The notes beneath the pieces are model-generated. The model saw nothing but the letters and a program-made list of their open reading frames with translations, did no database searches and was not told where the DNA came from. A stretch of DNA of 64,000 nt, from contig NZ_JARUKV010000007.1 in assembly GCF_029688865.1 (NCBI RefSeq), positions 62,001 through 126,000 of the forward strand, read 5' to 3'. The position numbers and the translations under genes are program-made. Origin of the DNA: Natronococcus sp. A-GB7. Its GTDB lineage: Archaea; Halobacteriota; Halobacteria; Halobacteriales; Natrialbaceae. Position 1 is the stretch's first letter. The number at the start of each line of letters is the position of its first letter. Below are positions 1 to 64,000 of the stretch, in pieces.

Positions 1-1310
1 ATGTCGACGCCGTTGGTCCAGTCGAGCAGGAACGTGTGGTCGCCGTCCTCGGTCTTGGTCGGCAGGGTAAACAGGACGAGTGCGCCACCGATGGCGACGA
101 TCGTGTCGGCGTCCTCCGGTGGTGTGATCCCGAGGGTCGGCTCGAGCAGGCTGGCGCCGATCCAGGACAGCGCCATCCCGACGAAGACGACGAGCACCAT
201 CCGTTCCTGGCTGCTCATCGCGCCGAGTCGCTCGAGTTCGCGATCGATCGTCTCGGCGCCGATCGGCAGCTCGTCGAACTGCGGCGACATCGCGAGCCGG
301 GTCACGTAGACGTAGACCGTCGCGAGTCCGACGATCGAGATGGGGACGCCGTAGAGCATCCACTCGGCGAAACCGATCGTCGTCCCGAACAGCTCGCCGG
401 CCTGGCCCGCAAAGAGGATGTTCGGCGGGGTGCCGATGAGCGTCGCGACGCCGCCGACCGAGGCGCCGTACGCGATACACAGCATCAGGGCGACGCCGAA
501 GGAGAACTCTCCCTCGCTGGTATCGATGTCGAGCCCCGTCTCGTCGACGAGATCCGCGGTCTGGTAGATGACCGCCAGCGCGATCGGCACCATCATCATC
601 ACCGTCGCGCTGTTGGAGACCCACATCGAGAGGAACGCGGTCGCGAGCATGAACCCGAGAATGAGCCGCGAGGGTTCGGTACCGACGGCCTTGATCGTCC
701 GCAGGGCGATCCGTCGGTGCAGCCCCCAGCGCTGCATCGCCATCGCGAGGAAAAAGCCACCCATGAAGAGGAAGATCAGCGGGCTGGCGTAGGACGGCGT
801 CGTGTCCGCGACCGGCAGCGCACCCGTCAGCGGAAAGAGGACGATCGGGAGCAGCGACGTCGCCGGGATCGGGATCGCTTCGGACATCCACCAGACCGCG
901 ACCCAGGCGGTGACGGCGGCGACCGCCTGCCCCTCCGGGGTCAGCCCCTCCGGCGTCGGCGAGACGAAGATCGCCGCAAAGAGCAGCGGGCCGAGAACGA
1001 ACCCGATCTTCTGTCGCAGTTCGTAGGTGCCGCCGACGTCGAACGGCGACCGATCGTCGCCGTTAGAGCCGTCGCCGTCGTCTCCACCGCCGAGTCCGCC
1101 GTTATCGGGATCGTCGTTCGGGTCGCGGCCGCCGTCGGTGAACGCCTCCTCGGCGACGCGTCGTTCCGCCGCCGAGAGCCCGTCCAGGTCCTCGGCGATC
1201 GCCCGGCCGTCGAGTCGGAGGTACGCCTTCGTCTGCTCGTTGAGAAACCACAGGTACGCCCAGAACCGCTGTATAGCGAGTTGACACCTGTCGAGGGAGT
1301 TCGATACCAT
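1..1310 (-). CDS. SLC13/DASS-family sodium:anion symporter, C-terminus cut by window edge
   Basis: A membrane carrier of the divalent anion:sodium symporter group, which imports dicarboxylates, sulfate or related anions. The 436 visible codons start at an ATG at 1310. Residues 1-95 are a hydrophilic cytoplasmic leader ending in a Gly/Asp-rich linker, followed by repeated hydrophobic segments. The first DASS signature SNSAT lies at about residues 232-236, and the second SNT-equivalent region reads GTPPNILF further on. Both are the sodium- and substrate-binding loops of this fold. The reading frame is still open at base 1, so the last third is missing. A TATA-like stretch sits 25-33 bases upstream, which fits a leaderless message. 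The substrate cannot be assigned from the sequence. Confidence 0.9.
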   Translation of the reverse strand, partial: MVSNSLDRCQLAIQRFWAYLWFLNEQTKAYLRLDGRAIAEDLDGLSAAERRVAEEAFTDGGRDPNDDPDNGGLGGGDDGDGSNGDDRSPFDVGGTYELRQKIGFVLGPLLFAAIFVSPTPEGLTPEGQAVAAVTAWVAVWWMSEAIPIPATSLLPIVLFPLTGALPVADTTPSYASPLIFLFMGGFFLAMAMQRWGLHRRIALRTIKAVGTEPSRLILGFMLATAFLSMWVSNSATVMMMVPIALAVIYQTADLVDETGLDIDTSEGEFSFGVALMLCIAYGASVGGVATLIGTPPNILFAGQAGELFGTTIGFAEWMLYGVPISIVGLATVYVYVTRLAMSPQFDELPIGAETIDRELERLGAMSSQERMVLVVFVGMALSWIGASLLEPTLGITPPEDADTIVAIGGALVLFTLPTKTEDGDHTFLLDWTNGVD

Positions 1311-1334
1311 CTGCTCGGGCGTTTCGAATCGGGG

Positions 1335-1343
1335 ATTAAAAAA
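1335..1343 (-). promoter_or_regulatory. TATA box of the SLC13 transporter
   Basis: On the minus strand this reads TTTTTTAAT, 25-33 bases before the ATG at 1310. That is the distance expected for a leaderless haloarchaeal promoter. Confidence 0.55.
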
Positions 1344-1467
1344 CGCCGAGATTCGGCCGTCGGGATGTTAACATCGGACAGTTTCGATCGAACGCGGTCG
1401 GACGATTACCCGCGGGTCGACCGGCGCCCGTCGAAACCTACATCTTCGAGCCGGCGGAACTCGAGCC

Positions 1468-1854
1468 GTGCCCCTGCTACAGTTCGACACGACCCGATCG
1501 CTCTCACCCGACGAACGGACGGCGTTCGCAGAGCGGGTGACGGCGATCTACACCGACGAGATGGAGACGACCGCGGGCCACGTCGCGGTGACGATCCGCG
1601 AGCGCGAGCCCTCGGCGATGCACCTCGGCCGCGAGGTCGAGGGGCCGCTGCTCTTTCTCGACGCCGAGATCCGTCGCGGACGCCCGTTCGAGCGCAAGCG
1701 AGCGTTCGCGCTGGCGACTATGGAGTACGCCGGCGACGCCCTCGAGATCCCCGACGAGAACATGAAGGTGGTGTTCACCGAACACGAGGGCGAGGCGATG
1801 ATGGGCGTCGATCGTGTCGGCGGCGAGTGGAACGGGGACGACGGGGACGACTGA
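1468..1854 (+). CDS. Tautomerase-superfamily protein (4-oxalocrotonate tautomerase-like)
   Basis: A 128-residue protein whose mature N-terminus would be Pro-Leu-Leu-Gln-Phe. The catalytic N-terminal proline of tautomerases is therefore present directly after the initiator. The start is a GTG at 1468, chosen because only this start exposes Pro1. The length suits the MIF/5-carboxymethyl-2-hydroxymuconate isomerase-like branch, which is about twice the 60-residue 4-OT monomer. The acidic tail ending in GDDGDD is typical of halophiles. Such enzymes catalyse keto-enol tautomerisation of oxo-acids, but the substrate here is unknown. It stands alone between a divergent transporter and an MFS porter. 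Confidence 0.78.
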   Translation: MPLLQFDTTRSLSPDERTAFAERVTAIYTDEMETTAGHVAVTIREREPSAMHLGREVEGPLLFLDAEIRRGRPFERKRAFALATMEYAGDALEIPDENMKVVFTEHEGEAMMGVDRVGGEWNGDDGDD

Positions 1855-1953
1855 GCGAGGATGGCTGGGGTCGAGACGCGCCGGAACTCGAGAACGCCGC
1901 GCCGTCCGCCGGTTCCGTCACGGTAAAGCGGCCCCGTCGGAAAGGCGCGGTCG

Positions 1954-3150
1954 ATGGATCGGTCCTACTGGCGGACGGTCTCGCTGATCGCGCTCTGGCA
2001 GGTCGCCGCGAGCGTCTGTTACTACACCGTCTTCGCGGCGACGCCCTTCTTCCGCGCGGAGTTCGGCCTCTCCCGGTTTCAGGTCGGGTTCGTCGTCACC
2101 GCTCTGACGCTCGGCTACGCCGTTTTCCTGCTCCCGGTCGGAGCGTTGATCGATCGCTTCGGCGAGTACCGCTCGCTCGTGCTCGGACTCGTCGGACTCG
2201 CCGCGGGCGCGACGTTCGTCGCGGGCGCGCCGTCGGTCGCCCTGCTGCTCGTCGCCGCGTTCTTTCTGGGCTCGACGTACGCGAGCGCGATCCCGGGGAC
2301 GAACAAGGCCGTCTACGACAACGTCGAAGCGGGACGGCAGAACCTCGCGGTCGGGATCAAACAGGTCGGAGTCACCGCCGGCAGCGGGATCAGCGCCCTG
2401 CTCGTGACCGGGCTCGCCGGCGTGCTGTTCTGGCAGGCGGGATTCCTCGTCGCCGCCGGCTTCGGGCTCGTCGTCGCCCTCGTCTTCGCGGTGCTGTACG
2501 ACGGCTCCGGCGGCGGCGGGACCGCCGAGTACCCCGACTTTCGGTCCCTCTCGAGGAACCGGCCGTACCGCTGGCTGGTCGCAGCGGGCTTTTTTCTCGG
2601 CGCGGCGCTGTTCACGACGACCGGCTACACCGTCCTGTTCGTCGAGGAGGAGGTCGGCGCCTCGGTCGCCTTCGGCGGGGTCGTCCTCGCGACGGTCCAG
2701 CTGTTCGGCAGCGCGGGTCGGCTCGCAACCGGCTGGCTGAGCGACGCGCTGCCGGGCGACCCCCAGCGTCGGATCGGATCGATCCTGATCGTCCAGGCGC
2801 TCGCCAGCGCCGTCCTGTTCGCGGTCGTCGCCGCGACCTCGAGTCCGATCGGCTCGGCGGTCGCGTTCGCGGCGCTGGGCTTTTTCGTCCTCGGGAACAC
2901 GGGCGTCTACTACTCCTGTATGGCGACGCTGGTCGGGAGCGAGGAGATGGGCGGGGCGACCGCGGGCGGGCAGCTCGCGCTGGTCGCCGGCTCGATCGTC
3001 GCTCCGCCCGCCTTCGGCTACCTCGCCGATGTCGTCGGCTACCGGGCCTCGTGGTGGCTGCTCGGCGCCGGCTGCGTCGTCGCCGCGGGGCTGCTGGTCG
3101 TCGCGGTCCGGAGCGATCCCCCCGTCGACGACCCCGCGATGGACGATTGA
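1954..3150 (+). CDS. Major facilitator superfamily (MFS) transporter
   Basis: A 398-residue, 12-helix secondary transporter. The N-terminal half has the usual A-motif-like loop after helix 2 (GALIDRFGEYRS, about residues 62-73). A short cytoplasmic loop with GSGGGGTAEYPD separates the two six-helix halves, and the second-half loop carries GRLATGWLSDALPGDPQRR. The overall pattern resembles nitrate/oxalate-formate-type MFS members, but no substrate residue is diagnostic. It lies 68 bases before a UspA gene on the same strand. Confidence 0.88.
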   Translation: MDRSYWRTVSLIALWQVAASVCYYTVFAATPFFRAEFGLSRFQVGFVVTALTLGYAVFLLPVGALIDRFGEYRSLVLGLVGLAAGATFVAGAPSVALLLVAAFFLGSTYASAIPGTNKAVYDNVEAGRQNLAVGIKQVGVTAGSGISALLVTGLAGVLFWQAGFLVAAGFGLVVALVFAVLYDGSGGGGTAEYPDFRSLSRNRPYRWLVAAGFFLGAALFTTTGYTVLFVEEEVGASVAFGGVVLATVQLFGSAGRLATGWLSDALPGDPQRRIGSILIVQALASAVLFAVVAATSSPIGSAVAFAALGFFVLGNTGVYYSCMATLVGSEEMGGATAGGQLALVAGSIVAPPAFGYLADVVGYRASWWLLGAGCVVAAGLLVVAVRSDPPVDDPAMDD

Positions 3151-3217
3151 GACGGATTCCCGTACGATCCGAGTCGAAGAACGAACCACTATGAACTCGG
3201 CGGGCGAACCCCCGTCC

Positions 3218-3691
3218 ATGTACCGCGTTCTGCTGCCGATCGACGACAGCGAGGCCCGTGCCCGCGCACAGGCCCAGGCCGTCCTCGAGTTGCCCCGCGC
3301 CAGCGACGAGATCACGGTCGACGTCCTCCACGTCCACGAGGAGGTGTCGGGGCCCGACGCCGAGTGGGCCGCGGGCGGGTTCTCCGAGGAGTACGCCGAA
3401 CAGATGGACGAGAACCTTCGGAATCGGACGAAACTGCCCGACGCCGCCGAGGTCGTCACGGCGCTGCTCGAGGAAGGTGGCGTCGACTACGAGGTCCACG
3501 AGTCGGTCGGTAAGCCCGCCGAGACGATCCTCGCGGCCGCGAGCGAGCGCGACAGCGACGCGATCGTCATCGGGATCCAGAAACGCTCGCCCGTCGGGAA
3601 GGTGCTGTTCGGCAGCGTCGCTCAGGGCGTAATTCTCGACAGCGATCGTCCGGTGACGACCGTTCCCGCGGCCGAAGAAACGGAGACGTAG
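3218..3691 (+). CDS. Universal stress protein (UspA family)
   Basis: A 157-residue single-domain Usp. It begins MYRVLLPIDDS, the first strand of the fold. It carries the nucleotide-binding C-terminal signature GIQKRSPVGKVLFGSVAQGVI, a variant of the G-2x-G-9x-G-S/T pattern, at about residues 122-142. I chose the ATG at 3218 because it begins the conserved domain. An in-frame ATG at 3191 would add nine residues. It follows the MFS gene closely and may be co-transcribed with it. Usp proteins bind ATP or AMP and are general stress or regulatory proteins; a specific partner cannot be inferred. Confidence 0.9.
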   Translation: MYRVLLPIDDSEARARAQAQAVLELPRASDEITVDVLHVHEEVSGPDAEWAAGGFSEEYAEQMDENLRNRTKLPDAAEVVTALLEEGGVDYEVHESVGKPAETILAAASERDSDAIVIGIQKRSPVGKVLFGSVAQGVILDSDRPVTTVPAAEETET

Positions 3692-3709
3692 CGTCCGGTA
3701 CGAGAGTCC

Positions 3710-4435
3710 CTACCAGTGGGCGTCTTCGGCGTTCGTTCGCGTCTCGTCTCCCGTCGATCCCCACGGGTCGTCGTCTCGATCGGCCGGCTCGGGCTCGGAA
3801 CCGGGACGGTTCTCGAGGTAGACCCGGGCGTACGACAGTTGGACGATCGGCGAGACGATCGCCGTAACGACGGCACTGATGGCGGCGACGACGGCAACCG
3901 ATTCGAACAGCGCGCCGACGATTCCGGCGACGATCCCCGTCGAGAACAGAGCCACGAACGCGAGCACGGAGATCCCGAGCAGTTTCAGCAGGTTCCCCTT
4001 AGCGACGCTCCAACTCGTCCCGAGCCCGTCGAACGCGTTCTCGTCGTCGATGACGATAGCGGGGAAGGCAAGCGAGAGCCGAATCGCGAGGTAGATCCCG
4101 GGGAGGATCAACAGGAGAAGCCCGATCGTGACCGCCACGAAGTAGATCAGCGTCGCGCCGACCAGCGACAGCAGCCGTCCGAGGACGTGGTCGATCTCGT
4201 CGCCGATCGACGTCGCCCTGTCCCGGACTTCGGCGTACGCGAACCGGTGGGCGATCGCGTCCGCGACGATGAGCAACAGGAATCCTAGCAGCCCGAACAG
4301 GAACGACACCTCTCCTAGCCCGTCGACGAGCCCGACGACCAGGAACAGGAGCATTAGCTCCGGGTTGCGTTTGAGCCACCCGAACGCCTCGGCCATCGTG
4401 TCGACGGAGTTCTTTCGCTGGGGCCTCGTTGTCAT
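3710..4435 (-). CDS. Haloarchaeal multi-pass membrane protein
   Basis: A 241-residue integral membrane protein with five or six predicted helices. It has the long hydrophobic paired segments and the central FPAIVIDDENAFDGLGTSW stretch seen in the DUF7847/glycerophosphodiesterase-membrane-domain-like proteins of haloarchaea. The C-terminal 35 residues are acidic and polar. The longer reading frame upstream (to 4531) is rejected. The ATG at 4435 (MTTRPQRKNS) lies the right distance from a strong TATA box, and the extra residues are basic and low-complexity. Function unknown; the family name is tentative. Confidence 0.75.
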   Translation of the reverse strand: MTTRPQRKNSVDTMAEAFGWLKRNPELMLLFLVVGLVDGLGEVSFLFGLLGFLLLIVADAIAHRFAYAEVRDRATSIGDEIDHVLGRLLSLVGATLIYFVAVTIGLLLLILPGIYLAIRLSLAFPAIVIDDENAFDGLGTSWSVAKGNLLKLLGISVLAFVALFSTGIVAGIVGALFESVAVVAAISAVVTAIVSPIVQLSYARVYLENRPGSEPEPADRDDDPWGSTGDETRTNAEDAHW

Positions 4436-4456
4436 CGACCCTGCATTTCTACGTAC

Positions 4457-4464
4457 TTTATAAA
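4457..4464 (-). promoter_or_regulatory. TATA box of the membrane protein at 3710-4435
   Basis: TTTATAAA, 22-29 bases upstream of the ATG at 4435, within a short AT-rich island. It supports the downstream start and leaderless transcription. Confidence 0.65.
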
Positions 4465-4580
4465 AATCGTATGGTCGCCAGAACGAGTCCCGTGTCGGGA
4501 GCGCTCTCGAGCGGCGTTCCCGACCTCGCACCGGAGTCGAAGGGAACCCGACGTCCGGACCCGCGGAGCTCGCCAGGGGC

Positions 4581-5729
4581 CTACCGCAGACAGGCCGCGA
4601 CGACCTCGAGCATCCCCTCGCCCTGGACCTCGTCGGCGAACAGCGGCACTCGACGAACGTCGGTCCCTCGGAACAGCTCCTGGGCCTCCGTGAGCGCCGA
4701 CTGCTGGACGTCCCACCGTCGCTGGCAGAACTCGCAGCTCTCGAGGTCGGGCTGGAGGAAGTCGCCCTCGACGTCGTCGGTGACGTCGGAGAGGGGTTCC
4801 ATCACGCGGTTGACGACCACGGTACCGACCGGAATCCCGAACTCCTCGAGCTGTTCGCGCAGCCGTTTGGACTCGAGGACGCTCATCTCCTCGGGAACCA
4901 GCACGATCCGGAAGTCCGTCCGTGCGGGATCCCGCAGGGCGGCACGCAGGCGCTCGATGCGCTCGCGGAGCTCTTCGAGGTTCTCGAGGTCGGGCTCCTC
5001 GTCGGGCATCTCCTCGCCGCCGAACATCCCCTTCATCCCGTCGAGCATCCCGCCGATCCGCTGGCGGAATTTCATGATCCGACCCATCATCGTGTCCATG
5101 AGTTCGGGAAGCTGGAGCAGGCGCAGGGTGTGGCCCGTCGGCGCCGTGTCGACGACGACGCGCTCGAACCGATCGTCGTCCAGGTACTCGAGCAGAAGCT
5201 GCATCGCGGCGGCCTCGTCGGAACCCGGCATCGGCCCGCCCAGCAGCGACTCCATCGGGGAGTCCTCGCCGAACATCCCCTCGAGGCCGCCGAACATGCC
5301 GCCCTCCCCCTGTGCCTGCGCCTGGGCGGCGAAGCCGGCGTCCTCGACCGCGGCCTCGGGGTCGATCTCGGCGGCGTACAGCGGGACGTCCTCGCGGATC
5401 CGGGCCGGCTCCGACGGGATCTCCGTCTCGTAGGTGTCCGACAGCGAGTGGGCCGGATCGGTCGAGACCACGAGCGTCGAGACGCCCCCACGGGCGCTGT
5501 CGAGTGCCGTCGCGGCCGCCATCGTCGTCTTCCCGACGCCTCCCTTCCCGCCGTAGAGCACGTAGTCCGGGCCCTCGATGTCGTCGTCGGACGGGCGAAC
5601 GGAGATCGTTTCCTCGTCCTCACCGACCGACTCCGTCGGTGTCACTTCGATCGTGTGGTCCCCGTCGTCGGTGCCCCCTGCGCCGCCTTCGTCCGCCTCG
5701 TCGACCGGCTCGACGTCGATTCCGCTCAT
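4581..5729 (-). CDS. ArsA/Get3-family ATPase
   Basis: A 382-residue P-loop ATPase of the SIMIBI class. An acidic 50-residue leader precedes the deviant Walker A GGKGGVGKTT (residues 60-69). Switch II, DTAPTGHTLRLLQLP, is at 194-208. A CxxC pair (CEFC, 332-335) matches the zinc-mediated dimer site of Get3/TRC40. The helical substrate region is unusually Met/Gly-rich: GGMFGGLEGMFGEDSPM near 143-159 and a second run MLDGMKGMFGGEEM near 228-241. This fits a groove that binds tail-anchored membrane helices. Known haloarchaeal Get3 proteins are single-domain dimers. No arsenite operon is nearby, so membrane-protein targeting is more likely than arsenite efflux. Confidence 0.88.
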   Translation of the reverse strand: MSGIDVEPVDEADEGGAGGTDDGDHTIEVTPTESVGEDEETISVRPSDDDIEGPDYVLYGGKGGVGKTTMAAATALDSARGGVSTLVVSTDPAHSLSDTYETEIPSEPARIREDVPLYAAEIDPEAAVEDAGFAAQAQAQGEGGMFGGLEGMFGEDSPMESLLGGPMPGSDEAAAMQLLLEYLDDDRFERVVVDTAPTGHTLRLLQLPELMDTMMGRIMKFRQRIGGMLDGMKGMFGGEEMPDEEPDLENLEELRERIERLRAALRDPARTDFRIVLVPEEMSVLESKRLREQLEEFGIPVGTVVVNRVMEPLSDVTDDVEGDFLQPDLESCEFCQRRWDVQQSALTEAQELFRGTDVRRVPLFADEVQGEGMLEVVAACLR

Positions 5730-5856
5730 GCGGACCGGTTTCCGGTGCGCACACGAGTACCCGTCGGTCTCGAGTCGGAGGTGGCGTCAGTCGAATCGAT
5801 GTTGCATGATACTAACACGCAGCACTCGATATAAGGTGTTGAGAGTATCCTTATCT

Positions 5857-5863
5857 GTATATT
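5857..5863 (+). promoter_or_regulatory. TATA-like box before the small zinc-finger gene
   Basis: GTATATT, 21-27 bases before the ATG at 5884, in an AT-rich 50-base stretch. It supports the first ATG and a leaderless message. Confidence 0.45.
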
Positions 5864-5883
5864 CATATTAGTATCAGCATTTA

Positions 5884-6198
5884 ATGCCGATGACAGCGTC
5901 GGAACACGTGTCCGAAGCCGGTGGTGGCGCTTCGAACGTCCCGATCATGAACGCACAACTCGCCGAACCGCGATCCGAGGAATCGACCACGAACGACCTT
6001 CCGTTCCCCTACGACGGCGACGAACGGGGACTGACCCTTCCGCAGGCGAACGCCCGCGGCGTCCTCCGACCCGACGACCCGTCCGGTGCGGTCGGCGCTG
6101 CCGGTTCGACGGACTGTCCCGACTGCGGCGGCGAAACCGTCAACGGTGCGGGACTGTTCGCGTGTGCGGACTGCGCCTGGAACGGCTCCCTACGGTAG
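5884..6198 (+). CDS. Small zinc-ribbon protein, haloarchaeal
   Basis: A 104-residue protein with a low-complexity polar N-terminus. Its C-terminal zinc finger is built from CPDCGG (about 79-84) and CADC (about 94-97), the CPxCG-type pair common in haloarchaeal small proteins. The remainder has no recognisable domain. The start at 5884 follows a TATA-like box, and an in-frame ATG at 5947 (MNAQLAEP) is an alternative. It stands alone between divergent and convergent neighbours. No function can be assigned; such proteins may bind nucleic acid or protein partners. Confidence 0.7.
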   Translation: MPMTASEHVSEAGGGASNVPIMNAQLAEPRSEESTTNDLPFPYDGDERGLTLPQANARGVLRPDDPSGAVGAAGSTDCPDCGGETVNGAGLFACADCAWNGSLR

Positions 6199-6299
6199 AC
6201 GACTGAGCTTTCTCTGCGATGCTCGAACCCTCGAGCGGCGGCTACGAGAGGCGACTATCTTGACTATTTTGTAATAGGTAAGTTAGATAGAACAGGTCG

Positions 6300-7400
6300 C
6301 TATTCGAAGTACGCCGCGAGCCGTTCCGCAGCTTCCGAGACGCGGGGCGTGACGAGGGCGAAGCGGAGCCACTCCGATCGCGAGTCACCGAACGCCTCGC
6401 CGGGCATCCCCGCGACGCCGGCCTCGTCGATCAGCCGCTCGACGTTCTCGAGGGTTCCCGGATACCCCTCGAAGCGGGCCATCACGTAGAACGAGCCCTG
6501 GGGCGTGGTGTAGTCGGCGCCCGCGGCCTCGAGCGCGTCGGTGAACGTCTCGACGCGCTCGGCTAGCAGCTCCCGACTTCGCTCGTAGTACTCCGGCTCG
6601 GTCTCCCGGAGCGCCCGCAGAACCGCGTACTGCGAGGGGCGGCTGCCGGCGACGTTGACCAGCATGTGGCGGCTCTTGGCGTTCTCGACGAGCTCCGGGG
6701 GAAAGATCGCGTACCCCACGCGGAATCCAGTGATCGCCATCGACTTCGAGAAGGCGTTGGTGACGATCCGGTGGTCGGAGTCGACCCCGAGCGCGCTGGA
6801 GAACCTGCCCGAGAGGTCGAAGTGGTCGTACACCTCGTCGCTGACGAGGAGGGCGTCGTTCTCCTCGGCGATGGCGACGAGTTCCCGAATCGTCTCCTCG
6901 GGATAGACCGCCCCCGTCGGGTTGTTCGGCGAGTTGACGACGATCGCGGCGGTCTCCTCGCTCGCCGCTTCGCGGACGTCGGCCGGATCGAGCTGCCCCG
7001 CATCGTCGGCGGCCACGAACCGCTGACGGCCGCCGAGCATCGTCGTCTTCCCGGGGTAGTAGGGGTAGACGGGATCGGTCAGCACGATCTCGTCACCGCG
7101 GTCGCGCTCGAGCGCGCGGGCCATCGCGAGGTAGTTCGCCTCGCCGGCGCCGTTGGTGACGACGACCTGCTCTGCGTCGACGTTCCGTCGGGCGGCGATC
7201 TCCTCGCGCAGCTCTCGCAGCCCCTCGCTGGGCGGGTACTGGAACTGGTCGGGCTCGAGGTCGGCGTACTCGTGCAGTCCCTCGCGCAGCGCCTCCGGGG
7301 GCTCCCAGTCGGGGTTCCCGCTGACCATGTCGATGACGTCCCGGTCGGCCCGGTCGGCGTACTGCATCACGCGAAAGAACAGCGGCGTCTCGTACTCCAT
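6300..7400 (-). CDS. Pyridoxal-phosphate aminotransferase, class I/II (aspartate aminotransferase-like)
   Basis: A 366-residue fold-type I aminotransferase. It has the substrate-loop motif NSPNNPTG (156-163), the cofactor aspartate in SDEVYDHF, and the Schiff-base lysine in NAFSKSMAITGFRVGY (Lys about 219). An Arg near the C-terminus (WLRFALV) would bind the substrate carboxylate. It probably interconverts an amino acid and 2-oxo-acid with glutamate; aspartate is the commonest annotation for this group. I use the ATG at 7400 (MEYETPLFF). An in-frame ATG at 7424 would add eight residues. It is divergent from the CinA-like gene. Confidence 0.87.
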   Translation of the reverse strand: MEYETPLFFRVMQYADRADRDVIDMVSGNPDWEPPEALREGLHEYADLEPDQFQYPPSEGLRELREEIAARRNVDAEQVVVTNGAGEANYLAMARALERDRGDEIVLTDPVYPYYPGKTTMLGGRQRFVAADDAGQLDPADVREAASEETAAIVVNSPNNPTGAVYPEETIRELVAIAEENDALLVSDEVYDHFDLSGRFSSALGVDSDHRIVTNAFSKSMAITGFRVGYAIFPPELVENAKSRHMLVNVAGSRPSQYAVLRALRETEPEYYERSRELLAERVETFTDALEAAGADYTTPQGSFYVMARFEGYPGTLENVERLIDEAGVAGMPGEAFGDSRSEWLRFALVTPRVSEAAERLAAYFE

Positions 7401-7523
7401 GCGGCCCACTGAGTGCTCGCACATCGTCGTTCTTTCGTCGCGCGCTCGAGGTCCACTCTCGAGCGAGGATGTCCCGGCGGCGCAATCCTGACTTTGAAAC
7501 GCGCTCGGCGCCTCGGATCGGAT

Positions 7524-8042
7524 ATGAACGACGACATCGACCGCGAACTCCCGATGGACGTCGCCGACAGGATGCGGGACGCCGGCGACAGCCTCGCCGT
7601 CGCTGAGTCCTGTACGGGCGGGCTGATCGGCGCGGCGATCACCGCAGTTCCGGGGGCCAGCGACTACTTCGACTCGGGGCTGACGACCTACGCCTACGAC
7701 GCTAAACGGCGCCACCTCGGAGTCAGCCGCGAGGCCCTGGACGAACACGGCGCCGTCTCGGAGCCGGTCGCCCGCGAGATGGCCCAGGGGATCCGCGACG
7801 TCACCGACGCAACGTGGGGCGTCGCGACGACCGGCGTCGCTGGGCCCACCGGCGGTACCGAGGACGACCCGGTCGGAACGGTCTACATCGGGATCGCCTA
7901 CGCCGGCCCGTGGGGGACCCAGTCCTCGTTCGCGACCGTCTCCCGGTACGTGTTCGACGGCGACCGCGCGACGGTGCGAGCGAAGACCGTCGACCGGGCG
8001 CTCGAGGACCTGCTCGCCGCCGTCGCGGAAGTGCGGGGGTAG
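7524..8042 (+). CDS. CinA C-terminal domain amidase (NMN deamidase-like)
   Basis: A 172-residue stand-alone CinA C-terminal domain. This family hydrolyses nicotinamide mononucleotide to nicotinic acid mononucleotide in pyridine-nucleotide salvage. The family signatures are VAESCTGGLIGAAIT (about 26-40), with the nucleophilic serine, and GVATTGVAGPTGGTEDDPVGTVY. The ATG at 7524 begins MNDDIDRELP. There is no N-terminal molybdopterin-binding-like half, so it is the short archaeal form. It is followed by a membrane hydrolase on the same strand. Confidence 0.88.
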   Translation: MNDDIDRELPMDVADRMRDAGDSLAVAESCTGGLIGAAITAVPGASDYFDSGLTTYAYDAKRRHLGVSREALDEHGAVSEPVAREMAQGIRDVTDATWGVATTGVAGPTGGTEDDPVGTVYIGIAYAGPWGTQSSFATVSRYVFDGDRATVRAKTVDRALEDLLAAVAEVRG

Positions 8043-8144
8043 CGATCGCGCGGCGAGCGGGACGCGGTGAACCGCGACGAATTCTCACCGACGCTGACCG
8101 TCCTCGAGAGAAAACTATTCGAGGGTCCCCCCGCGACGTCCCCC

Positions 8145-8630
8145 ATGAACAAGCGGGGTCACGTGCTCAACGCCGTCCTGTTGAGCGTCGGGCTCGGAAT
8201 TTTGCTCGAGCCCGCGGGGGATCTAGGGACCCTCGAGTCCGTCGTCGCGATCACGGTCCCGGTGACGCTGGGTGCACTGTTTCCGGACGTCGACACCGCG
8301 TTCGGCCGCCACCGCAAGACGCTGCACAACCTCCCCGTGCTGGCGCTGTTCGTCGCCTTTCCGTTCGTCTTCGGCAACCTCCACTACGTCTGGATCGGCG
8401 TCCTGACCCACTACGTCCTCGACGTCACGGGTAGCAGACGCGGCATCGCGCTGTTTTACCCGCTCTCGAGCCGGGAGTTCGACCTGCCGACCGGGGTCCC
8501 GGTCAGCAGCGGCCGGACGGACCTGGTCACGGTGCTCGTGACGGGGCTCGAGCTCGCCGTCGCCGTCCTCCTGCTCTACGAACTTCCCCGTCGCGGGTTC
8601 GACGTCGCGGAGCTCGGTATCTGGCTGTAA
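8145..8630 (+). CDS. YdjM-like membrane-bound metal-dependent hydrolase
   Basis: A 161-residue integral membrane protein with four hydrophobic segments. It carries histidine/aspartate motifs characteristic of the YdjM/LexA-regulated inner-membrane hydrolase family: FPDVDTAFGRHRKTLHN and LTHYVLDVTGSRRGIALFYP. The motifs suggest a metal site near the membrane surface. The ATG at 8145 (MNKRGHVLN) starts directly at the conserved first helix. A GTG start at 8067 would add a polar leader and is less likely. Substrate unknown. Confidence 0.78.
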   Translation: MNKRGHVLNAVLLSVGLGILLEPAGDLGTLESVVAITVPVTLGALFPDVDTAFGRHRKTLHNLPVLALFVAFPFVFGNLHYVWIGVLTHYVLDVTGSRRGIALFYPLSSREFDLPTGVPVSSGRTDLVTVLVTGLELAVAVLLLYELPRRGFDVAELGIWL

Positions 8631-8633
8631 GAA

Positions 8634-9503
8634 CTAGCGGCGGTTCGGCGTCCACTCCTCGCAGGCGTCCATCCCCGTCATCGCCTCCTCGTGGTGGGTG
8701 CAGTACGGAATCAGCTCGTCCGATCCGCGCTCGCGGGCGTACGCGAACTGGCTGCAGTTCCCGCAGTAGCGATCCGTCGGCGACCGGGGTCGATCGTCCC
8801 CGCTGTCGATCAGTTCGGCGTCGGTTCCCTCGCCGTCAGCCGGGGGAGCAGCGGTCTCGACCGGACCGCCGTCCCGCCGAGCGTCCGCCCGGGGTTCGAT
8901 CTCCCCGTCGGGTTCGGCGCCGAGAACGCCGATCCCGCCGAGTCCTCCGAGTCCGCCCGCCTCGTCGTCGGGTCGCTCCACGATCGTTCGATTGTGGCGG
9001 GTGACGTTCAGCTCGAGGGTCCCGCCGGGATCGTTGCGGGTCTTGAAGTTGACCACGCCGACGAACAGACACCACACCGCGGCGAACAGCCCGAGGAGGT
9101 ATATCGCGGCGACCTCGAGGGTCAGGTCGGCACCGACCCCGCGCCAGTGGTAGGGGTAGGCGAGCCAGAACAGCGCGACGCCGAGCAGGCAGAGCCCGGC
9201 GCCGACCGCGCCGGTGGCTCGGACGCGGCGACTCGCCGGCAGGACGAGAAAGAGGCCGACGAGGGCGACCGGAACGCCGACTCCGGCGAGGGCGCCCGCG
9301 ATCCGGACGGTCGCGTACTGGATCGCCATCTCCCAGTCGGTGAGCGCGGCGACGATCCCGTTGAGAAGTTCGGTCGCCGCGACGACGACCCCGAGGACGG
9401 CGAGGACTGCGCCGACGGCGACGAGCGCCGCCCCCGCGTACCGCCGTCGGCGACCCGGACCCGCCCGCGCGTCGCCCCGGTAGACTTCCGTCAAACTGGT
9501 CAT
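8634..9503 (-). CDS. Haloarchaeal four-helix membrane protein with C-terminal cysteine cluster
   Basis: A 289-residue protein with four transmembrane segments in residues 20-150. An acidic linker follows, rich in Gly-Leu repeats (GGLGGLGGIGVLG). The C-terminal domain carries YCGNCSQFAY, YCTHHEEAM and DACEEW, cysteines and histidines that probably bind one zinc. The layout resembles the haloarchaeal DUF7139 family, whose function is not known. It converges on the YdjM-like gene, with only three bases between their stops. Confidence 0.7.
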   Translation of the reverse strand: MTSLTEVYRGDARAGPGRRRRYAGAALVAVGAVLAVLGVVVAATELLNGIVAALTDWEMAIQYATVRIAGALAGVGVPVALVGLFLVLPASRRVRATGAVGAGLCLLGVALFWLAYPYHWRGVGADLTLEVAAIYLLGLFAAVWCLFVGVVNFKTRNDPGGTLELNVTRHNRTIVERPDDEAGGLGGLGGIGVLGAEPDGEIEPRADARRDGGPVETAAPPADGEGTDAELIDSGDDRPRSPTDRYCGNCSQFAYARERGSDELIPYCTHHEEAMTGMDACEEWTPNRR

Positions 9504-9620
9504 GAATGTATATTTGAACTTCAGTTACAAAACAATAACGTCAGACATAGGTCAGATAGTGGAGTGGTTGGCACCCGCGGAAGCGAAAGGTTGAATCGCC
9601 GGGCTCGAAAACTCCCGGTC

Positions 9621-9908
9621 ATGAGCGACGACGAGGAAGAAGACGAGCCCGCCGTCGAACTCGGCGACCGAACGCCCGTCGAGGGAGCGCCGCTGGCCCG
9701 CATCAGTTCGCGGCTCTTCTGGCCCAAGGAGAAAAGCGAGATCGACCGCCTCGAGGGCGACAGCGTCATCCGGACGCCCGACGGTCCGCGGGAGCTCTCG
9801 GCGGTGCTCGAGGAGGTCGACGAGACCTACTTCCAGCGCCACCAGGAGTTCGAACGTCACGTTCGGGCGGTCATCGGCACCGGCCCGGTCCCGACCGCCG
9901 ACGAGTAA
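9621..9908 (+). CDS. DUF5789-family small protein
   Basis: A 95-residue acidic soluble protein, beginning at the ATG at 9621. The pattern LARISSRLFWPKEKSEIDRLEG, then VIRTPDGPRELSAVLEEVD, then FQRHQEFERHVRAVIGTGPV matches the haloarchaeal DUF5789 group as I recall it. No catalytic residues or cofactor motif are evident. It lies six bases upstream of the CPBP-family gene and is probably co-transcribed with it. Confidence 0.7.
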   Translation: MSDDEEEDEPAVELGDRTPVEGAPLARISSRLFWPKEKSEIDRLEGDSVIRTPDGPRELSAVLEEVDETYFQRHQEFERHVRAVIGTGPVPTADE

Positions 9909-9914
9909 CTAGCC

Positions 9915-10613
9915 GTGTCGGCCGAGGGCGAACAAAGCGGCGTCGACTGGCTTCCGGACCGGCTCGACGGGCTCAGCTGGTTCCAGAAGTCGCTGCTGAC
10001 CGGGGCCGTTCTCACCCTACTATGGATGCAGCTGGTTCCCGGCGAGCTCGGGCGCCGCGTCGTCGTCGATTCGATCCTGCTGATCGGCGGCCCGCTCGTT
10101 CTCGGGCTCACCCACGGCAACCACATCGGCTGGAACGTCAACCGAACCGCCGTCCGAAACGCCGTCTTGCTCTCGCTTTTCGTCCTGCCGTTCTATCTCG
10201 TGGGATCGACGCTCCCGACGATCCGGGCCTTCTACCCGATGTGGGAGACCTCGGCCGCGCCCGGCGAGTTCGTTCCCCACGCGATCCAGCTGTTCGCGCT
10301 CGCGCTGGCCGCCGAGACCTACTATCGGGGACTGCTCTGCGTCGGCGTCCGAGAGATCGGGTTCAAGGCCGTCCTGATCAGCCCCGTCGTCTACATGATC
10401 CACCACATGTCGAAACCACCCCTCGAGTTCCTGCTGTCGGGGCCAACGGACATCCTCTTCGGCGCCGTCGACTACAAGTCCAACTCGATCCTTCCGTCGG
10501 TGATCGCCCACGGTGCCGGGCTCGTCCTGCTGGACTGGCTGGTGCTGCACGACCCGCTGTTCGACCCGACGCGCTTTCTCCAGTACCTCGAGTGGCTGCC
10601 GATCCCGATCTGA
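9915..10613 (+). CDS. CPBP (CAAX/Abi) family intramembrane protein, degenerate motifs
   Basis: A 232-residue protein with six or seven membrane helices. It resembles CPBP intramembrane proteases, but the catalytic motifs are altered. Motif 1 is AETYYRG where EExxxR is expected, motif 2 is YMIHHM, and motif 3 is IAHGAG without the usual Asn. One glutamate and the histidines remain. It may be a reduced-activity or non-protease member. The start is a GTG at 9915, six bases after the preceding gene. Confidence 0.72.
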   Translation: MSAEGEQSGVDWLPDRLDGLSWFQKSLLTGAVLTLLWMQLVPGELGRRVVVDSILLIGGPLVLGLTHGNHIGWNVNRTAVRNAVLLSLFVLPFYLVGSTLPTIRAFYPMWETSAAPGEFVPHAIQLFALALAAETYYRGLLCVGVREIGFKAVLISPVVYMIHHMSKPPLEFLLSGPTDILFGAVDYKSNSILPSVIAHGAGLVLLDWLVLHDPLFDPTRFLQYLEWLPIPI

Positions 10614-10670
10614 GGACGGACGGCAGCCGCGACGGTGGAGCTTTTGTGGCTCCCGACCGACTGTCCGGAT

Positions 10671-11135
10671 ATGAGTCTCCCAATCGATCCGGCCGAGATC
10701 GATCCCGACGACGTCGGCGAGAAACAGGCCGTCCTCGAGATGGACCACGAGGAAGCGATCGAACACGTCCGCGAGGTCTGCGAGGAGGTCGGCTTCGGCA
10801 TCCCCGTCGAGTTCTCCCCCTCCGAACTGCTGAACGAGAAAGTCGACGCCGACCGGGATCCCTACTACGTCCTCGGCGCCTGCAACCCCGAGATCGCGGA
10901 CCGGGCGCTCGATCAGACGCTGCGGATGGGTGGGCTCTTCCCCTGTAACGTGATCGTCTGGGAGGAGGAACCGGGCCGCCAGCGAGTGTACCACCTCTCG
11001 ATCATGAGGATCGCGCGCCTGCTCGACATCGCCCCCGACAACGAGGAGTGGGCCGACATCGTCGACACCACGGGCGAGCTCACCGAGGAAGCCTTCGAGA
11101 AGTTCGACTCCGTCGACGCCGAGACGACGGACTGA
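10671..11135 (+). CDS. DUF302-domain protein
   Basis: A 154-residue protein whose central part matches the DUF302 fold: an amphipathic helix EEAIEHVREVCEEVGFGIPVEF, then DPYYVLGACNPEIADRAL, then LFPCNVIVWEE. Two cysteines lie at conserved places. DUF302 is a small alpha/beta domain of unresolved role. The ATG at 10671 (MSLPIDPAEID) is preferred over 10635. The C-terminus is acidic and unstructured. Confidence 0.8.
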   Translation: MSLPIDPAEIDPDDVGEKQAVLEMDHEEAIEHVREVCEEVGFGIPVEFSPSELLNEKVDADRDPYYVLGACNPEIADRALDQTLRMGGLFPCNVIVWEEEPGRQRVYHLSIMRIARLLDIAPDNEEWADIVDTTGELTEEAFEKFDSVDAETTD

Positions 11136-11212
11136 GCCGGCTCGAGACCGTACGCGTCCGACGACCGCACGACGGCCGTCGGACGTTACGTTAGTATTCC
11201 TAAAGGTCAAGA

Positions 11213-11220
11213 TTTACATA
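11213..11220 (+). promoter_or_regulatory. TATA-like box of the AI-2E family transporter
   Basis: TTTACATA, 22-29 bases before the ATG at 11242, in an AT-rich stretch. It supports that start over the overlapping out-of-frame ATG at 11231. Confidence 0.5.
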
Positions 11221-11241
11221 CATTCATAACATGCGTAGAGT

Positions 11242-12324
11242 ATGGGCGTCAGAACCACGTTCTTCGCCCTCCTCCTTCTCGCCCTCGCGGCGGTCACGAC
11301 CCTCATCCTCGCGCCGCTGTTGCAGTACGTGCTGGCCGCTGCGTTGCTCGCGTTCGTGCTCTACCCCGCCCACGAACGGCTCGAGCGGCGGATCGGTTCC
11401 CGACCGTCGGCGCTCGTTCTCACCGGCGTCGCGATCGTCGCCGCGGTCCTTCCGATCCTCTATCTCTCGATCGTCACCGTCCAGACGGTGTTCTCCTTTC
11501 TAAATCGGTTCGACGAGGCTGCAGCCGTCGAGACGGCAAGCGAGTGGGCGATCGGGCTCGGGATCGATCCCGAACTGGTCGCGACGATCCGCGCACAGTT
11601 GCTGGCCGAGGTGAACGGACTGTTCGACAGCGCCGTCGACCTCGCACTGGGGGAGCTGGTCGGACTGCTCGACGCGAGCGTTCGGCTGGGGCTCGGACTG
11701 CTGGTGCTCGTGTTCCTGCTGTACTACCTGCTCGCCGACGGACGGACGTTCGTCGGCTGGCTGGCGGCGGTGGCCCCGCTCGAGGACGAGGTGCGCGACG
11801 AGCTGTTCGCGGAGGTCGACGTCGTCACCTGGGCCGTCATCAAGAGCCACGTCTTCGTCGCCGTCGTCGAGGGACTGCTCGGCGGGCTCGGCTTCTACCT
11901 GCTCGGCGTCCCCAACGTCGCCTTCTGGACGATCGTCATGGTCGTCGTCTCCTTCCTCCCGGCGATCGGCGTCTGGCTCGTCTGGGGACCCGCGGTCGCC
12001 TACCTCCTGATGACGGCTGGCCCGCTTCCGGGGATTGCGTTGCTGCTGTACGGACTCGCCGTGCTCTCGGTCGTCGACAACTACCTGCGGGCGATCTTCG
12101 TCGACCGTCGCACCGGACTCCACCCCGCCGTCGTCCTTATCGGGGTTATTGGCGGCATCTACCTGCTCGGAATCATGGGCCTGTTCCTCGGACCCGTGTT
12201 GCTCGCCGTGTTCAAGGCCGGCCTGAACGTCTTCAACGAGACCGCGCTTACGGCCGACGACGTCCGCCTCGAGTCGACGTCGCGGGACGTGCCCGGTGCC
12301 GATCCCAGTACGGCCGACGACTGA
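11242..12324 (+). CDS. AI-2E family transporter (PerM/TqsA-like)
   Basis: A 360-residue integral membrane protein with about seven helices and the layout of the AI-2 exporter superfamily. Two N-terminal helices come first. A periplasmic-like helical region runs at about 90-140 (WAIGLGIDPELVATIRAQLL). A C-terminal block is conserved as FWTIVMVVVSFLPAIGVWLVWGP and GIYLLGIMGLFLGPVLLAV. Some members exchange sodium for protons or export signalling molecules. The archaeal substrate is unknown. Confidence 0.85.
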   Translation: MGVRTTFFALLLLALAAVTTLILAPLLQYVLAAALLAFVLYPAHERLERRIGSRPSALVLTGVAIVAAVLPILYLSIVTVQTVFSFLNRFDEAAAVETASEWAIGLGIDPELVATIRAQLLAEVNGLFDSAVDLALGELVGLLDASVRLGLGLLVLVFLLYYLLADGRTFVGWLAAVAPLEDEVRDELFAEVDVVTWAVIKSHVFVAVVEGLLGGLGFYLLGVPNVAFWTIVMVVVSFLPAIGVWLVWGPAVAYLLMTAGPLPGIALLLYGLAVLSVVDNYLRAIFVDRRTGLHPAVVLIGVIGGIYLLGIMGLFLGPVLLAVFKAGLNVFNETALTADDVRLESTSRDVPGADPSTADD

Positions 12325-12393
12325 CTCACGGTCGATCGAATCGGCGAAGACGGGCGGCCCCTGGCTTTCCGAATGGCCGTCGGTCAGGGCGGA

Positions 12394-12552
12394 CTACTCC
12401 TCCTCGAGTTCGGACAGTCGCTGCTCCGCGTCGTGGCGAATGTACCCCGAGACGACCGCCAGAACGACGACGACGAAGGCTGGGACCCCGACGAGGAGGA
12501 CGAGCACCGCCAGGATCGGGACGAGGTCGGGACCGAGGAGCGCGAGCCACAT
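12394..12552 (-). CDS. 52-residue single-span membrane protein
   Basis: A short open frame on the minus strand, from the ATG at 12552 to a TAG at 12394. It encodes a 52-residue protein with one long hydrophobic segment (roughly residues 8-37, with Val/Leu/Ala-rich text) and a charged C-terminal tail HDAEQRLSELEEE. The end of the preceding gene and the codon composition (GC-rich third positions) fit a real gene. It lies 54 bases downstream of nre on the same strand, so it may be the second gene of that operon. Function unknown. Confidence 0.6.
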   Translation of the reverse strand: MWLALLGPDLVPILAVLVLLVGVPAFVVVVLAVVSGYIRHDAEQRLSELEEE

Positions 12553-12606
12553 GGTTCGTCCACGTTCGGCGTCCGCTTAGAGGAATGGGTTTCGGAATCC
12601 CACGAA

Positions 12607-13965
12607 TCAGCCGTCGGTGCTCGAGAAGGCGCTCAGGTTCGACTGCAGCCCCGCGGCGAGTTCGGACTTCCGACGGAGTCGAGCCGCGGAGATCGGCAGC
12701 TGAGGCGCGAGGCCGGCGACCGCGTCGTGGAACGTCTCGGCCTCGCCGTACTCCCCGGCGAGGCCCTCCCTGCCCTCGATGGACAGCTCGCTGGCCTCGC
12801 CCGGAACGCCGTCGAAGGCGTTTCGAACGCTCTCTCGGACCTGCCAGACGCCGACGGGCGCCCAGTAGTGGTCGCTGACCTCCCGGAGCACCAGACACTT
12901 CGCCTGTCGGCCGATCGACTCGAGGAACTCGAGGACGCCCAGGCGAGCGGCGTAGTAGGCACCCGCGGTCTCCTCGACGTAGCTCGTCCGTCCCTCGTAC
13001 CCCTCGCTGGCGCTCTGGAGCCAGACCCCGTCGTCGGGGTTGGGGTTCCAGATGCTGCCCGGGGCCTTCATCTCGACGAGCTCGAACTCCCAGTTTCCGG
13101 GGGCGAGGACGATCCAGTAGCGGTTGCCCATGTACTCGTTGACCCGAACCTGGACCTCGTCGATGCTCGGCTCGTTCCGGATGCGACCGCGCAGGAACTG
13201 CCCGACCGTGTCGTCGACGGCCGTGATCGACCACCGGGTCGGGACGAGCCGGCGCTGGTCGCGCTCGCCGAGGGCGCCCGCCGAGAGAATCGAGTTGATC
13301 TCGTAGACGTCGAACCCGCGCCGGTAGAGGTAGGTCATCGCGCCCTGGGCCTGCCAGTCGTCGTCCTCGAGCGTCTTCTTGACCGGGCGCGGAACGTGGG
13401 GGTTCTCCCGAAGCTCGGCGTTCCGGGCGTTCGCACGGGGACCGCGGGGTGTCGCGACGTCGGTCCCCGGCTCGAGCCCGAGATCCGGCGTATCGTCGAG
13501 GCCGATCTCGAGGTCGACGGGGCGGTCGGCGATGGCGACCTCGCGTTGCACGCCGACGAACCCGTCCCAGCTGTCGTGGACGGTCGGCGCCAGCCGACTG
13601 GCGATGCTCGGGGAGTCGACGTTCGCGCGCTTGTTCGAGTTCAGGAGCCCGGTGCGGCGCTGGAGCACGTCGTCGATCCCGTACCCCTGCCGGTACCAGT
13701 CGCCGTCGGTGACGTACTCCTCGGCGGCGTCCTCGTCGCCGACCGGCGAGAGCACGCCGATCGGGATGTCGGGGTAGTTCGAGCGCCCGACGAAGATCGA
13801 GGGCGCCGTCGAGCCGACGAGGGTATCGCCCGACAGCGCCCGCTCGAAGTTGCGCTCGAACTCCTCGAGGTGGTCGGTGATCGCGTAGGACTTCTCCTTC
13901 GCGAGCCGCCGTCGCTCGGCCTCCTCGTCGGGCTCGAGGCTCTCGATGTAGTCGTCGAGGCGCAT
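12607..13965 (-). CDS. Nre-family DNA repair protein, PCNA partner
   Basis: A 452-residue protein of the archaeal Nre (novel repair) family, implicated in mitomycin-C and crosslink repair. The N-terminus FVGRSNYPDIPIGVLSPVG is the family hallmark. The C-terminal 12 residues contain QSNLSAFS (441-448), a good match to the PCNA-interacting Q-x-x-L-x-x-F pattern. The ATG at 13965 (MRLDDYIESLE) is used; the upstream frame to 14256 is non-coding in character. No N-terminal cysteine finger is present. It is divergent from the zinc-finger/aEF1-beta operon. Confidence 0.9.
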   Translation of the reverse strand: MRLDDYIESLEPDEEAERRRLAKEKSYAITDHLEEFERNFERALSGDTLVGSTAPSIFVGRSNYPDIPIGVLSPVGDEDAAEEYVTDGDWYRQGYGIDDVLQRRTGLLNSNKRANVDSPSIASRLAPTVHDSWDGFVGVQREVAIADRPVDLEIGLDDTPDLGLEPGTDVATPRGPRANARNAELRENPHVPRPVKKTLEDDDWQAQGAMTYLYRRGFDVYEINSILSAGALGERDQRRLVPTRWSITAVDDTVGQFLRGRIRNEPSIDEVQVRVNEYMGNRYWIVLAPGNWEFELVEMKAPGSIWNPNPDDGVWLQSASEGYEGRTSYVEETAGAYYAARLGVLEFLESIGRQAKCLVLREVSDHYWAPVGVWQVRESVRNAFDGVPGEASELSIEGREGLAGEYGEAETFHDAVAGLAPQLPISAARLRRKSELAAGLQSNLSAFSSTDG

Positions 13966-14087
13966 TCGACGATGGTTCGAGCTACACGAATTTGAATGTT
14001 GAGTTCGAGGTGCCCCTCCTTCGGCAGTAGCAGGCGAGGCGGTCGCCTCGAGCGGGGTTTCGCCCGGCGAGAGCGACCTCGCAAGGG

Positions 14088-14094
14088 TTAAAAA
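14088..14094 (+). promoter_or_regulatory. TATA box of the zinc-finger/aEF1-beta operon
   Basis: TTAAAAA, 23-29 bases before the ATG at 14117. It implies a leaderless bicistronic message. Confidence 0.65.
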
Positions 14095-14116
14095 CGACGG
14101 GCAAAAAGGGAGGGGT

Positions 14117-14296
14117 ATGAGTACGACGGACGGGCAGGACAGACGCTCCTGTGTCTCCTGTGGAATCAACATCGCGGGCACGAACGCTGCCGCGTTCAAG
14201 TGTCCCGACTGCGGCACGCGCGTCTTCCGCTGTGCCAAGTGTCGCAAGCAGAGCAACCTCTACGAGTGTCCCGACTGCGGATTCACCGGACCATAA
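14117..14296 (+). CDS. Two-CPxCG zinc-finger micro-protein (HVO_2753-like)
   Basis: A 59-residue protein with four CxxC motifs at Cys12/15, 29/32, 39/42 and 51/54, enough to bind two zinc ions. The spacing and length match HVO_2753 of Haloferax volcanii, a micro-protein linked by published deletion work to biofilm formation and swarming. It ends at 14296, and the aEF1-beta start codon follows after two bases, so the two are co-translated. The location next to an elongation factor suggests a translation-linked role, but that is inference. Confidence 0.9.
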
Positions 14297-14298
14297 CA

Positions 14299-14565
14299 AT
14301 GGGAAAAGTCGCTGCCAAGATCAAGGTCATGCCGGACAGCCCCGAGATCGACCTGGACGCGCTCCAGGAGCGCCTCGAGAGTGCCCTCCCTGAGGGCGCC
14401 AAAATCAACGGCGTCGAGCGCGAGGACGTCGCGTTCGGCCTCATCGCCCTCTACCCGACCGTCATCGTCCCCGACGGCTCGGGCGGCACGGAAGCCGTCG
14501 AGGAGAACTTCTCGGAGGTCGACGGCGTCGAGAGCGTCGGCGTCGAGAACGTCGGCCGCATCTAA
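14299..14565 (+). CDS. ef1b: Translation elongation factor aEF1-beta
   Basis: An 88-residue archaeal elongation factor 1-beta, the guanine-nucleotide exchange factor that reloads aEF1-alpha with GTP. It begins [12 protein letters not shown]. It shows the compact ferredoxin-like pattern of the family ([20 protein letters not shown], then [15 protein letters not shown]), and its length is normal. It is the second gene of the zinc-finger operon. Confidence 0.95.
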
Positions 14566-14682
14566 TCGGGCTCGAGCGATAGTCGTTTTCCGACCGCAAA
14601 CCCGGGAGCGGCCGCGCTCTCGAATCGGCAAGACCGACGGGTCTCCGAACGCTTACCTCACCCCTCGAGAAACGTCTCCGGC

Positions 14683-15966
14683 GTGAACGTGCTGTCGGAC
14701 CCGACGAAGCGGCGGTGGCTCGCGTGGGCCGCGCTGGCGACCGTCTTCCTGCTAGTCAATCTTCATCGGCTCTCGACGGCCGTCATCTCCGAGGAGCTGA
14801 CGGTCGATTTCGAGACCAGCGCAGCCCAGCTAGGGACGCTCCACGCCTCCTTCTTCCTCATCTACGCGGCCATCCAGATTCCCACCGGCGTCCTCGCCGA
14901 CCGGCTCGGCCCCCGTTACGTCGGCTCGATCGGCGGGATCGTCCTGAGTCTGGGCGCGGTCGGGTTCGCCCTGAGCGGGAGCTACCTCGCGGCGTTCGCC
15001 TCGCGGGCGCTCATCGGGCTCGGGAGCGGCGTTATCTTCGTCTCGATCCTGCGGTTCTGTGCCAACTGGTATCGCCCGGACGAGTTCGCGACGATGACCG
15101 GGCTGACCGGTAGCATCGCCGGCCTCGGGGCGATCCTCGCGACGACGCCGCTGGCCGTCACCGTCGGTCAGTTCGGCTGGCGCGCGACGATCCTCTCGCT
15201 TGGTGGCGTCGGCATCGTCGCCGCGGGCGCCGTCTTCGTCCTGGCGCGTCAGTCCCCGTCCGCCGCGGGGCTCGAGCCGATCGAGGGCGTCCCCGAACAG
15301 CCCGACATTACGCTCGCGGAGCTGGGTACCCACCTGCGGACGCTCGCGCGGGATCTCGACCAGTGGCTGCTGTCGGTCGTCTTCTTCGCCGGTAACGGAG
15401 CGATGTTGACCCTCGTCGGGCTGTGGGGCGTCCCCTACATCGTCGTCGTCTACGAACTCGACGTGACGACGGCGTCTTACTTCACCCTCCTCGCGTCGGT
15501 CGGCGTGTTGCTCGGCCCGACGACGATCGGCTGGTTCTCCGATCGGATCGAACGACGGCTGCTGCCGATGACCGTCGGGATCGGGCTGTTCGCGGTCGCG
15601 CTCGCCGCCGTCCCCGTCTTCGGTCAGCCGCCGTTGGCGGTCGTCGCCGTCTCCTATCTGGCCTGTGGCTTCCTCTTCGGCGCCGCAATGTTGTCGCTGT
15701 CGGTCGTCAAGGAACGCTACCCGCCGAGCGCGAGCGGGATCGCGACCGCTACCGTCAACACCGCGGGGTTCGTCGGCGGCACGATCCTGCCGACGGCGAT
15801 GGGCGTAGCACTCGACGCCTACCAGACCGGCGAGACCGTCGAGGGCACCGTCGCCTACACCGAGTTCGGCTACCGGATCGCCTTCGGCATCCTCGCGGCG
15901 ACGGTCGCCGTCGGCTTCTGCTGTGCGTGCTGGCTCATGGTACGAGAACGGTCCCGCTCGGCGTGA
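14683..15966 (+). CDS. MFS transporter
   Basis: A 427-residue, 12-helix MFS protein. Helix 1 includes FLLVNLHRLSTAVISEEL. The A-motif loop reads GVLADRLGPRYVG (about 73-85), and its second-half counterpart is GWFSDRIERRLLP. A Gly-rich helix 5 (GLTGSIAGLGAILATTP) is typical of antiporter-like members, so nitrate/nitrite or organic-anion transport is possible. The start is a GTG at 14683. Substrate unknown. Confidence 0.87.
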   Translation: MNVLSDPTKRRWLAWAALATVFLLVNLHRLSTAVISEELTVDFETSAAQLGTLHASFFLIYAAIQIPTGVLADRLGPRYVGSIGGIVLSLGAVGFALSGSYLAAFASRALIGLGSGVIFVSILRFCANWYRPDEFATMTGLTGSIAGLGAILATTPLAVTVGQFGWRATILSLGGVGIVAAGAVFVLARQSPSAAGLEPIEGVPEQPDITLAELGTHLRTLARDLDQWLLSVVFFAGNGAMLTLVGLWGVPYIVVVYELDVTTASYFTLLASVGVLLGPTTIGWFSDRIERRLLPMTVGIGLFAVALAAVPVFGQPPLAVVAVSYLACGFLFGAAMLSLSVVKERYPPSASGIATATVNTAGFVGGTILPTAMGVALDAYQTGETVEGTVAYTEFGYRIAFGILAATVAVGFCCACWLMVRERSRSA

Positions 15967-16008
15967 GAAAAGCCGACGCGAGGAAACTCGCCGACGCGGT
16001 TCGACCCG

Positions 16009-17019
16009 CTACTCGTCGTCCTCGATCTGCTGCTGGAACTCCTCGAAGTCGATGTTCTCCTCGAGTTCCTCGAGTGCGCCCTCCATGTCCTCGGCGGCCG
16101 CGTCCATGTCACCGAACTCGAGGATGTTCCCCGTCTCCTCGGCCCACTCCTCGGCGTCCTCGTGGGTCGCGGCGTGCTCGGTCGCGGCCTCGAGTTCCTC
16201 CCGGACGTCCTCCGGCGTTCCAGGCGGTGCGATCTGGGTCTGACGGAACTCGGTGAGATAGGCCATGCTGTCGCCGTAGTCCGTGATCTGGTCGATCTCG
16301 GGGAAGGCGTCGAGCTCGGTGTCCATCAGGTTGACGACCGCCGAGACGTTGCCCGACTCCTCGGCCGTGAGCGCGGAGGTGTTCGTCGCGATACCGGCCG
16401 GCGCCTCGCCGGAGATGACCGCCTCGTTGACCTCGCCCCCGCCGTCGTAGGGGACGACGTTGTCCCACGCGAGGTCGTAGTCGTCCCGCAGCAGGTAGGC
16501 CGCGACGTGGCTGTCGTGGCCGACACCCTGAACGGCGAAGTTCTCGAGCTCGCCGTCGGCGTAGGCGTCCTGTAGGTCGGCGTAGTCGTCGACGTCATGA
16601 TCGTCGTTAACGATGATCGTATAGCCGAAAACGCCGAAGTACGCGATCGGTTCGAACTCGGTCGGTTCCCAGGCCTCGACGTCCTCCATCCGCCAGGCGA
16701 ACTGCCAGCTCGGGGTGTTGGCCGTCCCGAACGTGTAGCCGTCGTCGTCCTGGCCGTGGAGCCACTCGATGCCGAGCAGGCTCGCCGCGCCGGCCCTGTT
16801 GTCGATCTCGATCGGCTCGCCCAGCTCCTCGCTCACCAGCGGCTCGAGCTGGCGCGCGTAGGTGTCCGTCCCGCCACCCTCAGACCACGGGATCATCCAC
16901 GTAAGCGAGTCCGAGGGGAACTCCCCGTCGCCCGACTCGTCGTCGAGACAGCCCGCGAGACCGGTAAGCGAGATCGCAGACGTTGCACCGATACCTTTCA
17001 GAAGATGTCGTCGGTTCAC
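16009..17019 (-). CDS. TctC-family (tripartite tricarboxylate transporter) solute-binding lipoprotein, orphan
   Basis: A 336-residue exported binding protein. The GTG start at 17019 gives a twin-arginine leader (NRRHLLKGIGATS) followed by a lipobox LAGC, so it is a Tat-exported lipoprotein. The mature part carries the TctC pattern LTWMIPWSEGGGTDTYAR, then IDNRAGAASLLGIEWL, then QIAPPGTPEDVREELEAA. The C-terminal 60 residues are a Glu-rich helical tail. In this protein family the TctA and TctB membrane subunits normally sit next door. None is seen here, so the partner must be elsewhere or the protein is a sensor. Confidence 0.87.
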   Translation of the reverse strand: MNRRHLLKGIGATSAISLTGLAGCLDDESGDGEFPSDSLTWMIPWSEGGGTDTYARQLEPLVSEELGEPIEIDNRAGAASLLGIEWLHGQDDDGYTFGTANTPSWQFAWRMEDVEAWEPTEFEPIAYFGVFGYTIIVNDDHDVDDYADLQDAYADGELENFAVQGVGHDSHVAAYLLRDDYDLAWDNVVPYDGGGEVNEAVISGEAPAGIATNTSALTAEESGNVSAVVNLMDTELDAFPEIDQITDYGDSMAYLTEFRQTQIAPPGTPEDVREELEAATEHAATHEDAEEWAEETGNILEFGDMDAAAEDMEGALEELEENIDFEEFQQQIEDDE

Positions 17020-17195
17020 GACCGACCGTAGCCGCCGAAGCGGTGATAAGGGTGGTCGCACCTGCAAGAGTTACAGCTATTTCGTACACGAACGACCATT
17101 GAGAGAAGTTGTAGGCGGACGAACGTTTGATAGTCCTGCCCAAGGGTAGATATATCACGGTTTCGTGTGACACAGCCGGGGCGTGAAGCCGCCGA

Positions 17196-17870
17196 TCAGT
17201 CGATCGTTCGCTTCGAGTCGGAATCGACCGCGGTGAGGTACTGCTCGAGCAGGTCCGGGAACTCACGCCCGCGGATGTATCGGAGTCCGAAGTCCTCCGT
17301 CCAGTCGATGATCCCCCGGTCCTCGGTGACGACGCCGGCCTCGAGTTCGCGGGCGAGGATCAGCAGGTCGAAGTCCTCGCGGGAGTCGAGCACGCCGGTG
17401 CGCATCGCGTCGCGGTACTTCTCGCGCAGTTCGGAGATCACCGCGTCGACCTCGGTCTTGTGCTCGTGGTCCTCGAGGAGTTCGTCGGCGCTGTCCTCGG
17501 CGCGACGGACCGCCCGCTCGGAGACCCGGAGCCCGCGGTCGACCCGCCCGCTCATCTCGTCGACGAAGCTGTAGACGACGTTGGCGGGAATCGAGACGGC
17601 GTAGCGGTCGGGGTGTTTGCGGATCACCCAGGTGTTCAGCTTCGAGTAGACCTCCTCGCTTACGCCGCGGGCCTCGAGCATCGTCGTCAGCTCGTCGTGG
17701 ATCGTCGGCGGAACGTAACAGGAGATGCCGAGGTTGAGGCGGGCGTTCGCGATCAGCTCGAGCAGTCGCAACACCGCCTCCTCGAGGGACTCGTCGTCGC
17801 GACGGATCTCCTCGGTGAGAAACAGCGAGGTGTCGAGGACGAACCGCTGCTTGAACGCGTCGACGGACAT
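17196..17870 (-). CDS. RNA ligase partner protein, PIN domain
   Basis: A 224-residue protein with a PIN-like nuclease fold. The conserved acidic residues are Asp13 in [12 protein letters not shown], the acidic residues in the central helix, and [25 protein letters not shown] near the C-terminus. It matches the archaeal 'RNA ligase partner' family, named for its recurrent position near ATP-dependent RNA ligases. Here the ligase gene is 1 kb away. PIN domains usually cleave RNA with divalent metal, so RNA end-processing before ligation is plausible but unproven. Confidence 0.85.
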
Positions 17871-17919
17871 AGCCGGGGATACGCCCCCAAGATGGAAATA
17901 ACTGGGCTCGGCGAGTGGG

Positions 17920-18360
17920 TCAGTGCTCGTCGGTGTTCGGGCCTCGGGCCCCGAGGTCGGCCTCCGAGATCATCTCCGCGCTGGTCGAGGAGAGGTCGAC
18001 GGTGACGTCCTCGTGGACGGCTTTGCTGATCTCGTCGACGTTGCCCGCGAGGACGGTCATGATGTCCTGAGGATCGACGTACATGAGCATGTTCCCGTCC
18101 GGCCCCTCGGTGACGAGCTGGAGGTCGTTGAGCACGATCTGATCGTCCTGGATCGTCGCCGAGACGACCGGCAGGGACTCGGGTTTGCCGGGATCGGTCT
18201 CGGTCACCCGACGGATGACGACCTCCTCGAGGTCGATGACCTCCTTGTGCTCGCGGATTCGCTCCGCGCAAGCGACCATATCGTTGATAACCTCGGTGCG
18301 ACGCTCGTTGCCGTGGTCGCCCTCGAGACAGTGCTGGCAGACGCGGAGTTCGATGCGCAT
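17920..18360 (-). CDS. Uncharacterised haloarchaeal protein with N-terminal CxxC
   Basis: A 146-residue acidic protein starting at the ATG at 18360 ([19 protein letters not shown]). It holds one CxxC and a nearby His in its first 20 residues. It continues as a mixed alpha/beta domain with a regular hydrophobic pattern ([30 protein letters not shown]). No known family is recognised. It is 49 bases upstream of the PIN-domain gene on the same strand, so the two probably form an operon. Confidence 0.7.
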
Positions 18361-18452
18361 GGCCGCGAGTTGTCGCCGCGCACCGATGAGAATTCCGCTT
18401 CGAGACCCCCTTCGGAAAGAAAGCTTATCCGAAGCAACTCGACACAAACGGT

Positions 18453-18845
18453 ATGAGCGTTCACAACGCCCTCCAGGCGATCGGCCTTCTCGCGCTCGCC
18501 TACGTGCTGTTCTGGTCGTTCGTCGCGCTGGGTCCGATCGGCTGGGTCGCCTTCGGAACCCTGTTCCTCGTCGGCGTCGTGCAGGTGTCTCGGGAACGAC
18601 GCCGAGGCGGGAGCGACGGCGACCCCGACTGGCCGAACTACTGCACCCGCTGCGGGACGGCCCTCGAGTTCGACGCCGACGGAGCCGAGCCCGGGGAGTC
18701 GGTCCGGTACTGCGGCGAGTGCGGCACGCCGGTTCAAGCCGAAACGCGGAACGAAGCCGCCAGTGCGGCGGTGAACTGCGCCGACTGCGGCGCCCCGAAC
18801 GATCCAGGTCGAACGGCGTGTACCCACTGCGGGCTAGAGCTGTAG
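18453..18845 (+). CDS. Membrane-anchored double zinc-ribbon protein
   Basis: A 130-residue protein. Two hydrophobic helices (about 7-45) are followed by two zinc ribbons, YCTRCG with YCGECG and NCADCG with CTHCG. The second ribbon resembles the DUF7577-type zinc ribbon of haloarchaea. It would sit in the membrane with its ribbons in the cytoplasm. It shares a divergent promoter region with the CxxC gene and lies 66 bases before the RNA ligase. Confidence 0.75.
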   Translation: MSVHNALQAIGLLALAYVLFWSFVALGPIGWVAFGTLFLVGVVQVSRERRRGGSDGDPDWPNYCTRCGTALEFDADGAEPGESVRYCGECGTPVQAETRNEAASAAVNCADCGAPNDPGRTACTHCGLEL

Positions 18846-18911
18846 CCGGCCCGATCGTCCGTTCTCCTCGAGCGCCCCGGCAGTTATTTCGCTCGCCGTC
18901 GTACCCCCTTC

Positions 18912-20033
18912 ATGATGAGTGATACCGAGTACCACAGACCGCTCGGGATCGGCGAATCTGCGTTCGAGGGTCTCGAGGACCACCTCGAGGACCGCAGCTA
19001 CGAGGGTCGGGAGTACCGCCACGTCCCGGACTACCGCCGCGGGATCGAGCGTGGAACCGCCCTGATCGGGGGCGAGGTCGTCCGCGGGTTCCCGAAGGTG
19101 CCCCGCACCCTCGTCCTCGAGACCGGGATCCCGACCCAGTTCAAGGATCGAGTCGTCGTCGAGGAGAAGCTCAACGGCTACAACGTCCGCGTCGTCCGCC
19201 TCGAGGGCGAGCAACTGGCGTTTACCCGCAGCGGGATGGTCTGTCCCTTCACGACCCGGATCATAGAGCGCCTGGTCGACCTCGAGGCGCTGTTCGACGA
19301 CCACCCGGAGGCGATGGTCTGTGGCGAGATGATCGGCCCGGAGAACCCCTACACCGCCCACGACTACCCCGAGGTCGACTCGCTCGCGTTTCGGGCGTTC
19401 GACTGGCGGAATCGACAGTCGGGTGAGCCCCTCCCCGTCGGAGAGCGCCGCGAGCGCTACGATCGGTACGGCGTCCCCCAGACCCGGCTGTTCGGCAGCT
19501 ACGACGTCGACGAGGCGGCGGGCGAGGTGCTTGGGATCGTCGAGGAACTCGAGGCCGAGAGCCGGGAGGGCGTCGTGATGCGCTCGCCCGACGCGACGAG
19601 GCTGCTGAAGTACACGACGTCGGTCTCGACCCGGAGCGACCTCGCGTACGCGTTCTCGCTGCCGTTCGACTACGGACAGCCGTTCATGTTCCGGCGCCTG
19701 CTGCGGGAGGGGTTCCGGACGATCGAGGCCGACGAGCGCGGCGAGGACGCCTGCGAGCGCGCTCACGAACTGGGCGAGGCGATCCTGCTGTCGATGCGCG
19801 AGGCCATCGACACCGTCGACGACGGGGGTTCGGTCGGCGAGCGCCACACCGTCCGCGCCAGCCCCGAAACGGTCGACGCCCTGCTCGAGCACCTCCGCGA
19901 CCAGGGACTGACCCTCGAGATCGAGAGCGACCGCCGCGAGGACGGCGATCGGGTCCTCACCTTCTGCAAGCGGGTCCAGTCGAGCAACGACAAGATCCGC
20001 AACTACCTCGAGGGCCACGTCGTTACGGAGTGA
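18912..20033 (+). CDS. ATP-dependent RNA ligase, archaeal Rnl3 family
   Basis: A 373-residue nucleotidyltransferase. The adenylated lysine lies in motif I, EEKLNGYN (Lys86). Motif IIIa-like FRAFDW is at about 160-165, motif IV EGVVMRS at 219-225, and motif V LLKYTT at 231-236. The C-terminal 130 residues are the dimerisation domain of the Pyrococcus abyssi-type (Rnl3) ligases. These enzymes join 5'-phosphate and 3'-hydroxyl RNA ends and can circularise RNA. The first ATG is at 18912; a second ATG follows immediately at 18915. Confidence 0.92.
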   Translation: MMSDTEYHRPLGIGESAFEGLEDHLEDRSYEGREYRHVPDYRRGIERGTALIGGEVVRGFPKVPRTLVLETGIPTQFKDRVVVEEKLNGYNVRVVRLEGEQLAFTRSGMVCPFTTRIIERLVDLEALFDDHPEAMVCGEMIGPENPYTAHDYPEVDSLAFRAFDWRNRQSGEPLPVGERRERYDRYGVPQTRLFGSYDVDEAAGEVLGIVEELEAESREGVVMRSPDATRLLKYTTSVSTRSDLAYAFSLPFDYGQPFMFRRLLREGFRTIEADERGEDACERAHELGEAILLSMREAIDTVDDGGSVGERHTVRASPETVDALLEHLRDQGLTLEIESDRREDGDRVLTFCKRVQSSNDKIRNYLEGHVVTE

Positions 20034-20046
20034 TGGCGAGGCGACG

Positions 20047-20538
20047 TCAGTGTGGTTCGTCGCTCGGCTCTCGGCGTGAGCGTACCGCTACGGCGCACAG
20101 CAACGCACCACCGAGCACCCAGACCGGATCCCAGACGAGGAGATGTCCCCAGAACCCTCGAGCGTCGATTCCGCCGGGGTCGACGATACCGGCGAGCACG
20201 AGCAGTTTCGCCGCGATCCCGACCGCGCCGTACAACATCGAGAGAACGCCCAGTCCGCCGACCGCGACGACGCGGAGCCGACGCGAAAGCCGGTCACCCC
20301 ACGGTCGGATCAACGAGAGCGCGAGCACGGCCGGAACGAGTTTCAGGACGCCCGTCGCCGTGACCGTCGCGACGAACCAGGGCTCTCGCTCCGCCGCGAG
20401 CGAGCCGATGCCCTCGCCGAGCGTCGAAACCCCGAACGTCCCGCCGGCCGCCCAGTAGAAGCTGAGCGCCGCGAACGCGACCCACCAGCCGGTGGCCGCG
20501 TACGCGATCTGAATCGTCGACGAGCGGTGAGACGGCAC
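20047..20538 (-). CDS. DUF3995-family membrane protein
   Basis: A 163-residue protein with four transmembrane segments. The first contains the family pattern GWWVAFAALSFYWAAGG, and the middle loop reads LIRPWGDRLSRRL. It fits the DUF3995 group of small membrane proteins of unknown function. It converges on the RNA ligase gene, with 13 bases between them. Confidence 0.72.
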   Translation of the reverse strand: MPSHRSSTIQIAYAATGWWVAFAALSFYWAAGGTFGVSTLGEGIGSLAAEREPWFVATVTATGVLKLVPAVLALSLIRPWGDRLSRRLRVVAVGGLGVLSMLYGAVGIAAKLLVLAGIVDPGGIDARGFWGHLLVWDPVWVLGGALLCAVAVRSRREPSDEPH

Positions 20539-20673
20539 GGTACGCCTCCTACTCGAGCGGGGAGCATAGCGCTGTCAGTCGCACAGGCGGCGTGTTCGAC
20601 AGTCACGCCGAGCGGACGACGTCGCTGCGCTCGACGGGCGTTTCGGTCGAAACCCGGTGCTCGTCGATCCCGA

Positions 20674-21360
20674 TTAACCGCGCAGTTCCTCGTGGATCTC
20701 CGCGAGTCGCTCGCTCCCGGCTGCGACGTGGCCGCCGTGGAAGCAGACGACCTGCTCGACCGCGAGGTCGGCGAGCCGGCCGACCGACTCCGTCGCGTGC
20801 TCCATATCGGGCGTGAACTCCGGTTTCGGACCCGACAGCGGCTTCTCACCGTCGGCGACGAGCGCGTCGCCGGCCAGCAGCAGGTCGTGATCGGAGAAGT
20901 GCAGGGAGACGTGACCCGGCGAGTGTCCGGGCGTCTCGACGACCTCCATCGGCCCCGCAACCGTCGGCACCCGGGCACCGCCGGTGAGCTCCAGGTCGAC
21001 GAGAGTGGCTCGGTACGCGTCCGGATCGCCCTTGATCGGGTCCCGATCGCCGCGGACGTACGGCGCCTCCTTGCGGTGGGTTACGACGATCGGATCGATC
21101 CGCTCGAGCAGCTCCGCGAGCCCGCCGACGTGGTCGCCGTCGTGGTGGGTGAGGAGCACGAGCCAGACGTCCTCGAGGTCGAACCCCAGCTGGCGGAGGT
21201 GAGTTCGAAGCCCGTCGACCGCTCCCGGCGGGCCGACATCGATCAGGACCAGCCCGCGGTCGGTCTCGACGGCCGTCGGGGTGACCGTCAGCTCGCGACC
21301 GCCGTAGTCGACGGTGATCGGCAGGAGGTAGACGCCGGGATCCTCTCTATCGGTACTCAT
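20674..21360 (-). CDS. Metallo-beta-lactamase-fold hydrolase
   Basis: A 228-residue zinc hydrolase. THHDGDHVGG (71-80) is the HxHxDH-type metal motif with one His pair altered. It is followed by an HSPGH motif (ETPGHSPGHVSLHF), an acidic LAGD, and a final CFHGGH histidine. These five elements make the usual two-metal centre. The family includes glyoxalase II, lactonases and SoxH-like enzymes; the substrate cannot be fixed. It lies downstream of the cystathionine gamma-synthase gene, 42 bases apart, and may be co-transcribed. Confidence 0.88.
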   Translation of the reverse strand: MSTDREDPGVYLLPITVDYGGRELTVTPTAVETDRGLVLIDVGPPGAVDGLRTHLRQLGFDLEDVWLVLLTHHDGDHVGGLAELLERIDPIVVTHRKEAPYVRGDRDPIKGDPDAYRATLVDLELTGGARVPTVAGPMEVVETPGHSPGHVSLHFSDHDLLLAGDALVADGEKPLSGPKPEFTPDMEHATESVGRLADLAVEQVVCFHGGHVAAGSERLAEIHEELRG

Positions 21361-21402
21361 GGCCGGTGGCTCGAGACGCCGAGAGGAAAGGATTGTGGCC
21401 GA

Positions 21403-22587
21403 TCAGCGCAGTGCCGACTCGATGGCCGTCTCGAGGTCGGCGATCAGGTCGTCGGCGTGCTCGATCCCCACCGAGACGCGGACGAGGCCGTCGGTGAGTC
21501 CGGCCTCGAGTCGCTCCTCGCGCGGGATGGCCGCGTGGGTCATCGGCGCGGGCTGTTCGATCAGGCTTTCGACGCCGCCGAGGCTCTCCGCGAGGGTGAA
21601 GACGTCGGTGTTCGAGACGACCTCGCTCGTCTCCTCCAAGCTCGCGTCGAGTTCGAAACTCAGCATCCCGCCGAAGTCGTCCATCTGCTCGCGGGCGATC
21701 TCGTGGCCGGGATGGGACTCGAGCCCGGGGTAGTAGACCCGATCGACGTCCGGGTGGTCGGCGAGCCAGTCGGCGATCTGCCGGGCGTTCTCGCAGTGGC
21801 GATCCATCCGGACGGGCAGCGTTTTGGTCCCGCGAAGGACGAGGAAGCTCTCGAAGGGGCCCGGGGTCGCGCCCACGGCGTTCTGGTAGAAGCCAAAGCG
21901 TTCGTCGAGATCGGCGTCGTCGGTCAGCAGGGCGCCACCGACGACGTCGGAGTGGCCGCCGAGGTACTTCGTCAGCGAGTGCGAGACGATGTCGGCGCCC
22001 AGCTCGAGGGGGCGCTGGAGGTACGGCGTCGCGAACGTGTTGTCGATCGCACAGAGCGCGTCGTGGGCGTGGGCGATTTCGGAAGCGCCCTCGATATCGA
22101 CGACCGACATGAGCGGGTTGGTGGGGGTCTCGAGCCACAGCAGTTCCGTGTTCTCCCGGAACGCCGCCTCGATGGCGTCGAGATCGGTCATGTCGACGAA
22201 CGTAAACTCGATATCGTAGTCCTCGTACACCTGCGTGAAGATGCGATGGGTGCCGCCGTAGACGTCGTTGCCCGTGACGACGTGGTCGCCGGAGTCGAGC
22301 AGGTTGAGGACGGTGTTGATCGAGGCCATCCCGCTGGCGAAGGCCCGGCCGTGGTCGGCGTTCTCGAGGGAGGCGAGGTTCGCCTCGAGGTCCGTACGCG
22401 TGGGGTTGCCGGTCCGGGAGTACTCGTAGCCGCGGTGCTCGCCGGGGGCGTCCTGCTCGTAGGTCGAGTTGGCGTGGATCGGCGTCATCAGCGCGCCGGT
22501 GTCCGCGTCGGGTTCCTGTCCGGCGTGGATCGATCGGGTCTCGAACCGGAAGCGCTCGTGCTCGTCGCTTGCGGGGTCGTCGTCCAT
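21403..22587 (-). CDS. Cystathionine gamma-synthase/lyase (trans-sulfuration PLP enzyme)
   Basis: A 394-residue fold-type I PLP enzyme of the Cys/Met metabolism family. It shows YSRTGNPT (56-63), the cofactor phosphate loop ASGMASI (84-90), Asp182 in AIDNTFATPYL and the Schiff-base Lys207 in SHSLTKYLGGHSDVVGG. It acts in trans-sulfuration, making or cleaving cystathionine or O-acyl-homoserine derivatives; synthase and lyase activities cannot be separated by sequence. I use the ATG at 22587, since the upstream frame is antisense to the ribosomal operon. It is divergent from L21e. Confidence 0.9.
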   Translation of the reverse strand: MDDDPASDEHERFRFETRSIHAGQEPDADTGALMTPIHANSTYEQDAPGEHRGYEYSRTGNPTRTDLEANLASLENADHGRAFASGMASINTVLNLLDSGDHVVTGNDVYGGTHRIFTQVYEDYDIEFTFVDMTDLDAIEAAFRENTELLWLETPTNPLMSVVDIEGASEIAHAHDALCAIDNTFATPYLQRPLELGADIVSHSLTKYLGGHSDVVGGALLTDDADLDERFGFYQNAVGATPGPFESFLVLRGTKTLPVRMDRHCENARQIADWLADHPDVDRVYYPGLESHPGHEIAREQMDDFGGMLSFELDASLEETSEVVSNTDVFTLAESLGGVESLIEQPAPMTHAAIPREERLEAGLTDGLVRVSVGIEHADDLIADLETAIESALR

Positions 22588-22670
22588 ATCCGGCCCAACG
22601 AGGTCGGGGAGGGTTACTCTTGCCGTTCGTTCTCGGTCGGCGACGGGCGCGCTCGAGGAACAAACGTGCG

Positions 22671-22678
22671 TTTTATAA
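22671..22678 (+). promoter_or_regulatory. TATA box of the L21e operon
   Basis: TTTTATAA, 30-37 bases before the L21e ATG at 22708. It suggests a short 5' leader and controls the rpl21e-rpoF-DUF655 block. Confidence 0.6.
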
Positions 22679-22707
22679 CTGTCACGAGGTAAGGGAGCCG
22701 TACGACT

Positions 22708-23016
22708 ATGCCGAACTCTAATGGACCTCGCCAAGGAACCCGGGACAAGCTCTCGAACAATCCGCGAGACCGCGGCGCTTCGCCGCCCCAGCGCGCGATC
22801 CAGCAGTACGACGAGGGACAGAAAGTCCACCTGAAGATCGACCCCAGCGTCCAGAACGGCCGCTTCCACCCCCGCTTCGACGGGCTCACCGGCGAAGTCC
22901 TCGGGAAACAGGGCAACGCCTTCAAGGTACAGATCACCGACGGCGGCAAGGACAAGACCGTGATCGTCACCGCCGCTCACCTCCGCGCACAGGACCAGGA
23001 CGAAGTTCAGGTCTGA
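22708..23016 (+). CDS. rpl21e: 50S ribosomal protein L21e
   Basis: A 102-residue ribosomal protein. The basic leader and the [23 protein letters not shown] core, an SH3-like RNA-binding barrel, are characteristic. It heads the conserved archaeal order L21e-Rpb4-DUF655-RsmA-HemK2, with rpoF starting six bases after its stop. Confidence 0.95.
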
Positions 23017-23022
23017 GAACCG

Positions 23023-23379
23023 ATGACGATCTTCAAAGAGATCGTCGACGAGGAGTTCCTGACCGTCTCGGAAACGAAGGAACTGCTCGCCGACATCGAG
23101 ACCGAGCGCGCGATGGACGAGGACCGCGAGCTGCGCTACGAGCTCGCGCGAGCGATCGAACACGCCAACCGCTTTGCGGTCCTCGAGCCCGAGGAATCTC
23201 TCGAACTCGTCGCGGACCTGCAGGAACTCGAGTACGTCGACGAGCCGACCGCCTACAAGATCACCGACCTCCTGCCCCGCAACCGGGACGAGCTCCGATC
23301 GGTGTACGCCCAGCAGCGCTACTCGCTGTCGGGCGACGAACTCGACGAGATTCTCGACGTCGTCGCGAAGTACGCCTGA
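23023..23379 (+). CDS. rpoF: DNA-directed RNA polymerase subunit F (Rpb4-like)
   Basis: A 118-residue Rpb4 homologue. It partners RpoE (Rpb7) in the stalk of archaeal RNA polymerase, which aids open-complex formation and RNA exit. Helical segments such as LLADIETERAMDEDRELRYE and the HRDC-like tail DLLPRNRDELRSVYAQQRYSL are visible. It is six bases after L21e and 45 before DUF655. Confidence 0.94.
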   Translation: MTIFKEIVDEEFLTVSETKELLADIETERAMDEDRELRYELARAIEHANRFAVLEPEESLELVADLQELEYVDEPTAYKITDLLPRNRDELRSVYAQQRYSLSGDELDEILDVVAKYA

Positions 23380-23424
23380 CGGCGGGCCGATTCTTTAAGT
23401 GTAACGTCGCCGTACCCTCGGCCA

Positions 23425-24021
23425 ATGAGCGAAGTCGATAGCGACGAGACGGACGTTCGACGCGCAGTCGTGTTGGACTACCTCGCACACGGACTCTCGG
23501 ACGACGGGCGACCGCAGTACGCGAAGTCGCCGGCGGGGTACGCACTGGACGTCGAGGACTTCGGGCTCTATCAGGTCGCGTTCGACGAGGACACCCGGCT
23601 CACTATCGGGAGCGAGGTCGTCATCGAGCCGGCCGACGAACGGGACGTCGTCGTCGACTGCCAGGCGGTCGAGTACGGGGAGCTCTCCTCGGGCGCCCAG
23701 ACCGAACTCGAGTACGTCGTCGAGGATCTCGTCGAGGAAAACGAGGAGCGGTTCGTCGACTTCTACAACGACGCCCAGCCGATCACGCTGCGGCTCCACC
23801 AGCTGAACCTGCTGCCGGGGATCGGCAAGAAGCTGCGAAACGGCATCTTAGACGAGCGAAAGCGAAAACCGTTCGAGAGCTTCGAGGAGCTCTCCGAGCG
23901 CGTCTCGGGGCTTCACGACCCCAGCGACATCCTCGTCGAGCGCATCCTCGAGGAGCTCCGGGACGACGACCTGAAGTACCGGACGTTCGTGGGCCGCCAG
24001 CAGGACCAGAACCAGGGGTAG
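23425..24021 (+). CDS. DUF655-family RNA-binding protein
   Basis: A 198-residue archaeal protein. Its N-terminal half is an OB-like beta domain (about residues 10-100). Its C-terminal half has a helix-hairpin-helix, NLLPGIGKKLRNGILDERKRKPFESFEELSER, of the kind that binds nucleic acid. The family is conserved between rpoF and rsmA across archaea, which points to RNA or ribosome-related work. The precise role is unknown. The tail (QQDQNQG) is polar. Confidence 0.85.
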   Translation: MSEVDSDETDVRRAVVLDYLAHGLSDDGRPQYAKSPAGYALDVEDFGLYQVAFDEDTRLTIGSEVVIEPADERDVVVDCQAVEYGELSSGAQTELEYVVEDLVEENEERFVDFYNDAQPITLRLHQLNLLPGIGKKLRNGILDERKRKPFESFEELSERVSGLHDPSDILVERILEELRDDDLKYRTFVGRQQDQNQG

Positions 24022-24127
24022 GGGGAGGAGCACCGATCGTCGGGACGGCGTCCGGGCGTTCGATCGGGCGGTCCGAACGGAGCGGGAGATCCGGCCGTTC
24101 GACGTCGCAACTGCGGTATCCAGTACG

Positions 24128-24134
24128 TTTAACA
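24128..24134 (+). promoter_or_regulatory. TATA-like box of the second UspA gene
   Basis: TTTAACA, 24-30 bases before the ATG at 24158. It shows that the usp gene has its own promoter inside the ribosomal/rsmA block. Confidence 0.5.
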
Positions 24135-24157
24135 CAGAAACGTGAAAAGTAGTACCA

Positions 24158-24631
24158 ATGCTCTCGACGATCCTGCTTCCAGTTGGAACGAGCGATACCG
24201 AACGAGTCGACGAACTCGTTTCCCACGCGATCGATGTCGCCGAGCCGGCCAACGCCACCGTCGTCGTCGCACACGTCGTCAGCGCCGACGAACACGACGT
24301 CGACGGCAAGAACTACCCGTATGCGATCGCGGAGATCGGGTTCGACGCGCAGAGCCGGGACCTCCCGTCCGAAAAGATCGCGAGGGATATCGAACCGATC
24401 AGTGATATCGTCGACCGCCTGGAGGAGGCCGGCGTCGACGTCGAGATCAGGGCTGCCGTCGGCAACCGCGAGTCCGAGATCCTCCGGATCGCCGAGGAGA
24501 CCGGTGCCGACAACATCATCGTCGGCGGACGAAAGCGCTCGCCCGCGGGGAAGGCGGTATTCGGCAGCACCGCACAGAAGATCATGCTCAACGCCCCGTG
24601 TCCGGTGACGTACGTCCGCGACCGGTCGTAG
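24158..24631 (+). CDS. Universal stress protein (UspA family)
   Basis: A 157-residue Usp. MLSTILLPVGTSDTE is the first strand. The C-terminal nucleotide loop GGRKRSPAGKAVFGSTAQKIML (about 125-146) has the G-2x-G-9x-G-S/T spacing for ATP binding. It is interposed between DUF655 and rsmA, which are usually adjacent in this block, and has its own TATA box. It shares the fold of, but is distinct from, the Usp at 3218. Confidence 0.92.
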   Translation: MLSTILLPVGTSDTERVDELVSHAIDVAEPANATVVVAHVVSADEHDVDGKNYPYAIAEIGFDAQSRDLPSEKIARDIEPISDIVDRLEEAGVDVEIRAAVGNRESEILRIAEETGADNIIVGGRKRSPAGKAVFGSTAQKIMLNAPCPVTYVRDRS

Positions 24632-24767
24632 CCATCAGCCAGATCCTGATCGTCAGTTCCCGAGTCCATCGCTCTACCAAGCCCTGGTCGGCCGTCCACC
24701 AGTCGAAACGACACGACGCCGAAGCCGAGACGGTGCGTTTACACCGCCCCCGCCGCTAGCACCGGCA

Positions 24768-25607
24768 ATGAGAGATCCCGACGGCCTGATCGCGCGCGCC
24801 GGCGTTCGCGGCGATCCGGACCACGACCAGCACTTTCTGGTCGACGACCGCGTCCTCGATCGACTGCCGACCTACCTGACCGAGATAGACGCCGATACGA
24901 GCCACGTCCTCGAGATCGGTGGCGGAACGGGCGCGCTGACCGACCGCCTGCTCGCGGTCGCCGACGAGGTGACCGTCGTCGAGCGCGACCGCGAACTCGC
25001 CGCCTTCCTCAGCGAGGAGTTCGCCGAGGAGATCGACGACGGCCGGCTAACGGTGCTCGAGGGCGACGCCCTCGAGGTCGATCTGCCCGACTTTACCGCG
25101 TCGGTCTCGAACCTCCCCTACGGCGTCTCGAGCGAGATCACGTTCCGGCTGCTCCCCGAGAAGCGCCCCCTCGTGTTGATGTTCCAGCAGGAGTTCGCCG
25201 AGCGGATGGTCGCCGACCCCGGAACCAGCGAGTACGGTCGGCTCTCGGTGTCGACCCAGCACTACGCCGAGCCCGAACTGGTCGAGTCGATCCCGAAGGA
25301 GGCGTTCTCGCCGCCGCCGGCGGTCCGGAGTGCAGTCGTCAGACTCGAGCCCCGCGAGCCCGACTACGCGGTCGACGACGAGGAGTTCTTCCTCCGGTTC
25401 GTGAAGGCGATGTTCACCCAGCGCCGCAAGACAATCCGCAACGCGATCCGGAACACTGCCCACATCACCGATCTCGACGCGCCCGATGCGGTCGTCGAGG
25501 CGGCCGACGACGACCTCCTGCAGAAGCGCGCCGACGCGATGACGCCGACGGAGTTCGCCGAGCTGGCGACGCTGGCGCTCGAGGTGGGCGAACCGGCCGA
25601 GGGCTAA
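24768..25607 (+). CDS. rsmA: 16S rRNA (adenine-N6,N6)-dimethyltransferase
   Basis: A 279-residue KsgA/Dim1-family enzyme. It dimethylates two adjacent adenines near the 3' end of 16S rRNA during late small-subunit assembly, using S-adenosylmethionine. Visible motifs are DQHFLVDDRVLD (substrate/cofactor entry), LEIGGGTG (48-55, SAM binding), VVERD, and the catalytic NLPY (115-118). The C-terminal helical RNA-binding domain is present (FTQRRKTIRNAIRN). No truncation. Confidence 0.95.
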   Translation: MRDPDGLIARAGVRGDPDHDQHFLVDDRVLDRLPTYLTEIDADTSHVLEIGGGTGALTDRLLAVADEVTVVERDRELAAFLSEEFAEEIDDGRLTVLEGDALEVDLPDFTASVSNLPYGVSSEITFRLLPEKRPLVLMFQQEFAERMVADPGTSEYGRLSVSTQHYAEPELVESIPKEAFSPPPAVRSAVVRLEPREPDYAVDDEEFFLRFVKAMFTQRRKTIRNAIRNTAHITDLDAPDAVVEAADDDLLQKRADAMTPTEFAELATLALEVGEPAEG

Positions 25608-25686
25608 TACGATCGAAACGGCTCACGAAACGAACTGACCGACGGATACAGGTAGCTGGATCGCCGACTCGCTCGAGAACGGAACG

Positions 25687-26853
25687 ATGACCGAGACGAC
25701 GGGACTCGACTGGCTGGCCGACGTCTTTCAGGCGACGCCGCTTCGGATCGCGGTGACGCTTGTAGCGATCGGTGCGCTCGTCGCCGTCGTGCTCTCCTTC
25801 CAGCGGCTCCAGGAGCGTCTCGAGAAGCGCATACGACCGCTGTACAGCGACATCGTCTCGACGGCGGTGCTGGTCGGAACCTTCCTGTTCGCGCTCGCGG
25901 CGATCGTCGGCGTCTGGGGGCAGACCGACCAGCTTCGATTCATCGCCACGGAGTACGATATCGGCGGCGACGCCGTCGCCCGCGCAGTCGTCACGTTCGT
26001 CATCGGCGTCTCCGCGCTGATCGTCACGCGGGTCGTCCACCGCCTGATCGACGAGGTGCTCGGGTCGGCGGCGGCGGTGACCGACCACCAGCGCGAGGTC
26101 ACCCACCGGCTCTCGCAGGTGATCATCCTGACCGTCTCGGTGATCGTGATCCTCGCGCTCTGGATCGACGACCTGGGCGGATTGCTCGTCGGGGCCGGCT
26201 TCCTCGGGATCATCATCGGGATGGCCGCCCAGCAGGTCCTCGGAACGATCCTCGCCGGCTTCGTGCTGATGTTCGCGCGACCGTTCGAGATCGGCGACTG
26301 GATCGAGGTCGAGGGCGATCAGGGGATCGTCACCGACATCTCGATCATCAACACCCGCATTCGGTCGTTCGACGGCGAGTTCATCATGATTCCCAACGAC
26401 GTGATCGCGAGCGAGGTCGTCACGAACCGCTCGAAACAGGGCCGACTCAGAGTCGAGATCGACGTCGGCGTCGACTACGCGGCGGACGTCGAGGAGGCGA
26501 GCGAACTCGCAAGAGAGACCGTCGCCGATCTCGAGGAGTCGATCGGCGCCCCCTCGCCGCAGGTCGTCACGAAGTCGTTCAGCGACTCCGCGATCACCCT
26601 CGGCGTGCGCTTTTGGATCGACAAACCGAGCGCGAGACGCCACGCGGAGGCCCGGACGGCCGCGATCCACGCGATCAAGGAGACGTTCGGCGAGGCGGGG
26701 ATCAAGATCCCGTACCCGCAGCGCGAACTCTCGGGGCGGGCCGAAACCGGCGGCTTCCGAGTCGCCGACGAGGGTGAACCGGAGGCGACGACGCGGACGG
26801 ACCGAGAACCGACCGACGACAGACGGCAGCCGTCACCACCGGAGGAAGAGTAA
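25687..26853 (+). CDS. Mechanosensitive channel, MscS family
   Basis: A 388-residue membrane channel. Three N-terminal helices lead to the pore helix GAGFLGIIIGMAAQQVLGTILAGFVLM (about 170-196). The MscS beta domain follows (GDWIEVEGDQGIVTDISIINTRIRSFDGEFIMIPND), then the C-terminal alpha/beta domain. It opens on osmotic downshock and so suits a halophile. The last 60 residues are an acidic Glu/Asp/Arg tail. The stop is immediately followed by the ATG of hemK2 at 26854, so the two are co-transcribed. Confidence 0.9.
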   Translation: MTETTGLDWLADVFQATPLRIAVTLVAIGALVAVVLSFQRLQERLEKRIRPLYSDIVSTAVLVGTFLFALAAIVGVWGQTDQLRFIATEYDIGGDAVARAVVTFVIGVSALIVTRVVHRLIDEVLGSAAAVTDHQREVTHRLSQVIILTVSVIVILALWIDDLGGLLVGAGFLGIIIGMAAQQVLGTILAGFVLMFARPFEIGDWIEVEGDQGIVTDISIINTRIRSFDGEFIMIPNDVIASEVVTNRSKQGRLRVEIDVGVDYAADVEEASELARETVADLEESIGAPSPQVVTKSFSDSAITLGVRFWIDKPSARRHAEARTAAIHAIKETFGEAGIKIPYPQRELSGRAETGGFRVADEGEPEATTRTDREPTDDRRQPSPPEEE

Positions 26854-27456
26854 ATGGATCTCGGAGAACGACGCGGAGTCGAGACGGACGTCTACCAGCC
26901 CGCGGAGGACTCGGAGTTGCTCGCGGACGCGGTCTGTGAGCGCCTCTCGAGCGATTCGCGTGGTGGCGACGAGAGCGGACGAACCGTCCTCGAGGTCGGC
27001 ACGGGCTCGGGCTACGTCGCCGGCCGAATCGCCGAGGAGACCGACGCACGCGTAATCGCCTCCGACCTCAATCCCCACGCGGTTCGCCAGGCGCGAGAGC
27101 GGGAGAAGGGACTCGAAACGGTTCGCGCCGACCTGGTCTCGCCGTTCGTCGACGACGCGTTCGACGTTGTCACGTTCAATCCGCCGTACCTGCCGACCGA
27201 ACCCGACACCGAGTGGGACGACTGGATGGAACGGGCGCTGTCGGGCGGCGAGGACGGGCGAGCGATCATCGACCCCTTCCTCTCGAGCGTCGCCCGCGTA
27301 CTCGCTCCGGACGGCTCCGTCTACCTGCTAGTTAGCAGCCTTACCGACGTCGACGCGGTCGTCGAGCGCGCGGGCGAAGAGGGCTTTAGCGCCGCCGCCG
27401 TCGCCGACCACTCCTTCCCCTTCGAGACGCTGACGGTGCTCGAACTGTTTCGCTGA
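26854..27456 (+). CDS. HemK2/Mtq2-type protein methyltransferase
   Basis: A 200-residue class-I SAM methyltransferase. It has the family's VYQPAEDS (13-20), the SAM loop EVGTGSGYV (47-55) and the NPPY catalytic motif (109-112), specific for Gln/Asn amide methylation. Archaeal HemK2 modifies release factor aRF1 at the GGQ glutamine, with Trm112 as partner. It is the last gene of the conserved L21e-rpoF-rsmA neighbourhood, and its start abuts the mscS stop. Confidence 0.87.
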   Translation: MDLGERRGVETDVYQPAEDSELLADAVCERLSSDSRGGDESGRTVLEVGTGSGYVAGRIAEETDARVIASDLNPHAVRQAREREKGLETVRADLVSPFVDDAFDVVTFNPPYLPTEPDTEWDDWMERALSGGEDGRAIIDPFLSSVARVLAPDGSVYLLVSSLTDVDAVVERAGEEGFSAAAVADHSFPFETLTVLELFR

Positions 27457-27518
27457 CCGTCCTCGAGCGAGAGGCTGAAGCAGAAAACACTTGCTCGCTA
27501 CGTCAGGTGGGAAACACG

Positions 27519-28742
27519 ATGACTCCCTCACGACGCGTGTTTCTCGCGGCTTCCTGCTCCGGCAGCGCGCTGCTCGCCGGCTGTTCGCGGTTTCTGAGCG
27601 CCGACACCGACGAATCGCCGGAGCCCCGCGAACCACCGGACTCGGGCGTCGACGAGGAACCCGATCCGAGCAACAGCGTCCACGGCGCCGACGGCTCGTG
27701 GTCGAGTTTCGGCTGCAACGCCGCTAACACGCGGGCCATCGCGGACGGGAAGGCACCCGTCGACGGCGTTTCGGAACGCTGGCGCGTCGAGGTTCCCGAG
27801 ATCGGATTCGCCGAACCGATCGTCGCCGACGGGCGCGTCTACTTCGTCGAGAACAGGGGACTGCGCGTCCTCGACGCCGACGACGGAAGCGAACTGTGGA
27901 CGCTCGAGGACGCGTGGAAACCGCCGCTGGTTCTGGAGGGAACCGCCTACGTCTCGACTTACGAGGGTGTCTCCGCCCTCGAGGCCGAGACCGGTGACGA
28001 GCGCTGGAGCCGAGAGCTAGACGCACCGGGCAGCGTTACGGCGCCGGCGACGATCAGGGGACACGGGGTGCTCTGTGGCGTCGGTGAACGGATCCTGGAA
28101 CTCGACCCCGAGGACGGTTCCGAGCGCTGGCGACGCGACCTCCTGGGTCAGGCCCTCGACCACCCGGCCTACGCGGGTCCTCGCGGCGTCGCCGTCGCGA
28201 CCGAGGCGGGGATGGTGTACGCCCTGTACGACGGCGTCGCGCACGCCCGGTGGGAGCTGCCCGCCCGCCCGAGCGGTCCTCCAACCGCGGATAAGGACGT
28301 CGTCTACGTCCCGTGCCACGACGGCGAGACGTACGCACTGGCGGTCGACGACACCGGCAACACCGTCTCGGAGACGGCCTGGGCCGCGGAAACGGGACAG
28401 GTCTCGACGGGTCTCGCCGTCGCGGACGATCTCGTCCTCGCCGTCGCCGGAAGCACGTTGCGCGCCGTCGACGCCGACTCGGGGTCGCGCCGCTGGGAGT
28501 TCGGTATCGGCGACTCGAGCCGGACGGCACCGGTCGTCGGTCGCGAGACGGTGTTCGTCGGCGGCGACCGCCTCTGGGCGCTCGATCCCGCGCCGACCGG
28601 AGACCCGAGCGACGGGCCGGCGATCCGATTCGAACGCGAGTTCGAGGGTGCCGTCGGTCGCGGACCGATCCTCGACGACGGTGTGCTCTACGTCGTCGCG
28701 GAGATCGACGACGACGAGGTCGCGTTAGTGGCACTCGAGTAG
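27519..28742 (+). CDS. PQQ-like beta-propeller lipoprotein
   Basis: A 407-residue exported protein. It has a twin-arginine leader (SRRVFLAASCSGS) and a lipobox LLAGC. An acidic linker follows, then about seven PQQ-like propeller repeats. Each repeat carries the pattern Leu-Asp-Ala-Asp/Glu-x-Gly-x-Glu-x-Trp (for example LDADDGSELW, LEAETGDERW, LDPEDGSERW, VDADSGSRRW). It would be a surface scaffold; a catalytic metal or cofactor site is not evident. The ATG at 27519 is used; a GTG at 27507 is in frame. Confidence 0.85.
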   Translation: MTPSRRVFLAASCSGSALLAGCSRFLSADTDESPEPREPPDSGVDEEPDPSNSVHGADGSWSSFGCNAANTRAIADGKAPVDGVSERWRVEVPEIGFAEPIVADGRVYFVENRGLRVLDADDGSELWTLEDAWKPPLVLEGTAYVSTYEGVSALEAETGDERWSRELDAPGSVTAPATIRGHGVLCGVGERILELDPEDGSERWRRDLLGQALDHPAYAGPRGVAVATEAGMVYALYDGVAHARWELPARPSGPPTADKDVVYVPCHDGETYALAVDDTGNTVSETAWAAETGQVSTGLAVADDLVLAVAGSTLRAVDADSGSRRWEFGIGDSSRTAPVVGRETVFVGGDRLWALDPAPTGDPSDGPAIRFEREFEGAVGRGPILDDGVLYVVAEIDDDEVALVALE

Positions 28743-28769
28743 CGCCGACTCGAGGACGGCTCGCCGGTC

Positions 28770-29595
28770 TCAGACCCGTTCGACGACGCCCAGCCGTCGG
28801 CCCAGCAGTTCGGAGTCGAAGAAGGCGACGCGGCCGTCGGGCCACTCCTGGATTTTCTCCAACGGGTATGTCTCGCGTGCGGCCGCGAGATCGTCGGTCG
28901 CGAGGAGACAGCTACAGGGACCGTCGGGAAAGCGCTCGAGTCGGTCGGTGAGCCAGCCGTCCTCGCTTGCGGCGAACGCGACGGGCTGGCCGGGCACCGA
29001 CGCAACCGTTCCGAAGGCGGGGACCTCGCTTCGGACGGGCGTTGGGATGCGGTACGCAGTACGGAACCGATCGATCGCGTCCTCGAGATCGGAGACGGCG
29101 AGGACGACCTGCCCGATCCCCGAGAGCGGTCCGTCGGCGACGCTCGGCGATGGCTCGACTCGGTACGGGAGGGGCGTTCGGTCCGCGATGGCGAACGGGA
29201 ACAGGAGCCGGCGATCGGGTCGGCCGAACTCCGCGCGGTCCCATTCGACGAGGGTGCCGTCCTCGCGCTCGCGGGCGCCGGGCAGGGGGCCGCGAACCGG
29301 AATGCCGCGCTCGAGCAGCCGCCTGCATTCGTCGACGATATCGGACACGCGGACGCACCACGCGGCCGGCCGCGTCCGCGCGGATGTGCTCGGGCCAGAA
29401 CTCGTGGTCGCCCTCGTCGCGCTCGGCGATGAGTTCGACGTACGACCGGTCGTCGAAGCCGAGGACCGACATGTGGGTGACGCCGTTGTCGTGGGCGCCG
29501 CCGTACTCGGGAGCGAGACCGAGTCGCTCGAACTCCGCGGTGATCGCCTCGAGGTCCGCGAACGCGAAGGGGACGTGGTCGACGGTGAGGGCCAT
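28770..29595 (-). pseudogene. VOC (glyoxalase-like) protein with a frameshift
   Basis: Two overlapping minus-strand frames together encode one VOC-superfamily protein of about 275 residues. The first begins at the ATG at 29595 (MALTVDHVPFAFADLEAITAEF) and reads well to about 29370 (EHIRADA). The second frame continues from there as a normal C-terminal part, ending at 28770. The first half has VOC-type HVPFAFADLEA and SYVELIAERDEGDHEFWP; the second has GIGQVVLAVSDLEDAIDRF. The break needs a +1 or -2 shift and lies in the 14-base palindrome CGCGGCCGGCCGCG (29361-29374). It is either a real inactivating indel or a sequencing error at a self-complementary site. Confidence 0.75.
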
Positions 29596-29752
29596 ACTGA
29601 CCGTCCGCAAGCCGGGAGTATAGTTCCTCGTTCGGTCCTCGAGTGGCCGGAGACGGGAGGGGAGCCATCCCCCGGAAACGTACGGGAATTACTCCAGTGT
29701 ATTAGATCGGATGGAAAATATTAAGCCCCGGCATAGCCTAGCCGCGTCCACG

Positions 29753-30757
29753 ATGACCGAATACGTCTCGACCACGCCGGGGCTCTTCCCGCTCCCGGAC
29801 TGGGCGAAAGACGACCTCTCGGACCTGAAGGGTCACCAGAAGGGCGACCTCGTCAGCGGCGACGAGGGCGAGGAGATCACCGCGGCCTACGACGAGGCTC
29901 GCGCGGAAGTGATCGAGGTACAGCAGGAGGCCGGCCTCGACCGAGTCAGCGAGGGCCAGCTTCGCTGGGACGACATGCTCGCCCATCCGCTGGCCGTCCA
30001 CGACGCCGTCGACACCCAGGGGATCGTCCGCTACTACGACAACAACAACTTCTATCGCGACCCCGTCGTCCAGGGCGACCTCGACTTCTCGGGCGACGTT
30101 GCGAACGAGCTCGAGGCCGCCGCGGAGCTCTCGGGCGACGACGACCTGCAGGCAGTTCTGCCCGGTCCGTACTCGCTGGCTGACCTCGCGACCGACGAGC
30201 ACTACGGCGACGACGAGGAGTTCCTCGCCGCGGTCGGCGAGTTCCTCGCCGGCGAGGTCGACGCCTTCCCCGACCACGAGACGCTGTTCCTGCTCGAGCC
30301 GTCGCTCGTCGAGAACGCCCCCGAGGACGGCGTCGACGAGCGCGCCAGCGAGGCGATCGACGCGGTCGCAAGCGCGACCGACGCCGACGTCGTGGTCCAG
30401 CCCTACTGGGGCGCCTTAGAGGAGAAGGTGTACGCGCACCTGCTCGACGCCGACATCGACGCGGTCGGCTTCGACTTCGTCACGGACCAGGACGACAACG
30501 TCTACAACCTCCAGGAGTACGGCGCGACCGACCAGCTCTCGCTCGGGCTGGCCGACGGCCAGAACACCCTCGTCGAGGACGCCGAGGCGATCCGCGACCG
30601 CGTCGACTGGGTGTACGATCAGGTCCCCGTCTCGGAGTTCGAGACGGTGTATCTGACGACGAACACGGAGACGTTCTACCTCCCCTACGCGAAGTTCCAG
30701 GAGAAACTCGCCGTCCTCGCGGAAGCCGCGGACCTCGCGGAGGTGAAAGCCGCATGA
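29753..30757 (+). CDS. MetE-type methionine synthase, N-terminal-half protein
   Basis: A 334-residue protein homologous to the N-terminal barrel of cobalamin-independent methionine synthase. It starts with TTPGLFPLPDWAKDDLSDLKG, contains QGDLDFSGDVANELEAAAELSGDDDLQAVLPGPYSLADLA, and ends with a four-base overlap into the next gene. In full-length MetE this half positions folate. In archaea it is encoded separately or absent. The ATG at 29753 lies about 30 bases after an AAAATATTAA TATA-like stretch. It probably works as a complex with the downstream protein. Confidence 0.85.
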   Translation: MTEYVSTTPGLFPLPDWAKDDLSDLKGHQKGDLVSGDEGEEITAAYDEARAEVIEVQQEAGLDRVSEGQLRWDDMLAHPLAVHDAVDTQGIVRYYDNNNFYRDPVVQGDLDFSGDVANELEAAAELSGDDDLQAVLPGPYSLADLATDEHYGDDEEFLAAVGEFLAGEVDAFPDHETLFLLEPSLVENAPEDGVDERASEAIDAVASATDADVVVQPYWGALEEKVYAHLLDADIDAVGFDFVTDQDDNVYNLQEYGATDQLSLGLADGQNTLVEDAEAIRDRVDWVYDQVPVSEFETVYLTTNTETFYLPYAKFQEKLAVLAEAADLAEVKAA

Positions 30758-31827
30758 GCAACGAGAACAAGGATCAGTTCCGACCGGAGAATCACGAGAA
30801 CGATCACTTCCTGCTGACGACCGTCGTCGGCTCCTACCCGAAGCCCAAGTGGCTCAACCGCGCGAAGGAGCTCCACCAGGACCCCGACCACAGCTTCGAC
30901 GACGACGACTACCAGGAGGCCCTCGACGACGCCTCGCGGCTCATCACGAACGAACACGAGCGCGCGGGCTTAGACGTCGTCGTCGACGGCGAGATGCGAC
31001 GCAACGAGATGGTCGAGTTCTTCGCCCACCGCATCGAGGGCTACGAGTTCAACGGCCCCGTCAAAGTCTGGGGGCACAACTACTTCGACAAACCTTCCGT
31101 CGTAAGCGAGGTCGAGTACACCGACAGCTGGCTCGTCGACGAGTACGAATTCGTCGCCGAGGCGAGCGACCGTCCCGTCAAGGTTCCGATCACGGGCCCC
31201 TACACGCTGGCGAACTGGTCCTTTAACGAGGCCTACGACGACGACGACGAGCTCACGCTGGCGCTCGCCGACCTCGTCAACGAGGAGATCGAAAAGCTCG
31301 TCGACGCCGGCGCGCGCTACATCCAGATCGACGAGCCCGCGCTCGCGACGACACCGGACGACCACGCCATCGTCGGCGAGGCGCTCGAGCACATCGTCGC
31401 CGACATTCCTGAGGAAGTCCGCATCGGCCTCCACGTCTGTTACGGCGACTACTCCCGGATCTACCCCGAAATTCTGGAATTCCCCGTCGACGAGTTCGAC
31501 TTAGAGCTCGCCAACGGCGACTACGACCAGCTCGACGTCTTCAAGGATCCCGACTTTACGAAGGATCTCGCACTCGGCGTCACCGACGTCCACGTCGGCG
31601 AGGTCGAATCCGTCGAGCAGATCGAGGAGAACATCAAGAAGGGACTCGAGGTCGTTCCACCGGAGCAGCTCGTCGTCTCGCCGGACTGCGGCGTGAAGCT
31701 GCTGCCCCGCGAGGTCGCCTACGGCAAGATGGCGAACATGGTCGAGGCCGCCCGCAACGTCGAGGCCGCCCTCGACGCGGGCGAGATCGACGTCGAACGC
31801 GGCGAGCCGGCGCCCGCCGACGACTGA
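30754..31827 (+). CDS. MetE-type methionine synthase, C-terminal catalytic half
   Basis: A 357-residue zinc methyltransferase that completes methionine synthesis from homocysteine. It begins TTVVGSYPKPKWL. The zinc and homocysteine residues appear as HVCYGDYS (His and Cys), QIDEPAL (Asp, Glu) and SPDCGVKLL (Cys). The start at 30754 overlaps the stop of the N-half gene by four bases (ATGA), so translation is coupled. The C-terminus is acidic. The methyl donor may be a methylcobalamin or folate form; the sequence does not decide. Confidence 0.9.
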   Translation: MSNENKDQFRPENHENDHFLLTTVVGSYPKPKWLNRAKELHQDPDHSFDDDDYQEALDDASRLITNEHERAGLDVVVDGEMRRNEMVEFFAHRIEGYEFNGPVKVWGHNYFDKPSVVSEVEYTDSWLVDEYEFVAEASDRPVKVPITGPYTLANWSFNEAYDDDDELTLALADLVNEEIEKLVDAGARYIQIDEPALATTPDDHAIVGEALEHIVADIPEEVRIGLHVCYGDYSRIYPEILEFPVDEFDLELANGDYDQLDVFKDPDFTKDLALGVTDVHVGEVESVEQIEENIKKGLEVVPPEQLVVSPDCGVKLLPREVAYGKMANMVEAARNVEAALDAGEIDVERGEPAPADD

Positions 31828-31931
31828 GACGATCTGTTGGAACGGTTTCCCGGCACAACCGCGAGACGGTCGCGGTTACACCGGAACTGAGCCACAACAG
31901 TCCGTGTGACGACTCGAGCGACGGATTTCTA

Positions 31932-31936
31932 TTTTT
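31932..31936 (+). terminator. T-run downstream of the metE pair, candidate terminator
   Basis: Five Ts lie within TTTCTATTTTTACACC, about 105 bases after the metE stop, in otherwise GC-rich DNA. Archaeal termination uses such U-rich ends. There is no hairpin, and the distance makes this tentative. Confidence 0.3.
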
Positions 31937-32021
31937 ACACCGGACGGAGCGGAGCGTTTCGACACCCACGGATTCCGCTTCCAAGCTCAACGGCTTTTCA
32001 TCCGGAGGCTGAACGACCGGT

Positions 32022-33050
32022 ATGGAAAACCCGCTGTCGACGGATACGCTCAGGGGGCGAACCGGCGAGAGTCGGATCGCCCACTGGATCCTCCTCGACG
32101 CGAACCGGTGGCTACTCGCGGGACTTCTCTCGGCCGCGGCCTTCGCCACGTTCGTCGGACTCGGAGCGGTCGCCCTGCCGCTCCGGGAGATGATGACAAA
32201 CGGCTCGCCGGTAGATACGGCGTTCCAGGCGCTGATAGCCGCGATCCTCACCGGAGTGACGCTCGTCGTCTCGATCAACCAGCTGGTGCTCTCACAGGAA
32301 CTCGGTCGGCTGGGCGACCAGCAGGCGTGGATGAACGAGGCGATGGAGTACCGACGCAGCGTCGAGGAGCTGTTCGAAACGGTCGGTCCGCCCGATCCCT
32401 CCCAGTTCCTGCAGGCGCTCGTGGAGACGAGCAGCGAACGGGCCGAGGCGCTCCAGGAGGCCGTCGCCGACAACGCCGACGAGACGCTTCGGCGCCGAAC
32501 CGATCGCCTGGTCGAGAACGTTTGTCGAAACTCCGAGGAGATCTATTCGCAGCTCGAGACCTCCAGGTTCGGCGAGTTCGGCGTTCTCCGGTCGGGGTTG
32601 AACTACAACTACTCCTGGAAGATCTACGCGGTCAGGCGGCTTCGACACGAACACGAGGACAGTCTCGAGGACGACGAACTGGAGACCTTCGACGAGCTGA
32701 TCGACGCCCTGCGGCTGTTCGGTCCGGCGCTCGAGCACTTCAAATCGCTGTACTTCCAGTGGGAGCTCGTCCGCCTCACGCGCTCGATACTGTACGCCGG
32801 GCTACCGGGCGTCGTCGTCGCGACGGCGACGGTGTTGTACCTCGAGCCGGACTCCGTCCCCGGGACGTTCCTCGGCGTCGATAACATGGTGTGGGTCGTC
32901 AGCGCCAGCACGACGATCACGCTCGTCCCCTTCTTCCTTCTCGCGGCCTACGTGCTGCGGATCGCGACGATCTCGAAACGAACCGGTTCGCTCGGGCCGT
33001 TCATCCTTCGTCAGGCGGAGCGGACTGACGCGATCGACTGGGAAAAGTAG
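32022..33050 (+). CDS. Haloarchaeal membrane protein of unknown function
   Basis: A 342-residue protein with two N-terminal helices (about 30-50 and 62-85). A 140-residue cytoplasmic helical domain follows, then two C-terminal helices (about 262-320). The central part is amphipathic, with many Glu/Arg pairs (NEAMEYRRSVEELFETVG). No enzymatic motif is visible. It stands alone, 195 bases after metE. I do not recognise a named family. Confidence 0.7.
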   Translation: MENPLSTDTLRGRTGESRIAHWILLDANRWLLAGLLSAAAFATFVGLGAVALPLREMMTNGSPVDTAFQALIAAILTGVTLVVSINQLVLSQELGRLGDQQAWMNEAMEYRRSVEELFETVGPPDPSQFLQALVETSSERAEALQEAVADNADETLRRRTDRLVENVCRNSEEIYSQLETSRFGEFGVLRSGLNYNYSWKIYAVRRLRHEHEDSLEDDELETFDELIDALRLFGPALEHFKSLYFQWELVRLTRSILYAGLPGVVVATATVLYLEPDSVPGTFLGVDNMVWVVSASTTITLVPFFLLAAYVLRIATISKRTGSLGPFILRQAERTDAIDWEK

Positions 33051-33204
33051 CGTTCCACGCGCCACGTCAATTGTATGTGGTGCGGCGTGCCTGTCGTTTC
33101 TTTCCGCTCGAGGGTGTATCGAGTTTCGTCATGGCTCATCGAAAGCGGCGGTGCTGTCCGTTCGATCGCCGCCGTCGCCTCGACAGCGGGGATACGCAGC
33201 CGAG

Positions 33205-34041
33205 GTGGAGCGCGTGGTAGTCGACCTGTTCACGGAATTGTTCGGCTCCGATCCGATCGTACACGGGCTCGTCGGCGGGCTCGTTATCGCCACGCTGAAC
33301 CTGCTGGGCGCGTCGCTGATCTTCGTCTGGCGCGATCCGTCAGAGCGGGCGATGAACGCCGCGCTCGGCTTCGCCGCGGGGATCATGCTCGCTGCGAGCT
33401 TTACGAGCCTCATCATCCCCGGCATCGAAACCTACTCGGACGGGAACCCGATTCCCGTCCTCGTCGGCGTCGCGCTCGGAGCCCTGTTTCTGGACCGCTC
33501 GGACCTGCTCGTCCCCCATGCCCACTTCCTGCTCACCGGTCGGCGGCGCCGAGACGCCGCCGATCCGGGCACCGATCTCCCGGTCGACGACGAGCGGCTG
33601 GCGGCCGTCGTCCTCTTCATCCTCGCGATCACGCTCCACAACATGCCCGAGGGACTCGCCGTCGGCGTCGGCTTCGGCAGCGGCGACCTCGAGACGGCGA
33701 TCCCGCTGATGCTCGCGATCGGCATCCAGAACGTCCCGGAGGGGTTTGCGGTCTCGCTGGCGGCCGTCAACGCGGGCCTTGACAGGCGGTTCTACGCCGT
33801 CCTCGCCGGCGTGCGGGCAGGGATCGTCGAGATTCCGATGGCCGTGCTCGGCGCCTACGCCGTCGTCTCGGTTTCGGCACTCCTGCCGTACGCGATGGGG
33901 TTTGCGGCGGGCGCGATGCTGTTCGTCATCAGCGACGAGATCATCCCCGAGACGCACACGAAGGGGTATGAGCGGGTCGCGACTCTCGGAACGATCCTCG
34001 GCGTGATCGTGATGCTGTATCTCGACATCTCGCTGGGGTGA
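33205..34041 (+). CDS. ZIP-family metal transporter
   Basis: A protein of about 278 residues with eight helices, homologous to ZupT/ZIP zinc importers. The helix-4 and helix-5 metal signatures are HNMPEGLAVGVGFG (about 146-159) and IGIQNVPEGFAVS, each with the HNxPEG or QNxPEG core. A histidine-poor loop follows helix 3. Start choice: a GTG at 33205 (VERVVVDLF) looks more natural than the ORF start at 33151, whose extra 18 residues are basic. It would import zinc or another divalent cation. Confidence 0.85.
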   Translation: MERVVVDLFTELFGSDPIVHGLVGGLVIATLNLLGASLIFVWRDPSERAMNAALGFAAGIMLAASFTSLIIPGIETYSDGNPIPVLVGVALGALFLDRSDLLVPHAHFLLTGRRRRDAADPGTDLPVDDERLAAVVLFILAITLHNMPEGLAVGVGFGSGDLETAIPLMLAIGIQNVPEGFAVSLAAVNAGLDRRFYAVLAGVRAGIVEIPMAVLGAYAVVSVSALLPYAMGFAAGAMLFVISDEIIPETHTKGYERVATLGTILGVIVMLYLDISLG

Positions 34042-34136
34042 GGCGGCTCGAGCAGCGCTACCGGCTACCGAGAGAGGCGTGAACACGAGCCGACGACACG
34101 ACCGTTACCGGGTGACTCGAGCGTCCGGGAACGACC

Positions 34137-34778
34137 ATGTATCGCGAGCGTCTCCACTCGAGTATGCAAGAGTTCGCCGAGAGACGCGAGATTCGAGACG
34201 AGGTCGCCGCCCACCGCGAGCCCGATCACGAGATCGACCCGCTGTTCGTCAACCGCTGGTCGCCCCGCGCGATGACCGGCGAACCGCTCGAGGAGGCCGA
34301 CTACCTGCCGGTGTTCGAGGCCGCCCGCTGGGCGCCGTCGTCGTTCAACAACCAGCACTGGCGGTTCGTCTACGCGACCCGCGAGGACGAGGAGTGGGAA
34401 ACGTTCCTCGACCTGTTGGTCGAGGGAAACCGGGCGTGGGCGACCGACGCCGCCGTGCTCTGTGTCGTCGTCTCGAAGACGACGTTCGACCACAACGGCA
34501 AACCCGTCTCGGTCCACTCCTACGACACCGGCGCCGCCTGGCAGAACCTCGCGCTCGAGGCCGCCCGCCGCGAGCTCGCGATCCGCGGAATGGCCGGCTT
34601 CGACTACGAGCGCGCGGCCGAGGAGCTCGACGTTCCCGAGGAGTACGAGGTCGAGGCGATGTTCGCGCTCGGCGAGCGCGCCCCACCGGAGACGCTCGAT
34701 GACGACTACCGCGATCAGGAACAGCCCAGCGGGCGCAAACCGCTCGAGGAGATCGTTCACCGGGGCGGCTTCGAGTAG
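34137..34778 (+). CDS. Nitroreductase-family flavoprotein
   Basis: A 213-residue FMN-dependent oxidoreductase-like protein. It has the FMN phosphate-binding Arg in NRWSPRAMTGEPLEEADYLPVFEAARWAPSSFNNQHW, then AAWQNLALEAARRELAIRGMAGFD. The length and motifs suit the Nfsb/FRase I group, which reduces nitro compounds, quinones or flavins with NAD(P)H. A second in-frame ATG is at 34164. Confidence 0.85.
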   Translation: MYRERLHSSMQEFAERREIRDEVAAHREPDHEIDPLFVNRWSPRAMTGEPLEEADYLPVFEAARWAPSSFNNQHWRFVYATREDEEWETFLDLLVEGNRAWATDAAVLCVVVSKTTFDHNGKPVSVHSYDTGAAWQNLALEAARRELAIRGMAGFDYERAAEELDVPEEYEVEAMFALGERAPPETLDDDYRDQEQPSGRKPLEEIVHRGGFE

Positions 34779-34836
34779 GGCGAAGAGCCGTCGTCCGTCG
34801 ACCGGAAGCCGGCAAGACTTCCAGTCAGGCTGCATC

Positions 34837-34841
34837 TTTTT
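34837..34841 (+). terminator. T-run after the nitroreductase gene
   Basis: TTTTT in GCATCTTTTTCC, about 60 bases after the stop at 34778. It is a plausible archaeal termination signal; no stem is evident. Confidence 0.3.
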
Positions 34842-34944
34842 CCGGTTTCGGGATCCGTAGCCGGTAGATGACAGTGCCGAGTCACGACCGCCGAACGGTT
34901 TCGAGACGGCGGGTCCAGACGTCGGTGCCCGCCCGGAGCGAACG

Positions 34945-36363
34945 ATGAGCACGGTCGGCTCGGAAGGGAAGGTCGGTCGCTTCTTTACCCAGTTAGGTGA
35001 CGTCGCGAGCAGGCTGATCAAGCGGTACCTGCCCGACGCCTTCATTTTCGCGTTGCTGTTGACGCTGCTGACGATGGTCATCGCGGTGGTCGTCACCGAC
35101 GAGGGACCCGCCAGCGTTGCGACCCACTGGGGTGAGGGGTTCTGGGAGGTCATCACGTTCTCGACGCAGGCCACGCTCGCCCTGCTGACGGGGTGGGCGC
35201 TGGCCGACTCCCCGCCGATCAAGCGGGGGCTGCGCCGGATCGCCTCGATCCCGGACAGTCAGACCCAGGCGATCTTCGTGGTCGCGATCTGTGGCCAACT
35301 TCTGGGGCTGTTCCACTGGGGGGTCGTCCTGATCGCCGGCGCGATCCTGGCCCGGGAGGTCGGGATCGCGATGGCCGAGAAGGACATCAAGGTACACTAC
35401 CCGCTGCTGGTCGCTGCCGCCTACGCAGGGCTGTTGCCCTGGCACCAGGGCCTCTCGGGCGCCGCGCTGTTGCTCGTCGCGACCGACGGTCACTTCGCCG
35501 AGGAGACGATGGGGGTCATTCCGGTCTCGGAGACGATCTTCCACCCGATCAACCTCGTGATGATCGCCGCCGTCGTCGCGGTCGTCGTCGTCCTCATGCC
35601 GCTGATGGCGCCCGACCGGGAGAACGTCACGACCGTCCCCGAACAGAAGTTGCGGGCCGCCCGAGGAGAGGGCGCACAGGGCGGCGACGTCGGCGAGCGC
35701 CCCCACCGACTACGGGACTCGCGGCTCAAGGCGGCCGTGCTCGATAGCACGCTGGTCTGTGTCGGCGTCGGCGTCGCCATCTGGGCCTACCTCCTCTACC
35801 TGTTCTCGACCCAGCCGTTCATGGACGTCCTCGACATCAACGTCCTCATCACGGCGATGTTCGGGCTGGGCTTTCTGGCACACATGTCGTTGCGGAGCTA
35901 CATCGACGTCTTCCACGAGGCGATCCGCGGAGCCAGCCAGATCATCATTCAGTTCCAGTTCTACGGCGGAATCATGGGGATCATGGTGTTCTCGGGGCTG
36001 GTCGAACTGATCGCGACCACGGCAGCCCAGTACGCCACCGACACGACCTGGTACGCGCTCGTGTTCGTCTCCGGCGGGATCGTCAACTTCTTCGTCCCCT
36101 CCGGCGGCGGCCAGTGGGTCGTCATGGGCGAGATCTACGCCTCCGCGACCCAGTCGATCGAGGGGACCGAGATGAACCACATGATGATCGCGTTCGCGAT
36201 GGGCGACCAGTGGACGAACATGATCCAGCCGTTCTGGGCGATCCCGGTGCTCGGTATCGCCGGGCTCACGATCCGTGACATGATGGGGTACGTCGCCGTG
36301 TTGTTCGTCTTCTCGGGGGTCGTGATGGGAACCGGCGCGCTCATGATCGGGGTGCTCGGGTGA
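34945..36363 (+). CDS. AtoE-family short-chain fatty acid transporter
   Basis: A 472-residue membrane carrier. This family (AtoE, TIGR00366-type) imports short-chain fatty acids such as butyrate or acetoacetate. About 12 hydrophobic helices are visible, with the conserved NFFVPSGGGQWVVMGEIY block (about 372-390) and FHWGVVLIAGAILAREV. The next gene starts as this one stops (overlap of four bases), so they are co-translated. A beta-oxidation partner is not next door. Confidence 0.88.
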   Translation: MSTVGSEGKVGRFFTQLGDVASRLIKRYLPDAFIFALLLTLLTMVIAVVVTDEGPASVATHWGEGFWEVITFSTQATLALLTGWALADSPPIKRGLRRIASIPDSQTQAIFVVAICGQLLGLFHWGVVLIAGAILAREVGIAMAEKDIKVHYPLLVAAAYAGLLPWHQGLSGAALLLVATDGHFAEETMGVIPVSETIFHPINLVMIAAVVAVVVVLMPLMAPDRENVTTVPEQKLRAARGEGAQGGDVGERPHRLRDSRLKAAVLDSTLVCVGVGVAIWAYLLYLFSTQPFMDVLDINVLITAMFGLGFLAHMSLRSYIDVFHEAIRGASQIIIQFQFYGGIMGIMVFSGLVELIATTAAQYATDTTWYALVFVSGGIVNFFVPSGGGQWVVMGEIYASATQSIEGTEMNHMMIAFAMGDQWTNMIQPFWAIPVLGIAGLTIRDMMGYVAVLFVFSGVVMGTGALMIGVLG

Positions 36364-37793
36364 TCCCGATGGCGGGAGAACCAACCTCGGCGGAGAACGA
36401 ACTGCCCGCGGACGGCGCCGACGCTGCCGACACTGACCGCGAAACCGAGGCCGACCTCCGGACCGCGTTCGTTCCGACGTTCGGAAAGTACTTCCCCGAG
36501 TCGCTGGTCGGCGCGCTGTTGCTCGCCATCCTCGCGATCGTCGCAACCGTCCCCGAACTCGAGCCGACGACCCAGCTCGAGCTGCTCGGCGGCGGATTCT
36601 ACGTCTACGATCTGTTCGCGTTGCACATGCTGTTGCTCCTCTACTGGATCCTCAGCGCCTCGGCCGTCGAATCGCCGCGGGTCGGCGCCGCCTTCGACCG
36701 CCTCGCGGCCCTGCTGCCGACGAGCCAAACTGGCGTGATCTACGCGACAGGGGTCACTTCGCTCGCGCTCGGCTGGTTCAACTGGGCGCTCGGCCTGATC
36801 GGCGGCATCCTGCTGGGCCAGCGGCTCTGTCAGCGCGCCCGCGAGAACGGCACCGCGGTTCACTACCCGTCGGTCCTGACGGGCGGGCTGCTGGCGCTCG
36901 TCGTGGCCAACCAGGGGCCCTCGAGCCCCGGCGCCCTGATCGCGGCCGACGACACCGGGCTGGCGAACGTCATGGTCGACGACGTCGGGACGGTCGGGAT
37001 GAGCGAGTTCCTCCTCCACCCGGCGAACGTCGCCCCGACGCTGCTGCTCGTGCTGACGTTGCCGCTCCTGTTAGTGTGGCTGGCGCCCGACGACGACGGC
37101 GAGATCGAACCGCTCGAGGACCGGGATCGTATCCTCGAGGGCTCGATCGCCGAGACCCTCGACCACTACGCGCCCGTTCGCGATCCCGTCGACTGGGAGC
37201 CCGGGGACCGCCTCGAGAACGCCGAATCGCTCACCTGGATCGTCGTCGCGATCGGCGTCGCCTCGCTGGGGTGGCACTTCGGTACCGGCGGCGCGCTGAC
37301 CCTGCCCTGGCTGGCGTTCGGCCTGGTCGTGGTCGGACTCGCCGTGCAGGGGCCGCCGATGGCGTTCCGCGAAAAAACCGAGGACGCGACGCGGTGGGCC
37401 AACCACATGGCGATCCCGTTCCTGCTGTACGCCGCGACGTTCGCGCTGTTGACGGAGGCGGAGCTGTACGCCCCGCTGGGCGACGCGCTGGCGGCGACCG
37501 GGCTGCCGTACGTCGGCTCCTACGTCGCCGCGTTCGCGCTCGGCCTGCTGGTGCCCGACCCCGGTTCGCTCTGGCTGCTCCAGGGACCCGCGGTGGCGGC
37601 CGCGGGAATCGAGCAGGTCCCCGCGCTGGTGGCGACGATGTACGGCGCCGGCGTCTCGAACCTCTGGCTCGCGTTTCTCTTTGCCAGCGTGCTCTCGATC
37701 TACGGCTTCGACTGGCGGGAGTTCGCGACCTACGCCGCCATCGTCACGCTGTACGTCTCGGCCGTCGTGCTGGGACTGCTGCTCGTGTTCTGA
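36360..37793 (+). CDS. Second AtoE-type transporter, divergent paralogue
   Basis: A 477-residue carrier of the same family as its neighbour, with an acidic 30-residue leader. The region GWFNWALGLIGGILLGQRL resembles the AtoE core. The Gly-rich substrate block is replaced by LLVPDPGSLWLLQGPAVAA, so the two proteins have diverged. The start is a GTG at 36360 overlapping the previous stop; an ATG at 36369 is nearby. The tandem order suggests two-component or alternative-substrate transport. Confidence 0.8.
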   Translation: MIPMAGEPTSAENELPADGADAADTDRETEADLRTAFVPTFGKYFPESLVGALLLAILAIVATVPELEPTTQLELLGGGFYVYDLFALHMLLLLYWILSASAVESPRVGAAFDRLAALLPTSQTGVIYATGVTSLALGWFNWALGLIGGILLGQRLCQRARENGTAVHYPSVLTGGLLALVVANQGPSSPGALIAADDTGLANVMVDDVGTVGMSEFLLHPANVAPTLLLVLTLPLLLVWLAPDDDGEIEPLEDRDRILEGSIAETLDHYAPVRDPVDWEPGDRLENAESLTWIVVAIGVASLGWHFGTGGALTLPWLAFGLVVVGLAVQGPPMAFREKTEDATRWANHMAIPFLLYAATFALLTEAELYAPLGDALAATGLPYVGSYVAAFALGLLVPDPGSLWLLQGPAVAAAGIEQVPALVATMYGAGVSNLWLAFLFASVLSIYGFDWREFATYAAIVTLYVSAVVLGLLLVF

Positions 37794-37842
37794 CCCGGAG
37801 CGGTTCGTAACTCCTTATCACCGGGGAGCTCAACGGGAGCGT

Positions 37843-38802
37843 ATGACACGCGACATCCTGGTCGCCGGCGAGACGCTGATCGACTTCCTGCCCGAGCATC
37901 CGGGGCCGATCTCGAGCGTCGAGCGCTTCGACCGACGGCCCGGCGGCGCGCCCGCCAACGTCGCCGTCGCCCTCGAGCGCCTCGAGCGGACGCCGCTGTT
38001 CTGGACCCGCGTCGGCGAGGACCCGTTCGGCCGCTACCTCGTCGAGACCCTCGCAGATCACGGACTACCCGATCGGTTCGTCGAGCGCGATCCCGCGGCC
38101 CAGACGACGCTCGCCTTCGTCACCCACGACGAGACCGGCGACCGGGAGTTCTCGTTCTACCGCGACGACACCGCCGACACCCGCATGGAGCCCGGTCGGA
38201 TCGACGACGCGGTACTCGAGGAGCTCGAGTGGGTCCATGCGGGCGGGGTCGCGCTCTCGGCGGGCTCCTCGCGGGAGGCGACGCTCGACCTGCTCGAGCG
38301 GGCCGGGAGCCTCGACTGTACGGTCTCGTTCGATCCCAACGCCAGACCGGAGCTGTGGCCCGACGACGACGAGTTTCGCGAGGTCGTTCGCGAGGCGCTG
38401 GCCCACGTCGACGTACTGAAGGCCGCCGAGGAGGAGCTCGAGGCGCTCGGATTCGCGGGAGCGGGCGTCGATGAGATGGCCCGGGATGCCCTCTCCCTCG
38501 AGGCGGGACCGTCGACGGTCCTCGCGACGCGGGGCGGGGAGGGCGCGCTCGCCGTCGCCGACGAGGACGCGCCGTGGGCCGGAACTGCCAGCCACCCCGG
38601 GTACGATGCCGACGTCGTCGACACGACGGGGGCGGGCGACGCCTTCGTCGCCGGCGCGATCGCGTCGCTCTCGGACGGAGACGATCTCGAGGAGATGCTC
38701 GCGTTCGCCAACGCCGTCGGTGCGACCGCGACGACGGCCGCGGGTGCGATGACGGCGCTGCCGGATCGCGAGGCGGTTCGGGCGATCAGAGACGCCGAGT
38801 AG
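37843..38802 (+). CDS. PfkB-family carbohydrate kinase (fructokinase-like)
   Basis: A 319-residue sugar kinase. The N-terminal GGAPANVAVALERLERTPLFWTRVG and the C-terminal anion-hole and base motif DTTGAGDAF (260-268, catalytic Asp266) define the family. Length and motifs are most like fructokinases. It phosphorylates a sugar with ATP; fructose, ribose or 2-keto-3-deoxygluconate are possibilities. It follows the transporter pair by 49 bases. Confidence 0.88.
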   Translation: MTRDILVAGETLIDFLPEHPGPISSVERFDRRPGGAPANVAVALERLERTPLFWTRVGEDPFGRYLVETLADHGLPDRFVERDPAAQTTLAFVTHDETGDREFSFYRDDTADTRMEPGRIDDAVLEELEWVHAGGVALSAGSSREATLDLLERAGSLDCTVSFDPNARPELWPDDDEFREVVREALAHVDVLKAAEEELEALGFAGAGVDEMARDALSLEAGPSTVLATRGGEGALAVADEDAPWAGTASHPGYDADVVDTTGAGDAFVAGAIASLSDGDDLEEMLAFANAVGATATTAAGAMTALPDREAVRAIRDAE

Positions 38803-38804
38803 CG

Positions 38805-39626
38805 CTACTGCTCCCGGTCGAACGTAAACAGGCGGACGTTACAGTCCGGGCAGTACAGCTTCTCCGACGGCAGCGAGCCGATCGGCGTCACCTCGCCACA
38901 GCAGGCCGCCTGCGTGATCTCCAGGGCCCCCTCACAGAGCGGACACGTCTCGAGCAGCGAGCGCAGCGGTCGGCCGGCCGCGCGCCGGATCGCGGGGTCG
39001 TCGACCCGCGACTCGAGGGCGCGTGCGGCGCCGAGCTCGGCGACCGCGATCTCCCGGCGGAGGGTGACGATCCCGCCGGCCTCGCCCTGCAGGACGAGGT
39101 AGGACCGTCCGAAGCTGCTACCGACCCACACGTCGGTTTCGGGCGCGGTGTGTCGGTCGGCGAGCCGGGCGAGTGACTCGAGGTCGTCGTCGCGAAGCGA
39201 CCGCATTTCCTCGCGCCAGGCCGATCTGAACGCTGGGTCGAGACGGAGTTCCTCGCCGTCGGGGACGACGACGTCCGCCTCGACCAGCGCGGCGAGAACC
39301 GTCTCGCCGGAGACCGCGTCGTCGTCGACCCCGTCGCCGTCGGCAGCTCCCGAGAGCGAGCCGGGTTCGTCGACGTCGTGGGGATCCAGCGAGAGGGCGC
39401 CCGCGAGCTGCGGCGCGAAGCGGGGCGTGTACGGGACGACGTAGCCCCGAAGCCCGATCGAAGCGATTCCGGCGATCCCGACCGCGGCAGCCAGTCGGCG
39501 GCGGCGGGCCAGAGCGAGCGCGGTGGCGGCGACCGCGACCAGTGCACCGTTGGTGATCGTACAGGGCCAACACCGGTTCGAGCCGGTGTACTCGGGTCGC
39601 CGAATCCGCTCGAGGAGAGAGGTCAT
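38805..39626 (-). CDS. Haloarchaeal membrane-linked protein with C-terminal zinc finger
   Basis: A 273-residue protein starting at the ATG at 39626 (MTSLLERIRRPEYTGSNRCWPCT). Two N-terminal hydrophobic segments (about 24-65) are followed by an acidic domain. A C-terminal four-cysteine module, CPLCEGAL, CCGE and CPDCNVRL, probably binds zinc. No known function. It is convergent with the PfkB gene by two bases and divergent from the TrmB-type gene. Confidence 0.72.
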   Translation of the reverse strand: MTSLLERIRRPEYTGSNRCWPCTITNGALVAVAATALALARRRRLAAAVGIAGIASIGLRGYVVPYTPRFAPQLAGALSLDPHDVDEPGSLSGAADGDGVDDDAVSGETVLAALVEADVVVPDGEELRLDPAFRSAWREEMRSLRDDDLESLARLADRHTAPETDVWVGSSFGRSYLVLQGEAGGIVTLRREIAVAELGAARALESRVDDPAIRRAAGRPLRSLLETCPLCEGALEITQAACCGEVTPIGSLPSEKLYCPDCNVRLFTFDREQ

Positions 39627-39689
39627 ACGCTCGCGTTCCGACCGGATCGCCTTCAGTGTAGCGACAACGAGAGTCTTTTTACAATTACT

Positions 39690-39715
39690 GTTGTATATCG
39701 CTGGTATGCGACAAC
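39690..39715. promoter_or_regulatory. Inverted repeat at the TrmB-gene leader
   Basis: GTTGT (39690-39694) and ACAAC (39711-39715) form an inverted repeat around TGTATATC, the likely TATA box. A third copy, ACAAC, is at 39664-39668. The TrmB-type start codon is 122 bases downstream, so either the message has a long leader or a GTG at 39726 is the true start. The repeats are a candidate autoregulatory operator. Confidence 0.4.
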
Positions 39716-39836
39716 TGGTCACACGGTGTGGGGGACGTACTCGGCGGGGTGGTTCGGTCGATCGCTTGCGGACGGGTCGGCGCGGTCTCTCGCTCGCTCG
39801 CTCCGCTCGGCGGTCGACTCCCCCGGTGATCGCGGG

Positions 39837-40913
39837 ATGAACCCCGACGAGCTCGTGGCGACCCTCGAGGAGGCGGGACTCTCACCGTATCAGGCCGACG
39901 CCTTCGTGACCCTGCTCGAGCGTGGCTCGGCGTCCGCGACCGACATCGCGCAGGCGAGTTCGGTGCCGGATCCGCGGATCTACGACGTGCTGCGGGGGCT
40001 CGAAGAGCGCGGCTACGTCGAAACGTACGAACAGGAGAGCCTTCAGGCGCGGGCGCGTGACCCAACGGAGGTCCTCGGGGACCTTCGGTCGCGGGCGACC
40101 CGTCTCGAGAGCGCGGCCGACGAGATCGAAACCCGATGGACCCGTCCTGACATCGAGGACCACGCCGTCAGCATCGTCAAACGATTCGACACCGTCCTCG
40201 CCAGGGCGAACGAACTCGTCCGGTCGGCCGACCACCAGGTGCAGATCGGGCTCACTCCCGCCCAGTTCGACGCGCTCGAGGAGGCTCTCGAGGCCGCCCG
40301 CGAGAACGGTGCCGACGTCAAGGTGTGTCTGTTCCCGGAAACGGCCGAGGAGTCGTCGCTGCCGTCGACAGAACGCCTCGCCAGGACGTGTACCGAAGCC
40401 CGGCACCGTCGGATACCCGCACCGTTCGTGGCGCTCGTCGATCGATCCTGGACGTGTTTCGCCCCGAACAGACACTCGGCGAACGAGTACGGCGTTCTCG
40501 TCAACGACCGTACCCACACGTACGTCTTCTACTGGTACTTCAGCACCTGCCTCTGGGACGTCTACGACCCCGTCTACTCGGCCCGGGACGATCGACCCTC
40601 GACCACGTACGTCGACATCCGCGAGTGTCTGCGTCGGATCGAACCGCTACTCGAGGACGGTGGCCGCGTCGAGGCCACCGTCGAGGGGTTCGAAACGGAC
40701 ACCGGCCGCGAAACCACCGTTTCCGGCACGATCACCGACGTCACCTACACCGGAACGTCCGGCGGCGACGGGGGATCGGTACCGATCACGCAGTTCGCGG
40801 GGAAAGCCGCTTTCACGCTCGAGAGCGAGAACGAGACCTACACCGTCGGCGGCTGGGGAGCGATAGTCGAGGACGTCGAAGCGGTCCGAATCGCGATCGA
40901 CTCGTCGGCGTGA
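39837..40913 (+). CDS. TrmB-family sugar-sensing transcription regulator
   Basis: A 358-residue regulator. An N-terminal winged-helix domain (about 1-80, ATDIAQASSVPDPRIYDVLRGLEERGYV) is followed by a linker helix. A C-terminal sugar-binding half contains FVALVDRSWTCFAPNRHS and a final beta domain, as in TrmB. TrmB proteins repress or activate sugar uptake and central metabolism and release DNA on binding sugar. It is just upstream of a sugar ABC transporter in the same direction, so it probably controls it. The ATG at 39837 begins MNPDELVATLE. Confidence 0.88.
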   Translation: MNPDELVATLEEAGLSPYQADAFVTLLERGSASATDIAQASSVPDPRIYDVLRGLEERGYVETYEQESLQARARDPTEVLGDLRSRATRLESAADEIETRWTRPDIEDHAVSIVKRFDTVLARANELVRSADHQVQIGLTPAQFDALEEALEAARENGADVKVCLFPETAEESSLPSTERLARTCTEARHRRIPAPFVALVDRSWTCFAPNRHSANEYGVLVNDRTHTYVFYWYFSTCLWDVYDPVYSARDDRPSTTYVDIRECLRRIEPLLEDGGRVEATVEGFETDTGRETTVSGTITDVTYTGTSGGDGGSVPITQFAGKAAFTLESENETYTVGGWGAIVEDVEAVRIAIDSSA

Positions 40914-41008
40914 TCGCGACCGCCCCGGTCGATCGCCGGCATTGCGGCGGTTCGAGGACCGATTCGGCCTTGTTCCTTGGTGTGGCCGAGAGAAGTTAAC
41001 TACAGCCG

Positions 41009-41041
41009 TTGTACTAACCCAGCAATTATAAATAGGTACAA
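41009..41041 (+). promoter_or_regulatory. ABC-operon promoter with TTGTAC/GTACAA inverted repeat
   Basis: TTGTAC (41009-41014) and its reverse complement GTACAA (41036-41041) flank a TATA box, TTATAAAT (41026-41033), which is 25-32 bases before the ATG at 41058. The position blocks or guides transcription factor B, so it is a strong operator candidate for the adjacent TrmB-type regulator. Confidence 0.6.
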
Positions 41042-41057
41042 TTCAATATTCTCGTTC

Positions 41058-42536
41058 ATGAGTGGTAGATATTCACGGGGGAGTACCGAATCCGAATCCA
41101 GCGTCTCGCGGCGGACGTTCGTCGCCGCGGCCGGTGCAACCGGCGCGACGGTCAGCCTCGCCGGCTGTATCTACGGCGACGGTGACGACGGCGACGGCGA
41201 CGTCGTCATCGCGATGGGATCGACGACTATCGAGGACGTCGAGGACGGGATGCCGGAGCTGCTCTACGAGAACGGACTCGACGAGGACATCGAGATCAGC
41301 TTCAGCTCCCAGTCGGACGACACTGGCGACCAGCGGGACACCTACTCGCAGCTGATCGAGGCCGGTGAGTCCGAGCCGGACCTCATGATGTGTGACACCG
41401 GCTGGACGAACGTCCTCATCGAGAACGGCTACCTCGCGAACCTCTCGGAGGAGCTCGACGACGAGACGCTGAGTCTAATCGACGAGGAGTACTTCGAGGC
41501 GTTCGTCGACACCGCCCGGGACCCCGAGAGCGACGACCTCATGGCACTGCCGTTGTTCCCGGACTACGGCTGCATGTACTACAACAAGGAGTACGCGCGC
41601 GAGGCCGGCTACGACGACGACGACTTCGACGAGTGGGCGACCGAGCCGATGAGCTGGGAAGAGTGGGCCGAGCTGACCGAGGAGATGCTCGAGGCCTCCG
41701 ACGCCGAGGCCGGACTGGCGACCCAGTTCGACATCTACGAGGGGACTTCCTGCTGTAGCTTCAACGAGGTCATGACCTCATGGGGCGGCGCGTACTTCGG
41801 CGGTGAGGATAACCTCGGCGGCCCCGTCGGCGACCGACCCGTCACCGTCGACGAGGAAGAGTTCATCGACGCGCTCGCGATGATGCGGACGTTCGTCTCC
41901 GACGAGCAGGACGACGATACCCTCGACGAGTTCCCGACCGGGATCGCCCCGACGGACATCACGTCCTGGGACGAGGAGGGCGCCCGCGAGCCGTTCTCCT
42001 CGGGACAGACCGCGATGCTACGCAACTGGCCCTACATCGTCCCCACAACGCTCGACGGCGACGACTACCCGTTCGAGGACGAGGACGACCTCGGCGCGAT
42101 GCCGGTCCCCTATGCGGTCGAGGAGGGCGAGGCCGCCCAGCCCGGCGCCGGCGGCACCGCGTCCGCACAGGGTGGCTGGCACATCGGCCTCAACCCGAAC
42201 TCCGAACGCACGGAGGAGGCGGTGCAGGTCATGCAGGCGATGACGGAGGACGACTTCAATCTCGGGATGCTCGAGATCGTCGCCTGGCTGCCGCCCAAGC
42301 CCGAGCTCTTCGAGGACGAGGAAGCGACCGACCCCGACGACGTCGGTCCGATCGGCCACTACATGGAGACGCTACGCGTGGCCGGCGAGAACGCGATGCC
42401 CCGGCCCGTCACCGAGCAGTGGCCGTCCCAGGCCGAGATCATCGCCGAACAGGTCAACCAGGCCGTCGCCGGGGATCAGAGTCCCGCGGACACCGCGGCC
42501 GACCTTCAGGAAGCGCTCGAAGATAGCGAGTCGTAA
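41058..42536 (+). CDS. Sugar ABC transporter solute-binding lipoprotein
   Basis: A 492-residue exported binding protein (CUT1 type). The leader has SRRTFVAAAGATGATVS then a lipobox LAGC, so it is Tat-exported and lipid-anchored. The mature protein is highly acidic, with the LPLFPDYGCMYYNKEYAREAG substrate-lobe pattern of extracellular family 1 proteins. It is first in the operon with two permeases (42539, 43560) and an ATPase (44562). Substrate probably an oligo- or monosaccharide; the sequence does not decide. Confidence 0.92.
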   Translation: MSGRYSRGSTESESSVSRRTFVAAAGATGATVSLAGCIYGDGDDGDGDVVIAMGSTTIEDVEDGMPELLYENGLDEDIEISFSSQSDDTGDQRDTYSQLIEAGESEPDLMMCDTGWTNVLIENGYLANLSEELDDETLSLIDEEYFEAFVDTARDPESDDLMALPLFPDYGCMYYNKEYAREAGYDDDDFDEWATEPMSWEEWAELTEEMLEASDAEAGLATQFDIYEGTSCCSFNEVMTSWGGAYFGGEDNLGGPVGDRPVTVDEEEFIDALAMMRTFVSDEQDDDTLDEFPTGIAPTDITSWDEEGAREPFSSGQTAMLRNWPYIVPTTLDGDDYPFEDEDDLGAMPVPYAVEEGEAAQPGAGGTASAQGGWHIGLNPNSERTEEAVQVMQAMTEDDFNLGMLEIVAWLPPKPELFEDEEATDPDDVGPIGHYMETLRVAGENAMPRPVTEQWPSQAEIIAEQVNQAVAGDQSPADTAADLQEALEDSES

Positions 42537-42538
42537 GG

Positions 42539-43558
42539 ATGAGCACCGAACAAGAACCGGACACCGCAACCCAAGAATCACAGCGCTCGGGGCCGCTGGT
42601 AGCGGTCACGCGGTGGCTGGAAAACCTCGGCGAAACCGCCTTCGCCTACCTGCTGTTGACGCCCGTCTTCGTCATCCTGGGGGCGATCGCGCTCTACCCG
42701 CTGTTGCGGACGCTCGAGCTGTCGATGTACATCAACGTTCTGGGCACCGGCGACCCGGAGTTCGTTGGACTCCAGAACTACATCGATATGTTCACCGGCG
42801 CCCGCGACCCCGACTTCCCTGGATCGACGACGTTCCTGCCCGACATCGCGACGAGTTCGAGTTTTCCGTTCGTCCACGTCGGAGGCTGGTTCCGTAGCGC
42901 CCTGGTCGTCACGCTCGTCTTTACCGTCGTGAGCGTCTTCTTCGAGACGCTCATCGGATTCGGGCAGGCGCTGATTCTCGACCAGGAGTTCCGCGGTCGG
43001 CGTCTCGTCCGCGTCGCGATCATCATCCCGTGGGCCGTCCCGCTCGTCATCCAGGGGATGATCTTCTACCTGATGTTCCACCCGAGCACCGGGTTCCTCA
43101 CGGAGTATCTGGCGAACCTCGGGCTTCTCGCGCCGACGAACACGCTCAACGATCCGTTGAGCGCCCTGATCATCGTTACCGTCGCCGACATCTGGAAGAC
43201 GACGGCGTTTATGGCCCTGCTGATCCTCGCCGGGCTCCAGAGCGTCGACCGCAGCCTCTACGACGTCGCGAAGGTCGCCGGCGCGAGCCGCTGGCAGCAG
43301 TTCAAGCTGATCACGCTGCCGCTGGTCCTGCCGGCCGTCGCTATCGCCGTGCTGTTCCGGACGATCGACGCAATGCGCGTGTACGGCCTGATCGACATCG
43401 CCTCGAGCTGTACGGTCGTCCCGTCACTGTCGTGTATGGTCGTCGAGACGTTCAACACGAACCGCGGACTCGCATCCGCGATCGCGTTCGTGACGGCGGG
43501 GATCATCGGCATCCTCGCAATGGTCGTGATCTACAGACAGTACAAGGAGGGATTCTGA
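42539..43558 (+). CDS. Sugar ABC transporter permease 1 (CUT1, MalF-like)
   Basis: A 339-residue permease with six core helices and an N-terminal helix. The EAA loop is DVAKVAGASRWQQFKLITLPLVLPAVAIAV (about 242-271), which docks the ATPase. It starts three bases after the stop of the binding protein and ends two bases before the second permease. Confidence 0.92.
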   Translation: MSTEQEPDTATQESQRSGPLVAVTRWLENLGETAFAYLLLTPVFVILGAIALYPLLRTLELSMYINVLGTGDPEFVGLQNYIDMFTGARDPDFPGSTTFLPDIATSSSFPFVHVGGWFRSALVVTLVFTVVSVFFETLIGFGQALILDQEFRGRRLVRVAIIIPWAVPLVIQGMIFYLMFHPSTGFLTEYLANLGLLAPTNTLNDPLSALIIVTVADIWKTTAFMALLILAGLQSVDRSLYDVAKVAGASRWQQFKLITLPLVLPAVAIAVLFRTIDAMRVYGLIDIASSCTVVPSLSCMVVETFNTNRGLASAIAFVTAGIIGILAMVVIYRQYKEGF

Positions 43559-43559
43559 T

Positions 43560-44558
43560 ATGGCTACGACAACTGAACAACAGTCTGACTCCTCGGACTC
43601 CGAGAACGGCATTCTCGCGCAGTGGACCCAGGGCGTCATCGGAGACGACGAGAAGCGCAGCCGCCTCTACCGGGCGCTGTTTTACGTCGCGTGTGGCTTC
43701 TTCCTCGTGACGACGCTGTTCCCGTTCTACTGGCTCCTGGTGCTTGCGCTGACGCCTAACAGCCAGATCCTCACGGGTGACTGGTCGCTTCCGGTTATCG
43801 GGCTCGAGTTCCCCCATCCACAGGGGTTCAACCCGCAGGCGTTCGTCGAGGTGTTCCAGCAGATTCCGTTCCACCTCTACGTGTTCAACAGCTTCGTGCT
43901 CGCGACGATCACGACCATTATCGTGTTGCTGGTCGCGAGCCTCGCGGGGTACGTCTTCGGGCGACTCGAGTTCCCCGGGAAGGGACCGCTCATGCTCGCC
44001 GTGTTGATGGTGTCGTACTTCCCGCCGGCGGCGTTTCTGATCCCGCTGTTCGACGCGTTCCTCGGGAACGCCGTCGTGATCCCGTTCCTCGGGATCGAGC
44101 TGTTCCAGCCGCCGCGGCTGGTGAACACGCCGGGGTCGATGATCCTGCCCTTCAGCGCGCTGTTCATGCCGCTGGCGATCTTCATCCTTACGACGTTCTA
44201 CGCCCAGATTCCCGACGGGCTCGAGGACGCCGCACGGGTCGAAGGGACGACCCGGCTGGGCGCGCTGTTCCGGGTCATCATGCCCCTGTCGGCACCGGGG
44301 GTCGCGACGGCGGCCGTGTTGACGTTCATCGCGGTCTACAACGAGTACTTCTTCAGCTCGATCATGGCCCTGGAGAACGTCCCCGAGAACTGGTCGCCGC
44401 TCGTCGGTGGGATCCTGAGCTACCAGGACCAGTACACGACCGACTTCAATCTCATGGCAGCCGCGAGCATCGTCGGGGTCATCCCGATCCTGATCCTCGT
44501 GGTCGTCGCACAGGAACGAATCGTTAGCGGACTAACTGCGGGAGGACTCAAGGAGTAA
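43560..44558 (+). CDS. Sugar ABC transporter permease 2 (CUT1, MalG-like)
   Basis: A 332-residue permease. The EAA loop is EDAARVEGTTRLGALFRVIMPLSAPGVATAAVL (about 222-254), and the C-terminal helix is VGVIPILILVVVAQERIVSGLTAGGLKE, typical of MalG-like proteins. It pairs with the preceding permease to form the transmembrane channel. Confidence 0.92.
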   Translation: MATTTEQQSDSSDSENGILAQWTQGVIGDDEKRSRLYRALFYVACGFFLVTTLFPFYWLLVLALTPNSQILTGDWSLPVIGLEFPHPQGFNPQAFVEVFQQIPFHLYVFNSFVLATITTIIVLLVASLAGYVFGRLEFPGKGPLMLAVLMVSYFPPAAFLIPLFDAFLGNAVVIPFLGIELFQPPRLVNTPGSMILPFSALFMPLAIFILTTFYAQIPDGLEDAARVEGTTRLGALFRVIMPLSAPGVATAAVLTFIAVYNEYFFSSIMALENVPENWSPLVGGILSYQDQYTTDFNLMAAASIVGVIPILILVVVAQERIVSGLTAGGLKE

Positions 44559-44561
44559 CCT

Positions 44562-45758
44562 ATGGCACGCGTATCACTCAGCAACGTCACGAAGCGCTAC
44601 GATGACGTCGTCGCGGTCGACGACATGAATCTCGAGATCGAGGACGGAGAGTTCGTCTGTTTCGTCGGCCCCTCGGGTTGTGGGAAGTCGACGACGATGG
44701 AGACGATCGCCGGGCTCACGAAGCCGACCGATGGAACGATCCGGATCGGCGACGCCGACGTCACCAACCTGCCGCCAAAGGATCGGGGTGTGTCGATGGT
44801 CTTCCAGAACATCGCGCTGTTCCCCCACATGGACGTCTACGAGAACATCTCGTTCGGGCTTCGGCTGCGGAAGTACGACCAGGACGAGATCGACCGTCGG
44901 GTCGACAACGCCTCGGAGATCGTCCAGCTCGAGGGGATGCTCGATCGCGAGCCCAACGAACTCTCGGGCGGCCAGCAACAGCGGGTCGCGATCGCACGGG
45001 CGATCGTTCGCAACCCGGACGTCTTCCTGATGGACGAGCCGCTGGCGAACCTGGACGCGAAGCTCCGGGTCCACATGCGAACCGAGCTCCAGCGCCTGCA
45101 CAAGCAACTGGACACGACGATCATCTACGTCACCCACGACCAGGCCGAGGCGATGACGATGTCCGATCGGATCGCCGTCCTCAACGCGGGACAGCTCCAG
45201 CAGATCGATCCGCCGCTGGTCTGTTACAACGAGCCCGCGAACCTGTTCGTCGCCGGCTTCATCGGCTCGCCGTCGATGAACTTCACCGACGGCGAACTCG
45301 TCGACGGCGGCATCACGACCGAACACTTCGATATCGAGTTCGACACGACCGAACTCGGCGTCGGGCCGGGCGACGAGATCACGGCCGGGGTCCGCCCGGA
45401 GGACATCTACCTCACCAGAAACGAGGACGAGGTCGACTACCCCTCCGAAGTGATCGAGGCGACGACCGACGTGCTCGAGCCGATGGGCGACGAGATCTTC
45501 GTCTACCTCTCGCTGGACGGCACCAGCGGCTCCTCGATGACCAGCGACGAGGCCGCCGGCGCCGCCAACCAGCTGTTGATGAGCGTCGACCCCGACACGG
45601 AGATCGAGGAGGACGAGTCGGTCTCGATCGTGCTCGATCGTTCGAAGGTCCACCTGTTCGACACCGCGTCGGGCGACGCGCTCGCACACGGCATCATCGA
45701 CCTCTCGGAGGCCGAACGAACGAGAGCGGCGGCCGAATCCGGTGGTCAGCATGAGTAG
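44562..45758 (+). CDS. Sugar ABC transporter ATP-binding protein (UgpC/MsmK type)
   Basis: A 398-residue ATPase. Walker A GPSGCGKST is at 36-44, the signature LSGGQQQR at 134-141, Walker B VFLMDEP at 154-160, and the H-loop His at 192. A C-terminal OB/TOBE-like regulatory domain of about 160 residues resembles the UgpC/MalK subfamily. It is the last large gene of the transport operon, and its 3' end overlaps the next small gene by eight bases. Confidence 0.93.
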   Translation: MARVSLSNVTKRYDDVVAVDDMNLEIEDGEFVCFVGPSGCGKSTTMETIAGLTKPTDGTIRIGDADVTNLPPKDRGVSMVFQNIALFPHMDVYENISFGLRLRKYDQDEIDRRVDNASEIVQLEGMLDREPNELSGGQQQRVAIARAIVRNPDVFLMDEPLANLDAKLRVHMRTELQRLHKQLDTTIIYVTHDQAEAMTMSDRIAVLNAGQLQQIDPPLVCYNEPANLFVAGFIGSPSMNFTDGELVDGGITTEHFDIEFDTTELGVGPGDEITAGVRPEDIYLTRNEDEVDYPSEVIEATTDVLEPMGDEIFVYLSLDGTSGSSMTSDEAAGAANQLLMSVDPDTEIEEDESVSIVLDRSKVHLFDTASGDALAHGIIDLSEAERTRAAAESGGQHE

Positions 45759-45954
45759 CCTCGTTCCCGTCGTCTACTACGGGGGCTTTCTCGTGCTGTT
45801 TTTCTTCTGGATCTACGGGATCGTCTCGTTCGGTCTGGACGTCAAGAACAAGGTCATCCCCGGTATCAGACAGTACCGTCGCGGCCGCAAGCGCCAGCAG
45901 GCAAAACAGGAGCGCGACCAGGAGCAGAACGAGCAAGAACAGCAGCTGTACTGA
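45751..45954 (+). CDS. 67-residue membrane protein coupled to the sugar ABC operon
   Basis: A short protein with one hydrophobic span (about 6-28) and a basic then Gln/Glu-rich tail (RQYRRGRKRQQAKQ). It starts at ATG 45751, eight bases inside the ATPase stop (ATGAGTAG), so it is translationally coupled. No known domain. The position suggests a small accessory or stabilising subunit of the transporter. Confidence 0.72.
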   Translation: MSSLVPVVYYGGFLVLFFFWIYGIVSFGLDVKNKVIPGIRQYRRGRKRQQAKQERDQEQNEQEQQLY

Positions 45955-46083
45955 ACGGCTGACCGAACGCGTTTTCGATCTCGGCTCGAGCGATGCGTGG
46001 AGACCGAACGCCTAACTGCATTTTCCGGAAACGCCGTTTCATAGGCCGTCTATCCGCCGTCCGCGAATCTGACTCCACCCGGA

Positions 46084-46090
46084 TTTATTG
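46084..46090 (+). promoter_or_regulatory. TATA-like box of the sugar isomerase/epimerase
   Basis: TTTATTG, 26-32 bases before the ATG at 46116. The isomerase can therefore be transcribed apart from the ABC operon. Confidence 0.45.
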
Positions 46091-46115
46091 ACTCTCGTCA
46101 CGACGGTTTGCCCGC

Positions 46116-47084
46116 ATGGATATCGGCGTACACACCCCACCGCTCGCTGACGAATCGCTCGAGGGCGCCCTGGCGTACCTCTCGGATATCGGCGTCGACG
46201 CGATCGAACCCGGCGTCGGCGGCTTCCCCGGCGACGACCACCTCGCTCGTGAGGAGTACTTGGACGACGAGGACGCCCGGCTCGAGCTCGAAGAGCTGCT
46301 CTCCGAGTTCGACATGCGTATCAGCGCGCTCGCGACGCACAACAACCCGCTGCACCCGGACGACGAGCGAGCCGACGAGGCCGGCACCGAGCTCCGCGAG
46401 GCGATCGAGCTCGCCGATCAGCTCGACGTCGGGACCGTGACCTGCTTCTCCGGGCTCCCCGCGGGCGGCCCCGACGACGAGGTGCCCAACTGGATCACCG
46501 CACCCTGGCCGACCGAGCACGCCGACGCCCACGACTACCAGTGGGAGGTCGCCGTCGACTACTGGTCGGATCTCGCCGAGTACGCCGACGACCACGGCGT
46601 CGACCTCGCGATCGAGATGCACCCGAACATGCTGGTCTACGAACCACACGGGATGGCCCGTCTGCGGGAGGAGACCAACGAGCGCGTCGGCGCGAACTTC
46701 GACCCCTCGCATCTGTACTGGCAGGACATCTCGATCACCGACGCGATCCGCTACCTCGGCGAGCGCGATGCGATCCACCACTTCCACGCCAAGGACACGA
46801 AGGTCTACGAGGAGCAGGCTCGAGAGAAGGGCGTCCTCGACACGACGGCCTACGACGACGAGCCGAACCGGTCGTGGCTGTTCCGGTCGGTGGGCTACGG
46901 CCACGGCGAGGGCCACTGGAAGGACGTCGTCTCGACGCTGCGGATGGTCGGCTACGACGGCGCGCTGAGCATCGAACACGAGGACTCGCTGACCAGCTCC
47001 CGGGAGGGCCTCGAGAAGGCCGTCGAGATCCTCGAGCGGGCCGTCTTCCGCGAACAGCCCGGCGAGGCCTACTGGGCCGAGTAG
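46116..47084 (+). CDS. Sugar phosphate isomerase/epimerase-family protein (AP-endonuclease 2 fold)
   Basis: A 322-residue TIM-barrel enzyme of the xylose isomerase-like family. It has metal-ligand type motifs DLAIEMHPNMLVYEPHGMARLREETNERVGANFDPSHLYWQ and HHFHAKDTKVYEEQ, then SIEHEDSL near the end. Glu, Asp and His at these places bind a divalent cation. Such enzymes isomerise or epimerise sugars. Its position downstream of the ABC importer suggests it processes the imported sugar; the specific reaction is unknown. Confidence 0.87.
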   Translation: MDIGVHTPPLADESLEGALAYLSDIGVDAIEPGVGGFPGDDHLAREEYLDDEDARLELEELLSEFDMRISALATHNNPLHPDDERADEAGTELREAIELADQLDVGTVTCFSGLPAGGPDDEVPNWITAPWPTEHADAHDYQWEVAVDYWSDLAEYADDHGVDLAIEMHPNMLVYEPHGMARLREETNERVGANFDPSHLYWQDISITDAIRYLGERDAIHHFHAKDTKVYEEQAREKGVLDTTAYDDEPNRSWLFRSVGYGHGEGHWKDVVSTLRMVGYDGALSIEHEDSLTSSREGLEKAVEILERAVFREQPGEAYWAE

Positions 47085-47136
47085 ACGCCCTGCGAGCGAT
47101 CGTGGCGGTTCGAGACGCGTTCCGACCGCGTCGAAC

Positions 47137-47508
47137 TCACTCTCCGAACTCCTCGATCCGTTCGTGTACCTGCTCGCTCCACTCGTCGACCGCCCGATGC
47201 ATTCGCGATTTGGTCTCGGGGAGCGGGAGCGCGGTGTACTGGTAGACGTAACCGCCGCCGTCGAGCAGGCGTTGCGTTCGTTCGACGAGCGCTTTCTCCT
47301 CGAGGGTCCCGAGCGAACGGCTCACGCTGCTTCGGTCGCGGTCGAGATCCGTCGCCAACTCCGCCGTCGTACTTCCCGGCGCCTTCGACAGTGCGGTGTA
47401 CGTCCGGCTCTCGTGGGGCTGCACGCCGAACACGCACTCGAGCACTCGCTCGAACTCCGGCTCGTCGACGAGCATGAGCGCCTCGAGATCCCGTTCGCCG
47501 TCGGTCAT
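47137..47508 (-). CDS. Winged-helix regulator, TrmB-type DNA-binding domain only
   Basis: A 123-residue protein consisting of a single winged-helix domain, TTAELATDLDRDRSSVSRSLGTLEEKALVERTQ (about 46-78), followed by a short C-terminal helix. It resembles haloarchaeal TrmB/MarR-like regulators but lacks a ligand domain. Start at ATG 47508. It is convergent with the sugar isomerase gene. Targets unknown. Confidence 0.75.
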   Translation of the reverse strand: MTDGERDLEALMLVDEPEFERVLECVFGVQPHESRTYTALSKAPGSTTAELATDLDRDRSSVSRSLGTLEEKALVERTQRLLDGGGYVYQYTALPLPETKSRMHRAVDEWSEQVHERIEEFGE

Positions 47509-47642
47509 AGGGGATACTGCGTGTCCGACCCAGTTAACGGTACGGTAGCCGGGGGTCGAGCGGCCTCGAGAGCGGACTGGGGCGGGGTTGGACGGTGGCA
47601 GCGAACGTCGGAGGGGACGTCCGTGAGAGTTCCGAGGAGGGG

Positions 47643-47921
47643 TCAGGCCGTGGTGCTCGCCGGCTCGGGCTCTCCCTCCGGGCGCTCGCGCCGTGCCAGG
47701 TGGTATCGCTCGAGACAGTCGCGAAGCTCGTCGGACGTGTCGTGCGTGAGAAGTTTCATCGGCGTATCGCAGTAGTAGGTCCCGGCGTTCCGTCTGATGA
47801 CGACGTCCATCGACTGACCGAGGATCGATAGTTCGATGACGACGCGGCCGCCACGTTCCAGCACAGCGAGGATCTCCGCGGCGGTCAGCTCCTTTCGTGA
47901 AACGCGTTTGATCTCTGTCAT
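47643..47921 (-). CDS. Small haloarchaeal protein (DUF8001-like)
   Basis: A 92-residue protein: KRVSRKELTAAEILAVLERGGRVVIELSILGQSMDVVIRR, then TYYCDTPMKLLTHDTSDELRDCLERYHLAR. The short beta-strand and helix pattern and the KRVSRxELTAxEIL start match a small haloarchaeal family I recall as DUF8001. No function can be assigned. It is 134 bases upstream of the winged-helix gene on the same strand. Confidence 0.65.
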   Translation of the reverse strand: MTEIKRVSRKELTAAEILAVLERGGRVVIELSILGQSMDVVIRRNAGTYYCDTPMKLLTHDTSDELRDCLERYHLARRERPEGEPEPASTTA

Positions 47922-48196
47922 AGATGGGGCGTGTGGGCTCGGTGCGGTGGCCGTCGTTTCGGCGGTCGAACGGGGTCGCCGTCCGCCGGATCGAGCGCGC
48001 TCGTGGTAGTTCGAAGGTCGTTTCGACTAATGAAGGTTGTTCAACGAGACGACAAACTTCCTTGCAACTCTCTCTAGAGTTCACGCCGAACATCGCGTCC
48101 CCATCGCTACCCAGCGACCGTCGTGATCCGGGCGGTCGCCGGTCGAGTCCCGACCCCGCCGATTCGGATCCCCTCGCAGGAAGCGCCCTCCGTTCG
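47922..48196. other. Intergenic stretch without a supported gene
   Basis: About 275 bases between the DUF8001-like gene and the IS scar. The first bases should hold the promoter of the minus-strand gene. The plus strand has a 115-codon open frame, but its composition is low-complexity and unlike neighbouring genes. Its last part runs into the IS right end (IEEKAHDFSRG), so I read it as remnant DNA. Confidence 0.5.
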
Positions 48197-48256
48197 ACGA
48201 GGGCGTTACACGAAATCGAGGAGAAAGCCCACGACTTCAGTCGTGGGAGAAGTCAC
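48197..48256 (+). mobile_element. Orphan IS200/IS605-type right end with terminal hairpin
   Basis: CCCACGACTTCAGTCGTGGG (48228-48247) is a perfect 9-bp stem with a two-base loop. The flanking GGGCGTTACACG and GAGAAAG before it, and GAGAAGTCAC after it, are as in the right ends of haloarchaeal IS605/IS1341 elements. A plus-strand peptide ending IEEKAHDFSRG is typical of the overlapped tnpB 3' end. No tnpB or tnpA is present, so only the end remains. The hairpin lies directly after the stop of the minus-strand membrane gene at 48253. Confidence 0.8.
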
Positions 48257-48558
48257 TTGAGGGTGACGTAGACGAGCGAGACCAGTGCCAGGAACTGCAG
48301 TCCGCGCAGAACCAGCATCACGCGGTGGACGAGCGGTTCGTATCCGTACAGCATCGCCTCCGCGAAAAAGAAGTAGACGGCGACGAGGTTCTCGAGCATT
48401 AGAACGAGGCTAAACAGTAGCAAACCGAGAACGAGCGGCGTGCGGAACCGGCGGTAGTTCTGGGCCCACACGTACGTCAACACGCCGAGTAGGACGAGGT
48501 TCCCTCCCGAGAGCGCGGTCGCGACCGTAACTTCCGTCGTAATTGCCATGTCACTCAC
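48253..48558 (-). CDS. Haloarchaeal three-helix membrane protein
   Basis: A 101-residue protein with three hydrophobic helices (about 15-35, 40-62, 78-99) and the loop WAQNYRRFRTPLVLG. It occurs next to a small wHTH gene with a four-base overlap, as in a haloarchaeal regulator/membrane-protein pair. Its stop codon TGA falls within the conserved right-end sequence of the adjacent IS remnant. Function unknown. Confidence 0.75.
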   Translation of the reverse strand: MSDMAITTEVTVATALSGGNLVLLGVLTYVWAQNYRRFRTPLVLGLLLFSLVLMLENLVAVYFFFAEAMLYGYEPLVHRVMLVLRGLQFLALVSLVYVTLK

Positions 48559-48830
48559 TCAAGTTTGTCCGTGATCGACTCGAACGCGGCCCTGTGGCCC
48601 TCGAACTGCTCGGTCAGGAAGTAGAGCTTGCCGTACTCCTGGCTGCCCTCTTCGACGACGTCGTGTTCCTCGAGCAGGTCGAGGTGGTACCGTACCGTGT
48701 TGTACTCGACGTCGAGTTCGTCGGCTAACTGGTTCGCGTTTCGCGGCCGATCGTCGAGCTCCCGAATAATTCGTGCTCGATTTTCGCCCCCGCGCGTACC
48801 GGCGATGAGGTACCACAGCGCCTTTTCCAT
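48555..48830 (-). CDS. ArsR-like winged-helix regulator
   Basis: A 91-residue DNA-binding protein: ENRARIIRELDDRPRNANQLADELDVEYNTVRYHLDLLEEHDVVEE is a complete winged helix. It is short and has no cysteine metal site, so it may be constitutive or respond to its partner. It is the first gene of a pair with the membrane protein at 48253, overlapping by four bases. A TAAATAG element lies 31-37 bases upstream. Confidence 0.82.
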   Translation of the reverse strand: MEKALWYLIAGTRGGENRARIIRELDDRPRNANQLADELDVEYNTVRYHLDLLEEHDVVEEGSQEYGKLYFLTEQFEGHRAAFESITDKLE

Positions 48831-49267
48831 CCGAACGGTCTGGCGTTAGTGTGACTGTGCTAAATAGTTCACCCACTCCCACCCGAGGATTCGGCAGCAC
48901 CGACCGGGATCGGGGTGGGCTTACTTTAGAGGGGGCTGCCGGGGCTATCTGCGGGGAAGGAACACCGTCGACGGAACCGGGGGAACCGGTAACCATAGCG
49001 CCTCGGCCGATGTAGGATACCCCAAGGTGAACGTGTCGCTCCGGCGTGCATGCGGATGCACGACCGCCGAACGATTTTACCGGTCCTCGAGTGAGCCGTC
49101 TTTCGAGCAGCCCGCCGAAGCGTACTGGGACAGTAACCGCTCCACCGTTCGATCGGCCGCTCGGTAATCGGAGACGCCCCGTTCGATGTCGACACGGTCT
49201 CCGACGGACGGTCGAGCCTTCTCGCTCGCGCACAGGGCTTATCTGGCGCGCAGGGTTTGAGTACCAT
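48831..49267. other. Intergenic region, no supported gene
   Basis: A 437-base gap between divergent genes. It holds the regulator's TATA-like TAAATAG (48861-48867) and the leader of the kinase. Long frames on either strand have irregular composition, and no small gene stands out. Confidence 0.5.
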
Positions 49268-51589
49268 ATGAGTGAGCGGAGCGGATCCAGAATGGCGTTC
49301 TGGGACGATGCGGCCGAAGACGATGCCCATCAGCGGTACCAGACGCTTCTTCACACGATCGGCGACGGGATCTTTCAGCTCGACGCCGAGGGCCGCTTCG
49401 TCGCAGTGAACGATGTTCTCCGCGAATTAACGGGGTACGCGTACGACGACCTTCTGGGGGAGCAGATCGCCGAGATCCTCGACACCGACGGGTTGGGGAT
49501 CGAGCGCGAAATCGAGCGACTCCGGACGAACCCCGCCGAACAGAGCGCACTCCTCGAGGTTCCCGTCCGGACCGCCGGCGAGAACGCGGTGCTCTGTGAC
49601 GTTCGAGTAAATCCGTTCGACGAGGACGAGTCCCTGCGGGGTGCCGTCGGGACCGTCCGCGAGATCGCCGGCCGAAACCGAACGGAGTTCGACTGGGACC
49701 AACAGCACCGCGAGTTCGAGTACGAGGGAGAGAGCTACGAGATAACGCGGGACCTCCAGGAGAGCGAAGAGCGACTGCGGCTCGCGCTCCAGGCCGGCGA
49801 GCTGGGCATGTGGGAGCTCGATCTCCGGACCCGGAAGTCGCCCGTCCGGTCGCCCCAGCACGATCGGATCTTCGGCTACGAGGAGCTCCGAGAGGACTGG
49901 AGCTTCGAAACGTTTCTCGAGCACGTCCACCCGGAGGATCGCGAGTTCGTCGAGCGCAGTTTCGAGGAGGCCTTCGAGACGGGAACGTGGGAGTTCGACT
50001 GTCGGATCGTCCGAACCGACGGCGAACAGCGGTGGATCGCGGCCCAGGGCGAGTTCTACTACGATACCGACGGGGAGGCGGTTCGTGCGATCGGAGTCGT
50101 TCAGGACGTCACCGAACAAAAGGCGAACGCGAAGTCGCGGCTCGAGGCCGCGACCGACGCCGGCGCCGTCGGGACCTGGGAGTGGCACGTTCCCGACGAT
50201 CGTATGGTCGTCGGCACGTCGTTCGCCGATCAGTTCGGAGTCGATCCCGACGCCGCCCGCGAGGGCGTCTCGCTCGAGCAGTTCGTCTCGTCGATTCACG
50301 AGGCCGACCGCGAGCGTGTCAGAGAAAAAATCGAGACCGCGGTCGAGACCTGTGGGAAGTACGAGGCGGAGTACCGCGTCTGGAACGCCGACGACGAACT
50401 CCGGTGGGTGTTCGCCCGCGGCCACGTCGAGTGTGACGAGGACGGGAACGCGCTGACGTTCCCGGGAACGCTCACCGATATCACCGACCGAAAGCGAGCC
50501 GAGATCGAGGCCGAAAACCAGTCGCGGCAGCTCGAGACGCTGTTTCAGGTCCTGCCCGTCGGCGCCGTCGTCGCCGACGGGAACGGCTCGTTGCTCAGGG
50601 CCAACGACGTTGCCAGGGACATCTGGGGCGGCGACGTGTTCGATGCGCAGTCCGTCGACGAGTACGACAAGTACTCGGCGGTGTGGGCCAACACGGGCGA
50701 GTCCGTCGAGCCCGAGGAGTGGACGATGGCCCAGGTGCTTCGCGGCGAGACCGTCACGGAGCCGAACGTGTACGAGATCCGTACGTTCGACGGCGAGCGT
50801 CGAATCATTATGGAGCACGGCAAACCGGTAAAAGACGCCAACGGCGACGTGATTCGAGCGATCGTGACGCTCACCGACATCACCGAGCGGAAGACGTACG
50901 AGCAGAAACTCGAGGAGTCGAACGAACGGCTCGAACAGTTCGCCTACGCGGCCTCTCACGACCTCCAGGAACCCCTGCGGATGATCACGAGCTACCTCGA
51001 GTTGCTCGAGGGTCGGTACGGCGACGAACTCGACGACGACGCCGAGGAGTTCCTCGAGTTCGCCGTCGACGGCGCCGATCGGATGCGAGAGATGGTCGAC
51101 GGGCTGCTCGACTTCGCGCGCGTCGATACGAAAGACGAGCCGTTCGAGCCCGTCGCGCTCGACGACGTACTCGAGGAGACGCTCGATACCCTCCGGATAA
51201 AAGTAGACGAGAGCGAAGCCGAAATCGAGGCGGAGTCGCTTCCCCGCGTGCGAGGCGACGAATCCCAGCTTCGACAGCTCTTCCAGAACCTCCTGAGCAA
51301 CGCGATCGAGTACTCCGGCGACGGGCCGCCGCGAGTCCGCATCGAGGCCGAACGCGCCGGCGACACCTGGACGATAGTGGTCCGCGACGAGGGGATCGGA
51401 ATCGATCCCGACGAGCAGGACCGCGTCTTCGGCGTGTTCGAACGGCTCCACGGTCAGGAGGAACACTCCGGAACCGGGATCGGGCTCGCGCTCTGTGAGC
51501 GGATCGTCGAACGCCACGGCGGCGAGATCTGGGTCGATTCGGAACCCGATGAGGGAACGGCGTTCTCGTTCACGCTCCCCGCGGCGTAA
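49268..51589 (+). CDS. Multi-PAS sensor histidine kinase
   Basis: A 773-residue cytoplasmic kinase without predicted membrane helices. It has four PAS-type domains: about 24-135, 165-280, 290-410 and 420-530. The repeated RTDGEQRWIAAQGEF/VVQDVTEQK and FARGHVECDEDGNALTF/TDITDRK blocks are PAC motifs. HisKA (SHDLQEPLRMITSYLELLEG, His564) is followed by HATPase_c with NLLSNAIEYS (N box), RDEGIGIDPDE (G1) and GTGIGLALC (G2). It autophosphorylates and passes the phosphate to a response regulator, none of which is adjacent. Start ATG at 49268; the next in-frame ATG is 24 bases on. Confidence 0.9.
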   Translation: MSERSGSRMAFWDDAAEDDAHQRYQTLLHTIGDGIFQLDAEGRFVAVNDVLRELTGYAYDDLLGEQIAEILDTDGLGIEREIERLRTNPAEQSALLEVPVRTAGENAVLCDVRVNPFDEDESLRGAVGTVREIAGRNRTEFDWDQQHREFEYEGESYEITRDLQESEERLRLALQAGELGMWELDLRTRKSPVRSPQHDRIFGYEELREDWSFETFLEHVHPEDREFVERSFEEAFETGTWEFDCRIVRTDGEQRWIAAQGEFYYDTDGEAVRAIGVVQDVTEQKANAKSRLEAATDAGAVGTWEWHVPDDRMVVGTSFADQFGVDPDAAREGVSLEQFVSSIHEADRERVREKIETAVETCGKYEAEYRVWNADDELRWVFARGHVECDEDGNALTFPGTLTDITDRKRAEIEAENQSRQLETLFQVLPVGAVVADGNGSLLRANDVARDIWGGDVFDAQSVDEYDKYSAVWANTGESVEPEEWTMAQVLRGETVTEPNVYEIRTFDGERRIIMEHGKPVKDANGDVIRAIVTLTDITERKTYEQKLEESNERLEQFAYAASHDLQEPLRMITSYLELLEGRYGDELDDDAEEFLEFAVDGADRMREMVDGLLDFARVDTKDEPFEPVALDDVLEETLDTLRIKVDESEAEIEAESLPRVRGDESQLRQLFQNLLSNAIEYSGDGPPRVRIEAERAGDTWTIVVRDEGIGIDPDEQDRVFGVFERLHGQEEHSGTGIGLALCERIVERHGGEIWVDSEPDEGTAFSFTLPAA

Positions 51590-51711
51590 AACATCGTCTC
51601 GGTCCGCCGTACTGTGGTTCGCGGAGCCCGCGAGTGAAACGGCAGGAACCGGACTGGCACCCGAAACGTCGAACTGTCCGGACGACCCCGTTACAGAGAA
51701 ACAGCGCGAAA

Positions 51712-51732
51712 TCCCACGCTTCAGTCGTGGGA
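51712..51732 (+). mobile_element. Second orphan IS605-type hairpin (short, imperfect)
   Basis: TCCCACG (51712-51718) and CGTGGGA (51726-51732) with loop CTTCAGT: the same right-end hairpin as at 48228 with one A lost from the left arm. It is in the same orientation as the first copy. It sits six bases outside the stop codon of the aminotransferase at 51738, again at the 3' end of a minus-strand gene. No transposase gene is present. Confidence 0.72.
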
Positions 51733-51737
51733 GACGG

Positions 51738-53099
51738 TCAGGCTACCGTCGCGCTCCGTCCCGCGGCCTCGATCGCCTCGAGGAAGATGCCGATCCCGAG
51801 ATCGATCTCGCGCTCGCTGGAGTCGAGCGGCGGGAGCAGTCTGATCGTCTTCTTTCCGCAGCCGAGCGTCAACAGCCCGCGGCGCAGCGACTCCTCGACG
51901 ACGGCGCTGCGGCGCTCGGGGGTGTCGAACTCGACGGCGAGCATCAGTCCCTTCCCTCGGACGTCGACGACGTGGTCGGGCGAATCGTCCCGAAGCAGCT
52001 CCTTCGCCTGCTCGCCCCGTTCGGTGGCGTTGTCGAGCAGATCGTACTCGTCGATCGCCTCGAGAGTGAACGCGCCCATCATCGAACCCAGTAAATCGCC
52101 GCCGCCGAACGTCGAGCCAAGTCGGTTCTTCTCGCTGGGGAAGATCTCGGATCGGGAGATCGTCGCGCCGACGCGCAGTGCCTTCGCGGCGGAGATGACG
52201 TCGGGTTCGATCGGATAGTGATCGGCGGCCCAGAGCTCTCCGGTGCGGCCGACGCCGGACTGGATCTCGTCGACGATCAGCGGAATGTCGTACTCGTCGG
52301 TGACGTCTGCTACCTCCTGCATGAACGCCTCGCTGGGGAAGCGGTAGCCGCCGACGCCCTGGATCGGCTCGAGGGTCAGGAAGGCGATCTCGTCGGGGTT
52401 GATGTGGCCACCCTCCGGAGACAGCGAGTTCCGAAGCTGCGAGCCCTCGTTCGCGAAGAAGCCACAGTCACAGCTGGCGGCGTCACAGCCCCGATCGGCA
52501 CAGAACGGGACCGTCTCGATCCCGCTTATTTCGGGGTAGTGACGGGTGTAGACCTCCTTGGATTTGGTGATCGAGAGGGTCCCGAAGGTGCGCCCGTGGA
52601 AACTGCCGGCGAAGGCGACGCCGTACTTCGCGGGCGCCCGATGGTCGTGGGCGATCTTCATCGCGTTCTCCATCGACTCCGCGCCGGAGTTCGAGAGAAA
52701 GACGGTGTCCATCCCGTACTGGCTCGAGACGTCGACCAGTTTCTCCATCAGGTGGCTCGAGCCCGGCACCTCCGAGTCCTCGGGGGTGGGACCCGCACCG
52801 AAGTACATGTCCTGGCCGGCGATCTTCATCGGTTCGACGAGGTCGAACTCCCGCAGTTTGCCGGTGAGCTTCTCGTTGTTGTACCCGAGTGGCGCGGCAC
52901 CGATGTGACACGTGAAATCGAGCAAGACGTTGCCGTCGACGTCGGTGACGAACGGGCCGTCGGCCTCGCGGGTCACGTCCCACACGAACTCGTGAGAGTA
53001 CTCGCTGGGTGCCGCGTTCTCCCCGTGGAACTCGACCCACTCCTGGGCGTTAGGGCCGGGGAACGCGTCCACGTTCGGTTCGGCAGTGTCCCTGTCCAT
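51738..53099 (-). CDS. Class-III aminotransferase (lysine 6-aminotransferase-like)
   Basis: A 453-residue PLP enzyme of aminotransferase class III. It has NSGAESMENAMKIA (137-150), Asp278 in LIVDEIQSGVGRTG and the Schiff-base lysine 306 in AAKALRVGA. A short cysteine insert, CADRGCDAASCDC (200-212), and the N-terminal leader distinguish it from GABA aminotransferases. It probably transfers the terminal amino group of lysine, ornithine or a related omega-amino acid to 2-oxoglutarate. Start ATG at 53099; a palindromic operator lies just upstream. Confidence 0.87.
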   Translation of the reverse strand: MDRDTAEPNVDAFPGPNAQEWVEFHGENAAPSEYSHEFVWDVTREADGPFVTDVDGNVLLDFTCHIGAAPLGYNNEKLTGKLREFDLVEPMKIAGQDMYFGAGPTPEDSEVPGSSHLMEKLVDVSSQYGMDTVFLSNSGAESMENAMKIAHDHRAPAKYGVAFAGSFHGRTFGTLSITKSKEVYTRHYPEISGIETVPFCADRGCDAASCDCGFFANEGSQLRNSLSPEGGHINPDEIAFLTLEPIQGVGGYRFPSEAFMQEVADVTDEYDIPLIVDEIQSGVGRTGELWAADHYPIEPDVISAAKALRVGATISRSEIFPSEKNRLGSTFGGGDLLGSMMGAFTLEAIDEYDLLDNATERGEQAKELLRDDSPDHVVDVRGKGLMLAVEFDTPERRSAVVEESLRRGLLTLGCGKKTIRLLPPLDSSEREIDLGIGIFLEAIEAAGRSATVA

Positions 53100-53111
53100 A
53101 CACAGATAATG

Positions 53112-53124
53112 TGTACGTCGTACA
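53112..53124 (-). promoter_or_regulatory. Palindromic operator of the class-III aminotransferase
   Basis: TGTACGTCGTACA, a perfect 6-bp palindrome around one base, 13-25 bases before the ATG at 53099. A TATA-like TTAATG lies at its upstream edge. A repressor bound here would cover the transcription start. The half-site TGTACG also occurs upstream of the BCCT gene (55019-55024). Confidence 0.6.
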
Positions 53125-53227
53125 TTAAATGTTGTTATAGATGAGCACGGGAGTCGGGAGACGAGGATCGCGACGTCGCGGCGGGCGAGTCGCCCGAACG
53201 AAAAGAGAGTCGGTCGAAACGGTCCCG

Positions 53228-54862
53228 TCAGTCGTCGTCGCCCGGCTCCGCGGTCGTCGTCGGATCGTCCGATCGCCGCTCCGTCGAGCCGACGATCACC
53301 GTCTCCTCCTGGAGCAACACGCGGCCGTTGGTGCCGCTCAGGTTCTTGATCAGCGACAGCATCGCGAGGAAACAGACGATCGCGAACGGCGCGCCGGTAA
53401 TGACGACGGCCTGCTCGAGCGCGCCGGCGCCACCCTCGCCGCCGAGGATCATCAGGATCGCGGCGGTCAGCCCGAGAACGACGCCCCAGAAGACCCGGTT
53501 GATCGTCGAGGGCGACTCCTTGCCGCCCGTGGTCATCATCGAGACCGCGAGCGTCGAGGAGTCGGCCGACGTAATGAAGAACGTCGTCACGAGCACGAGG
53601 AACGCGACCATGAAGATCGCCCCGAACGGCAGAGCGTCGAACAGGATGAAGCCGGACACCTCCGCGCCGACCTCGCCCGCGATGACTTCGCCGAAGTCAG
53701 CGCCGCCCGTATCCTGCAGGAAGACGGCGGTCCCGCCGACGAACGTGAACCAGGGAATGGTCGCGGCTGAGGTCGCGACGATCCCGGTGAAGGCGACCTC
53801 GCGGATGGTCCGCCCCTTCGAGATGCGGGCGATAAACAGCCCGGCGAAGGGAGACCACGAGAGCGCCCACGCCCAGTAGAAGACGGTCCAGCTCTCGACC
53901 CAGCCGGTGCCGCCGTCGCCGGCACCGGTGTACAGGCTCATCGACACGAAGTTGCTGATCATCCCGCCGATCGCCTGCGAGCCGAGTAACAGCAGGAACA
54001 TCGAGGGCCCGAGGATGAACGTCGCGAGCATGATTACGACGAACAGCCCCATGTTGAAGTTCGAGAGTCGGCGGATCCCCTTGTCGATCCCCAGCACCAT
54101 CGAGATCGTAAACAGGATCGTCATCGTGGTCACGACCAGCAGGATACCGGTGTCGCCGAAGCTCAGTCCCCACTGGTACTCGAGGCCGCTGACGAACTGG
54201 CTGCCGATGAACCCCAGCGAGGTCGCGACGCCGCCGATCGTCGCGAAGACGGCCAGGATGTCGACGACCTTGGCGACGGGACCGTCGAGGTTATCTTTCC
54301 CGATGATCGGCGTCAGCGCAGACGAGGCCCGCAGCGGGACCTTGTCGTAGTTGTACGCGAAGTAGCCGATCGCGATCCCCATGATCGTAAACACCGCGAG
54401 CTGAGGGAGCGCCCAGTGGAACAGCGTCTGCTGGACCGCGAGCGGTATCGCCTCGGCCGTCCCCCCCTCGACGCCGAACAGCGGGTTCGGATCGTCGTAG
54501 TAGAACAGCCCCTCGGTCGGTCCCCAGAACACGACACCCGCGGCGAAGCCGGCCGAGTACAGCATCGCGAAAAACGAGAGGAAGCTGTACTCCGGATCCT
54601 CGTCGCCGAGTTTGAGCTTCCCCCAGGGGCCGACGATCAGGTACAACAGGAAGACGACGACCAGGAACACGATCACCAGCAGCGCCCAGCTCATGTAGCT
54701 GAGCATCTCCCCGTGAACCGTTTCGATTCCGCCGGCGACGAAGCTCCGGTCGACGAAGAACGCGACGATCACTCCGACGGTGAGCAACGCGCCGAACACG
54801 AAGACGACCGGATCGAGTTCGTCGAGGAACCGACCGACCATCCCTTCCTCGCTGTTACTCAC
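53228..54862 (-). CDS. BCCT-family transporter (betaine/carnitine/choline)
   Basis: A 544-residue, 12-helix carrier. The BCCT signature is seen around SWTVFYWAWALSWSPFAGLFIARISKGRTIREV (about 324-356), including the aromatic box (Trp-Ala-Trp) that binds quaternary amines. SAGFAAGVVFWGPTEG is the N-terminal core. It imports compatible solutes or amino-acid betaines with sodium or protons. It is preceded by a 387-base AT-rich region. Gene order next to the aminotransferase suggests shared use of a nitrogenous solute. Confidence 0.9.
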   Translation of the reverse strand: MSNSEEGMVGRFLDELDPVVFVFGALLTVGVIVAFFVDRSFVAGGIETVHGEMLSYMSWALLVIVFLVVVFLLYLIVGPWGKLKLGDEDPEYSFLSFFAMLYSAGFAAGVVFWGPTEGLFYYDDPNPLFGVEGGTAEAIPLAVQQTLFHWALPQLAVFTIMGIAIGYFAYNYDKVPLRASSALTPIIGKDNLDGPVAKVVDILAVFATIGGVATSLGFIGSQFVSGLEYQWGLSFGDTGILLVVTTMTILFTISMVLGIDKGIRRLSNFNMGLFVVIMLATFILGPSMFLLLLGSQAIGGMISNFVSMSLYTGAGDGGTGWVESWTVFYWAWALSWSPFAGLFIARISKGRTIREVAFTGIVATSAATIPWFTFVGGTAVFLQDTGGADFGEVIAGEVGAEVSGFILFDALPFGAIFMVAFLVLVTTFFITSADSSTLAVSMMTTGGKESPSTINRVFWGVVLGLTAAILMILGGEGGAGALEQAVVITGAPFAIVCFLAMLSLIKNLSGTNGRVLLQEETVIVGSTERRSDDPTTTAEPGDDD

Positions 54863-55249
54863 GAGATCTCACCTCCGGCTCTCGAGCCGAGTAGCCGGTT
54901 CGATCCACGTCGATCCTCCCACCCGCTCGCCGTGCGCTGCGATGGCATACCGAACCAATTGCCAGTATCTTGCATAAATATTTCCTTTTCGTACCCACCA
55001 TACACAGATTGCGTTTATTGTACGGATCCCGAACGAAGTCCCTCAACAGTATCTATAATCTAACACTCGTGCAGAGTATATAGATATATCTTCAGGTATT
55101 CACGACATAGCGTTCGGTGATCAAATCTGTCGGTCAGAGCCGTATCTGGCCGAACTAATCGGTGTCCGAATTACAAATCGTCGTACTCACGAACTGTATT
55201 CGATCTCGCCCCGGCGTCTCCGTCCGAGCCGCGATCGATACGGTACCGG
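54863..55249. other. AT-rich 387-base intergenic region
   Basis: No open frame is supported. The stretch is much more AT-rich than its surroundings and has several TATA-like elements, such as GCATAAATATTT (54972-54983) and GTATATAGATATAT (about 55077-55090). It includes a TGTACG half-site (55019-55024). It carries the promoter of the BCCT gene and probably a long leader. Confidence 0.55.
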
Positions 55250-55897
55250 TCAGTTCGTGAGCTCCTCGAGGTTGCGCTCGCGAGCCGTCGCGCTCTCGTC
55301 GGCGCGGTCGGCGAACTCGTCGACGCGGTCCTTGATCTCCTCGCGGGTCGCCTCCGGGGAGAAGGAGTCGGACATCGTCAACAGTCGGACGAACGCTCGC
55401 AGCTCCTCGTCGGTGAGCTCGGCGAACTCCTCGTTCTCGAGCTTCTCGACGACCTCGTCGACGTCGATCTGGCCGACCGGCTCGACGCTGAACTCGACGT
55501 TGACCATCCGGTAGTTCGACCCTGCGAGGCGCTGTTCGGCCTTGCCGACGCCCTCCGAGAGCATGTCCTTGAACGGCGTGTGGTATCCCATCGTGCCGAG
55601 GTGGAGGAAGGCGAGCATGTCCGTGATCCCCTGAGTGTAGGCGTCCCGGTCCTCGTCGTCGGGGTCGAACACCGTCTCCCGGTCTCGCTCTTCGAGGTAC
55701 TCGAAGAGAATGCTGAAATCGAGTACCGCGTTCCGGACCCGGCGACGGATCCGGTTTCGCTTCTGTTTCTTCGAGTGGTCGGTGTAGTCCGTCTTCCGAC
55801 CGAGCAGAAAGTCGCGATCGGACGGCGTGAGGATCCCGCGGGGTCGGTCCGAGTCGGCCGCGGTTCGAAGCGACTGCGGGACGTCATCCTGGCTCAT
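55250..55897 (-). CDS. Haloarchaeal conserved protein, unknown function
   Basis: A 215-residue acidic, soluble protein. LTPSDRDFLLGRKTDYTDHSKKQKRNRIRRRVRNAVLDFSILFEYLEERDRE at the N-terminus has a basic helix, and the C-terminal part is helical and acidic. The text resembles a multi-copy haloarchaeal family of unknown function. No motif indicates catalysis. Start ATG at 55897. Confidence 0.7.
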   Translation of the reverse strand: MSQDDVPQSLRTAADSDRPRGILTPSDRDFLLGRKTDYTDHSKKQKRNRIRRRVRNAVLDFSILFEYLEERDRETVFDPDDEDRDAYTQGITDMLAFLHLGTMGYHTPFKDMLSEGVGKAEQRLAGSNYRMVNVEFSVEPVGQIDVDEVVEKLENEEFAELTDEELRAFVRLLTMSDSFSPEATREEIKDRVDEFADRADESATARERNLEELTN

Positions 55898-55984
55898 ACT
55901 GGCTACTGGTGGAGCGCGCGAATTAACGTTTCTGATCGGGGCAACGTGACGACGATCGGACAGCTTCGGCAGGCCGCGAGCGCG

Positions 55985-57316
55985 TCAGACCGGTCGACGG
56001 GAGAGTTCGGCGATCGTCTCCGAGAGCACTCCCACGCCGATCTCGAGGCTCCGCTCGTCGATGTCGAACGTCGGCGTGTGGTGGTTGGTCGGATGATCGG
56101 TCCCGACGAGCATGTAGGAGGCGAGCCCGCCACCGTCCTGGACGCGGTTCATCAGGTAGGTGACGTCCTCGCTGACGCCGAACTCCGTCGAAGGGATCAC
56201 TCGGTCGACCCCTTCGACCTCCCTGGCGACCGATCCGATCAGCTCGCGCAAGGCAGGGTGGCTGTCGGCCCGCGGGGACTCGCTGATGACCCGCGGCGTG
56301 ACGTCGCAGTCGTGCATCTCCGCGGCCGCGTACAGTACCCGCTCGAGTTCGGTCCGCATGTACTCCATCAGTCCCGTCGTCTCGCCGCGGACCTCCGCGT
56401 CGATCGTGATCTCCTCGGCGATGACGTTGCTCGCGGTTCCCCCCTCGATCCGACCGACGTTGACGCGGGTCTGGCCGTCGCTATGGCGCGGGATCGCGTA
56501 GGCGTTCTGGATCGCGGTCGCCGCGGCCTGCATCGCGTTGCCGCCCTCGTTGGGCGCCTTCCCCGCGTGGGCGCTCGCCCCCTCGAACGTCGCCGTCAGG
56601 TGGGCCATCGCCAGCGGCTTCTCGACGCCGGCGACGATCTCGCCCGTCGGGTGGTCGAGCCCGACGTGGAGCGCCAGCAGGTAGTCGACGTCCTCGAGGT
56701 AGCCGCCCTCGGCCATCGCCTTCCCGCCGCCCGAAATCTCCTCGGCGGGCTGGAAGAAGACCTTCAGCGTCCCCTCGAACCCGCCGTCGGAACGGGGTTC
56801 CGACGAGGATCGCGACCCATCGAGTCGATCACCGCTCCCCGCGATCGCCTCGATCGTTCCCAGCGCCATCGCGATGTGGGCGTCGTGACCGCAGGCGTGC
56901 ATGTACCCCTCGTGTTCCGAGCGAAACCCCTCCGCGGCGGGCCGGTGTTCGGCCAGATCGGACTCGGTCATCGAGATCCCGTCCATGTCGACCCGGAGCC
57001 CGATCGTCGGGCCCGACCCCTGCTCGAGGACGCCGACAACGCCGGTGTGGCCGTCCGCCGTCCGCTCGAGGAGGTCCTCTCGAACCCCCGCCTCGCGGGC
57101 GCGCTCCAGCCAGGGCTCGAGTTCGCTGGAGTCGGGGACCGCCATGCGCTGGTCGGTCGAGAGCGCCTCGCGACCGACGGCGATCTCGTCGACGCCGATC
57201 CGCTCGAGCTCCTCGACGATTCGGGCCGTCGTCCGAAACTCGCGCCACCCCGGCTCCGGACATCGGTGGAACTCCCGTCTGAGCTCCGACAGCCTGCTTC
57301 GAACGTCGTGCACCAT
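55985..57316 (-). CDS. M20-family amidohydrolase (AbgB-like)
   Basis: A 443-residue zinc peptidase/amidase. HACGHDAHIAMALG holds metal ligands, then FQPAEEISGGGKAM (Glu-Glu) and the dimerisation domain with GASAHAGKAPNEGGNAM, then TSEFGVSEDVTYLM. It most resembles aminobenzoyl-glutamate or N-acyl-amino-acid hydrolases. It may release an amino acid from an acyl or peptidic substrate. Start ATG at 57316 is preferred over 57358. Confidence 0.85.
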   Translation of the reverse strand: MVHDVRSRLSELRREFHRCPEPGWREFRTTARIVEELERIGVDEIAVGREALSTDQRMAVPDSSELEPWLERAREAGVREDLLERTADGHTGVVGVLEQGSGPTIGLRVDMDGISMTESDLAEHRPAAEGFRSEHEGYMHACGHDAHIAMALGTIEAIAGSGDRLDGSRSSSEPRSDGGFEGTLKVFFQPAEEISGGGKAMAEGGYLEDVDYLLALHVGLDHPTGEIVAGVEKPLAMAHLTATFEGASAHAGKAPNEGGNAMQAAATAIQNAYAIPRHSDGQTRVNVGRIEGGTASNVIAEEITIDAEVRGETTGLMEYMRTELERVLYAAAEMHDCDVTPRVISESPRADSHPALRELIGSVAREVEGVDRVIPSTEFGVSEDVTYLMNRVQDGGGLASYMLVGTDHPTNHHTPTFDIDERSLEIGVGVLSETIAELSRRPV

Positions 57317-57412
57317 CTTTCGTGGCGGTAAGAAGCCGGTACACTTAACGATAGTCAATACCGGGATTCGGTTCGAATCTACTCGGCTCGAAAACGGAGA
57401 CCGTACCCGATC

Positions 57413-57808
57413 CTACTGCGAGCCGAGGTAGGCGGTCGCGTCCATCTCGACCCGGACGTCCTCGGGCAACCTCGAGACCTCGACGCAGACCCTGGCGGGC
57501 GGTTCCTCACCGAATTTCTCGCCGTAGGCCTCGTTGACCCGCTCGTAGTCCTCGAGATCGGTGAGGTAGACGGTGACCTTCACGACGTCCGCGAGACCGT
57601 CGCCGCCGGCCTCGCTGACGACCGCGGCGATGTTCTCGAGCACGCGGTCCGTCTGGGCTTCGATGTCGCCGTCGACGGCCTCCCCGGTGTCGGGGTCGAC
57701 GGGACCGTAGCCCGAGACGTGGAGGGTGTCCCCGGCGCGGACGCCCTGGGAGTAGGGGTTGTCGTTGCTCGGTGCACCGTCGGTGCTGATGGGTTCGGTG
57801 TCGGACAT
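57413..57808 (-). CDS. RidA-family protein
   Basis: A 131-residue Rid/YjgF protein. The trimeric enamine/imine deaminase fold is indicated by NPYSQGVRAGDTLHVSGYGPVDPDTGEA and a final RVCVEVSRLPEDVRVEMDATAYLGS. The Arg in RVCVEVSRLP is the conserved substrate-binding residue. It hydrolyses reactive 2-aminoacrylate-type imines made by PLP enzymes. It is 11 bases downstream of the aminotransferase at 57820, so it likely protects that pathway. Confidence 0.9.
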   Translation of the reverse strand: MSDTEPISTDGAPSNDNPYSQGVRAGDTLHVSGYGPVDPDTGEAVDGDIEAQTDRVLENIAAVVSEAGGDGLADVVKVTVYLTDLEDYERVNEAYGEKFGEEPPARVCVEVSRLPEDVRVEMDATAYLGSQ

Positions 57809-57819
57809 CGTTCGAGTCC

Positions 57820-59202
57820 TCAGGCCGTCTGTTTGGTCTCGGCCGTCGCGTGCTCGATCGCGTCGGCGACGACGTCCATCGCCGTCTCCGCGAGCTCCTC
57901 GGTGAGCACGAGCGGCGGCAGCAGCCGGAGGACGTTGCCGTGCCGACCGGCCGTCCAGACGAGGACGCCGTGTTCGAAGCAGTACTGCTGGATCTCGTCG
58001 ACGAGGTCGTCGGCCGGCGCGCCGTCGCCGTCGACGAACTCGGCGCCGATGAACAGCCCCTGCCCGCGGACGTCGCCGAGGTGATCGTTCCCGGCGGCGA
58101 CTTCGCGGAGCCGATCGCGGATGTGCTCGCCCAGCTCACGGGCGTGAGCCAGCAGGTCGTGGTCCTGAATGTACTCGATGGCACGGCTGCCGGCCCGCAT
58201 CGCGACGACGTGGCCCCGGTAGGTGCCGGCGTGGTCGCCCGAGCCCCACGTGTCGAGATCCTCGTGGTACATCGTCGCCGACAGCGGGAAGCCCACGCCG
58301 CCCAGTGCCTTCGCCGAGGTCATCACGTCGGGCGTGACGTCGGCCCAGTCGTTGGCCCACCACTCGCCGGTGCGGCCGAACCCGCTCTGGATCTCGTCGA
58401 ACATGAGCGTGACGTCGTTGTCGTCGGCGAGGTCGCGCAGCCCCTGCAGGAACCCCTCCGGGGGCGTGACGACGCCGCCCTCGCCCTGGATCGGCTCGAC
58501 GAAGATGCCCGCAGGGTTCGCGAGTCCGCCGTAGGGATCCTCGAGGATCGCCTGAACCTCCTCGAGTGCGTGATCGACGGCCTCCTGTGGTGCCTTCCCC
58601 TGCTCGAACGGGTTGGGGTAGGGGGCGTGGACGACGTCGGACAGCAGCGGCGAGTAGTGTTCCTTGAACCCCTTGTTGCCGGTGAGGCTCATCGCGCCGG
58701 GCGTCGCGCCGTGGTAGGCCCCGCGGAACGCGATCAGGCCGTCACCGCCGGTGTTGTACTTTGCGAGCTTGATCGAGGCTTCGACGGCGTCGCTCCCGGT
58801 CGGACCGCCGAAGACGACCTTCTGGTTGCCCTGCAGTCCCGAGGGGGCGATCTCGTCGAGCTTCTCGATCAGCTCGAGCCGGGCCTCGGTCGGGAAGTCG
58901 ACCGTGTGGACCAGCTTGTCGGCCTGCTCGTGGACGGCCTCGAGCACGTACGGGTTCGCGTGGCCGACGTTGAGCACGCCGATGCCCGCGAACATGTCGA
59001 TGTAGGTGTTGCCGTCGACGTCGCGAACGGTCGCGCCCGAGCCCTCCTCGAACGCGACCGGGATGTCCTCGGGGTAGGCGACCGCGCTGCTGTCGATCTC
59101 GCGTTGCTTCTCGAGTAGTTCCCGCGAGCGCTGGCCGGGGACGCTGTCGACGTTCGGTGCTTCGTCGTAGTGGAGTTCGTCGATCGGTGGACTGCTCGTC
59201 AT
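57820..59202 (-). CDS. Class-III aminotransferase (diaminobutyrate/GABA type)
   Basis: A 460-residue class-III PLP aminotransferase. [25 protein letters not shown] (129-153), [14 protein letters not shown] (269-282) and the Schiff-base lysine 298 in SAKALGG are present. The [11 protein letters not shown] pattern is shared with diaminobutyrate aminotransferases (EctB-like) and GABA transaminases; the two cannot be separated here. There is no ectA or ectC nearby. Start ATG at 59202, 23-33 bases after a TATA box; it heads an operon with RidA. Confidence 0.85.
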
Positions 59203-59224
59203 ACGTAGGGCCAGGAGGAACAGT

Positions 59225-59235
59225 GATAAATAATT
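59225..59235 (-). promoter_or_regulatory. TATA box of the aminotransferase-RidA operon
   Basis: On the minus strand AATTATTTATC, 23-33 bases before the ATG at 59202. Slightly upstream (59256-59265) is GACGTACACA, identical to 10 bases of the aminotransferase operator at 53112. Confidence 0.5.
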
Positions 59236-59421
59236 TGTCCACAGTAACTATAGAGGACGTACACAGAAATCGGTTCGATAACCGTCGGTCGGGCTGCGCG
59301 AACGCTCACCTCGGTAGTCACTCACTACCGATGAGAAGCGGCGACATAAGCGGGCCGAAAGACGCCGGCGAACCGCTGTGGGAACGGGGCGACGAGAACG
59401 GCACCCCACCGACTCGAGGGG

Positions 59422-59967
59422 CTACCAGGGCTCGTCCTTCAGTCCGAGCTGGTAGGCGATCATGTTCGTCGTCACGTGCAGGATCGGGGTGAGCACGACG
59501 ACGACGGCGATCACGCCCCACGTGAACACCTCAAAGAACCACTCGGTCGCGAGCAGCGCCGTCAGGGGAAGCGAGACGACGACGAAGTCGAGCTGGTCCA
59601 GTCCGGGGAACATCGCGCCGCGCTGGCGTCCGGTTCGGCGCTTGAGGAACGAAGCCGTAATGTCGCCGAGCATCGCCCCCGCCGCGAGGCCGACCGCCGC
59701 AAGCGGCGTAAACGCCGGGACGTCGAACCCGGTCGCCGCGCTCACGTCGTCGGCGACGAGGGTCAGCGCGCCCGCGAGGAGCACTCCCGCGAGGATCCCC
59801 GCGGCGGTTCCCCGCCAGGTCTTCCCGTCGCCGAGCACGCGCTTGTCGTCCCACGTCCGTCCGCCGTCGATCGGCCGACCGCCCCCGGCCAGCACCGCGG
59901 CGTTGTTGGGAACGTAGGCGGGCAACATCGCCCAGAAGGCGACGACGATCGTCTCGAGTACTGCCAT
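59422..59967 (-). CDS. carS: CDP-archaeol synthase
   Basis: A 181-residue membrane enzyme, CarS, which makes CDP-archaeol from CTP and digeranylgeranylglyceryl phosphate in archaeal lipid synthesis. It has VPNNAAVLAGGGRPIDGGRTWDDKRVLGDGKTWRG (about 17-51), ending GAMLGDITASFLKRRTGRQRGAMFPGLDQLDFVV. The ATG at 59967 (MAVLETIVVAFWAM) is used; the longer frame upstream is antisense to the next gene's leader. Confidence 0.9.
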   Translation of the reverse strand: MAVLETIVVAFWAMLPAYVPNNAAVLAGGGRPIDGGRTWDDKRVLGDGKTWRGTAAGILAGVLLAGALTLVADDVSAATGFDVPAFTPLAAVGLAAGAMLGDITASFLKRRTGRQRGAMFPGLDQLDFVVVSLPLTALLATEWFFEVFTWGVIAVVVVLTPILHVTTNMIAYQLGLKDEPW

Positions 59968-60046
59968 GTTCGGCGGGACGAACCCGCAGGTCTTAATCGG
60001 GGGTGGTTCGTCCTCGACCCGTCGCACCGCCGATAACATCAGCTCC

Positions 60047-60052
60047 ATATAA
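60047..60052 (+). promoter_or_regulatory. TATA box of the proline dehydrogenase gene
   Basis: ATATAA, 22-27 bases before the ATG at 60074; leaderless initiation expected. Confidence 0.55.
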
Positions 60053-60073
60053 GCTCGGCGACGTAACTACCGT

Positions 60074-60910
60074 ATGATGCTGCCAGTTGCGAATCGGTTC
60101 GTCGCCGGAGAGGGACCAGCCGAGGCCCTCGAGCACGTTCGTCAGCTGAACGAACGGAACGTGAAGGCGATCGTGAACCTGCTGGGGGAGCACTACGACG
60201 ACCGCGAGGCCGCCGACGCCGACGCCCGGGAGTACCGGGAGCTCGTCGAGGACATCGCGCGGTCCGATCTCGAGGCGACGGTGTCGGTCAAACCCTCCCA
60301 GATCGGGCTCGATCTGGGCGAGGACGTCTTCCGGGAGAACCTCGAGGGGATCGTCGAGACCGCGGCCGAGCGTGGCGTGTTCGTCTGGATCGACATGGAA
60401 GATCACACGACGACGGACGCGACCCTCGACGCCTACGAGGAGCTGGCTCGAGAGTACGGGGGAGGAGTGGGCGTCTGCGTCCAGGCGAACCTCAAGCGGA
60501 CCCGGAGTGACGTCGAACGGCTCGCGGACGTCCCCGGAAAGGTTCGGTTCGTCAAGGGTGCCTACGACGAGCCGGTCGAGATCGCCTACAAGGGCAAAGA
60601 CGCCGTCAACCGGGAGTACGAGGCCCTGCTCGAGTACGCCTTCGAACAGTTCGAGGACGGGATCGCGATCGGCAGCCACGACCCGGCGATGATCGACCGC
60701 GCGATCGAACTTCACGAACAGCACGGTACCGACTTCGAGATCCAGATGCTGATGGGCGTGCGCAACGACGCCCAGTTCGAGCTCGCCGAGGAATACGAGG
60801 TCTACCAGTACGTCCCCTACGGCGATCGCTGGATGTCGTACTTCTACCGCCGCGCGATGGAACGCAAGGAGAACCTCTGGTTCGCGGTTCGAGCCGTCCT
60901 CGGCCGCTAA
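60074..60910 (+). CDS. Proline dehydrogenase (PutA-like PRODH domain)
   Basis: A 278-residue FAD-linked TIM-barrel enzyme that oxidises proline to pyrroline-5-carboxylate. Motifs include WIDMEDHTTTDATLDAYEEL, KGAYDEPVEIAYKGKDAVN and the terminal VPYGDRWMSYFYRRAMERKEN, where Tyr and two Arg bind proline. It is a monofunctional, short form. Start ATG at 60074; a second ATG follows directly. Confidence 0.9.
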   Translation: MMLPVANRFVAGEGPAEALEHVRQLNERNVKAIVNLLGEHYDDREAADADAREYRELVEDIARSDLEATVSVKPSQIGLDLGEDVFRENLEGIVETAAERGVFVWIDMEDHTTTDATLDAYEELAREYGGGVGVCVQANLKRTRSDVERLADVPGKVRFVKGAYDEPVEIAYKGKDAVNREYEALLEYAFEQFEDGIAIGSHDPAMIDRAIELHEQHGTDFEIQMLMGVRNDAQFELAEEYEVYQYVPYGDRWMSYFYRRAMERKENLWFAVRAVLGR

Positions 60911-60949
60911 AGGAAAGGGCTCATTAGCCCCTAGTGTGAGGTGGCGTAC

Positions 60950-61672
60950 ATGGCTTCGTGGAAGCGGGATTTCGCAAGCGGGCTGATCGTCCTCGGCCCG
61001 ATTCTCGTGACCCTCTACGTTATCTACTGGCTCTACGGCCTCATCGCGGGGCTGACTCCGGGGCTCATCCTCGACGAGGCCGCGCTCCGACCGCTGATCC
61101 CCGGGGACGGCGGTCAGGCCCAGCAGACCCGCGAGGAAGTCGCCCAGTTCCTCCGGGTGATCGTCGCCCTGACCGTCCTCGTGATCCTGACGTTCTCGGT
61201 CGGCTACCTCATGCGGACGACTGTCGGCGGGCTGGTCGAGCGACTGGTCGACAACGTCGCCAACCGGGTCCCCGTGATCCGGGTCGTCTACAACGCCTCG
61301 AAGATGGCCGCCGAGACCGCCTTCGGCGAGCAGGACTCCCTGCAGAAACCCGTCAAACTCGAGACCTGGGAAGGGCTTCGGATGACCGCGTTCAAAACCG
61401 GCAAGGTGACCGAGGACGGCCGAGAGGTGCTGTTCCTGCCGACGTCGCCGAACATCACCACCGGGTTCGTCATCGAGGTCGAGTCGAGTCGGATCACCGA
61501 ACTCGACGAGGACGTCGAGGACGCCCTGACCCGCGTGCTGAGCGCCGGCTTCGGCGACTCGAAGCGCAACCGAGACATGGGCGCCGGCGTCTCGATCGAC
61601 GTCGTCGACGAGGCGACGACCGACGGCGGCGAGAGCGAACCCGACTCCGATCGGAGACGGCTCGAGGACTGA
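60950..61672 (+). CDS. DUF502-family membrane protein
   Basis: A 240-residue protein. Two N-terminal helices (FASGLIVLGPILVTLYVIYWLYGLI and IVALTVLVILTFSVGYLMRTTV) lead to a soluble beta domain, VKLETWEGLRMTAFKTG and VLFLPTSPNITTGFVIEVE, characteristic of DUF502. Plant and bacterial members are LCV-like; their activity is not established. The ATG at 60950 is used rather than the upstream GTG at 60941. Confidence 0.85.
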   Translation: MASWKRDFASGLIVLGPILVTLYVIYWLYGLIAGLTPGLILDEAALRPLIPGDGGQAQQTREEVAQFLRVIVALTVLVILTFSVGYLMRTTVGGLVERLVDNVANRVPVIRVVYNASKMAAETAFGEQDSLQKPVKLETWEGLRMTAFKTGKVTEDGREVLFLPTSPNITTGFVIEVESSRITELDEDVEDALTRVLSAGFGDSKRNRDMGAGVSIDVVDEATTDGGESEPDSDRRRLED

Positions 61673-61763
61673 CTCCGAGCGGTAGCCGAGATCCCCCGGC
61701 GCTCGCCGCACTTTCGACGGGGGAACCAGAACCTTTTGCATCGACGGTCCGCTCCGATCGACC

Positions 61764-62204
61764 ATGCAACGACGTGCAGTTCTCGCCGGCGTCTCGAGTC
61801 TCGCCGTGCTCGCCGGCTGTCTCTCCGACGACGACGAGATCGACGACCGGGGCGAGATCGAGATCCTGATCGACGACGAACCGGTGAACCTCTCCGAGGA
61901 TCGGTACCAGGCCGAACACGCGTCGAACCATTCGATCGACTTCCACCTCCACGAGGGCAGCGACCAGTGGTACATGGAGGGCGAGGAGCGGGTCACGTTC
62001 GCCGAAGGGATCGATCTCCTGCCGTACTTCTCGTTCGAAACGGACGACGGTAACCACGTCCTCGAGCACGACGGCGACACCTACGACGAGGCCGACGCCG
62101 ACACCGAGATGACGTTCCTGATCGACGGCGAGTCCGTCGACCCGACGGAACACACGCTCGAGGACGGCGACGAGATGGTCCTCGAGGTGTCGACCAGCGG
62201 ATGA
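61764..62204 (+). CDS. Small acidic lipoprotein
   Basis: A 146-residue exported lipoprotein. The leader MQRRAVLAGVSSLAVLAGC has a twin-arginine pair and a lipobox. The mature part is a short Asp/Glu-rich beta protein (IEILIDDEPVNLSEDRYQ, EMTFLIDGESVDP) without recognised domain. It follows the DUF502 gene by about 90 bases. Confidence 0.8.
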   Translation: MQRRAVLAGVSSLAVLAGCLSDDDEIDDRGEIEILIDDEPVNLSEDRYQAEHASNHSIDFHLHEGSDQWYMEGEERVTFAEGIDLLPYFSFETDDGNHVLEHDGDTYDEADADTEMTFLIDGESVDPTEHTLEDGDEMVLEVSTSG

Positions 62205-62273
62205 GAGCCGAGCCGACGGTCGAGCCAAGAGGCGTCCGCCCGGGTTGATAACGGCTCGAGTTCGAGTACGGGT

Positions 62274-62753
62274 ATGCCAGCTGTCGACGACGCCGCGAGG
62301 GTAGTCGACTCCGACGTCGGCCGAGCCGAGATCCGGGAGTTCGCGACGATCCACGACGCCGAGATCGGCGACGGCTGTCGGCTCTACGAGCGGGTTTCGG
62401 TCAAGAAATCCCGTCTCGAGGGAGACGTCGACGTCAACGCGGGGACGTACGTCGAGAACGCCGAGATCGGACCCGGCGTACAGATCGGCCCGAACTGCAG
62501 CGTCGTCGGCGTCACCCACGAGCTACGCGAGGACGGGATGGTGTTTCGAAACGACGTCTTCGAGCGGGTCGTACTCGGTGCGGGCGCGTTCCTCGGCGCC
62601 GGCAGCGTCGTCGGTCCGGGACTCGAGATCGGCGAGGGAACGGTGGTGGCCGCAGGCGCGACTGTCACCGACGACGTCGGTCCCGGGAGGATCGTGCTCG
62701 GATCGCCGCCGACACAGCAGGTCGTTCCGCTGGACGAGTGGCTGGATCAGTGA
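62274..62753 (+). CDS. Left-handed beta-helix acyltransferase
   Basis: A 159-residue hexapeptide-repeat protein. Repeats such as IGDGCRLYERVSVKKSRLEGDVDVNAG, VQIGPNCSVVG and LGAGSVVGPGLEIGEGTVVAAGATV form a beta helix of the WbbJ/maltose acetyltransferase type. It probably transfers an acyl group to a sugar or amine, although the family also includes gamma-carbonic anhydrases, whose His triad is not evident. Start ATG at 62274. Confidence 0.85.
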   Translation: MPAVDDAARVVDSDVGRAEIREFATIHDAEIGDGCRLYERVSVKKSRLEGDVDVNAGTYVENAEIGPGVQIGPNCSVVGVTHELREDGMVFRNDVFERVVLGAGAFLGAGSVVGPGLEIGEGTVVAAGATVTDDVGPGRIVLGSPPTQQVVPLDEWLDQ

Positions 62754-62821
62754 GTCGGAAGTGAAGGGAACGGTCGCCCGAGCGAGTTCCGCGAAAGTCC
62801 GATTCACCCGGCACGGCAAAC

Positions 62822-63244
62822 TCACGCGTCAGCCGCATCGGAACCGCTGTTCGGGCCGAACAGCGGTAAGTCGACCTCGATTGTGTCGTACCAGACTGTC
62901 GGCCGCCTGGCAGTGCCACGTTCCTCGAAGTCGATGAGCCCCAACGATTCGAGTTCGTTTAGATTTCGGTGGACCTGCCGAACGTCACGATTGACCAACC
63001 GAGCGGTCTCTCGAATGCCCGCCGGTTCCTCGGTGGCGATCGTTCGGAGCAACTCGAGATTCTTCGGTCGCGTGACCTGGTGAAGTTGCTCCGGATCGTG
63101 GAACGTACACTCGAAGTACGGGTCGACGTCGTCACCGTCGTCGATTGCACGGAGCGTCTCCTCAGTTCGGGTCGTATTGCTCCGTTCAAACCGGATATGC
63201 AGGACGCGCTCCGTGTCGGTCGGGTTAGTTCCAGTCGTGGCCAT
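62822..63244 (-). CDS. HTH antitoxin-like regulator (HVO_A0114 family), TumA-like
   Basis: A 140-residue protein with a C-terminal winged helix, GIRETARLVNRDVRQVHRNLNELESLGLIDFEERG (about 75-109). It starts inside the toxin gene (20-base overlap at 63225-63244), so the toxin is upstream and the antitoxin second. The HTH matches haloarchaeal HVO_A0114-type regulators that pair with TumE-type toxins. It probably neutralises the toxin and binds the operator at 63543. Confidence 0.82.
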   Translation of the reverse strand: MATTGTNPTDTERVLHIRFERSNTTRTEETLRAIDDGDDVDPYFECTFHDPEQLHQVTRPKNLELLRTIATEEPAGIRETARLVNRDVRQVHRNLNELESLGLIDFEERGTARRPTVWYDTIEVDLPLFGPNSGSDAADA

Positions 63245-63539
63245 AATCGTTTACCTCGGTTTTGAACTGTTGGTACAGGGGTAGTATTCCGTCAAAGTCG
63301 ACTTCCTCGACGGTACCATCCTGAGTATGCTTGTGGTGGCGTGTCGAGCCGGGATGGTCCGGAAAGTTATCGTATCGGATCAGTGTCTCGCCCTCGAGGG
63401 TGCCGTACTGCAAACTGTATTTTACGCCGTCCGGATACCGATCCGATTCGGGGACATCCCACGCTCGGACTTCTGCATATCGCTCACCGAAGTTCTCTCG
63501 CTCGCGTAGGAGCAACGTCCCCGACTCGTCGTCTCCCAT
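63225..63539 (-). CDS. TumE-type toxin (DUF6516 family)
   Basis: A 104-residue protein: LLLRERENFGERYAEVRAWDVPESDRYPDGVKYSLQYGTLEGETLIRYDNF, then HPGSTRHHKHTQDGTVEEVDFDG, as in the DUF6516/TumE toxin group. The basic/histidine RHHKH patch is conserved. It overlaps the downstream HTH gene by 20 bases. Members block growth when their antitoxin is lost, by a mechanism not settled from sequence. Start ATG at 63539, just below the three-part operator. Confidence 0.82.
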   Translation of the reverse strand: MGDDESGTLLLRERENFGERYAEVRAWDVPESDRYPDGVKYSLQYGTLEGETLIRYDNFPDHPGSTRHHKHTQDGTVEEVDFDGILPLYQQFKTEVNDYGHDWN

Positions 63540-63542
63540 CGG

Positions 63543-63575
63543 CTGTTGCTATCATCTACAACAGTATAACTGTTG
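63543..63575 (-). promoter_or_regulatory. Toxin-antitoxin operator with three half-sites over the TATA box
   Basis: CTGTTG (63543-63548), CAACAG (63559-63564) and CTGTTG (63570-63575) alternate in orientation. CAACAGT-ATA-ACTGTTG (63559-63575) is a perfect 7-bp palindrome that contains the TATA box (minus strand GTTATACT, 63563-63570), 24-31 bases before the toxin ATG. Binding here would directly block transcription, as in autoregulated toxin-antitoxin pairs. Confidence 0.7.
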
Positions 63576-63839
63576 CTCCCAGCTCCAACACTAGCCGCTG
63601 TTCCGCCCGCCACCATCGACTAATCGGAGCCTTCGATTCCGATGCAAGACATGGGACTACCATGGGTAGTACCTGGTCAGGTCTGTCGGGAGTTGCACGT
63701 GTGGCGACGCCGCGGCAGCTCTCGACTCGTCTCCTTCTCGACTATTCTGGATCAACTCTGTTAGATGCGTTGTGGATGGCACACCAACAGCAGCGTCGCC
63801 GCCACATCGCGTGAAAGCCGCAGAACGGAGGATTGGTCC
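63576..63839. other. Intergenic stretch, no supported gene
   Basis: About 264 bases between the toxin promoter and the end of ilvE. Plus-strand open frames are irregular in composition and cross the toxin gene antisense. I see no gene, tRNA or clear repeat. Confidence 0.5.
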
Positions 63840-64000
63840 CTAGACGTACGTGAACCACTCGTCGTACTCGTCGGTGCGCCGTTCGACGACCTCGAAGAAC
63901 TTTGACTGGATCTCCTCGGTGACCGGACCGCGGCCGCCGTCGCCGATGACGACGTTGTCGACCTTCCGGATGGGGGTCACTTCTGCCGCCGAGCCGGTAA
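63840..64000 (-). CDS. ilvE: Branched-chain amino acid aminotransferase, C-terminal fragment
   Basis: The last 53 residues of a minus-strand gene that continues beyond the window. The minus-strand text TGSAAEVTPIRKVDNVVIGDG, then RGPVTEEIQSKFFEVVERRTDEYDEW, ends at a TAG (63840-63842). This is the highly conserved C-terminus of fold-type IV branched-chain aminotransferases, including the TGSAAEVTP cofactor-phosphate loop. Confidence 0.85.
   Translation of the reverse strand, partial: TGSAAEVTPIRKVDNVVIGDGGRGPVTEEIQSKFFEVVERRTDEYDEWFTYV

Follow-up and report, generated by a model that had tools for sequence, protein, structure and literature searches.

The window analyzed here, a stretch of 64,000 nucleotides from Natronococcus sp. 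A-GB7, contains two similar hairpins, each beside the stop codon of a minus-strand gene, which raises the question of how they arrived there and whether they serve these genes. The original prediction regarded them as orphan right ends of IS605-type elements that might have become 3'-UTR hairpins or terminators, or else might be relic guide RNAs of TnpB. The features at the two sites are as follows.

48206–48209, plus strand: TTAC word to the left of unit A, reading GTAA on the gene strand, the putative former stop context of gene A (sequence and comparison with the related genome G004).
48210–48256, plus strand: unit A, a 47-nt, one-hairpin IS605-type unit with a left-end-like flank, the hairpin, and the right tip GTCAC; borders uncertain by several bases.
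48228–48247, plus strand: hairpin A, CCCACGACTTCAGTCGTGGG, with an 8-bp stem and a 4-nt loop (sequence and folding).
48253–48558, minus strand: gene A, encoding a small protein of 101 amino acids; the right tip of unit A contains its TGA stop (48253–48255).
51691–51694, plus strand: TTAC word to the left of unit B, reading GTAA on the gene strand, the earlier stop of gene B, now displaced.
51695–51741, plus strand: unit B, a 47-nt, one-hairpin unit ending in GGTCAG; an exact insertion, as the empty site in G004 demonstrates.
51713–51731, plus strand: hairpin B, CCCACGCTTCAGTCGTGGG, one base shorter than hairpin A (sequence and folding).
51738–53099, minus strand: gene B, encoding, judged from its sequence, a putative class-III aminotransferase-like protein; its TGA stop (51738–51740) is supplied by unit B.

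The hairpin coordinates originally proposed hold, with that of hairpin B (51712–51732) correct to one base, and the two copies do share the same strand polarity. The neighboring minus-strand stop codons, also pointed out at that time, start at 48253 and 51738, i.e., 6–7 nt to the right of hairpins A and B, and the likeness between the two copies reaches approximately 20 nt leftward and 9 nt rightward of each hairpin. They are indeed orphans, because none of the 25 TnpB matches (24 above the curated cut-off) and two TnpA (Y1 transposase) matches in the genome lies on their contig (C67). A window scan with the 20-mer pattern (≤3 mismatches) was weak on its own, because it detected hairpin A alone (on both strands), missing B, and because each shuffled sequence gave 0.28 matches on average, and three of the 100 shuffles contained two or more. 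Stronger support comes from the genome-wide search for further copies that had been suggested, in which the pattern matched 29 times on the forward and 30 times on the reverse strand of the 4.88-Mb genome, against 8 and 11 times in the reversed control, and from a covariance model that recovered unit B at E = 6e-15 and unit A at E = 8e-15, both being among its ten training sequences. Hairpins A and B are thus real and of the IS200/IS605 type.

In terms of structure, each unit is approximately 47 nt long, immediately follows a TTAC word, and consists of a left-end-like flank, the hairpin, and a GTCA right tip. We compared the flanks with the ends of tnpB elements by ungapped identity. The 20-nt left flank of unit A had a mean identity of 0.69 to 18 left ends versus 0.43 to 13 right ends, and that of unit B had 0.55 versus 0.39. 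In the right-flank comparison, whose figures include one mis-picked right-end row (L236, excluded from the left-flank comparison), unit B resembled right ends (best 0.78, versus 0.44 to left ends), unit A leaned slightly toward left ends (0.44 to right versus 0.56 to left, ungapped), probably because its GTCA falls one base earlier, and all nine other units of the same genome that were compared were nearer right ends. L209 and L213 are two-ended elements, with one hairpin on the left and another on the right that precedes TAACTTAC, and the same right tip is fused to a similar left flank in the single units L205, L217, and L219; in L235 and L236, which contain tnpB similarity, the right tips are AGGAGGTCA. 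For the unit family, a left-end/right-end composite is thus shown, and for units A and B it is shown in part. The IS605-type assignment stands, but the reading of both as right ends alone was abandoned because of their left-end-like flanks.

Comparison with relatives supplied empty sites, as had been suggested, and both units are absent there. Gene B of G004 ends in GTAGCG-TAA-CGGGG, and the window has identical flanks with 47 nt inserted (GCG-TAA in G004 versus GC[C-TGA...]G-TAA in the window), giving an exact empty site. The flank join for unit B scored highest at the exact breakpoint (54.0); none of the 24 alternative breakpoints, shifted by up to 12 nt, exceeded 52, and the score was 34.5 when the unit was kept. 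The DHH-family gene of G004 showed a like pattern against G005 and G000, with a near-exact empty site whose join was best at shifts of 0 to +2 (G005 only); insertion at a short word, with no duplication of the target, is thus exact for unit B and within 2 nt for the DHH copy. At unit A, G004 differs from the window by short indels, and moving the join by −3 to −8 gave scores of 62–64 versus 62; its borders are not sharp, and the sequences are consistent with insertion without duplication at the target word. Gene A already has a TGA stop in G004, so a former TAA at this gene is inferred. No hairpin was found within 130 nt of the stop in any of 80 homologous gene B loci from the named genomes, a sample in which some genomes contribute more than one locus and distant homologs (down to 61% identity) are included. 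Likewise, none was seen by eye in the seven usable orthologs of gene A (an eighth, L082, was unusable). An older copy at purL appears, by eye, to have decayed in two of three species.

These findings bear on both functions originally proposed. In a complete element, the omega-RNA scaffold occupies the 3' end of tnpB, ahead of the right-end hairpin. If the hairpins were the right-end part of an omega-RNA (reRNA), relic or working, with the adjacent gene as guide, a TnpB encoded elsewhere would have to serve them; the genome does contain the TnpB matches mentioned above, and one TnpB element (L005) carries, at the 3' end, the identical hairpin of 20 nt. However, the sequence ahead of hairpins A and B is left-end-like and not a tnpB 3' end, so the scaffold is absent and a relic guide RNA is unlikely. 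In addition, unit B in its entirety is a 47-nt insertion, and an Rfam search of the window returned no family at the gathering score. The guide-RNA reading was dropped on the missing scaffold and the lack of an Rfam match, and we consider it extremely improbable. Retention of the units to end or protect the transcripts of both genes would fit their position directly after the stop, the stability of unit A (folding energy of −8.8 kcal/mol for DNA, z −2.95), and the location of most other single units at 3' ends as well. On the other hand, 16 of 200 shuffles fold as well as or better than unit B, whose hairpin is one base short, and both the 80 hairpin-free gene B loci and the apparently decayed purL copy speak against conservation. 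An intrinsic terminator would have a U-run after its hairpin; by eye, runs of T beyond either hairpin on the gene strand do not exceed three. The terminator role was rejected on the absent U-run and the lack of conservation, and such domestication seems very unlikely, although somewhat less so than a guide RNA.

The hairpins are instead very probably terminal-only palindrome-associated transposable elements (PATEs), derived from reduced IS200/IS605-type elements and located at antisense stop words. Copies elsewhere, on which the original prediction depended, do occur at gene ends in this and related genomes: unit-type matches were present in all nine genomes of the genus (E ≤ 0.5) and in 30 of 99 genomes of the order, our own included (E ≤ 1e-9). 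An intact-looking TnpA of 135 amino acids, carrying an HVH motif, is encoded elsewhere in the genome, and it adjoins a tnpB whose right-end hairpin differs (L023). The genome yielded no complete parent element with exactly these ends. Within the genus, two-ended elements of the IS605 type (L002, L005, L235, and L236) share the hairpin type and have a similar left flank and right tips, but differ from units A and B in having tnpB similarity and two separate hairpins.

Terminal-only PATEs have been described in Haloquadratum walsbyi, including the core-deleted HqIRS46 and a 52-bp PATE derived from ISHwa23 (PMC3119063). Like units A and B, these haloarchaeal elements are approximately 50 bp long, contain one palindrome and fused IS605-type terminal sequences, have a targeting word at one end, cause no target duplication, and are strain-specific; they belong to another genus and other sequence types, and the accessible part of that report does not mention insertion at stop codons (PMC3119063). 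Units A and B have a near-terminal palindrome and no terminal inverted repeats, are too short for a transposase, have fused ends (with the exception of the right flank of unit A in the ungapped comparison), and are strain- or species-specific (0 of 80 loci for unit B and 0 of 7 for unit A). REP elements are also single-hairpin sequences tied to IS200/IS605-type transposases, but they are 20–40 bp long, usually exceed 100 copies per genome, and have a GTAG foot and a RAYT gene (PMC3733652, PMC2817692), whereas the units here have the words TTAC and GTCA, fewer copies, and no identified RAYT. This is therefore a known kind of mini-element, of which units A and B are most likely further terminal-only PATE-type copies.

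We propose that a deletion between the left-end and right-end palindromes generated a one-hairpin element, which may have been inserted, or have collapsed after insertion, at a TTAC-like target, the antisense of a G-TAA or G-TGA stop. On the gene strand, the right tip, GTCAG or GTCAC, reads CTGA or GTGA, which provides a new in-frame TGA, with the last codon before it unchanged or synonymous and the old stop left approximately 47 nt downstream; the insertion would thus be nearly silent for the protein. Mobilization may have been by a TnpA acting in trans. Most likely, each unit swapped its gene's stop for its own without harm to the gene; apart from this neat fit of unit to stop codon, the site is largely ordinary.

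Whether the stops are themselves sought out was assessed in two sets. Among the matches listed, 122 were full-length, of which 11 tnpB-linked ones were set aside; 47 of the remaining 111 were dropped for lacking a GTCA right tip or having a left-end-type right side, leaving 64 units, and exact-stop units numbered 23 of 111 before this filter, which removed L176, and 22 of 64 after it. At least eight listed full-length matches, several near contig ends, were unused (G002:C11:1017, G002:C2:39, G006:C164:310, G005:C202:13299, G005:C221:1210, G004:C1:205120, G007:C1:483033, and G007:C1:278626). The second set covered 60 of the 91 order-level matches outside our own genome, of which the 24 of GTCA type were counted. 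The assignment of left words was loose, in that whichever suitable word came first within a few bases was taken. For the backgrounds, and around most units, genes were called by a codon-usage gene finder that probably put at least one gene (44574–45752) on the wrong strand; the calls for unit B, the DHH gene, and purL were also backed by orthologs.

An exact antisense stop codon was found at 13 of 32 TTAC units, compared with 22/319, 34/412, and 6/40 non-coding TTAC sites in three backgrounds. Units often fall there because TTAC, TCAC, and CTAC reversed are G-TAA, G-TGA, and G-TAG, and GTCA reads TGA. GTCA-tipped units lay at stops in 6/6 cases for CTAC, 2/2 for GTAC, and 2/2 for TCAC (both sets summed). 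Such counts could mean that the transposition machinery favors translation-stop or transcript-end regions beyond the TTAC word. However, TTAC units are 3'-biased in general, with 23 of 32 located either at an exact stop or no more than 100 nt beyond the 3' end of a gene (two of the 32 were inside genes) versus 117 of 452 non-coding background sites, which weakens any strong claim of this kind; within these 3' sites, the exact stop was still favored (13/23 versus 40/117), but only marginally (p = 0.04). In the second set alone, 4/15 TTAC units were at stops, versus 13/147 background sites (p = 0.055). The stop enrichment thus follows mostly from the general 3'-end bias, with a modest stop-specific part. 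The TGAC-word group had 0/17 at stops in the two sets, its frame test giving three stops inside the unit, three read-throughs, and none at the tip, and the count excludes units whose right tip differs, of which many have TCAC. The frame test otherwise gave 16/16, a count that takes in antisense ORFs, some of them possibly mere shadows of genes on the sense strand (for example L138, L139, L215, and L226). Most of this pattern would also be expected if selection acted against units at other positions; active targeting seems improbable to us, and the placement of these PATE-type units at stops may stem mainly from the target word and from selection against harmful insertions. In the literature searched, as far as its accessible parts extend, insertions of this kind at stop codons were not recognized in any report, apart from one sentence on REPs (PMC3733652).

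What looked like a guide-RNA relic is thus recast as an insertion whose empty site is known. It also shows a simple route by which a mini-element can persist at the ends of genes: on the opposite strand, both its target word and its tip are stop codons. More tentatively, and although this seems rather unlikely, haloarchaeal one-hairpin IS605 derivatives might use stop codons as landing sites, their words fitting the genetic code, their insertion being silent, and their 3'-end preference possibly being active. If this preference proves active, it would constitute a natural safe-harbor rule for archaeal IS605-type transposition.

The two hairpins predicted at the ends of two minus-strand genes were confirmed, each lying 6–7 nt from the stop codon of its gene within a 47-nt unit (unit A or B). 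The features discussed here are as follows.

48228–48247, hairpin A, at the stop of minus-strand gene A (a 101-amino-acid protein)
51713–51731, hairpin B, at the stop of minus-strand gene B (class-III aminotransferase-like)
48184–48205, separate inverted repeat (CGCCCTC/GAGGGCG) directly left of unit A

Among named genomes, gene B was matched best by Natronococcus amylolyticus, Natronococcus sp. A-GB1, a Natrialbaceae MAG, and Natronococcus jeotgali, which suggests that the source genome belongs with Natronococcus. As predicted, the hairpins also occur elsewhere in this and related genomes. A 20-mer pattern (≤3 mismatches) matched the genome 29 times forward and 30 times in reverse, compared with 8 and 11 times for the reversed control, and the better matches aligned in a common layout of a TTAC or TCAC word, approximately 20 nt of ACAGAGAANCAAGGAGAAAG-type sequence, the hairpin, and AGGANGTCA. 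A covariance model built from ten of these units found 13 matches in the same genome at E below 1e-9, including the ten training sequences, and matched 9 of 9 genomes within the genus (E <= 0.5) and, order-wide, 30 of 99 (E <= 1e-9), this genome included.

The original prediction held for the IS605 origin, orphan state, and position of the hairpins, but not for the proposal that they are right ends alone, because the 20 nt at the left of each unit were nearer to the left ends of tnpB elements than to right ends. The right flanks of unit B and nine other units in the genome were nearer to right ends; the right flank of unit A, in which GTCA lies one base earlier, slightly favored left ends in an ungapped comparison (0.56 vs 0.44). 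Two-ended elements occur in the genus (L187, L202, L209, L213, L216, L235, L236, and L240, the last three with left-end matches), and the single units L205, L217, and L219 fuse an L209/L213-like left flank to the L209/L213 right tip, TAACTTAC. L209 (G002:C36, about 79200–79660) and L213 (G006:C32, about 51780–52220), from two same-genus genomes, are approximately 400 bp long with a hairpin at each end; they showed no tnpB match in the 500 nt following the left end and, judging from sequence, are probably two-ended palindrome-associated transposable elements (PATEs). In Haloquadratum, PMC3119063 describes 52-bp terminal-only PATEs, left by repeat-mediated deletion between near-terminal palindromes, and we assign the window units to this one-hairpin form. 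Away from these units, the genome carries one apparently intact TnpA, adjoining a tnpB.

Comparison with relatives in the genus revealed empty sites. The gene B end in G004 reads GTAGCG-TAA-CGGGG, the window has identical flanks with 47 nt between them, and the joined flanks scored highest at exactly this breakpoint. Unit A is also absent from G004, but nearby differences blur its border by several bases. At about the place of the inverted repeat at 48184–48205, G004 has an inverted repeat of different sequence, so gene A may natively end in this feature. The same insertion pattern was seen in a G004 gene that we take to encode a DHH phosphoesterase, compared with G005 and the present genome, with the border placed within 2 nt against G005. 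No target duplication was seen at the inserts compared with relatives.

Read on the other strand, the target words carry stop codons (TTAC, G-TAA; TCAC, G-TGA; CTAC, G-TAG), as does the right tip (GTCAG, CTGA; GTCAC, GTGA). Among the matches listed for the genus, 22 of the 64 GTCA-type units supplied, with their own TGA, the stop of a predicted antisense gene; a further set, drawn from other genera, had 11 of 24 at stops.

GTCA-type units at stops, by left word (genus, antisense stops among matches listed; then other genera)
TTAC: 13/32; 4/15 (p 0.055)
CTAC: 2/2; 4/4
GTAC: 2/2
TCAC: other genera, 2/2
TTGC: 1/2; 1/1
TTAT: 0/2
TGAC: 0/16; 0/1
Other words: 4/8; 0/1

Non-coding TTAC words coincided with antisense stops in 22 of 319 cases in unit flanks, 34 of 412 across 400 kb from G007, and, in the window, 6 of 40. 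The 13/32 among matches listed exceeded this background when pooled (62/771; Fisher p = 1e-6), in G007 alone (3e-6), and in the window alone (0.014). All 16 TTAC units reached by a well-scored antisense frame, some of which may be shadows of sense genes, stopped it at their TGA, none in or past the hairpin; the remaining 16 had no such frame.

The genus also contains a second one-hairpin subfamily, TGAC followed by ACAAATATAGCGGAAG-hairpin-GGACGTCAC (L158, L161, L162, L165, L167, and L177 in G007, several near-identical; L188 and L192 in G004; L115 in the present genome, G000). At L115, L158, L162, and L188, the TGA of the target resembles a sense-gene stop. Elsewhere, L106 and L108 (G000:C14:50194-51010) are an inverted pair approximately 710 nt apart, with one 313-amino-acid open reading frame across both, and may belong to a single composite element.

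Nothing in the sequences pointed to a function for the host. The units contain no guide-RNA scaffold of the kind proposed, and an Rfam scan of the window returned no family above its gathering score. Domestication as a 3'-UTR hairpin or terminator likewise found no evidence: the fold is clear for unit A (z -2.95) but weak for unit B (z -1.68), and in none of 80 loci homologous to gene B in named genomes did a similar hairpin occur in the 130 nt around the stop. In G007, such a hairpin (L051) follows the stop of the orthologue by 87 nt, in opposite polarity, and was probably inserted independently. A further unit (L122/L245, G000:C76:13730-13781; model E 3e-6) lies at the stop codon of what is presumably purL; because it is degraded here, a stretch of like length in G002 and G004 has a hairpin unrecognizable by eye (a possible remnant), and the site in G005 is short and apparently empty, we read it as a single old insertion in decay.

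Among the matches listed, 23 of 32 TTAC units lay at a gene end or within 100 nt 3' of one, versus 117 of 452 non-coding background sites, and within those 3' sites the exact stop was occupied by 13 of 23 units versus 40 of 117 background sites (p = 0.04). Because TTAC units are thus generally 3'-biased and the exact-stop excess is only of this size, the target word together with selection against harmful insertions is the simplest account of the stop-codon placement, and any extra preference for the exact stop is modest at most. The units are an addition to a known kind, the terminal-only PATEs, with a neat and testable fit to stop codons.
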